Below the pieces are notes generated by a model that worked only from the letters and a program-made list of their open reading frames with translations, ran no database searches and was not told the DNA's origin. From Pseudomonas cichorii (GTDB taxonomy: Bacteria > Pseudomonadota > Gammaproteobacteria > Pseudomonadales > Pseudomonadaceae), in assembly GCF_018343775.1 (NCBI RefSeq), contig NZ_CP074349.1, positions 1,230,001 to 1,294,000 of the forward strand: a stretch of DNA of 64,000 nucleotides. The letters run 5' to 3'. Made by a program: the position numbers and the translations under genes. Position 1 is the stretch's first letter, and every line of letters starts with the position of its first letter. Shown piece after piece: positions 1 to 64,000 of the stretch.

Positions 1-23
1 CACTTATGATTAAGTAAAATTGA

Positions 24-905
24 ATGATCACCATCGAAGACCTGCGCCTGGCCGTGACTCTGGCGCGCTCCGAATCCCTGAGCGCAGCCGCCAGAACTCT
101 CAATGTTTCACCGCCTGCGCTGTCCATGCGCTTGCGCAAGCTGGAGGCTTTGCTGGGGGCCCGCCTGGCCAGTCGGGATGCCCGGCGCTTGAGCCTCACG
201 GCAGAAGGTGAGCGTTTTGCCAGAGAAAGCGCGATATTGCTGGAGCGTCTGGAAGCGCTGCCCGAGTCTTTCAAGCAGCCTGACGACCAACTGACAGGCA
301 CCCTGCGGCTCGCTGCGCCCTTCGGCTACGGTCGCCAACGCATTGCGCCATTGCTGGCGCGTTTTGCGAAGCTGCATCCGGGGTTGCGTCTGCACCTGGA
401 TCTGCGCGAAACACCCTGGCCGGATCGTCATGACAGCGATGCCGTGATCCATATCGGCAGCATCAATGACAGCTCATGGGTTGCCCGCACGCTGGTGCAA
501 AACGAGCGTTGGCTGTGTGCCAGCCCGCAGTACCTGAAAACCCATGGCGTGCCCCAGAGCCCGGCCGAACTGGCGAACCACCGCTGTATCTGCATTCGCG
601 AGAATGAGGAAGATGTCACGCTCTGGCACCTGCGCAAACAGACGGCCCGGCATACGGTGCGTATCGAACCCGCCATGCTCTGCAACGATGGCAGTGTTGC
701 CCGCCGCTGGGCCGAGCAGGATCAAGGACTGGTTCTGCGCTCCGAGTGGGACGTGAGCGACGCTATCCAGGCCGGCGCTCTGGTCCGGGTACTGGCCGAC
801 TGGTCCTTCGAGAGCGCACCCATTCTGTTGCTGGTGCCGTCACGCAAACACCGCAATGCGAGGATGCAGGCGCTAGTGGGGTTTCTTGAAGAGTCGTTGA
901 AGTGA
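24..905 (+). CDS. LysR-family transcriptional regulator
   Basis: A 293-residue protein of normal LysR length. Residues about 3-60 form the winged helix-turn-helix (SLSAAARTLNVSPPALSMRLRKLE). The rest has the layout of the periplasmic-binding-protein-like effector domain, including the LRLAAPFGYG start of subdomain 1. It would bind DNA as a tetramer and respond to a small molecule. No target can be named because the genes upstream lie outside the window and the next gene downstream is an unrelated membrane protein 110 bases away. The ATG at 24 is the first start in frame. Confidence 0.9.
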   Translation: MITIEDLRLAVTLARSESLSAAARTLNVSPPALSMRLRKLEALLGARLASRDARRLSLTAEGERFARESAILLERLEALPESFKQPDDQLTGTLRLAAPFGYGRQRIAPLLARFAKLHPGLRLHLDLRETPWPDRHDSDAVIHIGSINDSSWVARTLVQNERWLCASPQYLKTHGVPQSPAELANHRCICIRENEEDVTLWHLRKQTARHTVRIEPAMLCNDGSVARRWAEQDQGLVLRSEWDVSDAIQAGALVRVLADWSFESAPILLLVPSRKHRNARMQALVGFLEESLK

Positions 906-1014
906 GTGATTGTTCTTAAAGATGACTGATCTCACGCCGATATCGCTGTAACTTCAGTCACCGCTCAGCCCAATCCCGCAGGATGCGCAGAGCTTCCATC
1001 ATGGACGAACATCA

Positions 1015-1770
1015 ATGAATCAAAGTGGTTACCTGTGTCTGGCCTTCATGATCATCGTGGGCTGCCTGAGCTTTTTTCTGCAACCCGAGGCCGCTGGCGT
1101 TTCATTCGCATTGATTGCGCTGTTTTCCTGCAGCTACTTTGTCTACTTCCTGATCAAGAACAACCTGCACCACGGCATCATTCGTGGCCTGCTGCTCTCG
1201 GTGCTGGTCATGGCACTGGCGGTCATCCCGGTTCTGGGCTGGATCGTGGTCATCGGTTTTGTGATCTACAACATATCCAAAGCCGTGGACGGTCTTAAAA
1301 GCCTGATCCCGGACGTGCTCACCAGTGTGGTCATTTACGGCCTGCTGCTTGCCCGACTGGCCTTCGATATTCGTGACCCGTTGGCCATTGCCGTACTTGC
1401 CTGTGCTTATCTGGTGGCTGCGATCATCTATTGCCGAGGCCTCAACGGGCTGACCACCCAGAATGCGCTGTTCAAGATGAGCATCATGTGGCTCTCGATT
1501 CCCTTTGCGGCGCTGACCGTCATTTCCATCGTTTCAGCTCTGGGCAACCTGTTCCGCACCATCAGCTCCACCATCACCCGCACGGTTCTTACGCCTCAAG
1601 TGGTTTCTGCCCACATGCGTGGCGGCATCCAGATTGAGGAATACACCCGCACGATCAGCACCTCCGTCAACGAAACCGTCACGCGAGTCGTGCCAGGTGT
1701 GGGGGGCGTGGTGACAACATCCATGGCCGGCGAAGTGGCACAGAAGGTCAAAGAGGAAAAGCCTGAGTAA
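1015..1770 (+). CDS. Multi-pass inner-membrane protein, unknown function
   Basis: A 251-residue protein with about six hydrophobic stretches (roughly residues 5-25, 27-47, 57-82, 95-115, 118-140, 155-178) followed by a polar tail of about 70 residues rich in Thr, Ser and Val and ending in KVKEEKPE. I do not recognise the family. The tail contains short TRxIS/TRVVPGVGG-like segments that look like a cytoplasmic or periplasmic appendage rather than another helix. It stands alone: a regulator lies upstream on the same strand and a convergent small gene downstream. Confidence 0.7.
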   Translation: MNQSGYLCLAFMIIVGCLSFFLQPEAAGVSFALIALFSCSYFVYFLIKNNLHHGIIRGLLLSVLVMALAVIPVLGWIVVIGFVIYNISKAVDGLKSLIPDVLTSVVIYGLLLARLAFDIRDPLAIAVLACAYLVAAIIYCRGLNGLTTQNALFKMSIMWLSIPFAALTVISIVSALGNLFRTISSTITRTVLTPQVVSAHMRGGIQIEEYTRTISTSVNETVTRVVPGVGGVVTTSMAGEVAQKVKEEKPE

Positions 1771-1782
1771 TTCGGGGGACGG

Positions 1783-1813
1783 GTCTGGTCGCAGGTTCTG
1801 CTGACGACCAGAC
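1783..1813. terminator. Hairpin between convergent genes
   Basis: GTCTGGTCG (1783-1791) is perfectly complementary to CGACCAGAC (1805-1813), giving a 9-bp stem with a 13-nt loop between two convergent genes. There is no clear T-run on either side, so intrinsic termination is only a suggestion. Confidence 0.4.
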
Positions 1814-1832
1814 TCCGGATATTCGTTCCAGG

Positions 1833-2063
1833 CTAGAGGTCTTTCTTCACTTCCTTGTCCACATGCTTGTCCGCTTTGTGGCGCTCTTCATCATCGTGCT
1901 TGAGGCCTTTTTCGGCTTCCTTGGCGTCATGCTCGACACCCTTGTCCACTTCACGATTGTCGTGCCGTACGCCTTTCTCCAGCTCGCTTTCAGCAAGGGC
2001 CGGGCTTGCGAAGCTGCCCAACAACAGAGTTGCAGCGAATGTCGCCATCACTAGCTTCTTCAT
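1833..2063 (-). CDS. Small secreted Lys/His/Asp/Glu-rich repeat protein
   Basis: A 76-residue protein starting with a clear Sec signal peptide (MKKLVMATFAATLLLGSFASPALA, cleavage after ALA). The mature part of about 52 residues is almost entirely charged and built from a degenerate 11-residue unit, seen as EKGVRHDNREV, DKGVEHDAKEA, EKGLKHDDEER and ADKHVDKEV. It is predicted to be periplasmic and helical, with regularly spaced His and acidic residues that could bind metal ions; that is inference. The ATG at 2063 is chosen because GGAGAAG lies 3-9 bases upstream and the signal peptide begins there; in-frame starts at 2075 and 2099 would only add residues before it. Confidence 0.75.
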   Translation of the reverse strand: MKKLVMATFAATLLLGSFASPALAESELEKGVRHDNREVDKGVEHDAKEAEKGLKHDDEERHKADKHVDKEVKKDL

Positions 2064-2239
2064 AGACTTCTCCATTTTCTGAACGGCCGTCCCTTTCATG
2101 GGGCGATCAGGTTCAACGATAGACCAGCCAGGAACAGGGATGCGGGTTTTGTATCTGGATGCTGGTTACAGGCTATATGGCATCATTTGCTTGTCTGTTA
2201 AGGTTCTGCCCCACCCATGGATCAAGATGAATCAGGACG

Positions 2240-5200
2240 ATGAACGAAAACGCTCTCAACTTCGCCAGATACTGGCGCAACTCTCTGGTCGATGCCGAAA
2301 ATGGTAACGGTGGTCTCAAATCTGATGGCCTGGCCGATCATATTCGCCTTCCGTTCGAGGCCTTGCAGTCAGGATATCTGGGGAGCGAAACCGTCGAATG
2401 CCTGTTCAAGGATGAGCCTGAGCGATGCCAGAGTATTGAGGTCACTATTCGGCCCTGGGTTTTCAGAGCGCGACTTGAGCACGGCAAAGTCCGCAGCGGC
2501 ATGCATGCGATAGTGACACCATTGATCGGGCATGTGCGGGTCAATCGTCACGGGCAACTTTTCCCGACCGCCAACACCGTCATACCACGTGACATTCTCG
2601 ACCCCCTGGAGTCGGGCAGTTTCTCGCTGGGCGATGTCGCCGATGTGGATACCTTTCTGGCAGTCAACACATTACCGGCCTTTGAGCCGCGGGAAGATGA
2701 CCAGGCGGCGGATGCCGATGAGTATGCCCGGCAATGGGCTGCCTACTTGCAGTTCTGTGAACACTTTCTAGAGGAGGTCAGCCCTGGCTGGCTGCAAGGC
2801 GACAACGGTTATGAGCGCTCGAATGAGTGGTGTCTGTTCAAGGAGGAAAAGATATCCGGGGCCAGCCAGCATATTGTTCGTCTGTACGATCACATACGTG
2901 ATACGAAACCTGGCAGTGCGCTCTTTGAACGTTATGCCAGTCAAGTCACTCTTGTTCCCGAACCCTGCCTGCCTAAAAGCGCAGGCTTTACAGCGCGTCT
3001 TGGGCATGCCAGCGATCAATACGCGCTGGCCGATGAGCAACGCGATGCGCTGGCGCATTTTCTGACATCCCGCCACGGCGATATTCTGGGTGTGAACGGA
3101 CCGCCCGGAACCGGCAAGACAACGCTGCTGTTATCCGTGGTTGCATCACTGTGGGCCGAGGCGGCGCTTGCCCAGGCCGAACCTCCGGTGATTGTGGCCA
3201 GCTCCACCAATAACCAGGCCGTGACCAATATTCTCGATGCCTTCGGTTCGGATTTCGCCAAGGGTGAGGGGCCTTTTGCCGGACGCTGGTTGCCGGATAT
3301 CGACAGTTTCGGGGCCTATTTTGCAAGTTCATCTGCCAACCCTGAAACAGTACGCAAGTATCAGAGCCAGAGCTTCTTTACCAAGACCGAATCCTCGGCC
3401 TATCTGACGCGAGCACAAAGCGAATGGTTGAGCAACGCGGCGTTGGCCTTTGCGGGCATTGCGTCGCTCACGGTCGATGTAGCCGTCAAACAGTTGCATC
3501 AGGCACTGGAGGCTCGCGCCAACGAACTGAGGGTGATCGAGCAGTCATGGGATGCGCTTGCCAAGGCTCGTGAGGCACTTCGAGCCGAATGGGGCGACGA
3601 CCCCGATGCCGGTATCGAGAGCGCGCGGACGGCGGTACAGACGCTCAAAGCCAAAAGCGCTCGATTCAAAGCCCTGGAAACCTCATTGCGCCAGTATCTG
3701 GCCGATGAGCCTCTGTGGTACGTGCTGTTTGCCTGGATCACGCCCGTACAGCAAAAACGTCGGCTGCGGGCTTGCCTGCATATCGAGCGCAGCCATCTCG
3801 ATCCGCAGACTTCAGAGCCTCTGCTCAGTGAAGAGCAACTGGAGCAGTTGTCATCGCTGAACAAGGTGTCGGCAATCAGTGATGCCGTGGTGGCCTGGCG
3901 TAAGGCTGTCGCAGAGCAGGTCGCCACGCAGGAAGCCAGAATCGTCAGCGCTCAAGCCCTGCTGCTGGCACGGCAGCAATGCCTGACGAACTGGCATAGA
4001 GCATTGCAGCCTCTGAAGCTGCCTGCCGATGCGGTCACCGACGACATGACGCTCAGCGAGTGCGATGCACTGGCCGACACACGCATACGCTTCCCGATTT
4101 TTCTGTTGAGTACCCATTATTGGGAAGGGCGATGGCTGCTTGAGCTTGAGCAGACCTTGCCGGATATCCTGAAAAACCCCAAAGCCAATGGCCGCAAAAC
4201 TCTGGAGAAACGCTGGCATCGCTGGATGAAGCTGACCCCCTGTGTGGTGTCGACCTTCTTCATGTTGCCCAACTATCTGAAAGGCAGCAAACATAACGGC
4301 AGTGGCTACGACGATGACTACATGTACGAGCTTATCGACCTGTTGATCGTCGACGAGGCCGGTCAGGTCCTGCCTGAAGTGGCGGGGGCCTCCTTTGCCC
4401 TGGCCAAAAAAGCGCTGGTCATTGGCGATACCCTGCAAATCGAGCCTATCTGGTCGATTCCCGACTCGGTGGATATCGGCAACCTGATGAGCGCCGGGCT
4501 GTTGCCACGGGTTGGCGTGGACCACGCCTATGAAACACTCTGCGCCACCGGCGTCAGTGCGGCCTCGGGCAGCGTGATGCGGATTGCCCAGAATGCCAGC
4601 CGCTATCATTACGACCCCGACATGGACCGCGGGATGTTCCTCTACGAACATCGTCGTTGCTACGACTCAATCGTCGATTACTGCAACGCCCTCTGCTATC
4701 AGGGCAAGCTGGTGCCCAGGCGTGGTGAAAAACCTCAAGGTGGATTACCGGCACTGGGTTATCTGCATGTGGATGGTATTTGCCAGCAGCAGAACGGCCG
4801 TAGCCGGATGAACCGTCTGGAAGCTGAAACCATCGCGCAATGGCTTGTCGCCCATCGCTCGCAGCTTGAAGAGCGCTATGGTCAGGCGTTGTGGAAGATC
4901 GTCGGGGTTATCACCCCCTTTGGCGCTCAGTCCCAGGCTATCGCCGAAGCATGCGATGCCTGCGGTATAAAGACCGGCAAGGGCGATGGCGAACTGACGG
5001 TGGGCACCGTGCATTCCTTCCAGGGCGCGGCGCGCCCCGTGGTGATTTTTTCGGCGGTGTATTCCAAGCACGCCAATGGCGGTTTCATCGACCGTCGCTC
5101 AAGCATGCTGAACGTCGCAGTATCTCGCGCCAAAGACAGTTTTCTGGTCTTCGGCGACATGGACCTGTTCGGCATGGTGCCTGAGGCCAAGCCGCGAGGC

Positions 5201-5767
5201 CTTCTGGCTGAATACCTGCTGCGCGACCCTGCCAGCGAACTGGTATTTCAATATCAGCCGCGCAAGGACCTGCAGACTTCCCGCTCAACCTTTAGTCATC
5301 TGATCAATGCCCCGGCCCACGATCAGTTCCTGCTCAAGACCCTGGCTACTGCAACACGCGAAGTGCACATCGTTTCACCGTGGATCATTTTGCAGCGCAT
5401 CCATGACATCGGTGCCTGGCAAGCCATGACTGACGCCGTGGCGCGTGGCATCAAGGTGAAGGTCTATACGGATCGGGATTTCAATCTTCGTGCGCACTGG
5501 GAAACGAATCCGAGTGAGGCGCTCAAGCAGGCCCTGCAATCATTGCGAGGTCAGCAGATTGAATCCCATGTCGTGCGCAAGGTGCATAGCAAAATCGTCA
5601 TGGCCGATGATCAGTTACTGTGCATGGGGTCATTCAACTGGTTCAGCGCAAATCGCGGCAGCGGGGCCAATTATGAAACGTCCATGGTGTATCAAGGACC
5701 TGATGTGGCGAGCGAGATAGGCACCCATCGGCAGAGTCTCGCTGCACGTATCGACCCTCTACATTGA
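2240..5767 (+). CDS. SF1 helicase (DNA2/UPF1-like) with C-terminal PLD nuclease domain
   Basis: A 1175-residue protein. After an N-terminal region of about 270 residues without a recognised fold come the Walker A motif GPPGTGKTT (from residue 287), a long insertion with coiled-coil character (about 420-600), and the DEAG Walker B box (near 703). Helicase motifs V/VI follow as TVHSFQGAARPVVIFS and NVAVSRAKDSFLVFGD (about 920-970). The last 150 residues contain one phospholipase-D motif, HSKIVMAD followed by GSFNWFSANRG (from about 1116). The family knowledge is that SF1B enzymes of this type unwind or remodel DNA or RNA, and single-HKD PLD domains cut nucleic acid as dimers. Base composition resembles the chromosome. 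Function is probably nucleic-acid processing, possibly phage defence. Confidence 0.85.
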   Translation: MNENALNFARYWRNSLVDAENGNGGLKSDGLADHIRLPFEALQSGYLGSETVECLFKDEPERCQSIEVTIRPWVFRARLEHGKVRSGMHAIVTPLIGHVRVNRHGQLFPTANTVIPRDILDPLESGSFSLGDVADVDTFLAVNTLPAFEPREDDQAADADEYARQWAAYLQFCEHFLEEVSPGWLQGDNGYERSNEWCLFKEEKISGASQHIVRLYDHIRDTKPGSALFERYASQVTLVPEPCLPKSAGFTARLGHASDQYALADEQRDALAHFLTSRHGDILGVNGPPGTGKTTLLLSVVASLWAEAALAQAEPPVIVASSTNNQAVTNILDAFGSDFAKGEGPFAGRWLPDIDSFGAYFASSSANPETVRKYQSQSFFTKTESSAYLTRAQSEWLSNAALAFAGIASLTVDVAVKQLHQALEARANELRVIEQSWDALAKAREALRAEWGDDPDAGIESARTAVQTLKAKSARFKALETSLRQYLADEPLWYVLFAWITPVQQKRRLRACLHIERSHLDPQTSEPLLSEEQLEQLSSLNKVSAISDAVVAWRKAVAEQVATQEARIVSAQALLLARQQCLTNWHRALQPLKLPADAVTDDMTLSECDALADTRIRFPIFLLSTHYWEGRWLLELEQTLPDILKNPKANGRKTLEKRWHRWMKLTPCVVSTFFMLPNYLKGSKHNGSGYDDDYMYELIDLLIVDEAGQVLPEVAGASFALAKKALVIGDTLQIEPIWSIPDSVDIGNLMSAGLLPRVGVDHAYETLCATGVSAASGSVMRIAQNASRYHYDPDMDRGMFLYEHRRCYDSIVDYCNALCYQGKLVPRRGEKPQGGLPALGYLHVDGICQQQNGRSRMNRLEAETIAQWLVAHRSQLEERYGQALWKIVGVITPFGAQSQAIAEACDACGIKTGKGDGELTVGTVHSFQGAARPVVIFSAVYSKHANGGFIDRRSSMLNVAVSRAKDSFLVFGDMDLFGMVPEAKPRGLLAEYLLRDPASELVFQYQPRKDLQTSRSTFSHLINAPAHDQFLLKTLATATREVHIVSPWIILQRIHDIGAWQAMTDAVARGIKVKVYTDRDFNLRAHWETNPSEALKQALQSLRGQQIESHVVRKVHSKIVMADDQLLCMGSFNWFSANRGSGANYETSMVYQGPDVASEIGTHRQSLAARIDPLH

Positions 5768-5778
5768 GGCCGCGTGCT

Positions 5779-5811
5779 GCGGCAGTCCGGAATCCGCTTT
5801 CTGGCTGCCGC
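5779..5811. terminator. Hairpin between convergent genes
   Basis: GCGGCAG (5779-5785) pairs with CTGCCGC (5805-5811) in the 51-base gap between the helicase stop and the stop of the convergent hydrolase. There is no T-run, so this is a weak terminator candidate. Confidence 0.35.
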
Positions 5812-5818
5812 CGTCCGG

Positions 5819-6718
5819 TTAGTGGGCCGGGTGTCGAACGCACTGGTTATTCAGAAAACCTGAAATCTCCTGCGCCAGATCCCGCGCATATTCCGGGTTA
5901 TTACGAAACCAGGCCGAAACAGCATGGTCGCATCCGGGCAGCACATGCTTTTTGAAAGCGTGAGGGCGCAGGTGTTTCTCGATGGCCTCGATCACTTCAT
6001 AAGGAATCGGGCTATTGATGATGCGCTCGTGCGGTGTGCCTTGATCTATTGTCACTGTTCCGGCTGATGTGCCCGCTACTTTGTCGAAGGCCGTAGATTC
6101 AAGGCCATCAAACTCTCCGATTACCAGCATCAGCTCTCCCTTGAACTCATTCAGGAATTCAAGGGATGACGAATCGAGAAAGCTATACGGGACTGAAATG
6201 GCGCTTTTGAACGGCTCGCCAAATGGCTGTTGATAAGCGACATCCGAATACAGGGCCGGGCAGAACAGTATGATCTTCCTGACGCTGGCCTTGTGGGCTT
6301 CAGCCACTTTCAGGGCCAGTGCTCCGCCCAGACTGTGGCCGATCACTGTGTCGAAACTTGTGCCCAGGCACCTGGCAAACCGCAAGGCTTCTTGCAGGTT
6401 ATTACCCAGGGAAGTGTCTGCCAGCTGGATATCGGTTGTCGTGTTATGCCCCGAAAGATTGAAACTCAGACTGGCAACGCCCGACGCCTGCAAAGGATAA
6501 AGAATGCCATTCAGTTTGCTGTAGTCCGAGCGGGCTCCATGAATGGCCAGCACCTGTGGGAGTGCATCTGGCGATGCGGCATCTGCGAGAATTCGGCCTT
6601 CAAGTTCATACCCCTCGAAGGCTTGTGAAAAATAACACGCAGGACCTGTCGGCGTTTCATCGAACTGCAACCGGGATCGAATTCGAGAGCTGTGAGATAA
6701 CGCCGACAGATTGATCAT
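5819..6718 (-). CDS. Alpha/beta-hydrolase
   Basis: A 299-residue alpha/beta-hydrolase fold enzyme. The nucleophile elbow is GHSLGG with Ser129; the oxyanion-side HG motif is IHGARSDY (from residue 60); the catalytic His is probably in GCDHAVSAW (about residue 265), and the acid probably the Asp in IGEFDG. The substrate cannot be read from sequence; esterase, thioesterase or peptidase activity are all possible. Its ATG overlaps the stop of the upstream transporter gene (ATGA), so the two are translationally coupled in a three-gene minus-strand unit headed by a 2-oxoglutarate oxygenase. Confidence 0.85.
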   Translation of the reverse strand: MINLSALSHSSRIRSRLQFDETPTGPACYFSQAFEGYELEGRILADAASPDALPQVLAIHGARSDYSKLNGILYPLQASGVASLSFNLSGHNTTTDIQLADTSLGNNLQEALRFARCLGTSFDTVIGHSLGGALALKVAEAHKASVRKIILFCPALYSDVAYQQPFGEPFKSAISVPYSFLDSSSLEFLNEFKGELMLVIGEFDGLESTAFDKVAGTSAGTVTIDQGTPHERIINSPIPYEVIEAIEKHLRPHAFKKHVLPGCDHAVSAWFRNNPEYARDLAQEISGFLNNQCVRHPAH

Positions 6719-7506
6719 AACGAAGCCAGTGTGTGCATGAAGGCAAGTCGCAACGGGTTGGTTTCCACGCTCAAGAGTTTAATGGCCAGCGCGCAGCACA
6801 CCACCACCAACATGGGTTTGATCAACCGTGGCCCGACCCGCACTGCGGCCCGCGCACCCAATTGCGCGCCAGCAAAAGCCGCCAATGCCATGGCAATCGC
6901 TATCGGCCAGATAATCACGCCTTTGGTGATAAAGACCGACAAGGAACCCAGGTTGCAGGACGCATTCGCCAGTTTGGTAAAACTCATGGCCCGCATCATG
7001 CCCAGGCCGCAGAGCAACACGAAACCGACAATAAAGAACGAACCGACACCGGGGCCAAATATACCGTCGTAAAAACCCAGGGCAGGTGCCACGGTAAAGG
7101 AGAACAGCAGAATCCCGATTCGTTTACGGCGATCTTCATTGCCGATCTTTGGCGAGAACGCAAAATAAAGCGCAACCAGAATCAGCATCACCGGCACGCA
7201 GACTTCCAGATAGCGTTTGTCGATAGAACTGACCAGCAATGCACCACTGGCCCCGCCGATAAATCCACAGAGCACCAGAAAGCGACCTTCTCGCCATTCG
7301 ATCATGCCTTTTCGGGCAAAAGTGATCGTTGCCGAAATGGTGGCCGAAGCGGCCTGAAACTTGTTCGTGGCAATTGCACTGATAGGGTCGACGCCCGCCA
7401 GAAACAGGGCCGGCAAAGTGATCAGCCCGCCACCTCCGGCAATCGCATCAAAAAAACCGGCGCAAAAAGCCACGAGCGCCAACATGCCAATCAAATCCCA
7501 GGCCAT
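6715..7506 (-). CDS. TSUP (TauE/SafE) family anion transporter
   Basis: A 263-residue membrane protein with the family hallmark near the N-terminus (AFCAGFFDAIAGGGGLITLPAL) and the repeated signature in the second half (GFYDGIFGPGVGSFFIVGF), giving about eight membrane segments. TSUP proteins export or import sulfonates, sulfite or organic anions. A GAGG ribosome site lies 7 bases before the ATG. It lies between an Fe/2-oxoglutarate oxygenase gene (83 bases upstream) and a hydrolase gene (overlapping downstream), so it may move the substrate or product of those enzymes; this is inference. Confidence 0.9.
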   Translation of the reverse strand: MAWDLIGMLALVAFCAGFFDAIAGGGGLITLPALFLAGVDPISAIATNKFQAASATISATITFARKGMIEWREGRFLVLCGFIGGASGALLVSSIDKRYLEVCVPVMLILVALYFAFSPKIGNEDRRKRIGILLFSFTVAPALGFYDGIFGPGVGSFFIVGFVLLCGLGMMRAMSFTKLANASCNLGSLSVFITKGVIIWPIAIAMALAAFAGAQLGARAAVRVGPRLIKPMLVVVCCALAIKLLSVETNPLRLAFMHTLASL

Positions 7507-7529
7507 TACATTTCCTCATTACCCATACA

Positions 7530-7553
7530 GGCCAGCCATCTGCATGGCTGGCC
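7530..7553. other. 10-bp perfect hairpin within the oxygenase operon
   Basis: GGCCAGCCAT (7530-7539) and ATGGCTGGCC (7544-7553) form a perfect 10-bp stem with a CTGC loop between the oxygenase stop and the transporter ATG. There is no following U-run on the minus strand. It may set the ratio of oxygenase to downstream messages by attenuation or by protecting the mRNA end. Confidence 0.5.
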
Positions 7554-7588
7554 GTTCAAGACACCCGACAAGACCGGGTGCAACGCAA

Positions 7589-8668
7589 TCAACCACGCAA
7601 CAACAGCGGATCTTCTGAAATAACCAGAGGGGCAGAGAACTTGGACATGCCAAATATCCGCACCAACACTCGTCGGTTGTCCTTGATGACATCCCGACAA
7701 TGCAAGGCCCGAATGTTATTGATGACCATTGCCGATTCCTGGGTCAGTACATATTCACAAGGCGTGGCTTCTTTAATGCCCTCGCAAAGCGCGGAGTAAG
7801 CCTTTTTCACAAAGGGCGAAGCGTTTTCATTGACTGAAAAACGATACGAGTTGAAGCGGGCTGCGAAGCCGACTTTATTGTCGAACTCCAGAATCGACAC
7901 ACCGCGACCGTCTTCGCCTTTGCCGCTGACAAAAGAGTCGCTGCGGGTGAACTGGAAGCTGCCGGTTGTCAGCGCCAGGCAGTGAGTGACGCCGATCTTG
8001 TCCAGCACAGGCGGGAGTGGAATGACGGTGGTCGGTTCCAGGCTCGGGTTCCACAGGGCCGAAAGGATCAGCGAAGACGGCGAGGGCGAATGCCCGTCCT
8101 GGGCGTTCACGGCACACCAGTAAGGGGCTTCGGTATGAGGCCCGAGCGCCAGGCCCGAATGGGAGCTCAACTCCTTGACCTCCGGCTCGGCGGTGATTTT
8201 GGTCAGGCCACCGCCTTTGAAGTTGGCGACCAGACGAACCAGTTTTCCTTCGTTGTCCATGTCATAGGCAAAGGAGCTGTTATCCACCAGCTTCAACAGG
8301 ATCTGGTTGCGGGCGGCCATGCACAGCACGTCGTGCCGATCTTCCAGGGCTGCCAGCTCCGGCAACTCATCGGGTGGGCTGTCACTGCTGATCTTTTGCA
8401 GGCCTTCGAATATCAGCAGCGAGATAAGACCATCGGAGTAGGCAAGCAGAAGTTCTGATTGCTCTTTCGACATCGAGAACTTCAACTCGGTGGCCGCGAC
8501 AGAAGCCTTGGCCCTGGCACCCGCCGCCTGCGGCCCGCCAATAGCCGCCAATTCTTCGCAGAACGTATGCAGCAGGTTTGACTGCTGAACATCAAAGCGA
8601 AACGTTCTGACTTCCTGATGGGCGAGAGAGATAACGGATTCGGTACTTTGTTTTATAGCGGTGGTCAT
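7589..8668 (-). CDS. Fe(II)/2-oxoglutarate oxygenase, clavaminate synthase/TauD-like
   Basis: About 359 residues. The facial-triad start is H178-T-E180 (GPHTEAPYW), the HxE form used by clavaminate synthase and the amino-acid beta-hydroxylases VioC and AsnO. The distal His is in ALHCRD (about residue 323), followed by a cluster of arginines that would bind 2-oxoglutarate. The reaction is therefore expected to be hydroxylation or desaturation of a small polar substrate such as an amino acid, but the actual substrate is unknown. The ATG at 8668 is preferred because AGGGA lies 8 bases upstream; in-frame GTG 8695 and ATG 8677 lack good sites. First gene of a unit with a TSUP transporter and a hydrolase. 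Confidence 0.7.
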   Translation of the reverse strand: MTTAIKQSTESVISLAHQEVRTFRFDVQQSNLLHTFCEELAAIGGPQAAGARAKASVAATELKFSMSKEQSELLLAYSDGLISLLIFEGLQKISSDSPPDELPELAALEDRHDVLCMAARNQILLKLVDNSSFAYDMDNEGKLVRLVANFKGGGLTKITAEPEVKELSSHSGLALGPHTEAPYWCAVNAQDGHSPSPSSLILSALWNPSLEPTTVIPLPPVLDKIGVTHCLALTTGSFQFTRSDSFVSGKGEDGRGVSILEFDNKVGFAARFNSYRFSVNENASPFVKKAYSALCEGIKEATPCEYVLTQESAMVINNIRALHCRDVIKDNRRVLVRIFGMSKFSAPLVISEDPLLLRG

Positions 8669-9174
8669 GTGTGACATCCCTGTGGTGCTTTGCACCTTTT
8701 TTATTGTTTATAGGCACTGCTTGAACAACAACGCACAAGGCCCTGCATATCAAACGATGCATTGCTTCAGGTTGATGCGAATCCATGAAGTGTTCAAAGG
8801 CACAGATAGACTGTCGGCCTTCAGACGCGAAGTGCCTGTCAATGCCTGTGTTACGCGCAATACGTAACGTGCATGGATTTTTCTAGCGTAATCGGAGTGC
8901 TCGCAGGGAACGGCAGAGCAAGGGTGACGGGAACGGAAGCGGCAGTGCGGTGCGTTCTTGAAGGCGCATATAGGAAAACCTGGCAGATTGTTTTTATTTT
9001 GATTTTCTGTAGCGAGTCTTTCAAAGTGGATCGGGAGTATTGAAACTTCCCGGGGCAGATAATGACCCACTGAAAAAACGCGCCGAGATTAACATCAAAA
9101 TAATGGCCAGCAAATTATTTTGATAAAGCTGTCCCCTTGGCCGTGATAGGCGCACGTCATGGAAGGGATATTCG
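8669..9174. other. Intergenic region upstream of the oxygenase
   Basis: About 500 bases without a convincing gene. It holds the presumed promoter region of the oxygenase operon and runs to the hairpin behind the LOV kinase gene. The short open frames here have no ribosome sites or composition supporting translation. Confidence 0.5.
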
Positions 9175-9204
9175 GTGCCTGTTGCACGTAGCCGCAACAG
9201 GCAC
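9175..9204. terminator. Hairpin after the LOV kinase gene
   Basis: GTGCCTGTTGC (9175-9185) pairs perfectly with GCAACAGGCAC (9194-9204), an 11-bp stem and 8-nt loop, starting 7 bases beyond the kinase stop on the minus strand. No U-run follows, so it may act as an mRNA end-stabiliser rather than a classical terminator. Confidence 0.55.
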
Positions 9205-9210
9205 TGTCAC

Positions 9211-10812
9211 TCAGGCTACGCCGTTGGGACCGTCGAGCACCTGGCGTACTTTTCTGGCGAGATCGTGAGGCATGCAAGGCTTGGACACTACTTCAAACTC
9301 GGTACCGCCCAGGTCAGTCCGCTCGATAGAGCTTTCGGCGTAACCCGTGGTCAGCAGCACCTTGATTTTCGGGTAGCGCCGTTTCACTTCCCTGGCCAGC
9401 ATCACCCCGTTCATCCCGCCCGGCATGATCAGGTCGGTGAAAAGCAGGTCATACGTCTCGCCGCTTTCAAAACGCTTCAGCGCTTCCCGGGCATTGAGCA
9501 CCATGTCAGTGACGTAGCCGTAATCTTCCAGCACCATCTTGGCCAGCTCTGCGACGTCGGGTCGATCCTCGACGATCAGGATGCGTTCGCTGCCAGTTTT
9601 GCTGGCAACCGGTGTAGCGTGGTCATGAATGCTGATGCTGGCATCATCCACCGGGAAGTAGAGGCGCAGTGTGGTCCCGACATCTTCCTCGGAGTAGATC
9701 CGCGCCGCTCCGCCCGATTGCTTGGCAAAGCCATAGACCATCGACAGCCCAAGACCGGTGCCCTGGCCTTCTTCCTTGGTCGTGAAGAACGGGTCCATAA
9801 CCCGGTCGCGAATGCTGGCAGGCATGCCGATGCCATTGTCTGTGATCGAAATACTCACGTAACTGCCCGGCAGCAGGCCGTCATAAGAGACGCTGGCCAG
9901 GTCCTTCACGATGATGTTTCGCGTTTCGATGAACACCCGACGGTCCTGCCTGCCAATCAGCGCATCCCGTGCGTTGATCAGGATGTTCAGCAGAGCAACT
10001 TCGGCCTGGCTCGGGTCGAGGCGACAGTTGAGAAGGGCGGGCTCAAGGCTGTACTCAACCGGAACTTCTGCACCGAAAGTACGCTCGATCAAGGCCTCCA
10101 TGCCCGTGACCACCTGATTGAGGTTCAGCACCCGGCCTTGCAGCTTCTGCTTTCGGGCAAAGGCCAGGAGTTGCTTGGTCAGGGTGCTGGCACGGTCAAC
10201 GGCCGACTTGGCGTGCTCGACGCTTCGTTTGATGCGAGGGACATCGATGCTGGACTTGTCGGTGGCTGAGTCGATCAGGCCGATGTAACCCCCCATGACC
10301 TGCAACAGGTTATTGAAGTCATGGGCAATCCCGCCGGTCAATTGGCCCAGTGCTTCCATTTTCTGGGCCTGACGCAAGGCATCCTCAGCATCCCGGCGGC
10401 GGCTGACATCCAGTTGTGAGGCGAAAAAGTAAACAAGATCGCCATTGTCATTGAAGACTGGCGACATGAACAGGGCGTTCCAGAACGACGAGCCGTCCTT
10501 CTTGTAGTTCAGGATTTCCGTCGCGATGTCTTGTTTGTCTGCAATGGCCTGGCGCAAGGCGGCGACAACTGCACGATCCGTTTCCGGCCCTTGCAGAAAG
10601 CGACAGTTACGGCCCACGATCTCATCGGCTGAATAGCCCGTCATCTCGAGAAAAGCCTGATTGGCAAAGATGATCGGATTATCCGGGCGATGAGGGTCGG
10701 TAAATATCATCGGCATCCGGGTGGTTTCGACGGCTGCAAAAAAGATATCTTTTTGTGGATGAGAGATATCACCCGTTACCCGGTTATTCACCCGGACTTT
10801 ACTATCGCTCAC
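9211..10812 (-). CDS. LOV-domain hybrid histidine kinase (blue-light receptor)
   Basis: A 533-residue protein: a LOV/PAS domain (about 20-140) with the flavin-binding motif GRNCRFLQ and the photo-adduct Cys at residue 70, then a HisKA_2-type dimerisation segment with the phospho-acceptor His164 ([11 protein letters not shown]). An HATPase domain (NILINARDA near 270; [11 protein letters not shown]) and a C-terminal receiver with phospho-acceptor Asp460 ([10 protein letters not shown]) follow. This is the architecture of the characterised P. syringae LOV-HK photoreceptor (PSPTO_2896 in DC3000). FMN forms a cysteinyl adduct under blue light and kinase output changes. The start is GTG with a GAGGGTGGG site upstream. 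No dedicated response regulator lies beside it. Confidence 0.95.
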
Positions 10813-10965
10813 ACACCCACCCTCAACGCTCGGTCACATCAGTGAACTATAAGAGCGTTATCTTGCCTGTTCGGTTCCGAAGGGTGATGTGCGGTAGGGC
10901 AAAAGAGTTGGGGTGAGGTAGGGACTGCCTGTAGGTAATCACCCGTCGTCTCGGCGTAGTAGCCG

Positions 10966-10990
10966 GTAGGAGCGGATTTATCCGCGAGAC
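10966..10990 (+). repeat. REP-type palindrome
   Basis: A GTAGGAGCGGATTTATCCGC core, a typical Pseudomonas REP: a GTAGGAGC tag followed by a short imperfect palindrome (GCGGAT / ATCCGC). It is intergenic, upstream of the LOV kinase gene, and shares its tag with the REP units at 18137, 24648 and 48187. Confidence 0.7.
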
Positions 10991-11008
10991 GTCATTGATG
11001 TCGCAAAG

Positions 11009-11036
11009 TTTCTAAACTGCCTACACGGCAGTTAAG
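11009..11036 (+). repeat. Solitary 28-nt sequence resembling a type I-F CRISPR repeat
   Basis: The 28 nt contain CTGCCTACACGGCAG, the stem-loop of type I-F repeats, with the flanking TTTCTAAA and TTAAG. Against the P. aeruginosa I-F repeat as I remember it, about 24 of 28 positions agree. It matches the copy at 14662-14689 at 22 of 28 positions, in the same orientation. No second repeat at spacer distance and no cas gene is present, so this is not an array. Confidence 0.55.
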
Positions 11037-11215
11037 CCAACACTTTGCCAATAACCCCTCGTTTTAAAAGCAAGACCATGGCTAGAGCGCTGTTTTACCC
11101 TTTTTCGAGGCTTTTAAGTCATTGATTTTAAAAGGAGCAGGAGGGGGCTGAAAAAAGAGGATCAGAACCCGGCAGGCCTTTGCCAAAAGCCTGCCGGGCT
11201 AAAGTCAATCTCGCT

Positions 11216-11761
11216 TCACATCACGAATCGTTTGCCACCCAGGGCTTCCAGCAGTTTGCGCCATATTCCTCGTCTGGGTTGGGGGGCCACCTCCATGACC
11301 ACATGCGGCACATCCCTGAATCGAATCCATGATTCGCTGCGCCATTGCAATACGCTCAGGGCATTGCCGAACCATTGCATCTGATTCAGGTTGGGTTGAT
11401 CGCCCTTGACTGCATGTTGCTGATGCAAAACCGGCAACACCTCATGGGTCAGCCAGTGGCGCAAGGCGCGATTTTCGGGGATGTAATGATGAACCAGCAT
11501 CGCAAACACACCGGACTCACTGAGCAGCATGCACTTTTCCCAACGGCCATGGGCATGCAGCCAGGCGGTGCGACGTTGATCGGGGTCGAGCTTGAGGGTG
11601 GCGCGTTCGTCCAGCATTTTGCCCATCAGACGCGCAAGGTCCGACAGGCAAAACCATGCCTGAGCGTCACACGTGACGGCACGCAAGGCGCGGTGATGGC
11701 GGTTGAAAACGAGGGCTTCAAATTGTTCTGTGCAGGGCGCAGAGGGATTGAGGGGGTACAT
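11216..11761 (-). CDS. BRO-N domain protein (prophage antirepressor-like)
   Basis: A 181-residue protein. Residues about 14-115 match the BRO-N fold found in phage antirepressors: FCLSDLARLMGKM, then WLHAHGRWEKCMLLSESGVFAMLVHHYIPENRALRHWLTHEVLPVLHQQ. The C-terminal 60 residues are specific to this protein. BRO-N domains bind DNA. The ATG at 11761 is chosen because AGGAG sits 8 bases upstream. The frame stays open for another 46 codons upstream through a structured leader element (11871-11986), so an N-terminally extended form is possible. There are no other phage genes near it. Confidence 0.75.
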   Translation of the reverse strand: MYPLNPSAPCTEQFEALVFNRHHRALRAVTCDAQAWFCLSDLARLMGKMLDERATLKLDPDQRRTAWLHAHGRWEKCMLLSESGVFAMLVHHYIPENRALRHWLTHEVLPVLHQQHAVKGDQPNLNQMQWFGNALSVLQWRSESWIRFRDVPHVVMEVAPQPRRGIWRKLLEALGGKRFVM

Positions 11762-11870
11762 CGGCGTAGCTCCTGGATGATTGAAGCTGCCACACAACGT
11801 CGCTAAACGAATGGGTGGCAGCTGTGCGAAGGTTAGCGAACCGGTATCCAGAGAACCGGCAGACCCGAAG

Positions 11871-11986
11871 GTCTCCGACGCACAGCCGCCATAACGCATA
11901 CCTCAAGCATAAGCCTGAAGTATTCGGGGGACGCTGAAACGTCTGGATAATCGGGTCGCTAAACCCTGCCGCTGATTTTGCAGCGG
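11871..11986 (-). promoter_or_regulatory. Structured leader element, copy 1 (upstream of bro)
   Basis: Read on the minus strand: a CGCTG...CAGCG hairpin, then GGGTTTAGCGACCC (a hairpin with CGATT after it), then a C-run, then TGCGTTATGGCGGCTGTGC, then GGAGAC. The same blocks in the same order occur at 14388-14514. It lies 110-226 bases before the bro start and is read in the same direction, so it looks like a 5' leader with RNA structure. The function is unknown. Confidence 0.55.
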
Positions 11987-12079
11987 ACGGCGCGGAGACT
12001 AACGCGCACTGCAAGACGTGGCAACTGCTGGCCGTTCGATGCCTGTTTCAATCACTGCCCATTGCGAGAGGCCCGCCAC

Positions 12080-13327
12080 CTAATCACGCCAGACCGGCAT
12101 CAACCGCTCATCAATCACCCAATGAGACTGCCCAGGACGTATGCAGACACCACCGACCCAACGCTCATGAGCGGCATGCTCCAGCCAATATGCCTCACCC
12201 CTCAAAACCTGCTTGCCCAATGGCGTAATCGTCAACAGGCGACGAGGCCATTCCAGATGAGCCTCCGACTCGATCAGCAAGGGGCGCGGAGTATCGATCA
12301 GCGGTCGCATCATCGCGTGAAACATCATATCCCCCAGAAACGGCAGCGGCTCGCGTTTGGCCATCAGTTCGGCGAAAACCCTGCCGCATGCCACGGGGCC
12401 AGCCTCGTCCACATACTGCAAAGTCAGGCGCTCAGTGAGCGACAAGCCATCGCGAATACCCGGTAACTCCTGCAATTGCCGTAACAGCGCGGGCGCGAGA
12501 AAGGGCAGGGCGGCGTTCGGTTCATGAGCCAGTTTCGCCAAGGCCGCGGGAGATGAATCGCAATAAGCCAGCCACGCCTGACGCGCCAACAACAGCGCGT
12601 CCTCATCCACCCGCCTGCGCTGTGGCCAAAGCCAGGCAAGTACATCGGGCGCCAGTTGCCCGATGCCGATGAAGCGCTGAACGCCGGGCACCCGATCCAC
12701 CTCGATCAGCTCAAGCTTGCGCGGCAGACGCTCAAGCCCCGCCAGCGCCCGTATCAGGAAAAGCTGATCATAAGCATCCGCTTCGCACCACAGCACACTA
12801 TGGTCGGCGTCGCTCAACTGCGAGAGGTTGGAATATTCATCATCGAACCGTCGTGCGGCGTCGGCCACATCAACCCCGAAAGCCTCGTTGATGAACTGGC
12901 TGCGCAGCGCCTTGTACGCCTCGGCAGGCAGATCCTGGACCGGCCCCATGCACAGCGGGTCCGTCAGCATCCGGAACGAACCCTTGAAACCTGCCAGTTG
13001 CAGGCTGTGCGCAATGTCGTTGCCGCAACGCCAATGCACGGTACGCGCTTCGTCACTCGCCTCGAAATCCGGATGCCGCGCCGCAAACTCCACCGCATCC
13101 ACATGGGCCTTGAGCTTGGGCCAACTGCTGAAACCCAGTTCCCGGGCGATCAGCCACTGGGCATCGGACAAGGTCACAGACGCGGAGGCATAAGTGCGTG
13201 AAATCATCGAAAGCTCATCAGGCGCAGCGCCATTTTTCATGCGCTGCAAAAGCGCCTTGGCCCGCTTGCGCTGCTGCTCAAGGTTGATACGACCGTCATT
13301 GGACAATGACGCAGAACGAGTAGACAT
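12080..13327 (-). CDS. DUF1835-type protein with N-terminal helical segment
   Basis: About 415 residues. The first 75 (LEQQRKRAKALLQRMKNG, then LSDAQWLIARELGFSSWPKLKAHV) match a segment often found at the start of ankyrin-repeat-type proteins. Next is a domain with the DUF1835 pattern: VHWRCGNDIAHSLQLAG, then DPLCMGPV, and later SVLWCEADAYDQLFLIRAL. The C-terminal part has a winged-helix-like LLTITPLGKQVL. No biochemical role is known to me. The ATG at 13327 has AAGGAGA five bases upstream. It shares strand with bro and the toxin-antitoxin genes but lies more than 300 bases from each. Confidence 0.65.
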   Translation of the reverse strand: MSTRSASLSNDGRINLEQQRKRAKALLQRMKNGAAPDELSMISRTYASASVTLSDAQWLIARELGFSSWPKLKAHVDAVEFAARHPDFEASDEARTVHWRCGNDIAHSLQLAGFKGSFRMLTDPLCMGPVQDLPAEAYKALRSQFINEAFGVDVADAARRFDDEYSNLSQLSDADHSVLWCEADAYDQLFLIRALAGLERLPRKLELIEVDRVPGVQRFIGIGQLAPDVLAWLWPQRRRVDEDALLLARQAWLAYCDSSPAALAKLAHEPNAALPFLAPALLRQLQELPGIRDGLSLTERLTLQYVDEAGPVACGRVFAELMAKREPLPFLGDMMFHAMMRPLIDTPRPLLIESEAHLEWPRRLLTITPLGKQVLRGEAYWLEHAAHERWVGGVCIRPGQSHWVIDERLMPVWRD

Positions 13328-13674
13328 ACGATCTCCTTGCACAAACCTTGTCCGCTTGAAGGTCGGGAGTCGTAATGACGAATGCGGGGAAGCATGATCC
13401 TGGGCGCAGCCCTTTCCGCGGGTGGTGGCGTGGATAGCGCCGGGCTGGAATATAGGCAACGGACACGATGAATGCAATGTTCACCTGGCTAACAGGCATA
13501 TCACTTTGTGGGACCGGATTTATTCAGGAAGGCGTTACCGAATAACCATCCGGATGCTGCTGGCCACAGCTCGTCGCGGCCAACGTATTCCCACCAGTGA
13601 CAGGTATGCCTTAACTGATCGGCATTAGGAGGTTTGGCCCCTGATCTTGAGAAATCAGAGGCGGTGATGTTGAG

Positions 13675-13995
13675 CTATTTGAACAATTCAGCATGGCTGC
13701 CGAGATCGACAAAGGTCACTAGATCGGCTCGGGCCATGTCATAAATCAGAAGAAAGTCTCCGCCGATGTGACATTCCCGATACCCGGACCATTCTCCCTT
13801 CAGTGCATGATCCAGATACTCGGGAGGTAACGGCTCCCCCAAGAACAGCATCACCATAACCTTGCGGACTTCATTCATGTCGCGAAGCCCTGCGCGCTTA
13901 TAACGCTCCCAGGACTTTTTAAATTCAGGTGTCTGCGTGCACTGTTTTGGCAGGTCGGCGCGCTTTTTTTTCTTTTCCGGTTTTGCCGTCAGCAT
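13675..13995 (-). CDS. YafQ/RelE-family mRNA interferase toxin
   Basis: A 106-residue protein. It begins with a basic stretch (KPEKKKKRADLPK), then the YafQ pattern: TPEFKKSWERYKRAG, LPPEYLDHALKGEWSGYRECHIGGDFLLIYDM, and LVTFVDLGSHAELFK. The His, Asp and Phe positions correspond to the active-site residues of E. coli YafQ, which cuts mRNA on the ribosome. Its start lies 71 bases inside the antitoxin gene, and no later ATG, GTG or TTG precedes the conserved core. The KKKK region is therefore encoded in an overlap with the antitoxin tail. Confidence 0.85.
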   Translation of the reverse strand: MLTAKPEKKKKRADLPKQCTQTPEFKKSWERYKRAGLRDMNEVRKVMVMLFLGEPLPPEYLDHALKGEWSGYRECHIGGDFLLIYDMARADLVTFVDLGSHAELFK

Positions 13996-14245
13996 CCCTT
14001 AACATGTCATCGAGAGAGTCGAACTGACGACGAATTTCACGCGCTTGTGCCATGGCCTGAGCGGTTTTTTCTGAAGGGGCGCGAACCTCGAAAGGCAGCC
14101 CTTGAGTTGCCACAACTTGGCGGAGAAAAAGACGCAAGCCGTCACTGAGGGTCAGCCCGCATGCATTCAGTACTGCGGTGGCACGATCCTTCAACTCCTC
14201 GTCGATGCGACAACGCACGTCAGTGGTTTTAAGTGTTGCAGCCAT
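13925..14245 (-). CDS. RelB/DinJ-family antitoxin
   Basis: About 106 residues. The ribbon-helix-helix N-terminus (TTDVRCRIDEELKDRATAVLNACGLTLSDGLRLFLRQVV) is typical of DinJ/RelB antitoxins, and the charged C-terminus would wrap the toxin. The ATG at 14245 is preferred because a GGAGGGAG site lies about 8 bases upstream; an in-frame start at 14323 would add 26 unrelated residues. It overlaps the toxin gene by 71 bases. RelB-type proteins repress their own promoter, and a repeated GCTACGT motif lies upstream. Confidence 0.85.
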   Translation of the reverse strand: MAATLKTTDVRCRIDEELKDRATAVLNACGLTLSDGLRLFLRQVVATQGLPFEVRAPSEKTAQAMAQAREIRRQFDSLDDMLRDADGKTGKEKKARRPAKTVHADT

Positions 14246-14270
14246 GATCTCAGCTCCCTCCGCTTGATAT

Positions 14271-14293
14271 GTAGCTACGTTGTGGCTACGTAA
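14271..14293. promoter_or_regulatory. Candidate antitoxin operator
   Basis: GTAGCTACGT (14271-14280) and GGCTACGTAAC (14284-14294) give two tandem GCTACGT boxes 11 bases apart, about 30 bases before the antitoxin ATG. Paired half-sites in this position fit autorepression by a ribbon-helix-helix antitoxin. Confidence 0.45.
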
Positions 14294-14387
14294 CGATGGT
14301 GTCATTCCATCAAGTTTTGGCAAGTGCTTTTTGTCTTGGGCAGAACTTCAGCCAGTCCGTACGTCTTGAATCATGAGGCTGACAAGT

Positions 14388-14514
14388 CGTCTCCCAAGGC
14401 GGTAGGCACACAACCGCCATAACGCAGTGCGCAGAAGAGTTAATCGACTGCTTCGCGATGGGGGGGAATTTATCTTTAAATCGGGTCGCGAAACCCGGTC
14501 GCTGCAGGCAGCGA
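14388..14514 (-). promoter_or_regulatory. Structured leader element, copy 2 (upstream of toxin-antitoxin)
   Basis: Read on the minus strand: CGCTGCCTGCAGCG palindrome, CCGGGTTTCGCGACCCG hairpin followed by ATTT, a run of seven C, ACTGCGTTATGGCGGTTGTG, then GGGAGAC. The same order of blocks is seen in copy 1 at 11871-11986. It lies 143-269 bases before the antitoxin ATG and is read in the same direction. Function unknown. Confidence 0.55.
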
Positions 14515-14661
14515 ATGTCGGGAGGGGTAGCTTGGGGGGGCTATGGGGAGTAGGTGGTTGTAGGGCTGGTGTGAGTGTGACGTAGGATTTGACGGTTATG
14601 AAGTGGGATAGGGCTGCTTGGGCAGTTAATGCAATAATGAGTAAATAAATTTTCTGCTGAT

Positions 14662-14689
14662 CTTCTTAGCTGCCTATACGACAGTTAAC
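14662..14689 (+). repeat. Second solitary type I-F CRISPR repeat-like sequence
   Basis: TTCTTAGCTGCCTATACGAC continues into AGTTAAC. About 24 of 28 positions agree with the P. aeruginosa I-F repeat as I remember it; the stem has one mismatch. It has the same orientation as the copy at 11009, and the pair brackets the bro to antitoxin segment. Confidence 0.55.
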
Positions 14690-14999
14690 AAGACACTCTT
14701 CTCGATTTTCGCGTGTTTGCGCTCCCCTATAGCTGCTTAACCCAGCGTGCTCGGCCTCGGGCAAGGCCATAATCGCTTGTCAGCTCAATAAGTTCAAAGC
14801 TCTCAATTTCAGTAGGGTGTAGACCTGATTTCATTGGTGTTTATAAAACACCGCGTTAGCCATTGACAGAAAATCGTAGTCTAGCGATGATGGCTTTTGG
14901 CTATGCTGGTGCGGGGAATCCCTTTGCTAGCAAAATTTTGGCAACAAATTCTCAGTTCAGCTCTTGCCAAACAGCACCACATCGATTCAAAGGAATGAT
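14690..14999. other. Gene-free spacer before the ATPase/TOPRIM-like pair
   Basis: About 310 bases with no supported gene. The sequence becomes AT-rich from about 14810, which looks like the left composition boundary of the following two-gene unit. Confidence 0.45.
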
Positions 15000-16580
15000 A
15001 TGAGTAGTATTAATAGTTTTGGTGTTGAGCAGCTTCGTAGTTTCGGTGAAAAAGAACAGCTCATACCTGTGAAGAAAATTAATGTATTTGTTGGGAAAAA
15101 TAGCTGCGGGAAAAGCACGTTTTTAAGAACTTATCCATTGTTGCGTCAATCAGTGGAGTCAGATACGCGTACCCCGATACTGTGGTACGGTGCATATGTT
15201 GATTTTGGTGATTTTAATACTGCTCTTCATGATGGCGGGAATGAGATTACGTTTGATTTTGATACAACTTTAGATATTGTAGATACAGCATTGTACGATG
15301 GTTGGGAGTGGAGTCATGTTAGGGCTAGTGCTCTTTATTTGGATGAGAGCAGTGTAGAACATCCTGCAAATATAAAAATAAAGCTAAGAAGGCGGGATAG
15401 AGAAAGTTTGATCACTACTATAATATTTAGCCTGTATGGTTCTCAGGTTAAGCTTACCTACTCAGGCGAAGAAGTTCTTTCTTTAGAGGTGGAGTGCGTA
15501 GAGTTAAAGATTAAGGATTCGTACCCTGTTTCAGTTGTTTTTAACAAGGGGGCAATCATACCTCGTGTGGTTCGAGATATACGAGAGGTGACCATAAAGA
15601 ATCAAGGCAAGCGCAAAGTTATTGTTGATACTATGCATGTGGAGCCTGTGAATAAAATGATTAAGTTTTTATCTAAATATCATCACAAGGCTAAACAGGA
15701 GCGTAAGATGAGGGAGCAGATTTCCACAATTCCTTTCTCTTATGGTGCCGATCTTTATGGGCACATTAAAGAGGCGTTTTCTTCGGATAAATTCTTCTTG
15801 AAGAAGTTGGATGAGAATGCGCAGTATATTACCAAGGTGTGTTTTAATTATATATTGGCTCAGCATATTCATTCATTTTGGGGGGGGGCTGATGACCTGT
15901 TTAAAAACTTCTTTGGCGGTGTTCGATATCTAGGTCCTCTTAGGGCTTCTGCAGAGCGATTTTACAGGTATCAAGATTTACAAATTGCAGAAATTGACCA
16001 TACGGGTGCTAACCTGCCTATGGTAATTAACTCTCTTGATGCAAGGAAAAAGCGAGAGTTAAGCGACTGGATGTTCTCAAATTTTGGTTTTAAAATTGAG
16101 CTGGTAACTACTGGTCTTCATTATGCTATCCAAATAAAAGAGGAGCATGATGATAAGTTTCATAATGTTAGTGATATGGGGTTTGGTTATTCTCAGATTC
16201 TTCCTGTGATTGTTTCTATCTGGTTGGAGCTAGTTGATAAGGGTAAGGGGGTTAGGCTGAAGAAAAATAAATCAAGGACGATAGTTATTGAACAGCCTGA
16301 ACTGCATTTGCATCCAGATTTGCAATATAAGTTTGGCCTGGCAATTGCTAAGGTTGCATCGCTCGCTGATTCAAAGAGCTTTAACTTTGTTATTGAGACT
16401 CACAGCAAGCATTTGATCGACGCATTAGGAAAAAGCGTACGTAGTAATGTTATGGATGAAAGTGATATTAATATTACCTTGTTTGAAAAGGAGAAGAATG
16501 GAAAAACTTTAGTGTCTTTTTCTGGCTTCGATGATGAAGGTTATCTTATCGACTGGCCTGCTGGCTTTCTATCGGCGTAA
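15000..16580 (+). CDS. ABC/OLD-type AAA ATPase, candidate defence component
   Basis: A 526-residue protein. Walker A is GKNSCGKST (residues 32-40) directly after a SMC/RecF-like first strand (INVFVGKN). The ABC signature region is SDMGFGYSQILPV (around 400), Walker B is IVIEQPELHLHP with Glu431, and the H-loop is FVIETHSKHLIDAL with His468. The long middle insertion is family-specific. This is the AAA_15/AAA_21 layout of OLD, Gabija, Septu and PARIS ATPases, but no nuclease domain is fused. The ATG at 15000 is preceded by AAAGGA; a TTG 36 bases earlier is less likely. Codon use is strongly AT-rich (ATA, TTA, AGA common), unlike its neighbours. Four bases separate it from the next gene. Confidence 0.8.
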   Translation: MSSINSFGVEQLRSFGEKEQLIPVKKINVFVGKNSCGKSTFLRTYPLLRQSVESDTRTPILWYGAYVDFGDFNTALHDGGNEITFDFDTTLDIVDTALYDGWEWSHVRASALYLDESSVEHPANIKIKLRRRDRESLITTIIFSLYGSQVKLTYSGEEVLSLEVECVELKIKDSYPVSVVFNKGAIIPRVVRDIREVTIKNQGKRKVIVDTMHVEPVNKMIKFLSKYHHKAKQERKMREQISTIPFSYGADLYGHIKEAFSSDKFFLKKLDENAQYITKVCFNYILAQHIHSFWGGADDLFKNFFGGVRYLGPLRASAERFYRYQDLQIAEIDHTGANLPMVINSLDARKKRELSDWMFSNFGFKIELVTTGLHYAIQIKEEHDDKFHNVSDMGFGYSQILPVIVSIWLELVDKGKGVRLKKNKSRTIVIEQPELHLHPDLQYKFGLAIAKVASLADSKSFNFVIETHSKHLIDALGKSVRSNVMDESDINITLFEKEKNGKTLVSFSGFDDEGYLIDWPAGFLSA

Positions 16581-16583
16581 AAA

Positions 16584-17606
16584 ATGATATTTATTATTGA
16601 CGCAGTAATCGATTTTTCGACCAGTTTTGACTCGAAGGTTAGAGCGCTGGATAATATTTTATCGGCGCATGGAGAGGGAAAGCATGTTTTGTGGGCTCCT
16701 ATTGAGGTTGTAGAAGCGTTGCAAGATGTTCCGCAGCTTAGTTCATACTCGAAGCGAGTTTTGTTTAGTTTGAAGAGTACTGTCATTGAGACTCGCAGAA
16801 TAGAGAGGCAGTTTGATTTTCATGTTGTTGTTGAGTTTGATGATGGGGCGCGGATGGAGCTTGGTGAGGGGAGGTTGAATGTCGGGTTTAACTATTTTTT
16901 AGATACTCGAATGTTGCAGCCATCTATATTGATTACTGAGAACTTACTTGATGCAAGTGCGTTGGAGTGTGGTGCTGCTTTACATTTGGTAGGGAATAAG
17001 CTGCTTTCCGCATTTGGTGTTGTTTTGGATTTTAGGCCGGGGGGTGGAAGTACTACTTATGATCTTTTTAAAGACCTAGTATCGCAAGGAAGGTTTTTGT
17101 TGTGCGTAATTGATAGTGATTTAAAGCATCCTAAAGGGCCTAAGGGTAGTACTGCGAAAAGATTTCGACACGAAAAATTAGGTTTGAATCTTGCTTATCA
17201 TCTGGAGATTTTAGGGTGCCATGAGATTGAAAATATATTGCCTGTAAATGTTGTCAGGGATCTAGTTCCTCGTGCACAAACACCTTGCTTGTTATATTCA
17301 TCCTCCAAGTATCACCGTTATCGTCCTTATCCAGATCATAAATTTGGTTTGAGAGTTTCGACAGCTCGTCAATCGGATCTTGAGTTTAATAGTGACTATT
17401 GGTCGGAGTTTAATGGTTGTGACGATGAAGTATGGATATGTGCTCCTTTGGGGGAGTCTCTGCTACAGAATAGTGTGCAAAAAATGAAGGAAATGTCACC
17501 GCATAAACTATATGAGTCGTTAAATAAAACGGCCGATGAAGAGTGGATGCGTGTGAGTAAATTGGTCGCTTCGTGGGGCGTAGGAGTTAGGCGCGTAATT
17601 CCATAA
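16584..17606 (+). CDS. Protein with TOPRIM-like motif set, partner of the ATPase
   Basis: A 340-residue protein with no family I can name with certainty. Residues about 115-220 carry the TOPRIM order: a strand ending in Glu119 (ILITENLLDA, with Asp123), a glycine loop GGGS (153-156), the DxD motif after a hydrophobic strand (LLCVIDSDLKHP, Asp177 and Asp179), and HEIENILP (213-220). These resemble the catalytic acids of OLD-type and DUF4435/AriB nucleases. The first 110 residues do not belong to that domain. It begins 4 bases after the ATPase stop, so the two are one transcript. Composition is AT-rich throughout. A nuclease effector gated by the ATPase is the best reading, but untested. Confidence 0.6.
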   Translation: MIFIIDAVIDFSTSFDSKVRALDNILSAHGEGKHVLWAPIEVVEALQDVPQLSSYSKRVLFSLKSTVIETRRIERQFDFHVVVEFDDGARMELGEGRLNVGFNYFLDTRMLQPSILITENLLDASALECGAALHLVGNKLLSAFGVVLDFRPGGGSTTYDLFKDLVSQGRFLLCVIDSDLKHPKGPKGSTAKRFRHEKLGLNLAYHLEILGCHEIENILPVNVVRDLVPRAQTPCLLYSSSKYHRYRPYPDHKFGLRVSTARQSDLEFNSDYWSEFNGCDDEVWICAPLGESLLQNSVQKMKEMSPHKLYESLNKTADEEWMRVSKLVASWGVGVRRVIP

Positions 17607-17737
17607 TGAGTAGTGGTAGTCGTATATGTTATAAGCATTTTTTTATTTTTCAGTCTGCGGTTTTTTGTGCTGTAGGCCTTGGTGGTTGGTCGTGGGAGTT
17701 TGGTTTTACAAAGCTTTATATTTAAATCTACTTTTTC

Positions 17738-17767
17738 GGAGATGGCTATGGTTCATCGCCGTCTCCG
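17738..17767. terminator. Hairpin downstream of the ATPase/TOPRIM-like pair
   Basis: CGGAGA (from 17738) pairs with TCTCCG (to 17767), with an inner GGC/GCC pair. It is preceded by CTTTTT. It is the first stem-loop after the pair, but no T-run follows it. Confidence 0.35.
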
Positions 17768-17891
17768 AGTCAACAATGGTTTATCGATAGGTCTTTCGGT
17801 CTGCAAAAATGGTAGCAGTTAAGGGTTGCTGACCCGATGAGATTTACCCACGACTTTCGTGTGGACAGTGTATTTCATTGGGAGGACTACT

Positions 17892-17951
17892 ATGAGTGTC
17901 GCGGACAAGCTTTCTATAGGTTACTGCCAATCAATTAAGGTCATGAATTAA
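17892..17951 (+). CDS. Possible 19-residue peptide or gene remnant
   Basis: ATGAGTGTCGCGGACAAGCT opens a 19-codon frame ending in TAA at 17949. A strong GGGAGGA ribosome site lies 5 bases upstream. The peptide (MSVADKLSIGYCQSIKVMN) matches nothing I know. It could be a genuine small ORF, a leader, or the surviving start of a deleted gene cut off by the REP pair that begins 6 bases later. Confidence 0.3.
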   Translation: MSVADKLSIGYCQSIKVMN

Positions 17952-17957
17952 TTTATG

Positions 17958-18038
17958 GGAGGCAGCTTGCTGGCGACTTCACGTACAGACGCAGAATATC
18001 TGTCGGTTTCAGGCCTTTTTCGCCAGCAAGCTGCCTCC
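17958..18038. repeat. Long inverted repeat (REP pair, BIME-like)
   Basis: GGAGGCAGCTTGCTGGCGA (17958-17976) is exactly complementary to the sequence at 18020-18038: a perfect 19-bp stem with a 43-base spacer. The GGAGGCAGCTTGCTGGCGA type is a common Pseudomonas REP class, here in head-to-head arrangement. Confidence 0.75.
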
Positions 18039-18136
18039 TGCAAGCTTGCGTGTGCCTCAAATGATCGGCATCGGGATCTGCAATGTCGGAGGGAGAGGCC
18101 GGTACATTCAAGGAATATGTATTGTCTGGAATGCCG

Positions 18137-18160
18137 TCTCGCGAATGAATTCTCTCCTAC
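18137..18160 (-). repeat. REP-type palindrome
   Basis: On the minus strand GTAGGAGAGAATTCATTCGC: tag GTAGGAG plus the GAATTCATTC core shared with the units at 24648 and 48187. Confidence 0.65.
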
Positions 18161-18246
18161 TCAGGTAGCTACTTTCTTTCATTGGCACGACGATAGTTGT
18201 CGCCTGTAAGCGGGCTCCAGGCTCAGCAACCAACAAAATCCAGGCA

Positions 18247-18277
18247 CAAAAAAACCGGCTTAGTGGCCGGTTTCTTT
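18247..18277 (-). terminator. Intrinsic terminator of tRNA-Leu
   Basis: On the minus strand AAACCGGCCACTAAGCCGG is followed by TTTTTTT, a GC-rich stem plus U-run 40 bases beyond the tRNA 3' end. Confidence 0.8.
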
Positions 18278-18316
18278 CAAACCCAAGCTCTGCAACCGCT
18301 TGAGTGTCTTGCTATA

Positions 18317-18401
18317 TGGTGCCCCGAGGGAGACTCGAACTCCCACTCCTTTCGAAAACGGATTTTGAATCCGCCGCGTCTACCAATTCCGCCATCAGGG
18401 C
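18317..18401 (-). tRNA. tRNA-Leu (anticodon CAA)
   Basis: Read on the minus strand: acceptor GCCCTGA pairing with TCGGGGC, D-arm ATTGGTAGAC, anticodon arm CGGA-TTCAAAA-TCCG with anticodon CAA (decodes UUG), long variable arm as expected for class II tRNA-Leu, T-arm GGGAGTTCGAGTCTCCC, and an encoded CCA. It lies between the accessory ATPase/TOPRIM-like pair and queA, a typical position for integration of foreign DNA, although no repeat of the tRNA 3' end was found on the far side of the island. Confidence 0.95.
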
Positions 18402-18518
18402 TCAATGGCGGCGAAGTATAGGGATGCGCATATCATTGGTCAACAAGGTTTTTTGCAGGTTTTTTACTAATCCCTCCAAACCGGATAAACTCCCCGGCCC
18501 TGCTAATCGAACACCATC

Positions 18519-20713
<2,195 letters not shown>

Positions 20714-20766
20714 AACAGAACCGATTTTTCGTGTTTCTTATACTAATTATGCAATTGGAGCGCTAA

Positions 20767-21102
20767 ATGAGCTTTTTCATCTCTCCCGCTTTCGCGGATG
20801 CTGCTGCACCGGCTGCCGGTCCTGCGGGCACCGGCTTTGAGTGGATCTTCCTGGTCGGCTTCCTGGTCATCTTCTATCTGATGATCTGGCGTCCACAGGC
20901 CAAGCGCGCCAAGGAGCAGAAAAACCTGCTCAGCAACCTGCAGAAGGGCGATGAAGTCGTTACTACGGGTGGTATCGCTGGCAAGATCAACAAGGTGACC
21001 GATGACTTCGTGGTGATCGAGGTTTCCGACACTGTTGAGCTGAAGATCCAGAAGGGCGCTATCGCTGCCACTCTGCCAAAGGGCACCCTGAAAGCGATCT
21101 GA
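20767..21102 (+). CDS. yajC: Sec translocase accessory protein YajC
   Basis: A 111-residue protein with one membrane helix (about 24-42, FEWIFLVGFLVIFYLMIWRPQ) followed by the conserved RPQAKRAKEQKNLLSNLQKGDEVVTTGGIAGKI domain. YajC joins SecD and SecF in the holotranslocon. A GGAG site lies upstream of the ATG (TTGGAGCGCTAAATG). It stands between tgt and secD on one strand. Confidence 0.96.
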   Translation: MSFFISPAFADAAAPAAGPAGTGFEWIFLVGFLVIFYLMIWRPQAKRAKEQKNLLSNLQKGDEVVTTGGIAGKINKVTDDFVVIEVSDTVELKIQKGAIAATLPKGTLKAI

Positions 21103-21163
21103 GTACCATTTTTACCAATCGACGGGGCGCGCAAGGCGCCCCGCGTTCTAAGCGGGCGGCGTG

Positions 21164-23032
21164 ATGCTGAACAAATACCCTCTGTGGAAATACGTACTGA
21201 TCCTGGCGGTGCTGGTGGTCGGTTTCATTTATTCCGCACCCAATCTCTACCCTGACGACTCGGCTATCCAGATCAGTGGCGCGAGTACTGCGTTGCAGGT
21301 CAGTCAGGCGGATCTGGACCGTGCAGGCAAGGCGCTTGCCGATGCCGGTATCGCGGTCAAGGCCTCTTCTCTGGCTGAGAATGGCAAGGGCGGTTTGTTG
21401 CGTCTGAGCAAGCAGGAAGATCAGTTGCCAGCCAAGGATGTGGTGCGCAAGGCGTTGGGTGATGACTATGTCGTCGCACTCAACCTGGCCCGTACTACCC
21501 CGACATGGTTGCGTAACCTGGGCGCAAGCCCGATGAAGCTGGGTCTGGACCTTTCCGGTGGTGTGCACTTCCTGCTGGAAGTGGACATGGACAAGGCCAT
21601 CGATGCTCGCCTGAAAGTCTATGAAGGCGAAGTCAAAACCCTGTTGCGTAAGGAAAAGGTGCGTTATCGCAGCCTTCCACAGGTCAACAACGTCATTCAG
21701 TTGGGTTTCACCGACGATGCCGAGCGTGAACAGGCCCGTGCCCTGGTCCGCAAGACCTTCACCGATTTCGATATCACGCCTGCCGAGTTGAACGGTATTC
21801 CCGTTCTGCGTCTGGCGCTGACAGCCGTCAAGCTGGCTGAAATTCGCGATTACTCCATCAAGCAGAACTTGACCACCGTACGTAACCGGGTCAACGAGCT
21901 GGGTGTTGCCGAACCTCTGGTTCAGCGCCAGGGCGCCAACCGTATCGTGGTTGAGTTGCCGGGCGTGCAGGACACTGCCGAAGCCAAGCGTATTCTCGGC
22001 AAGACAGCCAACCTGGAGTTCCGTCTGGGCGCAGGTCCTGATGACTCCAAAGGCACGACCGAGATGTTCGAGTTCCGCGAAGGCGGACGTCCGGCAGCAG
22101 CGGTCGAGCGTGGTCTGATCATTACCGGCGACCAGGTGACTGACGCCAAGGCGAGCTTCGACGAGCACGGCCGTCCACAGGTGAACATCAACCTCGATGG
22201 TCATGGTGGCGAGCTGATGAGCCGCGCAACCCGCAGCAACGTGGGTCGCAGCATGGCGGTGATCTTCATCGAGCAGCGTCCGGTCACGACCTATGTGAAG
22301 CAGATGGTCGATGGCGTTGAGAAAGACGTGCCGGTGCAGACTTTCAAGGAAGACAAGAAGATCATCAGCCTGGCGACCATCCAGTCGCCACTGGGCAGCC
22401 AGTTCCGGATTACCGGTCTGAACGGCCAGGGTGAGTCCTCCGAGCTGGCGTTGTTGCTGCGCGCCGGTGGTCTGGCGGCACCGATGTACTTCGCTGAAGA
22501 GCGCACCATCGGCCCGAGCCTGGGTGCCGACAACATCACCAAGGGTATCGATGCTTCCCTGTGGGGCATGCTGTTCGTTTCGCTGTTCATCATGGCGATC
22601 TACCGCTTCTTCGGTCTGATCGCGACGGTCGCTCTGGCCTTCAACATGGTCATGCTGCTGGCGCTGATGTCTCTGCTGGGTGCAACGCTGACCCTGCCGG
22701 GTATTGCCGGTATCGTTCTGACCATGGGTATGGCGGTGGATGCCAACGTGCTGATCTTCTCGCGTATTCGTGAGGAAATTGCCAATGGCATGAGCGTGCA
22801 GCGTGCAATCAACGAAGGTTTCGATCGTGCCTACACGGCGATCCTCGACGCCAACCTGACGACGCTGCTGGTCGGCGGCATTCTCTTTGCGATGGGCACC
22901 GGCCCCGTCAAAGGGTTTGCGGTGACCATGTCGCTCGGGATCTTTACCTCGATGTTCACGGCCATCATGGTGACCCGCGCAATGGTCAACCTGATCTACG
23001 GCGGTCGTGACTTCAAGAAGTTGTGGATTTAA
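21164..23032 (+). CDS. secD: Protein-export membrane protein SecD
   Basis: About 622 residues. One N-terminal membrane helix, a large periplasmic P1 domain (the LGLDLSGGVHFLLEVD motif near residue 125), then five membrane helices at the C-terminus (GMLFVSLFIMAIYRFFGLIA, then VLTMGMAVDANVLIFSRIREE, the RND-type proton-relay helix). It uses the proton gradient to complete translocation. GTG 21161 directly precedes ATG 21164; the ATG giving MLNKYPLWKY is the family-typical start. Confidence 0.97.
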   Translation: MLNKYPLWKYVLILAVLVVGFIYSAPNLYPDDSAIQISGASTALQVSQADLDRAGKALADAGIAVKASSLAENGKGGLLRLSKQEDQLPAKDVVRKALGDDYVVALNLARTTPTWLRNLGASPMKLGLDLSGGVHFLLEVDMDKAIDARLKVYEGEVKTLLRKEKVRYRSLPQVNNVIQLGFTDDAEREQARALVRKTFTDFDITPAELNGIPVLRLALTAVKLAEIRDYSIKQNLTTVRNRVNELGVAEPLVQRQGANRIVVELPGVQDTAEAKRILGKTANLEFRLGAGPDDSKGTTEMFEFREGGRPAAAVERGLIITGDQVTDAKASFDEHGRPQVNINLDGHGGELMSRATRSNVGRSMAVIFIEQRPVTTYVKQMVDGVEKDVPVQTFKEDKKIISLATIQSPLGSQFRITGLNGQGESSELALLLRAGGLAAPMYFAEERTIGPSLGADNITKGIDASLWGMLFVSLFIMAIYRFFGLIATVALAFNMVMLLALMSLLGATLTLPGIAGIVLTMGMAVDANVLIFSRIREEIANGMSVQRAINEGFDRAYTAILDANLTTLLVGGILFAMGTGPVKGFAVTMSLGIFTSMFTAIMVTRAMVNLIYGGRDFKKLWI

Positions 23033-23041
23033 GGGGCTGCC

Positions 23042-23953
23042 ATGTTACGTACCATCAACTTCATGGGCGTTCGCAATGTCGCGTTCGCCGTTACCATGCT
23101 CCTTACTGCACTGGCGCTGTTCAGCTGGTTCCATAAAGGGCTTAACTTCGGTCTGGACTTCACCGGCGGTACGCTGATCGAGCTGACCTACGAGCGTCCT
23201 GCTGATTTGGGCAAGGTGCGTGAGGAGCTGGCTTCGGCCGGTTTCCACGAGGCCGTGGTGCAGAGCTTCGGCGCGACCACCGACTTGCTGGTGCGCATGC
23301 CGGGTGAAGACCCGCAACTGGGTACTCAGGTAGCCGATGCGCTGCGCAAGGCGGGTGCCGATAACCCGGCGACCGTCAAGCGTGTCGAGTTCGTCGGCCC
23401 GCAGGTCGGTGAAGAGCTGCGTGACCAGGGCGGTATCGGCATGTTGCTGGCCCTGGGTGGCGTTCTGATCTATCTGGCGTTCCGCTTCCAGTGGAAGTTT
23501 GCGGTCGGTGCGATCATTTCCCTGATTCACGACGTGGTCGTGACCATGGGCATCCTGTCGTTCTTCCAGATCACGTTCGATCTGACGGTTCTGGCGGCGG
23601 TGCTGGCGATCATCGGTTACTCGCTCAACGACACCATTGTCGTGTTCGACCGTGTACGTGAAAACTTCCGCCTGCTGCGCAAGGCTTCGCTGATCGAGAA
23701 CATCAACATCTCCACCACCCAGACATTGCTGCGCACCATTGCGACTTCGGTCTCGACGCTGCTGGCAATCATTGCGTTGTGGGCGTTCGGTGGCGACAGC
23801 CTGGAAGGCTTCTCCATCGCGTTGTTCATCGGTGTTCTGGCGGGTACTTACTCGTCGATCTACATCGCCAACGTGATGCTGATCTGGCTGAACCTGACCA
23901 CCGAGGATCTGATTCCTCCGGTTGTCACCGAGAAGGCGGATGATTTGCCTTGA
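23042..23953 (+). CDS. secF: Protein-export membrane protein SecF
   Basis: A 303-residue partner of SecD. Motifs are GLNFGLDFTGGTLIEL (periplasmic), then the five-helix core with GYSLNDTIVVFDRVREN and TSVSTLLAIIALWAFGG. Ten bases separate it from secD. An intrinsic terminator follows at 23982. Confidence 0.97.
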   Translation: MLRTINFMGVRNVAFAVTMLLTALALFSWFHKGLNFGLDFTGGTLIELTYERPADLGKVREELASAGFHEAVVQSFGATTDLLVRMPGEDPQLGTQVADALRKAGADNPATVKRVEFVGPQVGEELRDQGGIGMLLALGGVLIYLAFRFQWKFAVGAIISLIHDVVVTMGILSFFQITFDLTVLAAVLAIIGYSLNDTIVVFDRVRENFRLLRKASLIENINISTTQTLLRTIATSVSTLLAIIALWAFGGDSLEGFSIALFIGVLAGTYSSIYIANVMLIWLNLTTEDLIPPVVTEKADDLP

Positions 23954-23981
23954 TGCCCCGCTAAAAATGAAGAAATGAAAA

Positions 23982-24011
23982 GGCGCGAGTTCGGAACTCG
24001 CGCCTTTTTTT
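23982..24011 (+). terminator. Terminator of the queA-secF operon
   Basis: GGCGCGAGTT-CGG-AACTCGCGCC (23982-24004) followed by seven T. Confidence 0.9.
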
Positions 24012-24074
24012 ATGCTCCAAGGCTTGGCAGTGCGTAGGAAAGAATCTACGCGTCCGTAGGTCAGGAGGTTCAAA

Positions 24075-24617
24075 GTGAACAAGTCTCTGCTTGTTGGTGC
24101 TGTGTTGGGTGCTGCTGTCGTTACCGCTGGTGGCGCTGTTGCCACCTACAGCCTGGTCAAGGGCGGCCCAGAGTATGCAGATGTGTTGGCCGTCGAGCCG
24201 ATCAAGGAACAAATCAAGACCCCTCGTGAGGTCTGCAAGGATGTAGCCGTTACCCATCGTGCTCCGGTCAAGGACGAGCATCAGATCGTGGGTAGCGTGA
24301 TCGGTGCTGTGGCGGGTGGCTTGCTCGGTAACCAGGTTGGCGGCGGTAACGGCAAGAAGATTGCCACGGTCGCCGGTGCGGTAGGCGGTGGTTATGCGGG
24401 TAACAAGGTTCAGGAAGGCATGCAGAACCGCGATACCTACACCACGACTGAAACGCGTTGCAATACCGTCAACGATATCAGTGACAAGGTCGTGGGCTAC
24501 AACGTGAAGTACAAGTTGAACGAGAAGGTTGGGCAGGTCCGTATGGCCAATGACCCGGGTAGTCAGATCCCTGTGGACAAGAATGGTCAGCTGATTCTGA
24601 GTCAGGCTGCTCAATAA
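24075..24617 (+). CDS. Glycine-zipper 2TM outer-membrane/periplasmic protein
   Basis: A 180-residue protein with an N-terminal export signal (KSLLVGAVLGAAVVTAGGAVATYSLV) and a glycine-zipper hairpin at about 75-115 (IVGSVIGAVAGGLLGNQVGGGNGKKIATVAGAVGGGYAGN), the Rickettsia 17-kDa/SlyB-type domain. A soluble C-terminal part contains VVGYNVKYKLNEKVGQVRM. There is no lipobox Cys after the signal. The start is GTG with a perfect AGGAGG 6 bases upstream. A cell-envelope role is expected. Confidence 0.85.
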   Translation: MNKSLLVGAVLGAAVVTAGGAVATYSLVKGGPEYADVLAVEPIKEQIKTPREVCKDVAVTHRAPVKDEHQIVGSVIGAVAGGLLGNQVGGGNGKKIATVAGAVGGGYAGNKVQEGMQNRDTYTTTETRCNTVNDISDKVVGYNVKYKLNEKVGQVRMANDPGSQIPVDKNGQLILSQAAQ

Positions 24618-24623
24618 GCCGTG

Positions 24624-24666
24624 ATGTGGGAGTAGTCGGGCTTATTCTCGAATGAATTCGCTCCTA
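24624..24666. repeat. REP pair
   Basis: CTCGAATGAATTCGCTCCTAC (to 24666) is a minus-oriented REP with the GTAGGAGCGAATTCATTCG core; a degenerate plus-oriented partner GTGGGAGTAGTCGGGC starts near 24626. Confidence 0.6.
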
Positions 24667-24680
24667 CGCTCAGCAGGCAT

Positions 24681-24708
24681 AAAAAAACCGGCGAAAGCCG
24701 GTTTTTTT
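24681..24708. terminator. Bidirectional intrinsic terminator
   Basis: Seven A, CCGGC-GAAA-GCCGG, seven T. It is symmetrical, so it serves both the glycine-zipper gene and suhB, which converge here. Confidence 0.92.
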
Positions 24709-24719
24709 ACATCTGCCAT

Positions 24720-25535
24720 TCAGCGTTTCAGCGAAGGCGGCAGGTGTGGAGCGATGGCAGTCAGGACTGCCTTGAAGCATTTGGTGTTGCCGGCAACGAT
24801 GTGGCCTTTCTCCAGGAAGTCGTGACCGCCTGTGAAGTCGCTGACCAGGCCGCCTGCTTCCTGAATCAGCAGTGCGCCCGCTGCCATGTCCCACTCGGAC
24901 AGGCCTGATTCCCAGAATGCATCGAAGCGACCGGCTGCAACATAGGCCAGGTCCAGGCTGGCAGCGCCTGCGCGGCGGATGCCGGCGGTCTGGCCGACCA
25001 GGCTGCGGAACATGCCCAGGTAGTTTTCCAGGCCGTCCATTTGCTCGTCGCGGAACGGGAAGCCGGTACCCAGCAGGGCGCCTTCAAGGCTCTTGCGCTG
25101 GCTGACGCGCAGACGACGACCGTTCAGTGCTGCGCCACGGCCACGGCTGGCGGTGAATTCTTCCTGGCGAACCGGGTCGAGAACAACGGCGTGCTCAAGG
25201 CGACCGCGGTATTTGCAGGCGATGCTGACGGCGAAATGGGGGATGCCACGAACGAAGTTGGTGGTGCCGTCCAGCGGGTCGATGATCCACAGGTAATCTG
25301 CGCCTTCGCCGCTGCCTGCGTGCAGGCCGCTTTCTTCGCCGAGGATGCCGTGGGTAGGGTAAGCCTTGCGCAGGGCGGTGATGATGCTCTGCTCGGCGGC
25401 ACGGTCGATTTCCGTGACGTAGTCTTTGGCTTCTTTTTCGTCAACCTTGATGGTATCCAAGCGCTCGATGGAGCGGAAAATCAATTCGCTGGCGCTGCGG
25501 GCGGCGCGCAGCGCGATATTCAGCATGGGCTGCAT
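24720..25535 (-). CDS. suhB: Inositol-1-monophosphatase / SuhB
   Basis: About 271 residues. Metal-binding motifs of the family are present: GEES (near 67), IDPLDGTTNF (near 85-94) and LSEWDMAAGALLIQEAGG (near 217). SuhB hydrolyses inositol phosphates; in E. coli it also joins the rRNA antitermination complex, and in P. aeruginosa it affects virulence-gene regulation. The ATG at 25535 (MQPMLNIALRAARSA) is preferred over an in-frame TTG six bases earlier. It is divergent from trmJ. Confidence 0.95.
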   Translation of the reverse strand: MQPMLNIALRAARSASELIFRSIERLDTIKVDEKEAKDYVTEIDRAAEQSIITALRKAYPTHGILGEESGLHAGSGEGADYLWIIDPLDGTTNFVRGIPHFAVSIACKYRGRLEHAVVLDPVRQEEFTASRGRGAALNGRRLRVSQRKSLEGALLGTGFPFRDEQMDGLENYLGMFRSLVGQTAGIRRAGAASLDLAYVAAGRFDAFWESGLSEWDMAAGALLIQEAGGLVSDFTGGHDFLEKGHIVAGNTKCFKAVLTAIAPHLPPSLKR

Positions 25536-25727
25536 GGACAATTCACCTAAGGTTGTTAAAGAGAGCCGGGTATTCTATGGGTTAAGTCGAATTATTTCCA
25601 GCCCCGGCATTGTCGTCCCGATCAGGTTTTACGATTTTCCGTGGCTGCGCCTCTGTAAGGTTCATGGCGTTAATGAGGCAGGTTCTGTAAGATTTGCACC
25701 CCTTAATTTTGTCGGTGAGCGCTCGCT

Positions 25728-26489
25728 TTGCTGCAGAACATTCGTGTTGTCCTGGTCGGCACTACCCATCCCGGAAATATCGGTGGGGCTGCGCGTGCCA
25801 TGAAAAACATGGGGCTTTCGCGCCTGGTACTGGTCGAGCCGCGTGTGTTCCCGTCTCCCGAGGCTGATGCGCGAGCGTCGGGTGCTGGCGATATTCTTGA
25901 AGGTGCGCAGGTCGTTGCGACCCTTGAAGAAGCGCTGGTGGGTTGCAGTCTGGTGCTGGGCACCAGTGCTCGTGATCGCAGTCTTCCCTGGCCAATGCTC
26001 GACCCGCGTGAGTCTGGCGTGAAGGTCGTCGAGCAGGCCGGGCAGGGCGCCGAGGTTGCGCTGGTCTTCGGTCGCGAGCATGCCGGCCTGACCAACGAAG
26101 AGCTGCAGCGTTGTCATTACCACGTCCATATCCCGTCGGACCCTGCATTCAGTTCGCTCAATCTGGCGGCTGCGGTTCAGGTACTGGCCTACGAAGTGCG
26201 CATGTCCTGGCTGGCTGCGCAGGAGTCGACGACAGCTCCAGTCGCAGCGGCGCGTAATGCCGAGCTGGCGACCATGGATGAGATGGAGGGCTTCTATGGT
26301 CATCTGGAAGCGGCGCTGGTGGACATCGCCTTTCTTGATCCCGAGAAGCCCCGTCATCTGATGGCGCGGCTGCGTCGCCTGTATGGTCGTAGCGAGGTGG
26401 AACGCTCCGAGCTGAGCATTCTGCGTGGCATCCTCACCGAGACCCAGAAAGTGGCTCGCGGTGAACCTTATAAGCGGAAGGATCAATGA
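25728..26489 (+). CDS. trmJ: tRNA (cytidine/uridine-2'-O-)-methyltransferase TrmJ
   Basis: A 253-residue SPOUT methyltransferase that methylates the 2'-O of residue 32 in tRNA. Motifs: [22 protein letters not shown] (motif 1), [18 protein letters not shown] (motif 2) and [22 protein letters not shown] (motif 3). The start is TTG at 25728, placing [10 protein letters not shown] at the N-terminus as in relatives, with GGTGAG upstream. Its stop overlaps the cysE start. Confidence 0.95.
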
Positions 26490-27265
26490 TGTTTGAACGT
26501 CTGCGCGAAGATATCCAAAGTGTTTTTCATCGTGATCCGGCTGCGCGTAACGCTTTTGATGTGCTGACCTGCTACCCGGGCATGCATGCCATCTGGCTGC
26601 ACCGGCTGGCGCATATTCTGTGGCGCCATGGCTGGAAGTGGCTGGCGCGGATGGTGTCCAACTTCGGGCGCTGGATGACCGGTATTGAGATACACCCCGG
26701 TGCGCGCATCGGTCGTCGTTTTTTCATCGATCACGGCATGGGTATCGTGATCGGCGAAACGGCCGAGATCGGCAACGATGTCACGCTCTATCAGGGTGTG
26801 ACGCTGGGTGGCACCAGCTGGAATGCAGGCAAGCGTCACCCGACTCTTGAGGATGGCGTCGTGGTCGGAGCGGGTGCCAAGGTGCTTGGGCCGTTCACGG
26901 TGGGCGCGGGTGCCAAGATCGGCTCCAACGCAGTAGTCACCAAGGCTGTACCGGCGGGTGCGACGGCGGTGGGGATTCCGGGGCGCATCATTGTTAAATC
27001 AGATGACGAAGCAGAAGCACGGCGCAAGGCGATGGCCGAGAAGTTGGGGTTCGACGCCTATGGTGTCAGTGCCGACATGCCGGACCCGGTTGCCCGGGCC
27101 ATTGGCCAGTTGCTCGATCACCTGCAAGCTGTGGATGCCCGCCTGGAAGACATGGGCGGCGCTCTGGGGCGTCTTGGCAGTGATTACTGCGCCAAGGAGC
27201 TGCCCAAGCTGCATGACGAGGTTTTCGATTGCGTGAAGTACAAGAGTGAAGAGAAGGTCGGCTAA
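26486..27265 (+). CDS. cysE: Serine O-acetyltransferase
   Basis: About 258-259 residues, first step of cysteine synthesis from serine and acetyl-CoA. The N-terminal helical part is short; the left-handed beta-helix of hexapeptide repeats runs from about 70 to 170 ([38 protein letters not shown]). The C-terminal tail of about 90 residues is longer than in E. coli CysE. ATG 26486 and ATG 26489 are both possible. It sits immediately before the isc operon, which consumes cysteine sulfur. Confidence 0.94.
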
Positions 27266-27358
27266 GGCTTGCTGAATATGGAGGCGTGTCAATACGACGC
27301 GCCTTTGCTATGATACCGCCCGCTATTTTGGCTAATCCCGACTATTTCACTAGGTCTA

Positions 27359-27391
27359 ATAGTTGACTTAAATACTCGGGAATAGCATACT
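27359..27391 (+). promoter_or_regulatory. isc promoter with IscR type 1 site
   Basis: TTGACT (27363-27368), 17-base spacer, CATACT (27386-27391) fits a sigma-70 promoter. The sequence ATAGTTGACTTAAATACTCG and the following GGAAT closely follow the type 1 IscR site over the E. coli iscR promoter, so [2Fe-2S]-IscR would repress by covering -35 to -10. Confidence 0.75.
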
Positions 27392-27423
27392 CGCTCCTAT
27401 TCCGAACCTCCGCGGTACACGCC

Positions 27424-27915
27424 ATGCGACTGACTACAAAAGGCCGATACGCTGTAACAGCAATGCTTGACCTGGCATTGCATGCGCAGCACGGGCCAGT
27501 GTCTCTGGCCGATATCTCTGAGCGGCAAGGCATTTCCCTGTCTTACCTTGAGCAATTGTTCGCCAAGCTGCGCCGCAGCAATCTGGTCTCGAGCGTGCGT
27601 GGTCCTGGTGGTGGTTACCAGTTGTCCCGCGACATGCAGGGCATTCAGGTTGCTCAGGTTGTCGATGCGGTCAATGAGTCGGTCGATGCCACTCGTTGCC
27701 AGGGCCTGGGTGATTGCCATGCCGGTGATACCTGCCTGACCCACCACCTGTGGTGCGACCTCAGCCAGCAGATTCATGAATTTTTAAGCGGTATCAGCTT
27801 GGCGGATCTTGTCACTCGCCGTGAGGTGCAGGAAGTCGCCCAGCGCCAGGACATGCGCCGCAGTAATAACAATGCGTCGCAGCTGGGAAAGATTGAAACG
27901 TCCGCCGTCGAATGA
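27424..27915 (+). CDS. iscR: Iron-sulfur cluster regulator IscR
   Basis: A 163-residue Rrf2-family regulator. Winged helix at residues 1-65 ([20 protein letters not shown] ... [25 protein letters not shown]). The [2Fe-2S] ligands Cys92, Cys98, Cys104 and His107 are all present. With a cluster it represses the isc operon; without it, it can activate other genes. First gene of iscRSUA-hscBA-fdx-iscX. Confidence 0.97.
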
Positions 27916-27959
27916 ACGCAGATGAATGAGCGGTGCGCCTGCCTGATAGGAGAGATTCA

Positions 27960-29174
27960 ATGAAGTTGCCGATTTACCTCGATTACTCTGCGACCACGCC
28001 GGTCGATCCGCGCGTAGCGCAGAAAATGATGGATTGCCTGCTGGTTGACGGAAACTTCGGTAACCCGGCTTCCCGCTCCCACGTATTTGGCTGGAAAGCC
28101 GAAGAGGCCGTTGAAAACGCCCGCCGTCAGGTCGCGGATCTGGTCAACGCCGATCCACGCGAAATCGTCTGGACCTCCGGTGCCACCGAGTCCGACAACC
28201 TGGCCATCAAGGGTGTAGCGCATTTCTACGCCACCAAGGGCAAGCACATCATCACCTCCAAGGTCGAGCACAAAGCCGTTCTCGACACCACGCGCCAACT
28301 GGAGCGTGAAGGTTTTGAAGTGACCTACATCGAGCCGGGCGAAGACGGCCTGATCACATCTGCAATGATCGAAGCTGCCCTGCGCGACGACACCATCCTG
28401 GTTTCGATCATGCATGTGAACAACGAGATCGGCACCATCAACGACATCGCTGCCATCGGTGAACTGACCCGTTCGCGTGGCGTGTTGTTCCATGTCGATG
28501 GCGCTCAGTCCACCGGAAAGGTTGAAATCGATCTGGCCAGCCTCAAGGTTGACCTTATGTCGTTCTCGGCCCACAAGACCTACGGTCCAAAGGGTATCGG
28601 CGCGCTGTACGTGAGCCGCAAGCCGCGTGTTCGCCTCGAAGCGACCATGCACGGTGGCGGTCACGAGCGTGGCATGCGTTCCGGCACGTTGGCGACTCAT
28701 CAGATCGTCGGCATGGGTGAAGCTTTCCGTATCGCCAAGGAAGAGATGGCGAGCGAGAACGTTCGCATCAAGGCCCTGAGCGACCGCTTCTTCAAGCAGG
28801 TCGAAGATCTGGAAGAGTTGTACGTCAATGGCAGCCTGACTGCTCGCGTACCGCACAACCTGAACCTGAGCTTCAACTATGTCGAAGGCGAGTCGCTGAT
28901 CATGGCGCTCAAGGATCTGGCGGTTTCGTCCGGTTCGGCCTGTACGTCGGCATCGCTTGAACCTTCGTACGTGCTACGCGCCCTTGGTCGTAATGACGAA
29001 CTGGCACATAGCTCGATACGCTTCACTTTTGGTCGCTTCACGACTGAAGAAGAGATTGACTACGCCGCGCAGAAAGTCTGCGAGGCTGTTACCAAGCTGC
29101 GCGCTCTTTCGCCGCTGTGGGACATGTTCAAAGATGGCGTCGATATCTCCAAGATCGAGTGGGCGGCGCACTAA
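27960..29174 (+). CDS. iscS: Cysteine desulfurase IscS
   Basis: A 404-residue PLP enzyme that takes sulfur from cysteine as a persulfide. Schiff-base Lys in [12 protein letters not shown]; catalytic Cys in the mobile loop [21 protein letters not shown]. The ATG at 27960 is chosen: AGGAGA lies 5 bases upstream and the protein begins [16 protein letters not shown] as in the family. An in-frame start 27 bases earlier is not supported. Confidence 0.98.
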
Positions 29175-29257
29175 TTTAAAGTCGCCGCCACACAGGCCGG
29201 GAGCAACCCCGTTGACCGGCCTGTAGAGCGACTCCCTGATGTGAGAGGAACATAATC

Positions 29258-29644
29258 ATGGCTTACAGCGAAAAGGTCATCGACCACTACGAGAACCCGC
29301 GCAACGTTGGCAAGATGAACGCGGAAGATCCTGATGTTGGCACCGGCATGGTCGGCGCTCCTGCGTGCGGCGACGTGATGCGTCTGCAGATCAAGGTCAA
29401 CGAGCAAGGTGTCATCGAAGACGCCAAGTTCAAGACTTACGGCTGCGGCTCCGCCATCGCTTCCAGCTCCCTGGCGACCGAGTGGATGAAGGGCAAGACT
29501 CTGGATGAAGCAGAGACCATCAAGAACACTCAGCTGGCTGAAGAGCTTGCTCTGCCTCCGGTAAAGATTCACTGCTCGGTACTCGCGGAAGACGCCATCA
29601 AGGCTGCCGTCCGTGACTACAAGCAGAAGAAAGGCTTGCTGTAA
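29258..29644 (+). CDS. iscU: Iron-sulfur scaffold IscU
   Basis: A 128-residue scaffold on which [2Fe-2S] clusters are built. The three ligand Cys lie in GAPACGDV, TYGCGSAIA and KIHCSVLAE, and the HscA-recognised LPPVK motif is present. A GAGAGGAAC ribosome site precedes the ATG. Confidence 0.98.
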   Translation: MAYSEKVIDHYENPRNVGKMNAEDPDVGTGMVGAPACGDVMRLQIKVNEQGVIEDAKFKTYGCGSAIASSSLATEWMKGKTLDEAETIKNTQLAEELALPPVKIHCSVLAEDAIKAAVRDYKQKKGLL

Positions 29645-29689
29645 GAAGCGGTCTTTTCAGAGAAAGCTGGCGACAAGAAAGGAGTTCCG

Positions 29690-30013
29690 ATGGCTATCAG
29701 CATGACAGAAGCTGCCGCTAACCACGTACGTCGTTCCCTCGACGGACGCGGCAAAGGTGATGGCATTCGTCTTGGGGTTCGCACCACAGGCTGTTCAGGG
29801 CTTGCCTATGTACTCGAGTTCGTCGACGAGGCGGGTACCGAGGACAGCGTGTTCGAGCTGCATGGCGTCAAGGTGATTATCGACCCGAAAAGCCTGGTCT
29901 ACCTCGACGGCACCGAACTCGATTTCGTCCGTGAAGGTTTGAACGAAGGCTTCAAGTTCAATAACCCCAATTCGCGCGGTGAGTGCGGCTGCGGCGAAAG
30001 CTTCAACGTCTGA
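29690..30013 (+). CDS. iscA: A-type iron-sulfur carrier IscA
   Basis: A 107-residue A-type carrier with the conserved Cys at [11 protein letters not shown] and the CGCGESF tail. It delivers clusters or iron to apo-proteins. AAAGGAG precedes the ATG. hscB begins 11 bases after its stop. Confidence 0.98.
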
Positions 30014-30024
30014 GGCTTTTATCC

Positions 30025-30546
30025 GTGGGTACTCCTTGTCACTTCGCCCTGTTCGACCTCAAGCCCGATTTTCGTCTTGATCTCGACCAGTTGGCGACGC
30101 GCTATCGTGAGCTGGCGCGCAGCGTACATCCAGACCGTTTTGCTGACGCCGACGAGCGTGAGCAGCGTCTGGCGCTTGAGCATTCCGCCCGCCTCAACGA
30201 GGCCTATCAGACCCTCAAGAGCGCCCCGAAACGAGCGCGTTACCTGTTGGTCATGAAAGGCGATGAGGTGCCGCTGGAAGTCACTGTCCACGATCCTGAT
30301 TTTCTTCTGCAGCAGATGCAATGGCGCGAAGAGCTGGAGGATCTGCAGGATGAGGCTGATCTGGCGGGTGTCGCGGTCTTCAAGCGCCGCCTCAAAAGCG
30401 CTCAGGATGAACTGAACGAAAGCTTCGCCGCCTGTTGGGACGATGCTGCACAGCGCGAGCACGCCGAACGGCTGATGCGGCGTATGCAGTTCCTCGACAA
30501 GCTTTCCTACGAAGTGCGCCAGCTGGAAGAGCGCCTCGACGATTAA
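30025..30546 (+). CDS. hscB: Co-chaperone HscB
   Basis: A 173-residue J-type co-chaperone. N-terminal J domain with the HPD motif (RSVHPDRF) and a C-terminal three-helix IscU-binding domain. The start is taken as GTG 30025 ([14 protein letters not shown]), matching relatives. The frame is open upstream into iscA but those residues are not family-like. Confidence 0.95.
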
Positions 30547-30590
30547 CCCCGTGCCGCCCCGGCCGCACGCCTGTGATTATTCAGAAAAGC

Positions 30591-32453
30591 ATGGCCTTAC
30601 TGCAGATCGCTGAACCCGGGCAAAGTCCTAAACCGCACCAGCGTCGTCTGGCTGTCGGTATTGACCTGGGCACTACCAATTCGCTGGTGGCTGCATTGCG
30701 CAGCGGCCTTTCCGAGCCCCTTGCCGATGCCGACGGGCAGGTCATTCTGCCGTCTGCGGTGCGCTATCACGCCGATCGCGTCGAGGTCGGGCTGTCGGCC
30801 AAGGCGGCTGCCTCTGTCGATCCGTTCAATACCGTGCTGTCGGTCAAGCGTCTCATGGGGCGCGGCCTCAGTGACGTGAAGCAACTGGGCGAGCAATTGC
30901 CTTACCGCTTTGTCGAGGGTGAGTCGCACATGCCGTTCATTGACACCATTCAGGGGCCGAAAAGCCCGGTGGAAGTGTCGGCGGATATTCTCAAGGTGCT
31001 GCGTCAGCGTGCCGAAGCTACGTTGGGTGGCGATCTGGTGGGGGCGGTCATTACCGTGCCGGCCTATTTCGACGATGCCCAGCGCCAGGCCACCAAGGAT
31101 GCCGCCAGACTGGCCGGCCTCAATGTGCTGCGCCTGCTCAACGAGCCGACGGCTGCTGCGGTTGCCTATGGTCTGGACCAGAAAGCCGAAGGCGTAGTCG
31201 CCATTTACGACCTGGGCGGCGGTACGTTCGATATTTCCATTCTGCGCCTGACCGGCGGTGTCTTTGAAGTGCTGGCCACTGGTGGCGATACTGCATTGGG
31301 TGGCGATGATTTCGACCACGCGATTGCCAGCTGGATTGTTGCTGATGCCGGCCTGTCCGCCAGCCTTGATCCTTCCGTGCAGCGCAGCCTGTTGCAGACC
31401 GCCTGTGCGGCGAAAGAAGCCCTGACCGATGCTGAATCGGTCGAAGTGGCTCACGGCGACTGGCGTGGCGTGCTGACGCGTGATGCTTTCAATGCGCTGA
31501 TTGAGCCGATGGTTGCTCGCAGCCTCAAGGCTTGCCGTCGTGCGGTGCGTGATTCAAACGTCGAGATTGAAGAAGTCGAAGCCGTGGTCATGGTCGGTGG
31601 TTCGACCCGTGTGCCGCGTGTTCGCGAAGCCGTGGCCGAGCTGTTCGGTCGCCAGCCGTTGACCCAGATCGATCCTGATCAGGTGGTTGCTATTGGCGCT
31701 GCGGTCCAGGCCGATACCCTGGCTGGCAACAAGACAGATGGCGAAGCCCTGTTATTGCTGGACGTGATTCCGCTTTCCCTTGGGCTTGAAACCATGGGCG
31801 GCCTGATGGAGAAGGTGATTCCGCGCAACACCACCATTCCCGTGGCCCGCGCTCAGGATTTCACCACGTACAAGGATGGCCAGTCGGCCATGATGATTCA
31901 TGTCCTGCAGGGCGAGCGTGAGCTGATCAGCGACTGCCGCTCTCTGGCTCGCTTCGAGCTGCGCGGTATTCCGCCGATGGTGGCCGGTGCTGCGAAAATT
32001 CGTGTCACCTTCCAGGTGGATGCGGATGGTCTGCTCAGCGTGTCTGCCCGTGAACTGGGCTCGGGGATCGAGTCGAGCATTCAGGTCAAGCCGTCCTATG
32101 GCCTGACGGATGGCGAGATTACCCGGATGCTCAAGGATTCGTTCGAGTACGCCGGTGACGACAAGGTCGCCCGGGTACTGCGTGAACAGCAGGTTGACGC
32201 CCGACGCCTTGTCGAGGCGGTCGAGGCCGCGCTTGAAGTCGATGGCGATCGTCTGCTCGATGCCGAAGAGCGGATGGTGATCGATCTGCAACTGACAGAA
32301 TTGCGTGAATTGATGCAAGGCACCGATGGTCCGGCCATCGAGCAGCAGACCCGGCGTCTGTCGCAGGTGACCGATGCATTTGCTGCCCGACGCATGAATT
32401 CGACGGTGAAAGCCGCACTCGCGGGGCGCAACCTGAATGATATTGAGGAATAA
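30591..32453 (+). CDS. hscA: Hsp70-type chaperone HscA
   Basis: A 620-residue specialised Hsp70 that releases the cluster from IscU. ATPase motifs: [39 protein letters not shown] and [17 protein letters not shown]. The substrate domain lies from about residue 390. ATG 30591 ([13 protein letters not shown]) is the family start; upstream open codons lack homology. Confidence 0.97.
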
Positions 32454-32456
32454 CTG

Positions 32457-32798
32457 ATGCCGCAGGTGATTTTTCTGCCCCATGCCGAGCATTGCCCGGA
32501 CGGGTTGGTTGTAGAGGTGGAGCCCGGTACGTCTATTCTTGAAATCGCTCACGATAACCATATCGAGATCGAGAGTGCGTGCGGCGGCGTCTGTGCCTGC
32601 ACGACGTGTCACTGCATCATTCGCGAGGGTTTCAACTCGCTGAACGAGGCGGATGAGCTGGAAGAAGATATGCTGGACAAGGCCTGGGGGCTGGAAGTGC
32701 ATTCGCGCCTGTCCTGTCAGGCAATCGTCGGAAATGAAGACCTCACCGTTGAAATTCCGAAGTATTCGCTCAACCATGCTGCCGAAGCGCCGCATTGA
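32457..32798 (+). CDS. fdx: [2Fe-2S] ferredoxin of the isc operon
   Basis: A 113-residue adrenodoxin-type ferredoxin. Ligands are in CGGVCACTTCHC (Cys42, 48, 51) and the last in RLSCQAIVG. It supplies electrons for cluster assembly. Three bases after the hscA stop; GAGGAAT upstream. Confidence 0.97.
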   Translation: MPQVIFLPHAEHCPDGLVVEVEPGTSILEIAHDNHIEIESACGGVCACTTCHCIIREGFNSLNEADELEEDMLDKAWGLEVHSRLSCQAIVGNEDLTVEIPKYSLNHAAEAPH

Positions 32799-32812
32799 TT
32801 CAAGGAACGCTC

Positions 32813-33013
32813 ATGAGTCTCAAATGGGTCGATGTGCTGGAAATCGCGATTCAGTTGTCTGAAACCAGGCCTGATGTCGATCCGCGCTATGTGAATTTCG
32901 TCGATCTTCGCAACTGGGTAGCCGAGCTGCCAGGGTTCGACGACGAGCTCAATCGTGGCGGGGAAAAGGTCCTGGAAGCCATTCAGGCGGCCTGGATCGA
33001 AGAAGCTGACTGA
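32813..33013 (+). CDS. iscX: IscX, iron-sulfur assembly regulator
   Basis: A 66-residue acidic protein (MSLKWVDVLEIAIQLSE..., WVAELPGF, AAWIEEAD). IscX binds IscS and iron and tunes assembly rate. The ATG at 32813 follows AAGGA; an in-frame ATG at 32795 would overlap fdx. Last gene of the isc operon. Confidence 0.95.
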   Translation: MSLKWVDVLEIAIQLSETRPDVDPRYVNFVDLRNWVAELPGFDDELNRGGEKVLEAIQAAWIEEAD

Positions 33014-33030
33014 ACCTGTAACGCAAGCAG

Positions 33031-33074
33031 TTAGGCAATACACCAGAACCCGCGTATAATTCGCGGGTTTAATT
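33031..33074 (+). promoter_or_regulatory. Terminator hairpin whose loop contains the ndk -10 box
   Basis: AACCCGCG (33047-33054) pairs with CGCGGGTT (33062-33069), followed by TAATTTTT: an intrinsic terminator for the isc operon. The loop is TATAATT; the TATAAT is a perfect -10 with TTAGGC 18 bases upstream as a possible -35. Terminator and ndk promoter appear superimposed. Confidence 0.6.
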
Positions 33075-33106
33075 TTTCGCTTTAATCATTGTTTCTGGAG
33101 TTTCAC

Positions 33107-33532
33107 ATGGCTGTTCAACGTACTTTCTCCATCATCAAGCCTGACGCCGTTGCTAAAAACGTAATCGGCGAGATCACCACTCGTTTCGAAAAAGCCGGTC
33201 TGCGCGTTGTTGCTTCCAAGCTGAAGCAACTGTCCAAGGCTGAAGCTGAAGGTTTCTACGCTGAGCACAGCGCTCGTGGTTTCTTCGGCGACCTGGTTGC
33301 TTTCATGATCTCCGGTCCTGTCGTTGTTCAGGTTCTGGAAGGCGAGAACGCTATCGCTCTGAACCGTGAGCTGATGGGCGCTACCAACCCTAAAGAAGCT
33401 GCTCCAGGCACCATCCGCGCTGACTTCGCTGATTCCATCGACGCCAACGCTGTTCACGGCTCGGACTCCGAAGCTGCTGCCGCTCGCGAAATCTCGTACT
33501 TTTTCGCAGCTACAGAAGTAACCGCTCGCTAA
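33107..33532 (+). CDS. ndk: Nucleoside diphosphate kinase
   Basis: A 141-residue enzyme that balances nucleoside triphosphates by phospho-His transfer. Active-site His117 in NAVHGSDS; the N-terminus [17 protein letters not shown] is diagnostic. ATG 33107 has CTGGAG upstream; an in-frame start at 33089 is not supported. Confidence 0.98.
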
Positions 33533-33564
33533 GTCCTGCCGACTGACGAGTGAAGGGTGAATTC

Positions 33565-34713
33565 ATGATTGCAACGACTGGTAAAACCAACCTCCTGGGC
33601 CTTACTCAGCAGGAAATGGAGAAATTCTTCGACTCTATCGGGGAGAAGCGCTTCCGTGCCGGTCAGGTCATGAAGTGGATTCACCACTTTGGCGTCGATG
33701 ATTTCGACGCCATGACCAACGTCAGCAAGGCATTGCGCGAAAAGCTCAAGGCCTGTTCCGAAATACGAGGTCCTGAAGTCGTCAGCGAGGACATCTCCAG
33801 CGATGGCACCCGTAAATGGGTGGTGCGCGTAGAGTCCGGCAGCTGCGTCGAAACCGTTTATATCCCCCAGGGCAAGCGCGGCACCTTGTGTGTTTCGTCC
33901 CAGGCGGGCTGTGCCCTGGATTGCAGTTTCTGCTCCACCGGCAAACAAGGCTTCAACAGCAACCTGACCGCCGCCGAAGTGATCGGCCAGGTCTGGATTG
34001 CCAACAAATCCTTTGGCAGTGTCCCGGCAACCGTCGACCGTGCCATCACCAACGTGGTGATGATGGGCATGGGTGAGCCACTGCTGAACTTCGATAATGT
34101 CATTGCCGCCATGCATCTGATGATGGATGACCTGGGGTATGGCATTTCCAAGCGCCGCGTGACGTTGTCCACGTCTGGCGTGGTACCGATGATCGACGAG
34201 CTGTCCAAGCACATCGACGTCTCGCTGGCCCTTTCGCTGCATGCGCCCAACGACGCACTGCGCAACCAGTTGGTGCCGCTGAACAAGAAGTATCCCCTGA
34301 GCGTCCTGCTCGACTCCTGCCGCCGCTACATGTCCAGTCTGGGCGAGAAGCGCGTGCTGACGATCGAGTACACCCTGCTCAAGGACGTCAACGACAAGGT
34401 CGAGCACGCCATCGAGATGATCGAGCTGCTCAAGGACACCCCTTGCAAGATCAACCTGATCCCGTTCAACCCGTTCCCGCATTCCGGTTACGAGCGTCCG
34501 AGCAACAATGCGATCCGTCGTTTCCAGGATCTGTTGCATCAGGCTGGCTATAACGTCACTGTGCGTACCACGCGTGGCGAGGACATCGATGCTGCTTGCG
34601 GCCAGTTGGTCGGGCAGGTGATGGACCGCACGCGCCGCAGTGAACGCTATATTGCAGTGCGTGAGCTCAATGCCGAGGCCGATGCGGCTCCAAACGCTGG
34701 CGCTCGAAACTGA
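33565..34713 (+). CDS. rlmN: 23S rRNA/tRNA adenine-C2 methyltransferase RlmN
   Basis: A 382-residue radical-SAM enzyme that methylates C2 of A2503 in 23S rRNA and A37 of tRNAs. The cluster-binding CxxxCxxC is Cys116-Cys120-Cys123 ([17 protein letters not shown]). The C-terminal catalytic Cys lies in DIDAACGQL. The ATG at 33565 with GAAGGGTGA is preferred over GTG 33550. Confidence 0.97.
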
Positions 34714-34727
34714 CCGAGAGGGACTCC

Positions 34728-35486
34728 ATGTCTGTGCGTGCCTTGCTGTTGTCATGCTTTGTTATGTTGCTGGTAGGGTGCGTTTCGACAGGGCATGTCG
34801 ATCCACTCAAGACACCGCAAGGGCGTGATGAAGCTCGCAAGGCATACGTGCAGCTCGGGCTGGGTTATTTCCAGCAGGGTCAGACCGAGCGCGCCAAGGT
34901 ACCGCTGAAGAAGGCGCTGGAACTCGACAGTTCCGACCCTGACGCCAATGCCGCGCTGGCGCTGGTGTTCCAGGCCGAGATGGAGCCTGAACTGGCTGAC
35001 CAGCACTTTCGCAAGGCATTGTCTTCAAGCAACAACGATGCTCGAATCGTCAATAACTACGGCAGTTTCCTTTACGAGCAGAAGCGCTACCAGGAAGCTT
35101 ACGAACGTTTCCAGCAGGCTGCCGCAGACAACCTGTATCCTGAGCGGTCACGGGTCTTTGAAAGCCTGGGCATGACCGCCCTGAAGCTGAACAAGCGCGA
35201 GGAAGCTCGCGAGCATTTCACCAAGGCACTGCGTCTTGACCGTCAACAGCCACGTTCCTTGCTGGAAATGGCTGAGTTGTCTTACGAAGACGGGCATTAT
35301 GTGCCGTCGCGTGACTACTACGACCGTTTCAGCCAACTCAGCGAGCAGAATGCGCGTAGCCTGCTGCTCGGCATTCGATTGGCCAAGGTCTATGACGACC
35401 GTAACAAGGCGGCCAGTTTTGGCCTGCAACTCAAAAGACTCTATCCCGGTACGCCGGAATATCAGCAATACCTGTCGGAGCAATGA
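34728..35486 (+). CDS. pilW: Type IV pilus biogenesis lipoprotein PilW/PilF
   Basis: A 252-residue outer-membrane lipoprotein (lipobox LLVGC, Cys18) made of about six TPR motifs (AYVQLGLGYFQQGQTERAKVPLKKALELDSSDPDANAALALVF...). It is the pilotin for the PilQ secretin, called PilF in P. aeruginosa. Its stop overlaps the next start. Confidence 0.93.
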   Translation: MSVRALLLSCFVMLLVGCVSTGHVDPLKTPQGRDEARKAYVQLGLGYFQQGQTERAKVPLKKALELDSSDPDANAALALVFQAEMEPELADQHFRKALSSSNNDARIVNNYGSFLYEQKRYQEAYERFQQAAADNLYPERSRVFESLGMTALKLNKREEAREHFTKALRLDRQQPRSLLEMAELSYEDGHYVPSRDYYDRFSQLSEQNARSLLLGIRLAKVYDDRNKAASFGLQLKRLYPGTPEYQQYLSEQ

Positions 35487-36505
35487 TGAAAGCGGCGCAT
35501 CCCGAAGTTGTAGCAACCACTCGCTCTAACCCTGGTGAGACCTTGCGTCAGGCCCGTGAGAGCAAAAACTGGTCGCTGCCAGATGTGGCTTTGAGGCTGA
35601 ACCTCACCGTGTCTTCCCTGACTCATCTCGAGAACGGGAATTTTGACAAGCTACCCGGGCATACCTTCGCCCGTGGGTATGTGCGTGCCTACGCCAAACT
35701 GCTGGAGCTGGATCAGGCCGCGCTGGTCGATCAGTTCGATCAGTACACCGGCACCGATGGCAAGGGCAGTTCTGTCCATGCGCTGGGCCGTATCGAAGAG
35801 CCTGTGCGCCTTTCCCACAATATCCTGCGCATCGTCAGCCTGTTATTGCTGATGGTTCTTGTCGGTGGCGGCTTTTTCTGGTGGCAGGATCAGACGTCCA
35901 TGCGTGGCAAGGATCAGACCGGCCTGAGCATGGAGCATGTCGAGGTCGAAAGCGCTGATGGCACCACCCAGATTCATCCACTGGACGAGTCAGAGGAGCA
36001 GGCCGCTGCCGAAAGCAGCAAGGCTGGCAATGAGTCGCCACTGCCTCTGACCCCGAGCGCTCCGACCGAAGTGCCTGCCACTGCACCTGTGGCACCTGCT
36101 CCGGTTGTGACTGCGCCGGCTGCTGCACCGACCGCTCCGGCAGCGGCTCCAGCGCCTACTGCACCTGCCGTTGCCGCGACGCACACTCCGTCTGTCGCGC
36201 CGGTTGCGCCTGCCGTGCCTTCTACGCCTGCCGAGCCCGTCGAATCTGCACCGATCCCTGCAGGTTCGGGCCAGATCAAGCTGCAATTTACCGCCGATTG
36301 CTGGACTCAGGTCACCGATGGCAATGGCAAGGTTTTGATGAGCGGCCTCAAGCGCAAGGGTGATAGTCTGGACGTCACTGGCAGGCCGCCTTTGACCCTG
36401 CGTCTTGGTTACGCTCGTGGTGCGCAGGTCAGTTATAACGGTGAGCCTGTAGACGTAGCTCCCTTTACCAGCGGCGAAACTGCTCGCCTGAAACTAGGGC
36501 AATAA
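35483..36505 (+). CDS. rodZ: Cytoskeleton protein RodZ
   Basis: A 340-residue membrane protein: cytoplasmic helix-turn-helix (about 10-80, GETLRQARESKNWSLPDVALRLNLTVSSLTHLENG), one membrane helix (about 112-132), a periplasmic Pro/Ala/Thr-rich linker (about 190-255), and the C-terminal DUF4115 beta-domain (QIKLQFTADCWTQVTDGNGKVL). It links MreB to the wall-synthesis machinery. Start ATG 35483 or 35486, overlapping pilW. Confidence 0.92.
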   Translation: MMKAAHPEVVATTRSNPGETLRQARESKNWSLPDVALRLNLTVSSLTHLENGNFDKLPGHTFARGYVRAYAKLLELDQAALVDQFDQYTGTDGKGSSVHALGRIEEPVRLSHNILRIVSLLLLMVLVGGGFFWWQDQTSMRGKDQTGLSMEHVEVESADGTTQIHPLDESEEQAAAESSKAGNESPLPLTPSAPTEVPATAPVAPAPVVTAPAAAPTAPAAAPAPTAPAVAATHTPSVAPVAPAVPSTPAEPVESAPIPAGSGQIKLQFTADCWTQVTDGNGKVLMSGLKRKGDSLDVTGRPPLTLRLGYARGAQVSYNGEPVDVAPFTSGETARLKLGQ

Positions 36506-36508
36506 GTC

Positions 36509-37618
36509 ATGCACGGCGAATCTCCAATCAAGCGTCGCGAATCCCGCAAGATATGGGTCGGCTCCGTTCCGGTCGGCGGTGATGCGCCGATCGCTGTCCA
36601 GAGCATGACCAACAGCGACACCAACGATGTCGCGGCCACTGTTGCCCAGATCAACCGTCTTGAAGCGGCTGGCGTCGATATCGTGCGGGTTTCGGTTCCC
36701 GATATGGATGCGGCCGAGGCGTTTGGCCGGATCAAGCAACTGGTCAAGGTGCCACTGGTCGCCGATATTCATTTCGACTACCGGATCGCGCTGCGCGTAG
36801 CCGAGCTGGGTGTCGACTGCCTGCGCATCAACCCCGGCAACATCGGTCGCGAAGACCGTGTGCGTGCGGTGGTCGATGCCGCCCGTGATCGTGGTATTCC
36901 GATCCGTATCGGCGTCAACGCCGGTTCCCTGGAAAAAGACCTGCAGAAGAAATATGGCGAGCCGACCCCCGAGGCGCTGGTCGAGTCGGCCCTGCGTCAT
37001 GTGGAACATCTGGATCGTCTGGATTTCCATGACTTCAAGGTCAGCGTCAAGGCTTCGGACGTGTTCATGGCCGTCGCAGCCTATCGCCTGCTGGCCAAGC
37101 AGATTGTCCAGCCGTTGCACCTGGGTATCACTGAAGCGGGCGGTTTACGCTCAGGCACGGTGAAATCCGCTGTCGGCCTCGGTATGCTGCTCGCCGAAGG
37201 GATTGGCGATACTATCCGCATCTCGTTGGCCGCTGATCCGGTTGAAGAAGTGAAAGTCGGCTACGACATTCTCAAGTCCTTGCGCCTTCGTTCCCGTGGC
37301 ATCAACTTCATCGCCTGCCCGAGCTGCTCGCGGCAGAACTTCGATGTGGTCAAGACCATGAACGAGCTGGAAGGGCGTCTCGAAGATTTGCTGGTGCCGC
37401 TGGACGTTGCGGTCATCGGGTGTGTGGTCAACGGTCCTGGTGAAGCCAAGGAGGCGCATATCGGCCTCACGGGCGGTACGCCGAACCTGATCTACATCGA
37501 CGGCAAGCCTGCGCAGAAACTGACCAACGACAATCTTGTGAACGAGCTTGAACGCTTGATTCGCGAGAAAGCGGCCGAAAAAGCTGAAGCCGACGCATCC
37601 GTCATCGTGCGTGGCTAA
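36509..37618 (+). CDS. ispG: 4-hydroxy-3-methylbut-2-enyl-diphosphate synthase
   Basis: A 369-residue [4Fe-4S] enzyme of the MEP isoprenoid pathway. TIM-barrel part ([34 protein letters not shown]) then cluster ligands in [11 protein letters not shown] and [13 protein letters not shown]. Three bases after rodZ; the cluster comes from the isc system encoded 4-9 kb upstream. Confidence 0.97.
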
Positions 37619-37640
37619 TCAAGATTGCTAAGGATTTTTT

Positions 37641-38930
37641 GTGAGTAAGTCTCTGCAAGCCATTCGTGGCATGAACGACATCCTGCCCGAGCAGACCCCG
37701 CTGTGGCGTCACTTTGAAGGCACTGTTGCGCGTTTGCTGGATAACTACGGTTATCGGCAGATTCGCATGCCAATCGTCGAGTTCACCGACCTGTTCAAGC
37801 GTTCCATCGGCGAAGTCACCGATATCGTCGAAAAAGAGATGTACACCTTTGCCGACCGCAACGGTGACTCCCTGACCCTGCGCCCGGAAGGCACTGCCGC
37901 TTGCGTGCGTGCGGTACTCGAACACGGGATTACCGGTGGCGGTCAGGTGCAGAAACTGTGGTACATCGGCCCGATGTTCCGCCACGAGCGTCCTCAGAAA
38001 GGCCGTTATCGCCAGTTTCACCAGATCGGTGTCGAAGTCTTCAACCTCGACGGTCCCGATATCGATGCCGAGCTGATTGTCCTGACCTGGCGCCTGTGGG
38101 GCCTGCTTGGCATCCGCAATGCCGTCAAGCTCGAACTCAACAGCCTGGGCACCAGCGAAGCCCGTGCGCGTTATCGTGATGCACTGGTGGAGTTCCTGTC
38201 GGCGCGTCTGGATCAACTGGACGAAGACAGCCAGCGTCGCCTCAAGACCAACCCGCTGCGGGTTCTGGACACCAAGCATCCTGACACCCAGGCCGTGCTG
38301 GTCGATGCGCCGAAGCTGGCGGATTACCTGGACGAAGAGTCGCGTGTCCACTTCGAAGGCCTCAAGGCGCGTCTGGATGCTGCTGGCATTCCGTACGTCA
38401 TCAACCCCAAGCTGGTGCGTGGCCTGGATTACTACAGCAAGACCGTGTTCGAGTGGGTCACCGATCAACTGGGTGCCCAGGGAACCGTATGCGCCGGTGG
38501 CCGTTACGACGGTCTGGTCGAGCAGATGGGCGGCAAGCCTACGGCGGGCGTCGGTTTCGCCATGGGCATCGAGCGTCTGGTGCTGCTGCTGGAAACCCTT
38601 GAAAAGGTCCCGGAAGAAATCTCGCGTCAGGTGGATGTCTACCTGTGCGCCTTCGGCGAAGCGGCCGAGCTGGCTGCACTGACCCTCACCGAGCGTGTGC
38701 GTGACCAGTTGCCGAATCTGCGTTTGCAGGTCAACGCCGGTGCTGGCAGCTTCAAGAGCCAGTTCAAGAAGGCCGACAAGAGCGGTGCGCTGTATGCGCT
38801 GATCCTTGGCGATGAAGAACTTGCCCGCCAGGAGATAGGCGTCAAGCCTCTGCGCGGTCAGGGCGAACAACAAAATATTGCCTGGGATGCTCTGTCCGAG
38901 CACCTGGCCTCCTGCGTCGTGCAGGGTTGA
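37641..38930 (+). CDS. hisS: Histidyl-tRNA synthetase
   Basis: A 429-residue class II synthetase. Motif 2 [21 protein letters not shown], His-specific motifs [16 protein letters not shown] and [14 protein letters not shown], and a C-terminal anticodon-binding domain. The start is GTG 37641 with AAGGA upstream. Confidence 0.97.
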
Positions 38931-38969
38931 AGCTGATTAACAGCCGATTTAGCGAATAGGAGTATTGGG

Positions 38970-39611
38970 GTGTCGCGTACCGAAGATGAAGAGCTGGCGG
39001 TAATGAAGGACTGGTGGCAGCGCAACGGCAAACCCCTGGTAACTGGCGGTCTGCTGGCGTTGGTTGTGGTCTTTGGCTGGTACACATGGCAGAACTACAA
39101 CAGCAAGCAGTCGCAAGGCGCCTCGATGCTTTATCAGCAACTGCTGGAAACTTCGCTGACGCCAAGCGGCCAGGCCGATACCGCCCGCGTTGCGGAAATC
39201 GCTGGCAAGCTCAAGAGCGAATTTGGTGGCACTGCCTATGCCCAGTTCGGTAGCCTGTTCGTCGCCAAGGTTGCAGTCGATGCCGGCAAGCTCGACGATG
39301 CCGCGGCAGAACTGAAAACCGTAGCCGACAAGCCGGCCAGCGTGACGCTGGGTGAAATCGCTCGTCAGCGTCTTGCTCGTGTGCTGGCTGCGCAGAACAA
39401 GGCTGATGATGCACTGAAACTGCTTGCTGGCGATGCCGACAAGGCGTTCCTGGCCAGCCGTGAAGAACTCAAGGGTGACCTGCTGGTGCAACTGGGTCGT
39501 ACCGACGAGGCGCATGCTGCATACCAAAAGGCCAAGTCCGCTCTGTCTGAAGACGCTGCGGTGGGTGGCCTGCAAATGAAGCTCGACGATCTGGCGAAAG
39601 GGGATGCGTGA
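38970..39611 (+). CDS. YfgM-like TPR protein (ancillary SecYEG translocon subunit)
   Basis: A 213-residue protein with a short cytoplasmic N-terminus, one membrane helix (about 24-43, LVTGGLLALVVVFGWYTWQ), and a periplasmic TPR-like domain. In E. coli YfgM associates with SecYEG and PpiD. The start is GTG 38970 with ATAGGAG 7 bases upstream. It overlaps bamB by 8 bases. Confidence 0.88.
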   Translation: MSRTEDEELAVMKDWWQRNGKPLVTGGLLALVVVFGWYTWQNYNSKQSQGASMLYQQLLETSLTPSGQADTARVAEIAGKLKSEFGGTAYAQFGSLFVAKVAVDAGKLDDAAAELKTVADKPASVTLGEIARQRLARVLAAQNKADDALKLLAGDADKAFLASREELKGDLLVQLGRTDEAHAAYQKAKSALSEDAAVGGLQMKLDDLAKGDA

Positions 39612-40755
39612 CGTGATTCGTTGGAAACATGCAGCATTGCTGGCTCTGGCCATTCTGGCCGCGGGTTGCAGCAGCAACAGTAAAAAGGAATTGCCTCCTG
39701 CCGAGCTGACCGACTTCAAAGAAGAAGTGGTCCTGCAAAAGCAGTGGAGCCGCTCGATCGGTGACGGTCAGGGCAAAACCTACAACATGCTGGTTCCGGC
39801 TATCGATGGCGACCGCATCTACGCTTCGGACGTGACCGGGGTCATCATGTCCCTGGATCGCATGAACGGTGACGTGATCTGGAAGAAAGATCTCGAACTG
39901 CCTGTTTCCGGTGCTGTCGGTGTGGCCTATGGTCTGGTCACCATCGGTACTGAAAAAGGCGAGATCGTTGCTCTTGACGCTTCTTCCGGTGAAGAGAAAT
40001 GGCGTGCCCGTGTGACCAGCGAAGTGTTGGCGCCACCTGCGAACAACGGCGATGTAGTCGTGGTTCAGACTCAGGATGACCGTGTGATCGGTCTGGACGC
40101 TGTCACAGGTTCCCAGCGCTGGATCTACGAAAGCACTCCTGCGGTACTGACCCTGCGTGGTACTGGCGCACCGCTGGTCACCAACCGACTGGCTGTTGCC
40201 GGTCTGTCCACCGGCAAGGTCGTGGCGCTGGATATCAGCAACGGCGTACCGGTCTGGGAGCAGCGTGTTGCCATTCCGCAAGGCCGTTCCGAGCTGGATC
40301 GTGTTGTCGACATCGACGGTGGCCTGCTGCTGTCGGGTGGTACTCTGTACGTTGCCAGTTATCAGGGCCGGGTTGCCGGTCTGGATCTGGAAAGCGGTCG
40401 TGTGCTCTGGCAGCGTGATGCTTCCAGCTACTCGGGCGTAGCTCAGGGCTTTGGTAGCGTTTACGCGACCCTGGCCTCCGGCACCGTCGAAGGTATCGAC
40501 GAGCGTTCTTCCACTGCACTGTGGAGCAACGAATCGCTGGCTCGCCGTCAACTGGGCGCGCCGGAAGTGTTTTCCAGCTATGTAGCGGTTGGCGACCTGG
40601 AAGGTTATCTGCACCTGTTGAGCCAGGTAGATGGCCGTTTCGTAGGGCGTGAGCGTATCGACAGCGATGGTCTTCGTGCGCGTCCGCTGGTGGTTGGTGA
40701 CATGATTTATGTGTTTGGTAACAGCGGCAAGCTGGAAGCTCTGACCATCAAGTGA
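39604..40755 (+). CDS. bamB: Outer-membrane protein assembly factor BamB
   Basis: A 383-residue lipoprotein (lipobox LAAGCSS) folding as an eight-bladed PQQ-type beta-propeller, seen as repeated LDAxTGxxxW-like units (ALDASSGEEKW, GLDAVTGSQRW, GLDLESGRVLW). It helps BamA insert outer-membrane proteins. Two starts are possible: ATG 39604, inside the preceding gene, and GTG 39613, giving a shorter signal peptide. Confidence 0.95.
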   Translation: MRDVIRWKHAALLALAILAAGCSSNSKKELPPAELTDFKEEVVLQKQWSRSIGDGQGKTYNMLVPAIDGDRIYASDVTGVIMSLDRMNGDVIWKKDLELPVSGAVGVAYGLVTIGTEKGEIVALDASSGEEKWRARVTSEVLAPPANNGDVVVVQTQDDRVIGLDAVTGSQRWIYESTPAVLTLRGTGAPLVTNRLAVAGLSTGKVVALDISNGVPVWEQRVAIPQGRSELDRVVDIDGGLLLSGGTLYVASYQGRVAGLDLESGRVLWQRDASSYSGVAQGFGSVYATLASGTVEGIDERSSTALWSNESLARRQLGAPEVFSSYVAVGDLEGYLHLLSQVDGRFVGRERIDSDGLRARPLVVGDMIYVFGNSGKLEALTIK

Positions 40756-40766
40756 TGATTGTCCAT

Positions 40767-40868
40767 GTCCGGGGCCAAGGCCCCGGACGACCTTGCTTCG
40801 GCAAGGCTGCGGCGCCTGCGGGCGCTGCTCCGAACTCCGGCCGCTGCCCTGCAGCGGCTTTTGTATTT
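40767..40868 (+). terminator. Ladder of four hairpins ending in a terminator
   Basis: In 95 bases: GTCCGGGGCC-AA-GGCCCCGGAC (40767-40788), CCTTGC-TTCG-GCAAGG (40791-40806), GCGCC-TGCG-GGCGC (from 40812), and CCGCTGC-CCT-GCAGCGG (40841-40857) followed by CTTTTGTATTTT. The last is the likely intrinsic terminator of the hisS-bamB transcript; the first three are extra stable stems. Confidence 0.7.
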
Positions 40869-40894
40869 TCTGAAATAACGAAGTGGAGAGCCGC

Positions 40895-42364
40895 ATGGTT
40901 CCCGTAATTGCCCTGGTGGGTCGACCGAACGTCGGCAAATCCACCATGTTCAACCGCCTGACCAGGACCCGCGACGCCATTGTCGGCGATCTGTCCGGTC
41001 TGACCCGTGATCGCCAATACGGAGAGGCGAAGTGGCAGGGGCGCTCTTATATCCTGATCGACACCGGTGGTATTTCCGGCGACGAGCATGGCATGGACGA
41101 AAAGATGGCCGAGCAGTCGCTGCTGGCTATCGAAGAAGCCGATGTCGTGTTGTTCCTGGTGGATGCCAAGGCGGGTTACACCGCGGCTGACCAGATGATC
41201 GGCGAGCACCTGCGCAAGCGCAACAAGCGTTCTTACGTGGTTGCCAACAAGATCGACAACATCGATGAAAACCTGGCGCGTGCCGAGTTCAGCCCGATGG
41301 GCCTGGGCGATGCGATCCCGGTTGCCGGTGCTCATGGTCGCGGCATTTCCCAGATGCTGGAAATCGCCCTGAAGGATTTCCCCAAGGACGAAGACGAGAT
41401 CGAAGAAGGTGAGGTCGAGGACGTCGCTGAAGGTGAGGAAGCCAAGCGCATTCCTGGCCCGAGCGAAAAAGACGGCATCAAGATCGCCATCATCGGTCGT
41501 CCCAACGTCGGCAAGTCGACCCTGGTCAACCGCATGCTCGGTGAAGACCGGGTTATCGTCTATGACCAGCCGGGCACTACGCGCGACAGTATCTACATTC
41601 CGTTCGAGCGTAACGAAGAGAAGTACACGCTGATCGACACCGCGGGTGTGCGCAAGCGCGGCAAGATCCACGAGGAAGTCGAGAAGTTCTCCGTGGTCAA
41701 GACGTTGCAGGCCATCAAGGACGCCAACGTTGTGATCTTCGTGATGGATGCCCGCGAAGGTGTGGTCGATCACGACCTCAACCTGCTGGGCTTCGCACTT
41801 GAGTCTGGGCGCGCAATCGTCATCGCACTGAACAAGTGGGATGGCATGACGCCGGGCGAGCGCGACTACGTGAAGACCGAGCTGGAGCGCCGGCTGTTCT
41901 TCGTCGACTTTGCCGACATCCACTTCATCTCTGCCTTGCACGGCACGGGCGTGGGTAACCTGTATCAGTCGGTTCAGAACTCCTTCAAGTCTGCCGTCAC
42001 CCGCTGGCCAACCAGCCGCCTGACCCAGATTCTTGAAGACGCCGTCAGCGAGCACGCGCCGCCAATGGTCGGCAGCCGCCGTATCAAGCTGCGTTATGCC
42101 CACCTGGGTGGTGCCAACCCGCCACTGATCGTGATCCACGGTAACCAGGTCGAGAAAGTACCGAAGTCCTATGTCCGTTACCTGGAAAACACCTATCGCC
42201 GTGTTCTGAAACTGGTTGGTACGCCGATCCGTATCGAGTTCAAGGGCGGCGAGAACCCGTACGAAGGCAACAAGAACACGCTCACCGACCGCCAGGTCAA
42301 CAAGAAGCGTCGTTTGATGTCGCACCACAAGAAGGCAGACAAGAAGCGCCGCGACAAGCGCTGA
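40895..42364 (+). CDS. der: Ribosome-assembly GTPase Der (EngA)
   Basis: A 489-residue protein with two tandem G domains (GRPNVGKST near residue 10 and again near 200, each followed by DTGG/DTAG, NKID and NKWD) and a C-terminal KH-like domain. It is essential for 50S assembly. An acidic linker ([18 protein letters not shown]) joins the G domains. ATG 40895 ([12 protein letters not shown]) is preferred, with GTGGAGAG upstream. Confidence 0.97.
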
Positions 42365-42380
42365 GTCTTTCTCCTGAAAA

Positions 42381-42417
42381 GGCACCCTGCAGTCAGTCTG
42401 CACGGTGCCTTTTTTTA
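42381..42417 (+). terminator. der terminator
   Basis: GGCACC-ct-GCAG ... CTGC-ac-GGTGCC (42381-42409) followed by eight T. Confidence 0.9.
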
Positions 42418-42489
42418 TGCGCGCCTGATGGGCTATCCTGCCTGACCCGTGCCACCGTGATGCCGGGGGTATTGCAGGGAAGGGCCCTA

Positions 42490-43638
42490 ATGATCGACAG
42501 CAAGTTGCCTAATGTTGGCACCACCATCTTCACCGTCATGTCCCAGCTCGCCGCCGAAACCGGCGCGATCAATCTGTCCCAGGGCTTTCCCGATTTCGAC
42601 GGGCCACAGGCCCTGCGCGATGCCTTGAGCCTTCACGTCGCTCAAGGCCACAACCAGTATTCACCGATGACCGGCCTGCCAGCCCTGCGCCAGCAGGTTG
42701 CAGCCAAGATCGCCCGCAGTTACGGGCGCGAGGTCAACCCGGACAGCGAAGTCACCATCACGCCGGGCGCGACCCAGGCCATCTTCTGCGCCGTCCAGGC
42801 CGTCATTCGTCCCGGCGATGAAGTGATCGTTTTCGATCCTTGCTACGACAGCTACGAGCCTGCCGTGGAACTGGCCGGTGGCCGTTGCGTGCATGTGCAG
42901 CTCGGGCTGGGCGACTTCTCCATCGACTGGCAGAAGCTGGGCGATGCCTTGAGCCCGCGCACGCGCATGATCATCCTCAATAGCCCGCACAACCCCAGCG
43001 GTGCCTTGATCAGTCGTGCCGAACTGGACCAGTTGGCTGCTCTTATTGCCAATCGCGACATTTATCTGGTCAGCGACGAGGTGTACGAGCATCTGGTGTT
43101 CGATGGCGTCCAGCATGTCAGCGTACTGGCCCATGAAGAGCTGTATCAGCGCGCCTTTGTGGTCAGCTCGTTCGGCAAGACCTACCACGTGACCGGCTGG
43201 AAGACCGGCTATGTGGTTGCGCCACCGGCCTTGTCCGCCGAGCTGCGCAAGGTTCATCAATACGTGAGCTTCTGTGGCGTTACACCGTTGCAGTGGGCGC
43301 TGGCTGATTTCATGGCGGCGCATCCCGAGCATGTAGAAGAACTGCCGGCGTTCTATCAGGCCAAGCGTGATTTCTTCTGCGACCAGCTAGCGTCTTCGCG
43401 CTTCAGTTTCGAGCGGGTGGGTGGTACATATTTCCAGTTGGTGGATTACTCTCAGATCCGTCCGGACCTCAACGATGTCGACATGTCGTTGTGGATGACC
43501 CGTGAACACGGTGTGGCCAGCATTCCGGTATCGGTCTTCTACCAAACGCCGCCTGAAGGCCAGCGCCTGATACGCCTGTGCTTTGCCAAGCGAGAGGAGA
43601 CGTTGCTTCAGGCAGCGGAAAAACTATGCGCGATTTGA
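42490..43638 (+). CDS. PLP aminotransferase, methionine/glutamine transaminase type
   Basis: A 382-residue class I/II aminotransferase. PLP Lys in SSFGKTYHVTGWKTGY; substrate-Arg region LIRLCFAKREETL; N-terminal INLSQGFPDFDGP is typical of the YbdL / kynurenine-glutamine transaminase K group. The downstream omega-amidase overlaps its end, so a glutamine-dependent transamination of 4-methylthio-2-oxobutanoate (methionine salvage) is likely. ATG 42490 follows GGGAAGGG. Confidence 0.88.
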   Translation: MIDSKLPNVGTTIFTVMSQLAAETGAINLSQGFPDFDGPQALRDALSLHVAQGHNQYSPMTGLPALRQQVAAKIARSYGREVNPDSEVTITPGATQAIFCAVQAVIRPGDEVIVFDPCYDSYEPAVELAGGRCVHVQLGLGDFSIDWQKLGDALSPRTRMIILNSPHNPSGALISRAELDQLAALIANRDIYLVSDEVYEHLVFDGVQHVSVLAHEELYQRAFVVSSFGKTYHVTGWKTGYVVAPPALSAELRKVHQYVSFCGVTPLQWALADFMAAHPEHVEELPAFYQAKRDFFCDQLASSRFSFERVGGTYFQLVDYSQIRPDLNDVDMSLWMTREHGVASIPVSVFYQTPPEGQRLIRLCFAKREETLLQAAEKLCAI

Positions 43639-44417
43639 GTCAGTTGCAGGACCTTAACCTGGCCTTGATCCAGACCACTCTGGTCTGGCATGACCGGCAG
43701 GCCAATCTCGATCACTTCAGCGGCTTGCTGGAACAGGTGAAAGACGTCGATCTGGTGATCCTGCCGGAAATGTTCACCACCGGGTTTTCCATGGACTCCG
43801 AAACCCTGGCGGAACCCGAAGGCGGTCCGACATCCCAGTGGCTGCTGGAGCAGGCCAAGCGTATCCAGGCAGTGATTACCGGCAGCGTGATCATTCGTGA
43901 TGCCGAGGGCAATCATCGCAACCGGCTGTTGTGGGCGCGCCCCGATGGCGAGTTGTTGTATTACGACAAGCGTCACCTGTTTCGCATGGCCGGTGAGCAC
44001 GAGCACTACAGCCCTGGTGAGCGTCAGGTGATGTTCGAGTTGAACGGCTGGCGCATTCGGCCATTGATTTGCTACGACCTGCGCTTCCCGGTCTGGAGCC
44101 GTGATGCTCAGGACACCGACCTGTTGCTCTATACCGCGAACTGGCCCGGCGCTCGTCGCCTGCACTGGAATCGTCTGCTACCGGCCAGAGCCATCGAAAA
44201 CCTGTGTTACGTCGCGGCGGTCAACCGGGTCGGCAACGATGGCAAAGGTTTTACGTACACAGGTGATAGCCAGGTGCTGGATTTTCAGGGTGACAGCCTC
44301 GTCGATATCGGTGAGGGGGATGGCGTCTTTAAGGCAACCCTGAATGCTGCGGCGCTGCGGGACTACCGCACGCGCTTCCCGGCCAATCTGGACGCCGATA
44401 CATTCGAGATACAATGA
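43626..44417 (+). CDS. Nitrilase-superfamily omega-amidase (YafV/Nit2 type)
   Basis: A 264-residue enzyme with the Glu-Lys-Cys triad in LPEMFTTGFSMD, LLYYDKRHLFRMAGEHEHY and LICYDLRFPVWSRD. Omega-amidases hydrolyse 2-oxoglutaramate, the by-product of glutamine transamination. It starts 13 bases inside the aminotransferase gene, so the two are coupled and their activities fit one pathway. Confidence 0.9.
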   Translation: MRDLSQLQDLNLALIQTTLVWHDRQANLDHFSGLLEQVKDVDLVILPEMFTTGFSMDSETLAEPEGGPTSQWLLEQAKRIQAVITGSVIIRDAEGNHRNRLLWARPDGELLYYDKRHLFRMAGEHEHYSPGERQVMFELNGWRIRPLICYDLRFPVWSRDAQDTDLLLYTANWPGARRLHWNRLLPARAIENLCYVAAVNRVGNDGKGFTYTGDSQVLDFQGDSLVDIGEGDGVFKATLNAAALRDYRTRFPANLDADTFEIQ

Positions 44418-44475
44418 TTCATTCAAGTTGTGTGTAAATGTGTCGATAGCTTTCGCATACAACCAGGAGTTCGTC

Positions 44476-44910
44476 ATGACTACTATCAATACTTCATCGC
44501 TGAGTGCCTATTCAAGCGCGCTGTCGCTGACCGTCAAAAACAAGGACGCAGACACCGCGACCACGACCGCAACCGACAGCACGGAAAAAAGTGGTGTAAG
44601 TGTTTCGCTTGACGGTGCCAAGGCTGGTGGTAGTGCTGCGGCGGGTGGTGCAGGCGGTGCTTCCGCTAGAGCGGGTGTCGAAGAAACCATCGAAAAAATC
44701 AAAGAGCAGATCAAGCAGGCTCAAAAACAACTGGTTCAGCAGCAGGCTCAGTTGGCTGCCGCTCAGAACAGCAAAGGTTCGGAAGATGAAAAGGCTGCGC
44801 GTATTCTGGCCATTCAAGGGCAGATCGCCCAGACCTCCTCAACCATACAGACTCTGCAAGGCACATTGCTGCAACTGACAACCAGCGGTGGCGTCAAGAC
44901 CACTGCCTGA
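44476..44910 (+). CDS. FlxA-like coiled-coil protein
   Basis: A 144-residue protein. The first 70 residues are Ser/Thr/Ala/Gly-rich and probably disordered; residues about 75-138 are a coiled coil (VEETIEKIKEQIKQAQKQLVQ, then ILAIQGQIAQTSSTIQTLQGTLLQL) of the FlxA-like type. No signal peptide or catalytic motif. FlxA is under flagellar control in E. coli but its role is unknown. ATG 44476 follows CAGGAG. Confidence 0.7.
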   Translation: MTTINTSSLSAYSSALSLTVKNKDADTATTTATDSTEKSGVSVSLDGAKAGGSAAAGGAGGASARAGVEETIEKIKEQIKQAQKQLVQQQAQLAAAQNSKGSEDEKAARILAIQGQIAQTSSTIQTLQGTLLQLTTSGGVKTTA

Positions 44911-44914
44911 TTGC

Positions 44915-44945
44915 AAAAAAGCCTCCTTTTACGGAGGCTTTTTTT
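44915..44945. terminator. Bidirectional intrinsic terminator
   Basis: Six A, GCCTCC-TTTTAC-GGAGGC, seven T, between the FlxA-like gene and the convergent oxaloacetate decarboxylase gene. Confidence 0.9.
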
Positions 44946-44974
44946 CATCGCTTCAGTCGATAAGTACGGCGTAC

Positions 44975-45844
44975 TTACTCGTTCACATTCATGAACTTCT
45001 TGGCCCACTCAACATAGTCTTCAGGCTGTGTGTAAGTGTGGGTAAGTTCAGTCGCGTTCATGTCGCTGGTGCTGCTCAGAATCTGGCGCTGTTCTCTCAG
45101 GCAGTCATAGGTTGCCTTGATCGATGCGAAATAGGCCGCATGGCCGTGTACACAGATCCTGACGCCCATCTCTGCAAGACGCTTGTTGTCATGCAGCGCA
45201 GGATTTCCGTAAGTGACCAGCATCAGGGGAATGGTCACACCTTCCGAGATCTGTTCAAGGTGCTCGAAGTCCCGCACGCCTACGATGGTAATGCCGTCGG
45301 CGCCTGCACTCTGATACTGCTGAATCCGGCTGATTGCTTCCTGCACGGGAATGATCGCGGCATTGGTGCGGGCAAAGATCGACAGTTCCGGATCGACACG
45401 GGCTTCCAGCGCTGCGCGGATCTTGCCGACGCCTTCTGCGGTGGAAATCAGGTCGGTGGACTTGCGGCCAAACTGGGCGGGCAGCAGAGTGTCTTCGATG
45501 GTCAGCGCCGCAACGCCTGCACGCTCGAGTTCGATGACGGTGCGCATGACATTGAGCGCGTTGCCATAACCGTGGTCGGCATCGGCGATGAACGGAAGCT
45601 CTGCGACGCGGCCGATGCGAGTGGCCTGCTCGACGAATTCGCTCAGGGTGATCAGTGCGAAGTCGGGCGCTGCCAGTACTTGCAGGGATGCAACCGAGCC
45701 GCCGAGGATACCCACTTCAAAGCCCAGGTCGGCTGCGATGCGCGCAGACATTGGATCGAAGACCGAGGCTGTGTGATAGCAGGAATCTGAAGAGGTGAGT
45801 GCGCGAAAGTTGCGGCGCAGATCTTGATGGGAAGCCTTAGGCAT
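44975..45844 (-). CDS. Oxaloacetate decarboxylase, PEP mutase/isocitrate lyase family
   Basis: A 289-residue TIM-barrel enzyme. Metal-site motif [15 protein letters not shown], then [12 protein letters not shown] and SIFARTNAA. It lacks the KKCGH motif of isocitrate lyases and the phosphonopyruvate-mutase gating loop. It closely resembles P. aeruginosa PA4872, which decarboxylates oxaloacetate to pyruvate. Confidence 0.85.
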
Positions 45845-45900
45845 AATCGCTCCAAATGTGATTGGATCAGCTCAGCGTTACCGAGGCCGATGGTTTTTTC

Positions 45901-45927
45901 AATGCACGGTTGGTCTGCCCGTGCATT
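45901..45927. other. Hairpin upstream of the oxaloacetate decarboxylase gene
   Basis: AATGCACG (45901-45908) and CGTGCATT (45920-45927) form an 8-bp stem flanked by TTTTTTC on the left and CTTTTC on the right, in the 360-base spacer between the decarboxylase start and the leuA end. Otherwise I see no gene in this spacer. Confidence 0.45.
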
Positions 45928-46163
45928 CTTTTCGTCCGAAAATCAATGCAATAGTCATCGTGGCTTTTGGGAAAGGGTGCAGCTTCAAACAGGCAAGTTG
46001 AACCTGGCGCCGGTAGCTGAAAAAGGTGCTATCAGCAGGCCAAATCCATTAAAGGCAGCATGCTACCACAGCATAAATGAAAAGATTATGCCGAATATGC
46101 GCATGGTTATGCGGATTCTGAAACGAGGGTTTTAGATCGAAAAGCCCGTGTTAGAGCCTGTTG

Positions 46164-46193
46164 GAGGATGACGAACGGGCGTCCGTCATCCTC
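46164..46193 (-). terminator. Hairpin after leuA
   Basis: GAGGATGACG (46164-46173) pairs perfectly with CGTCATCCTC (46184-46193), beginning 12 bases after the leuA stop. There is no strong U-run. Confidence 0.6.
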
Positions 46194-46204
46194 GCTATTC
46201 CGAC

Positions 46205-47875
46205 TCAGGCAGCCTTGGCTTGTGCCTGGCTCAGGGAGCGGTTCAGGGCACTGAATAATGCACGGAAGCTGGCAGTGGTGATGTTCTCGTCGATACCCAC
46301 GCCATGCACGGCACGGTCACCGTTCACGCGCAGTTCGATGTAGGCAGCGGCCTTGGCCGTGGTGCCGGAGCCGATGGCGTGCTCGTTGTAGTCCATGATT
46401 TCCACGTTGACCGGCAGGCCGGCAACCAGTGCTTCCAGAGCGCCTTTGCCCTTACCGCGCCAGTGCTGGGTTTCGCCGTCGACATGCACTTCTGCATCCA
46501 CCGAGCTGTTGCCGTTTTCTTCCTGCAGCTTGTGGCTGATCAGGGCGTAAGGCGTGTTGGCTTGCAGGTACTCGCGGCGCAGCAGTGAGTGGATCTGCTC
46601 GGCAGTCATTTCCAGGCCCAGACGGTCGGTCTCGCCCTGAACCACCTGGCTGAACTCGATCTGCATGCGACGTGGCAGGGAGATGCCGTATTCCTGTTCC
46701 AGCAGGTAAGTGATGCCGCCTTTGCCCGATTGGCTGTTGACGCGAATCACTGCCTCGTAGCTGCGACCGATATCGGCCGGGTCGATTGGCAGGTAAGGCA
46801 CTTCCCACAGAGCGTCGTCTTTCTGCTGGGCGAAGCCCTTGCGGATAGCGTCCTGGTGCGAGCCGGAGAACGCGGTGTGAACCAGGTCGCCGACATAAGG
46901 AGCGCGTGGGTGAACCGGAATCTGGTTACACTCTTCAACGACCTTGCGCACGCCGTCGATGTCCGAAAAGTCCAGGCCAGGATTGATGCCCTGGGTGTAG
47001 AGGTTCAAGGCGACGGTGACCAGGTCCACGTTGCCGGTACGCTCGCCGTTGCCGAACAGGCAGCCTTCGACACGGTCTGCACCGGCCATCAGACCCAGTT
47101 CGGTGGCGGCAACGCCAGTGCCACGGTCGTTGTGGGTGTGCAGGCTGATGAGAACGCTGTCACGGCGGGTGATGTTGCGACCGAACCACTCGATCTGGTC
47201 GGCGTAGACGTTCGGGGTCGCAACTTCCACGGTAGCCGGCAGGTTGAGGATCACCTTGTTCTCAGGCGTCGGGTTCCAGACCTCGATCACGGCATCACAG
47301 ACTTCCTTGGCGAACTCCAGTTCGGTGGCGCTGAAGGTCTCTGGCGAGTACTCAAAGGTCCACTGGGTTTCCGGCTGTTGGGCGGCGTATTTGACGAACA
47401 GCTTGGCGGCGTTCACGGCAATTTCTTTCACGCCGGCCTTGTCCTGGTTGAAGACAATGCGGCGGAAGGAAGGGCTGGTGGCGTTGTACAGGTGAACAAT
47501 GGCCTTTTTCGCGCCGCGCAGGGATTCAAAAGTACGGGCGATCAGATCTTCACGGGCCTGGGTCAGCACCTGAATGGTGGTGTCATCCGGGATATGGCCG
47601 TCTTCGATCAGGGTGCGCACGAAGTCGAAGTCGGTTTGCGAGGCAGCCGGGAACGACGCTTCGATTTCCTTGACGCCGACCTTGACCAGCGTTTTCCAGA
47701 AACGCAGTTTCTTGACCGAATCCATTGGCTCGATCAGCGATTGGTTACCGTCGCGCAGGTCTGAACTGCACCAGATCGGCGCCGAGGTAATGGCTTTGGA
47801 AGGCCAGGTACGATCGGGCAGGTCGATGGTCGGAAACGCACGGTACTTCTTCGATGGATCTTTGAGCATGGTCAT
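46205..47875 (-). CDS. leuA: 2-isopropylmalate synthase
   Basis: A 556-residue enzyme of the longer LeuA type. It condenses acetyl-CoA with 2-oxoisovalerate, the first committed step to leucine. Metal/substrate motifs: [13 protein letters not shown] and [21 protein letters not shown]-terminal regulatory domain from about residue 430. The ATG at 47875 ([24 protein letters not shown]) has AAAGGA 8 bases upstream. A Leu-rich short ORF lies in the leader, suggesting attenuation. Confidence 0.96.
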
Positions 47876-47955
47876 TTGATAAGTCCTTTGTACGGAATAG
47901 GCCGAAAAGAGGCGGCCAGCCATTGACGCGCAAGACAGGGGCGAGGCACCGCAAT

Positions 47956-48033
47956 CTAGCCTGGCAGTCGGGAACTGACCAGGCGCAGACACCGATGTTG
48001 GCGCAACAGAATGAGGGTTTGAGCAGTTTTCAT
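47956..48033 (-). CDS. Candidate leuA leader peptide
   Basis: A 25-codon frame beginning ATGAAAACTGCTCAAACC and ending TAG, 80 bases before leuA on the same strand. Six of 25 residues are Leu (positions 7, 9, 10, 16, 18, 23), including an adjacent pair ([14 protein letters not shown]). Between its stop and leuA lies GGCCG-CCTCTTTT-CGGCC, a possible terminator or sequester hairpin. The ribosome site is weak, so the assignment is tentative. Confidence 0.45.
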
Positions 48034-48186
48034 GAGGCCAACCGTAACCATTGAGGTGAAAGTTGGCAAGCACCTGGAAAAAATTGAGATAAGTTCTCGA
48101 ATTTCGGTTCGTGGCGAGTTTTTATCGCTGTTTAAAGGCGTTTATTGCTTGGTTATTGTGCGAGTTGAAAAACGTGTGCAAACACC

Positions 48187-48240
48187 TTCGTGAATGAATT
48201 CGTTTCCACGTGGTTTGTGTGGAGCGAATTCATTCACGAA
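48187..48240. repeat. REP pair forming a 16-bp stem
   Basis: TTCGTGAATGAATTCG (48187-48202) is an exact inverted repeat of 48225-48240, and TTCCAC / GTGTGGA extend the pairing inside. It lies just beyond the M23 peptidase stop and may also protect or end its mRNA. Confidence 0.75.
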
Positions 48241-48246
48241 AGGAGA

Positions 48247-49071
48247 TTACGGCTGAAACGCGCCAATGAATATCGCCGGGTCTACCCGCGCATCGTTCAG
48301 GCTGACGTTCCAGTGCAGGTGTGGGCCGGTGGCGCGGCCGGTAGAACCGACTTTGCCGAGCAAGCCGCCTCGTGGCACCTGATCGCCGGTTTTCACGTCG
48401 ATCTTCGACAAGTGACAGAACATGCTGATAAAGCCCTGACCGTGATCGACATACACCGTGTTGCCATTGAAGAAGAAATTACCGGTCAGGATGACCTTGC
48501 CAGCCGCCGGGGATTTGATCGGTGTGCCTGTCGGGACCGCGAAATCCAGGCCTGAGTGGGGATTGCGCTCTTCGCCATTGAAGAAGCGACGCACACCAAA
48601 CTTGCTCGACAGCGGCCCGTTTACCGGTTTGTCGAGGATCAGGTTGCTTGGCGTACCAGGGCTGAATACCGCATAGCCACCCAGCAGTTTTGGCGTTTCA
48701 CTGTTGATGCGTTTGGTGTCCTCGGGGTTCGGGTTGACCTGACGCTTGTTCTGCAGGGTGATGTGCTGTTCCGGGTACTTTTTGCTGCCCACCGTAAAAC
48801 TCAGGTTGCGACCACCCGATGCCAGTTGTTGCGTGCCGGGCTTGATCGTCAACGGCAGGCCGACAATGGCCAGCCAGCGAGTACCTTGTTCCTTGACCAC
48901 CAGTACCGGTTTGCCCTGGAAGGTGGCTTTAGGCGGCTGGTTGCTGGTGCCCAGATCAATCACTGCGACACCGCCGGGCACCGGCTTGTTGAGAGCGCGA
49001 GTGATGTAGCTGTCGGCATGGGCGGGAAGGCACAAGAGGAGGGCGAGCAGCGGTGCGATAAAACGTAGCAT
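48247..49071 (-). CDS. Periplasmic M23-family metallopeptidase
   Basis: A 274-residue protein with a signal peptide (MLRFIAPLLALLLCLPAHA). An N-terminal beta-rich domain occupies about 22-130 and the M23 peptidase about 145-270, with zinc ligands in NPHSGLDFAV (HxxxD) and GPHLHWNV (HxH). These enzymes cut peptidoglycan cross-links. Eight bases downstream of xseA on the same strand. Confidence 0.92.
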   Translation of the reverse strand: MLRFIAPLLALLLCLPAHADSYITRALNKPVPGGVAVIDLGTSNQPPKATFQGKPVLVVKEQGTRWLAIVGLPLTIKPGTQQLASGGRNLSFTVGSKKYPEQHITLQNKRQVNPNPEDTKRINSETPKLLGGYAVFSPGTPSNLILDKPVNGPLSSKFGVRRFFNGEERNPHSGLDFAVPTGTPIKSPAAGKVILTGNFFFNGNTVYVDHGQGFISMFCHLSKIDVKTGDQVPRGGLLGKVGSTGRATGPHLHWNVSLNDARVDPAIFIGAFQP

Positions 49072-49078
49072 CGATAGG

Positions 49079-50458
49079 TCAGTCCAGAAGAGAGAGGGTC
49101 ACGGGCGTCAGGTGGTTATCCTCGACGCGCACTTGCAATTCGCCTTCGCCCAGTCTGGCCGTAAGGCGCTGGCCGGGTCGTGTTTGCGCGGCGTTGCGGA
49201 TGGCATTGCCGCGTTCGTCGAGCAGGATACTGTAGCCACGGCCCAGTGTTGCCAGCGGACTTACGACATGAAGTGTCTGAATCTGGCTTTGCAATTGTAG
49301 TTTTCGGGTCTTGATCTGCTCGCGCATGGCGCGTGGCAGGCGTTCGGCCAGAACATCCAGCCGCTGGCGCAGGAAGGCCAGGGTGCGTCCCGGATGCTGG
49401 GCGGCGAGACGGCTTTCCATGTGCGCCAGGCGCACCTTCTGCTTATGCATGCCTTGTTCGAAGGCGCGGCGCAGGCGCATGTCCAGGTCATCCAGGCGCT
49501 GGGCTTGCTGGCGCAGGCGTTCACCGGGATGGCGCAGGCGGCGGGAAATACCGTCCAGACGCAAGCGCTCACGCATGAGTCGATCCTGCATGCGGCTGAT
49601 CAGACGGCGATTGAGGTTTTCTACCCGGCGATGCAGGTCGCTGGAGTCCGGTGCCAGCAATTCCGCAGCGGCAGAGGGCGTAGGCGCCCGCACATCGGCC
49701 ACGAAGTCGCTGATGGAAACATCGGTTTCATGCCCGACCGCACTGACAATCGGGGTCACGCAGGCATCGATGGCTCGGGCCACGGCTTCTTCGTTGAAGC
49801 ACCACAGGTCTTCCAGCGAACCGCCGCCTCGGGCGAGGATCAAGGCATCGAAGCCTCTGGAGTCGGCCAGCTTGAGTGCCCGGACAATCTGCGCAATCGC
49901 TTCGCGGCCCTGGACCGCCGTCGGAATCAGGGTCAGCTCGACTTGCGGCGCACGACGGCGGAACACGCTGATGATGTCGCGGATCACCGCGCCTGTAGGC
50001 GAGCTGATAATGCCGATACGTTGCGGGTGCAGCGGCAGCGCGACCTTGCGTTCGGCGCTGAACAGGCCTTCGTCGCTGAGCTTGGCTTTCAGGGCATCGA
50101 AAGCCAGTCGCAATGCGCCATCGCCCGCCGGTTCGACGGTATCAAGAATCAGCTGATAGTCGCCGCGGCCCTCGAACAGCGAGACTTTGCCGCGAACCTT
50201 GACCTGCAAGCCATCCTTGAGCGCCTGCCGGACACGCGCCGCGCTCTGGCGAAACAGGGCGCAACGCACCTGGGCGCCGGAGTCCTTGAGCGTGAAGTAC
50301 ACATGGCCGGAGGCCGGGCGCGACAGGTTGGATATCTCGCCCTCGACCCAGATGCTGCTGAACACATCTTCCAGCAACACCCGTGCACGGCCGTTAAGCT
50401 GGCTGACAGTGAGGACTTCCCGGTCCAGGCCGAGTCTTGCAAAGGGATCTTTAATCAT
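49079..50458 (-). CDS. xseA: Exodeoxyribonuclease VII large subunit
   Basis: A 459-residue nuclease subunit: N-terminal OB fold (VSQLNGRARVLLEDVFSSIWVEGEISNLSRPASGHVYFTLKD), catalytic core with GIISSPTGAVIRDI and ILARGGGSLEDLWCFNEEAVARAI, then a long coiled coil (about 290-400) and the C-terminal RGYSIL segment. It degrades single-stranded DNA with XseB. Confidence 0.96.
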   Translation of the reverse strand: MIKDPFARLGLDREVLTVSQLNGRARVLLEDVFSSIWVEGEISNLSRPASGHVYFTLKDSGAQVRCALFRQSAARVRQALKDGLQVKVRGKVSLFEGRGDYQLILDTVEPAGDGALRLAFDALKAKLSDEGLFSAERKVALPLHPQRIGIISSPTGAVIRDIISVFRRRAPQVELTLIPTAVQGREAIAQIVRALKLADSRGFDALILARGGGSLEDLWCFNEEAVARAIDACVTPIVSAVGHETDVSISDFVADVRAPTPSAAAELLAPDSSDLHRRVENLNRRLISRMQDRLMRERLRLDGISRRLRHPGERLRQQAQRLDDLDMRLRRAFEQGMHKQKVRLAHMESRLAAQHPGRTLAFLRQRLDVLAERLPRAMREQIKTRKLQLQSQIQTLHVVSPLATLGRGYSILLDERGNAIRNAAQTRPGQRLTARLGEGELQVRVEDNHLTPVTLSLLD

Positions 50459-50555
50459 GGCGGCATCATAAAGGGATTTGCCCGGCCACCACCACTGGCG
50501 GTTTTCGGGTGGCGCAGCTATATAAGCAGCGCGTGGTCAATTCAGGGAGAGTCGT

Positions 50556-51323
50556 GTGGCGGTCGAATGGTTCAACCAGTTGGGCTTTGCACCGTTGGAT
50601 CTGCTGTGGATCGAACTGGCCGTGATGGCGGCCTATATAGTGTTTGGCGTCGCCGGTTTCGGTACGGCGCTGGTGGCCGGGCCTGTCCTGATTCATTTCA
50701 TGCCGCTGTCGCGGATCATTCCCTTGCTGGTGATGCTGGATTTCCTGGCGGCTTTCGGCAACCTGCTGCCTTCCCGGCAATCGGTGGTCCGCTCGGAGTT
50801 GCTTCGCCTGCTACCTTGCATGGCGGTGGGCTGCACCTTGGGCGTGCTGTTTCTGCTCAATCTCAAGTCCGATGTACTGCTCCTGATGATGGGGCTGTTC
50901 GTGACGGCGTATGCGCTTTACAGCCTGGCAGTCAACGTACGACCGACCCAGCTGGCGGCGGGCTGGGCGATCCCCATGGGCACGATCGGTGGCTTGTTCG
51001 GTGCCTTGTTTGGCAGTGGCGGTTTTCTCTACGCGATCTATCTCAACAGTCGCCTGACTTCCAAGGAGCAGGCGCGGGCCACGCAAAGCGCCCTGATCAG
51101 TTGCAGCACTATCGTGCGCCTCGGGCTGTTCTTGCTGGCCGGGGTCTATGCCGAAATGCCCTTGCTGCTTCTGGCGGTCTGCCTGTTGCCTGCGATGTTG
51201 CTGGGTTCATGGATCGGTCGATCACTGGTGACGAAACTGTCCCGTGAAGCCTTTGTGCGGCTGGTAACCTGGCTGGTGCTGGTCAGCGGTCTGGCGTTGA
51301 TCGGTCGTTACATTGCCGGTTGA
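50556..51323 (+). CDS. TSUP (TauE/SafE) family membrane transporter
   Basis: A 255-residue, roughly eight-helix protein. Family signatures: VFGVAGFGTALVAGPVL near the N-terminus and GGLFGALFGSGGFLYAIYL in the second half. The substrate is probably a sulfur-containing or organic anion. The start is GTG with CAGGGAGA upstream. It is the second TSUP gene in this window and only distantly similar to the one at 6715-7506. Confidence 0.9.
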   Translation: MAVEWFNQLGFAPLDLLWIELAVMAAYIVFGVAGFGTALVAGPVLIHFMPLSRIIPLLVMLDFLAAFGNLLPSRQSVVRSELLRLLPCMAVGCTLGVLFLLNLKSDVLLLMMGLFVTAYALYSLAVNVRPTQLAAGWAIPMGTIGGLFGALFGSGGFLYAIYLNSRLTSKEQARATQSALISCSTIVRLGLFLLAGVYAEMPLLLLAVCLLPAMLLGSWIGRSLVTKLSREAFVRLVTWLVLVSGLALIGRYIAG

Positions 51324-51389
51324 TGGGGCGGCGTTCCGGGCTGACCTGTTAAACTGCCGCCCCCGATCAGCCTTCAGCGACACATTGCC

Positions 51390-53503
<2,114 letters not shown>

Positions 53504-53518
53504 GGCCGACGATAGCTT

Positions 53519-53598
53519 CAAGCTTTAAGCTACAAGCGGTGGTTGCGGTGACGCAACTACCGCGACTCCGACAACTTGCAGCTTGCAGCTTAAAGCTC
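53519..53598. repeat. Cruciform-like repeat between guaB and guaA
   Basis: AGCTTTAAGCTACAAGC (53520-53536) is the near-perfect inverse of the sequence at 53581-53597, and GTTGCG-GTGA-CGCAAC (53542-53557) forms an inner hairpin. This AGCTTNAAGCT repeat family is widespread between Pseudomonas genes. Confidence 0.65.
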
Positions 53599-53623
53599 GC
53601 AACTGCTCATCAGAGCTCCTTCC

Positions 53624-55201
53624 ATGGCCCTCGATATTCACGCCCACCGTATCCTGATCCTCGATTTCGGCTCCCAATACACCCAACTGATTGCCCGCCG
53701 TGTGCGTGAAATCGGTGTGTACTGCGAACTGCATCCGTTCGACATGGACGATGAAGCGATTCGCGAATTCGCTCCACGCGGGATCATCCTCGCTGGCGGC
53801 CCCGAGTCCGTCCACGAAGCCAACAGCCCGCGTGCTCCGCAAGCCGTGTTCGACCTGGGCGTGCCGGTCTTCGGTATCTGCTACGGCATGCAGACCATGG
53901 CCGAGCAGTTGGGTGGCCGCGTTGAAGGCTCGGACCTGCGCGAGTTCGGTTACGCCCGTGTCGACGTGGTCGGCAAGAGCCGCATACTCGACGGCATCGA
54001 AGACCATGTCGATGCCGATGGCGTCCTGGGCCTCGATGTCTGGATGAGCCACGGCGACAAGGTCACCGAAATCCCGGACGGCTTCCACGTCCTGGCCAGC
54101 ACACCAAGCTGCCCTATCGCCGGCATGGCTGACGATACCCGTGGCTACTACGGCGTGCAGTTCCACCCGGAAGTGACCCACACCAAGCAGGGCGGTCGCA
54201 TCCTGTCGCGTTTCATCCTCGATATCTGTGGTTGTGAAGCGCTGTGGACCCCGTCGCACATTGCTGAAGACGCGATTGCCAGCATCCGCGCCCAGGTCGG
54301 TACCGACAACGTCCTGCTGGGCCTGTCTGGCGGCGTCGATTCTTCCGTGGTCGCAGCTTTGCTGCACAAAGCCATTGGCGATCAACTGACCTGCGTCTTC
54401 GTCGACAACGGCTTGCTGCGTCTGCACGAAGGCGAGCAGGTCATGGCCATGTTCGCCGAGAACATGGGCGTCAAGGTCATCCGCGCCAACGCCGAAGAGC
54501 AGTTCCTGAACAACCTGGCTGGCGAAAGCGACCCGGAGAAAAAGCGCAAGATCATCGGCCGCACCTTTATTGACGTGTTCGATGCCGAATCCTGCAAGCT
54601 CGACAACATCAAGTACCTGGCGCAAGGCACCATCTACCCGGACGTCATCGAGTCGGCTGGCGCGAAAAGCGGCAAGGCTCACGTCATCAAGTCGCACCAC
54701 AACGTGGGCGGCCTGCCGGAAGAAATGAACCTCAAACTGGTCGAACCCCTGCGCGAGCTGTTCAAAGACGAAGTCCGCCGCCTCGGCCTGGAACTCGGCC
54801 TGCCGTACGACATGGTCTACCGCCACCCATTCCCTGGCCCGGGCCTGGGCGTGCGTATCCTGGGTGAAGTGAAAAAGGAATACGCCGACCTGCTGCGTCG
54901 CGCCGACCACATCTTCATCGAAGAACTGCGCAAGGCCGACTGGTACCACAAAGTCAGCCAGGCATTCGTTGTCTTCCAGCCAGTCAAATCGGTTGGCGTC
55001 GTAGGCGATGGCCGCCGCTACGCCTGGGTCGTTGCCCTGCGCGCCGTAGAAACCATCGACTTCATGACCGCACGTTGGGCACACCTGCCTTACGAACTGC
55101 TGGAAACCGTCAGCGGGCGGATCATCAACGAGATCGAGGGGATTTCGCGGGTGACTTACGATGTTTCGAGCAAGCCGCCGGCTACGATTGAGTGGGAATG
55201 A
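53624..55201 (+). CDS. guaA: GMP synthase (glutamine-hydrolysing)
   Basis: A 525-residue enzyme making GMP from XMP. Class I glutaminase with Cys in [10 protein letters not shown] and His-Glu in [11 protein letters not shown]-loop ATP site [17 protein letters not shown]-terminal dimerisation domain intact to [10 protein letters not shown]. guaA 3' ends are known integration sites for genomic islands, and a foreign-looking gene follows here, although the guaA end is complete. Confidence 0.98.
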
Positions 55202-55222
55202 TCCTACGGTGCAGCATGAAAG

Positions 55223-55244
55223 AACCGGCTTTTGCCGGTTTTTT
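55223..55244 (+). terminator. guaA terminator
   Basis: AACCGGC-TTTT-GCCGGTT followed by TTTT, with an outer GCATGAA/TTCATGC pairing. Confidence 0.88.
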
Positions 55245-55344
55245 CATGCCCGAACGAATGGTTTACTCTCGCTATTGAAAGTTCCGCATTATTGGTAGCA
55301 GTTCTCTGTCAGTAGCTGGATATCGTCAAACACGGAAGATCAGA

Positions 55345-58300
55345 ATGAAATTCCTCACAGATGATGAGATTAAAGTTGCGTACGCTCACGTCGGAGCCGT
55401 AGACGAAGGGAGTGTTGGGCCAGATAGAGCAAATTATCTTGCGTTAACGGACGCTGATTTTGAACTCCTTCTGTACAGCATCTATAGAGAGTGTACGTCT
55501 GATTTTCCGTGGTACAGCAATGCTCGTTTGATGGTCACGGGAGCAGACCAAGGGCGGGATGTTTGGCTTACGAAGGATGAGCGGCCGGTTGGGCTTATTC
55601 AGTGCAAAAAAGTTAAAGCTGGTTTTACTCGGCCGGACACGCTCCGTGAGGTAATCAAGTTCCTTCTAAATGTCGTGCTTGAGCCGGCGCTTATGCCGGA
55701 CCCGACCGATTTCCGCTTTATTCTTGCCCTTGCTTCGGATCCTGCAAGTACAACAGCCGATTTTTTTGACACGTCACAGACTTGGCTAACTGCCAATGAA
55801 GCAAAGCTTTTAGGTCTGGTTACCGACGTCATTAAAAAGTATGAGGCATTCTCGACACTTAAGATCGAGGCTGTTATGCCAGGCATCAGTACGGCTCTCA
55901 AAAGTTTGAAATATGAGCTTCTTAGGCCAGTCGACCTCGATGCGTTACTGGAGCGCATTCCTGCTGTCCGTCAACGGTTTTTCAAAGTTCAACTTGTCAT
56001 GTCTCTGAAGGATGCCGATGCCATGATTGAGGCTCGGTTCGCTGCAGTCGGCTTGGTTTCAAAGAGCACAACGACATTCACCAGAGATGATGTTGAAGAA
56101 GACATTACGCGCGGGTCACGCGGTCTGGCTGATTGGCCTCAAATGATTTGGGGACAGCATATAGAACGACCAGAGTTCGACGAACTGATCCAGCGGATCA
56201 GTCGGCATCCTGCAGGCTCCACGCTGGTCGTCGGAGGAGCAGGGACTGGGAAGTCAGCACTGCTCGCTGAGCTGTATTGTGCCCTCAAAGCCCGCGGCCA
56301 GATTGTGCTAGCGATAAAGGCCGACATGCTTAGCCCTGATATTGTGAATTTCGCCGACCTCGCCCGCGATCTTGGTATGTCAGGTGATATCGAACAGGAG
56401 CTTCTCTCGCTGGCGGTTGAAGCGCCGGTTGTGCTGATCATTGATCAGCTTGACGCTGTCAGTGAAGTGATGGACCAAAGTTCACAGCGCATGCAGGTTT
56501 TACTTCGCCTTGCGTCTCGGCTACAGGAGGCAGAGAGTCAAGAGGGCAATAAACTTCCCATTCACGTAATCGTTTCTTCGCGACCATTTGAGGCGAAGTT
56601 CGACGCTCGATTTAGGTTACTTGATGCGGATGAGTTACTACTTGCTCTGCCTCCGTTCGAGCGGATATCCACACTGCTTGGTGAGCTCGGTATCGACTCC
56701 ACGGTCGTGCCAGATAGTCTCAAAGAGGCGCTGCGTACACCTTTTGCTCTCGCTATATACGTTGATCTTGCCAAGTCTGGCTTGAATCCTGCGGATTTTA
56801 CAGCAGCAAACTTACTTGATCGATGGCTCGACAAAAAATTACCTGTAGGGACCGCGCGTGCTTCGTGTCTGGCGTTCTTGCGCCAACTCGCAACTGACAT
56901 GACGCAGTATGAGAGCCTCTGGCGGCCGGCCGCTCACTATGATCCTGATTACAGCGAGATGCTGCGTTGGGCCGAGTCAATTGGCATCGTCATCCGCGAA
57001 GACGTCAGTATCGGATTCAGTCATCAGTCATGGCTAGATGATTTCCAAGCTAAGACACTCCGAACCGCACAAGAGCTGGCTGATTATGCATGGAGTCGCC
57101 AAGAAGGGTTATTTGCGCGGGGAACAGTCTTGCGTGGCCTTGAGCATATGCGAAGGGTTGATAGGGCTTCCTATGAGGTTGCTATTCGCTTGTTGCTACC
57201 AAACCCCAAGACACGCAGACATTTGCGCCATCTTGTGGCCGATTATTTGGCGAGTGTTGATGATCCGAGCGCAAGTGATATTGCTTGGGTCGATTGGATG
57301 GCGCGTAACGATCATGCACTTGCGAATCGGGCATTCAGGCAGCTAGCGACAAGATGGCCGTACTGGAGGTCAGGGGTGCTGCCGCTCCTTCCTTTTCTTC
57401 TACAGGACGAAAAGCATCGCTGGAATGCGACCATGTTGCTCGTTCGAGAAGTTGCTGAGGACTCGAGCCAAGTTATGGATCTGGTCGACCGCTATTGGTC
57501 TGATACTTCACATGACGGAGATGTGTTTAGTCTCTTTGAGCGTTCTGGTATTGCGACCGACCGTGCAATCGCCCATGTCCGTACGATCTTTAATCGAACG
57601 ACGTTGGCAGATTGGGCGATATCCCATTACGCCAAGACTTTATATGAGAACGGTAATACTCACGTTGCTTTGGATCTCATTTCATTTTGGGCTGAGTTGC
57701 AGCCTGCGGATCGGCACAATGACATCAGCGTTTATGGTGTTGAAAAGATTGCGGCAGCCGCACCGCTCTATTGTGCCGAACGGCTCCTGCCTTGGTTTGT
57801 TGGGGTGGCATCGCGAGAGGTTGGTGATGGACGGCCAGGGCATCGGTATCCGCAATCGATATCTGTTCCATACGATTGGAAAAATGACTCTGGCCAAGGG
57901 CATTTGACGCAGCTTCTGCGAAGTGTGCTCGAAGAGTCAGCAGTTTCTGACCCGCTGGGTGTGCGCACCTTGCTTGTTACTGTTGTTGCTGTAGAAATTG
58001 ATGAGGTCCAGTCGCTAGTGGCCGATACCCTGGCGGCGAACTCGGCTGTATTTGCTGAGTATGCGCTCGCGTTTCTCCTGGCCGATCAGCGGCGTCTTCA
58101 TCTAGGTAGCGACATGTTCGACGATGAAAGAAGTGTCGGCCACATGATCTGTGGTTGGTCGTCAAGCACACTGATTGCCCAGATCACTCCCTACCTCTCT
58201 CTCGCTGATATTGAGCGGATGCGCGATTACATCGAGGCTTGGGAGCCTTGGGGGAAAGAATTACAGGAAGAGCGAGATCCTGCCCATCGAAGGCAATTGC

Positions 58301-59208
58301 TCCGTTGGTCTGATGAGCGGAGGTTGCGTTTACTTGCCGAACTACCTGTGCAAGTACTGACGCCCCGTCGTCGTAGGCAAGTTGAGGAGTGGCAGGTCGA
58401 ACAGCCCACGCTACAAGCAAAGCGTGGCGGTCGGAGGATGGCGCAGTTCGTTGGATCACCCATGAGTCACGATCAGATGGCGAAAGCCAGTGACGATGCG
58501 ATTATCAAAATGTTCGATGCAGTAAATGACCACACTGGGCGTCATGAGCACCCGAAACACTGGTTGAAGGGTGGTATTACTGAGTTGTCTCGGGCTTTTG
58601 CCGCGTTTGCGAAGTCGTTTCCAGACCGTGTTCTTCGTATCATTCCGCGTTTACAACCGGGTCTGCACGAGCAGGTTACAGGCGCCGCGATTAGGGAGTT
58701 GTCGGCGGTTGAGGCAGTTGACGCTCAGACACAAAAAGCTTTGATTTTGGATGCCCAGTCCCGTGGCTTTTCGTCGACTAGCTTTCGCCACGATGTTGCC
58801 AGCGCCATGGAGGTACTCGCTAAACGCCTGAAAGGTCTTGAGGGTCGTGACATCGAGTTGCTCAAGGGCTGGCTGCAGCGCGACCCCAATGTGTTGGCCG
58901 CAGAAACACTACGTCACGCCAAGTTAAACAAATCCAATCGTGAGAGGAATGAAAAACCAGATCAACGCCCTGAGGCCATGCTATTTGGCCGGGGCGGGGG
59001 GATGCATTTTCTCCCTCAGCGCAATTTCACGCTGCTGTCTGCGATCGCGGCGGGATATCTTTATCGTAACGGCGTGGATTTTGATGGTTGGCTCGCGGAG
59101 TTGGAACTACACGTTACTTATCCTGAAGATCCCGAGGTTTGGAGTGCGATCCTAATATTCAGGTCGTATGAACTTTGGTGGGCAGATGAATCGCCCCGGG
59201 TTTCGTAG
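55345..59208 (+). CDS. Mrr-like nuclease - STAND NTPase protein, C-terminus altered by an IS
   Basis: A 1287-residue protein. Residues 40-115 have a restriction-endonuclease motif set GADQGRDVWL ... GLIQCKK (Asp72, Gln86, Lys88), as in Mrr and Cap4 nucleases. A P-loop NTPase follows: Walker A GGAGTGKSALL (297-), Walker B VVLIIDQLDAV (Asp367), and a probable NACHT/STAND continuation to about 560. Residues about 570-1270 are helical repeats of the sensor type. This is the architecture of antiphage STAND (AVAST-like) proteins. The last codons from 59187 are the left end of the following IS, so the native C-terminus is lost. GC is visibly lower than in guaA. Confidence 0.7.
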   Translation: MKFLTDDEIKVAYAHVGAVDEGSVGPDRANYLALTDADFELLLYSIYRECTSDFPWYSNARLMVTGADQGRDVWLTKDERPVGLIQCKKVKAGFTRPDTLREVIKFLLNVVLEPALMPDPTDFRFILALASDPASTTADFFDTSQTWLTANEAKLLGLVTDVIKKYEAFSTLKIEAVMPGISTALKSLKYELLRPVDLDALLERIPAVRQRFFKVQLVMSLKDADAMIEARFAAVGLVSKSTTTFTRDDVEEDITRGSRGLADWPQMIWGQHIERPEFDELIQRISRHPAGSTLVVGGAGTGKSALLAELYCALKARGQIVLAIKADMLSPDIVNFADLARDLGMSGDIEQELLSLAVEAPVVLIIDQLDAVSEVMDQSSQRMQVLLRLASRLQEAESQEGNKLPIHVIVSSRPFEAKFDARFRLLDADELLLALPPFERISTLLGELGIDSTVVPDSLKEALRTPFALAIYVDLAKSGLNPADFTAANLLDRWLDKKLPVGTARASCLAFLRQLATDMTQYESLWRPAAHYDPDYSEMLRWAESIGIVIREDVSIGFSHQSWLDDFQAKTLRTAQELADYAWSRQEGLFARGTVLRGLEHMRRVDRASYEVAIRLLLPNPKTRRHLRHLVADYLASVDDPSASDIAWVDWMARNDHALANRAFRQLATRWPYWRSGVLPLLPFLLQDEKHRWNATMLLVREVAEDSSQVMDLVDRYWSDTSHDGDVFSLFERSGIATDRAIAHVRTIFNRTTLADWAISHYAKTLYENGNTHVALDLISFWAELQPADRHNDISVYGVEKIAAAAPLYCAERLLPWFVGVASREVGDGRPGHRYPQSISVPYDWKNDSGQGHLTQLLRSVLEESAVSDPLGVRTLLVTVVAVEIDEVQSLVADTLAANSAVFAEYALAFLLADQRRLHLGSDMFDDERSVGHMICGWSSSTLIAQITPYLSLADIERMRDYIEAWEPWGKELQEERDPAHRRQLLRWSDERRLRLLAELPVQVLTPRRRRQVEEWQVEQPTLQAKRGGRRMAQFVGSPMSHDQMAKASDDAIIKMFDAVNDHTGRHEHPKHWLKGGITELSRAFAAFAKSFPDRVLRIIPRLQPGLHEQVTGAAIRELSAVEAVDAQTQKALILDAQSRGFSSTSFRHDVASAMEVLAKRLKGLEGRDIELLKGWLQRDPNVLAAETLRHAKLNKSNRERNEKPDQRPEAMLFGRGGGMHFLPQRNFTLLSAIAAGYLYRNGVDFDGWLAELELHVTYPEDPEVWSAILIFRSYELWWADESPRVS

Positions 59209-59248
59209 ACACCTCCATGCCTTAAAATGAGGCCAATCAGGAGGTGCC

Positions 59249-59527
59249 ATGAGCAACCCGCGTTATCCCGAAGAATTCAAAACCCAAGCGGTCAATCAAG
59301 TGACCGAAAAGAAGCTTCCCGTCGCTGACGTAGCGGCCCGTCTTGGTGTGTCGACGCATAGCCTCTATGCGTGGATAAAGCGCTACAGCAAACCTCAAGA
59401 AGAACGGCAGCAAGACGATGACCAGCACGCTGAACTGCGTCGACTGCGAGCGGAACTCAAGCGGGTCACTGAAGAGCGAGACATCTTAAAAAAGGCCGCC
59501 GCGTACTTTGCCAAGGAGTGCGGCTGA
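59249..59527 (+). CDS. IS3-family transposase OrfA
   Basis: A 92-residue helix-turn-helix protein (YPEEFKTQAVNQVTEKKLPVADVAARLGVSTHSLYAWIKRY) with a leucine-zipper segment (ELRRLRAELKRVTEERDILKKA). AAAAAAG at 59488-59494 is a -1 slippery site (A AAA AAG) that would fuse it to OrfB; the -1 frame is open from there into orfB. Confidence 0.93.
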   Translation: MSNPRYPEEFKTQAVNQVTEKKLPVADVAARLGVSTHSLYAWIKRYSKPQEERQQDDDQHAELRRLRAELKRVTEERDILKKAAAYFAKECG

Positions 59528-60399
59528 AGTACGCCTTTATCAAGCAGCGCGCGGGCGACTATTCCATTCGACGGCTTTGCCTGACGCTGAAAGTCCATCC
59601 CAGTGGTTATTACGCCTGGTTGTCTGAGCCGCAATCTGCACGCGCTAAAGATGATCAGCGATTGCTGGGTTTGATTAAGCATTCATGGCTGGAGAGTGGC
59701 GGAGTGTATGGCTATCGCAAAATCCATGATGATCTTCGCGAGGTCGGTGAAGATTGTGGTCGGCATCGTGTGGCGAGGCTGATGCGTCTTGAGGGGCTGC
59801 GCTCTCAGACAGGGTATCGACGACGCCCTGGAAAGTACGGAGGTAAGCCAGCAGTCGCCTCACCCAATTTACTGAAGCGCCAGTTCGATGTCGTAGAACC
59901 CAACAAAGTGTGGGTCACCGACATCACCTACATTCGCACGTACGAAGGCTGGCTGTATTTGGCTGTGGTGCTGGATCTGTTTTCTCGTCAGGTCGTTGGC
60001 TGGTCAATGAAGTCGCAGATGACCAGTGATCTAGCCATTGATGCGTTATTGATGGCGGTTTGGAGGCGTAAGCCGAAACAGGAGGTGATGGTTCACTCCG
60101 ACCAAGGCAGCCAGTACAGCAGCACCGATTGGCGCAGTTTTTTGAAGGCGAATAATTTGGTTGCCAGCATGAGTCGCCGAGGCAACTGTCATGACAACGC
60201 CGTAGCCGAGAGCTTTTTCCAGCTTCTAAAGCGGGAGCGTATCAAGCGGAGAATCTACACCACGCGGCAAGATGCTCGTAGCGATGTGTTCGACTACATC
60301 GAGATGTTCTACAACGCAAAACGCCGGCATGGTTTCAACAATCAGCTGTCACCGGTAGAGTTTGAAAAGCGTTACGCAATGAGCTTGCAAGGTGTCTAG
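59518..60399 (+). CDS. IS3-family transposase OrfB (DDE integrase domain)
   Basis: A 293-residue catalytic part. HTH_21 region YGYRKIHDDLREVGEDCGRHRVARLMR, then the DDE residues in VWVTDITYI, VHSDQGSQYSS and GNCHDNAVAESFFQLLK. The annotated GTG start is probably not used; translation by frameshift from orfA gives the OrfAB transposase. It appears intact. Confidence 0.93.
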   Translation: MRLKYAFIKQRAGDYSIRRLCLTLKVHPSGYYAWLSEPQSARAKDDQRLLGLIKHSWLESGGVYGYRKIHDDLREVGEDCGRHRVARLMRLEGLRSQTGYRRRPGKYGGKPAVASPNLLKRQFDVVEPNKVWVTDITYIRTYEGWLYLAVVLDLFSRQVVGWSMKSQMTSDLAIDALLMAVWRRKPKQEVMVHSDQGSQYSSTDWRSFLKANNLVASMSRRGNCHDNAVAESFFQLLKRERIKRRIYTTRQDARSDVFDYIEMFYNAKRRHGFNNQLSPVEFEKRYAMSLQGV

Positions 60400-60494
60400 A
60401 GAATCCGGGGCGATTCAATGCCTATTGATAATAGAGTGGGAGTTATCCTGCGTCCGGTGTAGGCTGGCAGTGATTGGATTGGCAAGAAACACCC

Positions 60495-60520
60495 AAAAGC
60501 CCGCATAACTGCGGGCTTTT
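60495..60520. terminator. Bidirectional hairpin terminator
   Basis: AAAAGCCCGC-ATAACT-GCGGGCTTTT, nested in a longer CCCAAAAGC / GCTTTTGGG pairing (60492-60529). It is a likely terminator for the convergent GGDEF-EAL gene and for the region right of the IS. Confidence 0.8.
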
Positions 60521-60601
60521 CGCTTTTGGGGCTGGCAAATTCAGATAGCGGGGCTTGCTACCGTGGCACGAGCGCCAGCTGCGCCTTGCCCCATCAGCAA
60601 A

Positions 60602-62548
60602 TTAAACCGCCTGCACCCTGGCCAGTTGCTCGCCTTCAAGCCAGGTGCTGATGTCGCTGGCGCGCATGGGTTTGGAGAACAGGTAGCCCTGGGCCCAGGC
60701 GCAGCCGAGGTTTTTCAGGGCGTCGAGTTCTGCGGCGGTTTCCACGCCCTCGACGATACATTCCAGCTTCATGTCCTGGCACAGGGCAATCAGTGACTTG
60801 ACGATCTTGAAGCTGGCCGGGTTTAGGTGGATGTTGGTGACGAAGGTGCGGTCCACCTTCAGTTTGGTCAGCGACAGCGCGTGGATCTGGCTCAGGCTGG
60901 AATAGCCGGTGCCGAAGTCGTCGAGGGAAATGCCGCAGCCCAGTTCGCGAAACCGGCTGATCGCTCGCTGGGTCTGCGGCAGGTCCTGGATGACCGCGGT
61001 TTCGGTGATTTCCAGATCGAGACAGGCCGGGTCGAAACGGCTGCTTTTGATCAGCTCGACGATCTGCTGGGCGGCGTCCTCCGAACCACAGTCGTGGGCG
61101 GACAGGTTGAATGACAGGCGGATACCCTCAGGCCAGCTCGCGGCCGTGTCCAGCGCCTTGCTCAGCAACGGCACTGTGAGGCGATTGACCATGCCGACGC
61201 GCTCGGCAATCGGGATGAACTCACTGGGCGGTACGTTACCCAACTCCGGACTTTCCCAGCGTGCCAGGGCCTCGAACGCGACGGTTTGCTGGCTGTGAAC
61301 ATCCACGATGGGCTGGAACACCACGTGAAACTCATCATCCAGATCGGCCCTGCGCAGGGCTTGTTCGGTCAGCCCTTCGCGATTGAGCTGCTGGCGATGG
61401 GCTGCGCTGAACAGGCAGACCGTGCCGGGGCGGTGGCGCTTGCTCTGATACAGGGCATAGTCGGCGTATTCATACACTTGCGTGGCGTCGGATGCCTGAT
61501 CCGGGAAGGTCGCGATGCCCAGTGACGCACTGATCTGGATAGGGATATCCACCAGCAGGAACGGCTCGCGCATGCTGGCGCAGATTTTCTCGCCAAACGT
61601 CCGCAACTGGTCGTCGCTCATGGCCTGAGTGATGATCAGGCCAAACTCGTCGCCTCCCAGCCGGGCCAAGTGTACATCTTCGTCGAGCAGCCCGGTCAGG
61701 CGCTGGCCAACCTGACAGAGCAGTTTGTCACCAATGCTATGGCCATAAAGATCGTTGACCGGCTTGAAGCCATCCAGGTCGATCAGTCCCACGGCCAGGC
61801 GAATCTCCTGCTCGCGGGCGCGGGACAGCAGCGTATCGAGGCGGGAAAAGAACTGCCGCCGATTGGCCAGTCCGGTCAGGCTGTCCTGATTGGCCAGATG
61901 AAGGTTTTCCTCGCTGAGTTTTGCCGTCTGCGCCTGCATGTTCACCAGCCGGGTGAAGTCGGCGTACTGCGCCTTGAGAATGATCAGCATGGCGATGGAC
62001 ACCAGCAGGACGTCAATCGCAGTGGCAATAAAAGTAATGATATTGGTGGACGCGAAGAACACCACGAACGCGGTGTTGACCACTGCTGTGGTGGCCAGGG
62101 CTGCTGGCAGCAGGTGCATCATGCAAAAAATGCAGCCAATGACGGTGATCGCCATATAAAAGGCGACATGCGCCTGGGCATAGCTGTCGCCATAGGGAAA
62201 CAGCGCCAGCGACCAGGCGGTGAACGCTACGGCGACAAACGGCGCGAGCATATTGGTACGCTTCAGCGCCGCCAGCATCTGCTCCGGGGTGCGTGTCCGC
62301 CCGCGCGTGCGCATCCATTCCGCGGCACGAATCACTCCGAACAACGTCATGATCAACGGGCAATACACCACCAGCCAGCGCGGCGCGACCGCAAAGTGGG
62401 TGCCCGCCAGCATCAGGGTGTTGATCAGCAGGATGAAATACATCATGGGCAATTGGCGAGACAGCGCGATGTATTGCGCCTTGACCAGCCCAGGATTGTC
62501 CTTGGGCACAGACATCAACGCTCGCACGCCGAGCAGTGTTTTCTTCAT
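60602..62548 (-). CDS. Membrane GGDEF-EAL cyclic-di-GMP enzyme
   Basis: About 648 residues. The N-terminal 190 residues carry about five membrane helices (MMYFILLINTLMLAGTHFAV...), followed by a short coiled coil, an intact GGDEF motif (RLGGDEFGLI, residue 298) for diguanylate cyclase, and an intact EAL domain (EALARW at residue 426, then LDDFGTGYSSL) for phosphodiesterase. Both halves look catalytically complete. The ATG at 62548 (MKKTLLGVRALMSVPKDN) is preferred over longer in-frame starts without ribosome sites. Confidence 0.9.
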   Translation of the reverse strand: MKKTLLGVRALMSVPKDNPGLVKAQYIALSRQLPMMYFILLINTLMLAGTHFAVAPRWLVVYCPLIMTLFGVIRAAEWMRTRGRTRTPEQMLAALKRTNMLAPFVAVAFTAWSLALFPYGDSYAQAHVAFYMAITVIGCIFCMMHLLPAALATTAVVNTAFVVFFASTNIITFIATAIDVLLVSIAMLIILKAQYADFTRLVNMQAQTAKLSEENLHLANQDSLTGLANRRQFFSRLDTLLSRAREQEIRLAVGLIDLDGFKPVNDLYGHSIGDKLLCQVGQRLTGLLDEDVHLARLGGDEFGLIITQAMSDDQLRTFGEKICASMREPFLLVDIPIQISASLGIATFPDQASDATQVYEYADYALYQSKRHRPGTVCLFSAAHRQQLNREGLTEQALRRADLDDEFHVVFQPIVDVHSQQTVAFEALARWESPELGNVPPSEFIPIAERVGMVNRLTVPLLSKALDTAASWPEGIRLSFNLSAHDCGSEDAAQQIVELIKSSRFDPACLDLEITETAVIQDLPQTQRAISRFRELGCGISLDDFGTGYSSLSQIHALSLTKLKVDRTFVTNIHLNPASFKIVKSLIALCQDMKLECIVEGVETAAELDALKNLGCAWAQGYLFSKPMRASDISTWLEGEQLARVQAV

Positions 62549-62889
62549 CAGACGACGCTCTGAAAATACAACCAGATAAATAACCGAACGGATTATCCTT
62601 TCCAGACCGGATCGAGCAGGGCTAGAAACTGCTCTCATGGGATCGTGTCGGCCAATCCTCTGGTTTCTACAATTTTTACGACTAGTGGCACTTTGATTTC
62701 GTTCCGTCGAGCGGTCGTAATAGTTGTAAGCGAGGCAGGCACCGTCGAACGGCATCGACAATTAATGGCCAATGGGCTGTCATCCGCGACGATTGGCGCT
62801 TTTCCGGAGGTGAGACGGTTTTTTAACTTTTGGCTTAAGACGGTGTTTATAGGTCAAAAACTTCAATCTCAACAATACATGGGCCCCCC

Positions 62890-63267
62890 CTAAATCTCCC
62901 TCCCAGCCGCACTATCAAACTGTAACCTGGCCTCTTCAACCTCCGGCAATTTCACCAGTGTCCATTTGTGCAGCTCACGAAATGGCTGTTGCAGGCTTTG
63001 GCCCAGCGGGGTGATTTCGTATTGCACTGCCACGGGCGACAGCGAAATGACGTGCCGAGAGACCAGTCCATTGCGTTCCAGTCGTCTCAGGCATTGTGTC
63101 AGTGCCTTTTGTGTTACGCCTTCCAGTCGGCGTTTGATGGCATTGAAGCGGTGTGGCTCTTCATCCAGAACAGCCAGAACCATCATGGACCACTTGTCTG
63201 CGATCTGATCAAACAGTGCGCGGCTGGGGCAGTCCGACGAAAAACATTGTGGCTGTATTTCGAGCAT
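62890..63267 (-). CDS. HxlR-family transcriptional regulator
   Basis: A 125-residue winged-helix protein with the N-terminal Cys of redox- or electrophile-sensing members (SDCPSRALFDQIADKWSMMVLAVL) and the recognition helix region FNAIKRRLEGVTQKALTQCLRRLERNGLV. GAGGAAA precedes the ATG. It is divergent from an Old Yellow Enzyme gene, which it probably controls. Confidence 0.92.
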   Translation of the reverse strand: MLEIQPQCFSSDCPSRALFDQIADKWSMMVLAVLDEEPHRFNAIKRRLEGVTQKALTQCLRRLERNGLVSRHVISLSPVAVQYEITPLGQSLQQPFRELHKWTLVKLPEVEEARLQFDSAAGREI

Positions 63268-63274
63268 CAGGTTT

Positions 63275-63335
63275 CCTCAGGTATACCTAGGCGATTCAAG
63301 GTGCCTAATTGACATTTAGTTTACAAAATATACTT
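63275..63335. promoter_or_regulatory. Divergent control region
   Basis: The palindrome AGGTATACCT is near 63278, and TTGACA (63310-63315) with TATACT-like sequences downstream suggests a plus-strand promoter. It is the candidate operator for the HxlR protein. Confidence 0.45.
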
Positions 63336-63368
63336 ATATGCCTTCCGAAATCAATGGATTCAACTTCG

Positions 63369-64000
63369 ATGTCAAACCTTGATACCAGCGTTTTATTCCG
63401 TCCTTTTTCCATCGGCTCTCTGGAATTGAAAAACAGGATTGTCATGGCCCCGATGACGCGCCTCTTCGCTCCGGAGGGCATACCGGGTGAGGCGAGTGCT
63501 GCCTATTATCGCCGTCGGGTGGAGGGGGGCGTTGGGTTGGTTCTGTCGGAAGGCACGGTCATTGATCGCCCGGCGTCACGTAATGAGGCCAGCATTCCTT
63601 TTTTCCATGGTGACGCGGCGTTGGCCGGATGGAAGAACGTGATCGATTCGGTTCAAGGTGCTGGTGGTCGCATGGGGCCGCAACTCTGGCACACCGGTGC
63701 AGTACGTAGCGACAGGGGCTGGGAGCCGGATGCGCCCGTTGAAAGCCCGTCTGGCCTCAATACGCCAAGTGATCCGCGCGGTATAGCGATGAGCGAAGAG
63801 GATATTGCCGATACGGTGGCTGCGTATGCCAAGGCCGCTGCAAATGCCAAACGCCTGGGCTTCGACACCGTCGAGATTCATGGGGCTCATGGTTACCTGA
63901 TCGATCAGTTCTTCTGGGCGGGCACCAATCAGCGCACCGACCGTTATGGCGGCCCGACTATCAAAGAGCGCTCACGCTTTGCCAGCGAGATCGTTGCTGC
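63369..64000 (+). CDS. Old Yellow Enzyme family NADH:flavin oxidoreductase, partial
   Basis: The first about 210 residues are in the window; the gene runs off the right edge. Family motifs: LFRPFSIGSLELKNRIVMAPMTR at the N-terminus, GPQLWHTGAV (FMN side), and EIHGAHGYLIDQFFWAGTNQRTDRYGG. It reduces activated alkenes using FMN and NAD(P)H. ATG 63369 or the in-frame ATG 63354 may be the start. It is paired with a divergent HxlR regulator, a common arrangement for electrophile-responsive OYE genes. Confidence 0.92.
   Translation, partial: MSNLDTSVLFRPFSIGSLELKNRIVMAPMTRLFAPEGIPGEASAAYYRRRVEGGVGLVLSEGTVIDRPASRNEASIPFFHGDAALAGWKNVIDSVQGAGGRMGPQLWHTGAVRSDRGWEPDAPVESPSGLNTPSDPRGIAMSEEDIADTVAAYAKAAANAKRLGFDTVEIHGAHGYLIDQFFWAGTNQRTDRYGGPTIKERSRFASEIVA

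Follow-up and report, generated by a model that had tools for sequence, protein, structure and literature searches.

What is a pair of strongly AT-rich genes doing close to a tRNA gene in Pseudomonas cichorii? The window considered here, a 64,000-nucleotide stretch corresponding to positions 1230001-1294000 of one 5.98-Mb contig, carries two genes that probably make up a mobile antiphage module consisting of an OLD-ABC ATPase and a separate TOPRIM nuclease:

15000..16580, plus strand: gene A, an OLD/ABC-type ATPase (AAA_15), the sensor-like partner; 526 aa, ATG at 15000, TAA at 16578-16580
16584..17606, plus strand: gene B, a predicted TOPRIM-type nuclease; 340 aa, ATG at 16584

The gap between them is 3 bases (16581-16583) rather than the 4 given in a preliminary description of this DNA, which had also reported that both genes are strongly AT-rich and lie near a tRNA-Leu. 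These last two points stand. The GC content is 38.8% for gene A and 41.4% for gene B, against a median of 57.8% for 2.6-kb stretches in the window, and when the window is split into 64 bins of 1 kb, the three from 15001 to 18000 rank lowest (39.1, 39.8, and 41.6%). The tRNA-Leu(CAA) gene (18317-18401, minus strand) is located about 0.7 kb downstream of gene B and precedes genes that, by eye, are of the queA/tgt/secDF type. Bearing on integration at the tRNA, the rest of the window has no exact match of >=12 bases to the tRNA region. Just upstream of the pair are two small overlapping genes (13675-14323, minus strand) that resemble, by eye, a toxin-antitoxin pair of the RelB/DinJ-YafQ type.

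The Walker A, EQPELHLHP, and ETHSKH motifs already reported for gene A were all recovered. Conservation, for both proteins, was counted over 20 loci, namely, the window and 19 other A-B loci, with L071 left out:

15093..15116, plus strand: Walker A, GKNSCGKS (A residues 32-39); G32, G37, K38, and S39 invariant in 20/20 loci
16290..16316, plus strand: Walker B, EQPELHLHP (A residues 431-439); E431, E434, and H438 invariant in 20/20 loci
16395..16412, plus strand: H-switch region, ETHSKH (A residues 466-471); E466, H468, and S469 invariant in 20/20 loci

The family to which A belongs is large, with at least 1487 proteins at E <=1e-30 among 8000 scored candidates. In an alignment of 45 sequences that includes A, Walker A, the Walker B sequence EQPELHLHP, and ETHS are invariant at nearly all positions, as is a signature-like DMGFGYSQ, Y397 excepted. 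Pfam places A in AAA_15 (7.6e-19; 69 bits, cut-off 32.1), with AAA_21 at 50.8 bits. Among the defense models of PADLOC, 108 match at E <=1, the best being NsnB (1.8e-43), PDC-M55A (3.2e-34), HEC-03B (8.1e-25), and AriA (2.1e-20); NsnB and HEC-03B are models of related ATPases. Seven NCBIfam models match as well, every one far under its cut-off, with the retron Eco8 effector (3.6e-7) and MAD3 (4.4e-6) at the top.

What about the second protein? B has no match in Pfam (0 families at E <=1), in NCBIfam, or among PDB sequences, and its single PADLOC match, to PDC-M55B, is weak (0.005) and partial (residues 147-257). It does carry Glu119, GGGS, DxD at 177-179, and HEIEN in TOPRIM order, exactly where the preliminary description had read them:

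16938..16940, plus strand: Glu119, first TOPRIM acidic residue; 20/20 loci
17040..17048, plus strand: Gly-Gly-Gly 153-155 (GGGS 153-156); G153 and G155 in 20/20 loci, G154 in 19/20
17112..17120, plus strand: DSD 177-179, the TOPRIM DxD; D177 and D179 in 20/20 loci
17220..17234, plus strand: HEIEN 213-217; E216 in 20/20 loci, E214 in 19/20, N217 in 17/20
16584..16910, plus strand: N-terminal alpha/beta domain of uncertain fold (B residues 1-109), from DSSP of the model; precedes the TOPRIM domain

P220 and K253 are also invariant in 20/20 loci. The mean pairwise identity of the B proteins from these loci is only 24%, so the invariant residues are not a matter of chance. Two protein-database searches with B returned 9 and 27 proteins, B itself counted, and the 27-row alignment is invariant at E119, N120, D123, G153-G155, D177, D179, P183, E216, N217, P220, K253, G255, and W273. 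Glu216 is likely the third metal ligand. The predicted structure (pLDDT, 93.2; pTM, 0.91) has a TOPRIM-like fold spanning approximately residues 110 to 336, in keeping with the topology proposed beforehand, and the invariant residues occupy its putative active site. Foldseek alone gave no significant match to the model, and the best VIA-align rows were OLD, PARIS, Gabija, and retron Eco2. The N-terminal domain returned only weak, partial rows when compared with known structures.

A and B are tightly coupled and have co-evolved. Of 398 genomes of the same genus, 7 encode B (at E 1e-3) and 7 encode A (at E 1e-25). The two sets coincide and count the window's own genome, and in each genome the genes are adjacent and on one strand. 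Adjacency also holds in 20/20 further loci found by tblastn, where A and B are separate genes throughout. Nine of these loci were found via B and therefore test whether A accompanies B, not whether B occurs with A. Pairwise identities of A correlate with those of B across the window and 19 loci (Mantel r 0.95; 0/2000 permutations), a set that leaves out L071 and in which some B gene starts are approximate. In the Exiguobacterium locus (L021), the ATPase annotation covers a longer gene of 3009 bases, of which only the A-homologous part was compared. The named close relatives of both proteins are mostly from Pseudomonas.

How might such a unit work? A function in defense, activation by A, and cleavage by B are what we infer, the steps beyond the anatomy being reasoned from PARIS, OLD, and Gabija as analogues. 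A, probably acting as a dimer or in a larger assembly, would bind and hydrolyze ATP and would sense a trigger borne by the phage. It may restrain or position B, which infection would then release or activate. B, in turn, would cut nucleic acid, using metal ions coordinated by Glu119, Asp177/Asp179, and Glu216, and the most likely role of its N-terminal domain is docking on A or target selection. The target may be tRNA, which would resemble AriB, or DNA, which would resemble OLD and GajA.

Is this a system that is already known? OLD-ABC/TOPRIM systems include PARIS, in which AriB cuts tRNA, and OLD and Gabija, which cut DNA. The closest rival reading is that the pair is a functionally split OLD- or Gabija-like DNA nuclease, restricting the DNA of phages or plasmids directly and leaving the host alive. 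OLD and Gabija GajA do combine an ATPase with a TOPRIM domain, their motif order is that of A and B, and they are among the best structural rows. However, in OLD and GajA the two parts are fused, whereas A and B are two proteins, encoded by separate genes here and at all 20 of the further loci, and no UvrD-like helicase of the GajB kind was recognized by eye in the list of open reading frames for 9000-26000. We consider this reading possible, though on the unlikely side.

The preliminary description had proposed a candidate new PARIS/OLD-like system. In a divergent PARIS, B would be AriB with an added domain, cleaving tRNA of the host once A has sensed an Ocr-type anti-restriction protein. The likeness lies in the split arrangement of OLD-type ATPase and TOPRIM nuclease, with PARIS chains among the best structural rows. 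The rule given in PMC9122126 calls for an ATPase with AAA_15 at >=32 bits or AAA_21 at >=27 bits and a partner with DUF4435 (PF14491) at >=27 bits. A passes on both ATPase models and B has the TOPRIM fold in its predicted structure, but B has no match to DUF4435, its genome contains 0 matches to PF14491, and so the pair falls outside PARIS as defined there. In addition, NsnB, PDC-M55A, and HEC-03B all outscore AriA, and OLD rows stand above PARIS rows in the alignment of the B model, though by <2 Z units. The architecture of B differs as well. The Toprim mutant residue of AriB is Glu26, as stated in PMC12409363, and the AriB TOPRIM domain therefore starts near the N terminus; in B, the corresponding Glu119 follows an extra domain of about 110 residues, the domain that had been described as unlike AriB, and its position bears this out. 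A divergent PARIS is accordingly an improbable explanation.

A nearer counterpart is PDC-M55, a PADLOC candidate likewise made up of two adjacent genes, of which the first is strongly matched by A and the second weakly by B. Some B homologues match PDC-M55B better (P0017, 1.1e-7; P0023, 3.6e-5; P0025, 7.2e-9). Yet 3/6 of the B homologues scanned (P0026-P0028) have no PDC-M55B match, and the A protein is better matched by NsnB than by PDC-M55A. A search of the window's genome with PDC-M55B at 1e-3 found nothing. The literature searched makes no mention of PDC-M55; judged by title, it has nothing on phage defense for NsnB and, among the top matches, nothing relevant for NsnA. TOPRIM-linked OLD-ABC dyads are in print, as are dyads with PD-(D/E)XK, HNH, and PIN nucleases (Krishnan et al. 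2020, cited by PMC12839542). Going by the description there, the general architecture is the same, since the window has an OLD-type ABC ATPase with an adjacent TOPRIM protein bearing E...GG...DxD. The two-gene OLD-type unit claimed at the outset thus holds up, and the claim that its kind is new does not, given the dyads reported in PMC12839542 and the candidate models in PADLOC. Judged by its sequence, the unit is neither PARIS by the published rule nor a fused OLD; it is a TOPRIM-linked OLD-ABC dyad near PDC-M55.

Where do the relatives of the pair reside? They occupy mobile and defense-hotspot contexts typical of defense genes. In Pseudomonas inovirus 62-2, the pair (identity, 46.5% for B and 49.2% for A) adjoins the repressor on the same strand. 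In a provirus (L076), it sits between genes for a gpA-type nicking protein and a portal (PHROGs), and locus L078 has the same layout, judged from matching ORF starts. According to PMC9122126, the gpA-gpQ gap is a hotspot, occupied in P2 by old and tin, and several systems from it have been shown to defend. Elsewhere, the pair directly follows a phage repressor gene (L073), lies amid relaxase, ArdC, and integrase genes (L067), or neighbors genes for an integrase and for an HNH protein (L002). Plasmid records matching A number 48, and in the four regions examined (from Planococcus, Exiguobacterium, Lacticaseibacillus, and Ruegeria), the ATPase is followed by a protein of 327-400 aa. AlwI-type restriction and methylase genes lie within 8 kb in the Exiguobacterium region, and type I restriction genes within 8 kb in that of Lacticaseibacillus. 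Not all neighbors are defense-like, as 1/10 of the neighboring proteins scanned had a weak PADLOC match. The preliminary description had held that homologues consistently in housekeeping operons would count against its reading; the relatives turned up instead in prophage, plasmid, and integrative-element sites. A role in host maintenance or repair, or as a toxin-antitoxin pair, instead of in phage defense is a reading to which the reported cell cycle role of the archaeal OLD-family ATPase Cran1 (PMC12796447) lends something, yet it is very unlikely given these locations and the patchy presence of the pair in 7/398 same-genus genomes.

Do ATPases of this family always work with the same partner? 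In prophage P2-EC5, ORF555 is a relative of A (PADLOC NsnB, 1.1e-49) and is followed by ORF333, which has weak PD-(D/E)XK matches (0.0042 and 0.08). On Vibrio plasmid p337, the partner of an A relative looks, by eye, like ORF333. On Leclercia plasmid p707804-3FII (L106 4687-5971), the partner of a related ATPase is a 197-aa protein that abuts an IS1 element and has TOPRIM-like motifs by eye, and in Vibrio phage L9-1 the partner resembles neither kind by eye. None of these last three partners has a Pfam family over its cut-off. The swapping of nucleases beside OLD-ABC ATPases has been described before (PMC12839542). The window's own genome has two more OLD-like TOPRIM matches (C1:1053998-1054192 and 4164644-4164838), which lie in open frames of 839 and 671 aa.

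One tentative proposal, which we put at somewhat below even, is that the pair belongs to a lineage of its own within split OLD-ABC/TOPRIM immunity, distinct from both PARIS and split OLD, spread through prophages, integrative elements, and plasmids of Pseudomonadota and Bacillota. The N-terminal domain of its effector would confer docking or target choice of a new type, and its family of sensor ATPases would, on some mobile elements, have exchanged TOPRIM for other nucleases. Such a sibling lineage, with its additional effector domain, and the ATPase relatives that seem to use other nucleases would together allow testing of what the ATPase senses and of what settles the choice between RNA and DNA targets. 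Natural variants are at hand in the P2 gpA-gpQ hotspot, the inovirus, and the CRISPR array site of a near relative.

That relative, G018, is 97-98% identical to the window from the tRNA-Leu side. On the other flank, the alignment, at 77-92%, is limited to about 230 bases (window 14406-14637), and genes farther left are arranged differently in G018. The difference in content, from alignment with G018, is as follows:

14638..18092 (approximate), no strand: stretch absent from G018, which has a CRISPR array there instead

One short, repeat-like piece of it (17930-18047) does align with another part of the G018 stretch. In place of the pair, a segment of about 1.1 kb in G018 contains 15 CRISPR repeats at a 60-61-base spacing (L061 14371-15253). 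We take the array to be of type I-F, from the repeat and from a Csy3 gene in G018, about 36 kb from the array; Csy3 was not found in the window's genome. With an array in G018 and the A-B pair in the window, the site therefore takes different immune modules in sister strains; the pair may have displaced an array or may have inserted next to what was left of one. The window itself has two lone Rfam CRISPR-DR4 repeats, at 11009-11036 and 14662-14689 (minus strand; 36.3 and 35 bits), the latter some 0.3 kb upstream of gene A; 0.01 occurrences of the repeat pattern would be expected against these 2. A 465-aa gene at 12080-13477 (minus strand), with function unassigned and 91% DNA identity in G018, has no PADLOC match at 1e-5. 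At 11216-12002 (minus strand) is a C4 antisense RNA scoring 77.8 bits, together with a match to its target that stays below threshold and a gene that looks, by eye, antirepressor-like. G018 has two copies of the C4 RNA unit, repeating with a period of 995 bases, directly ahead of the CRISPR array (L061 12338-14308).
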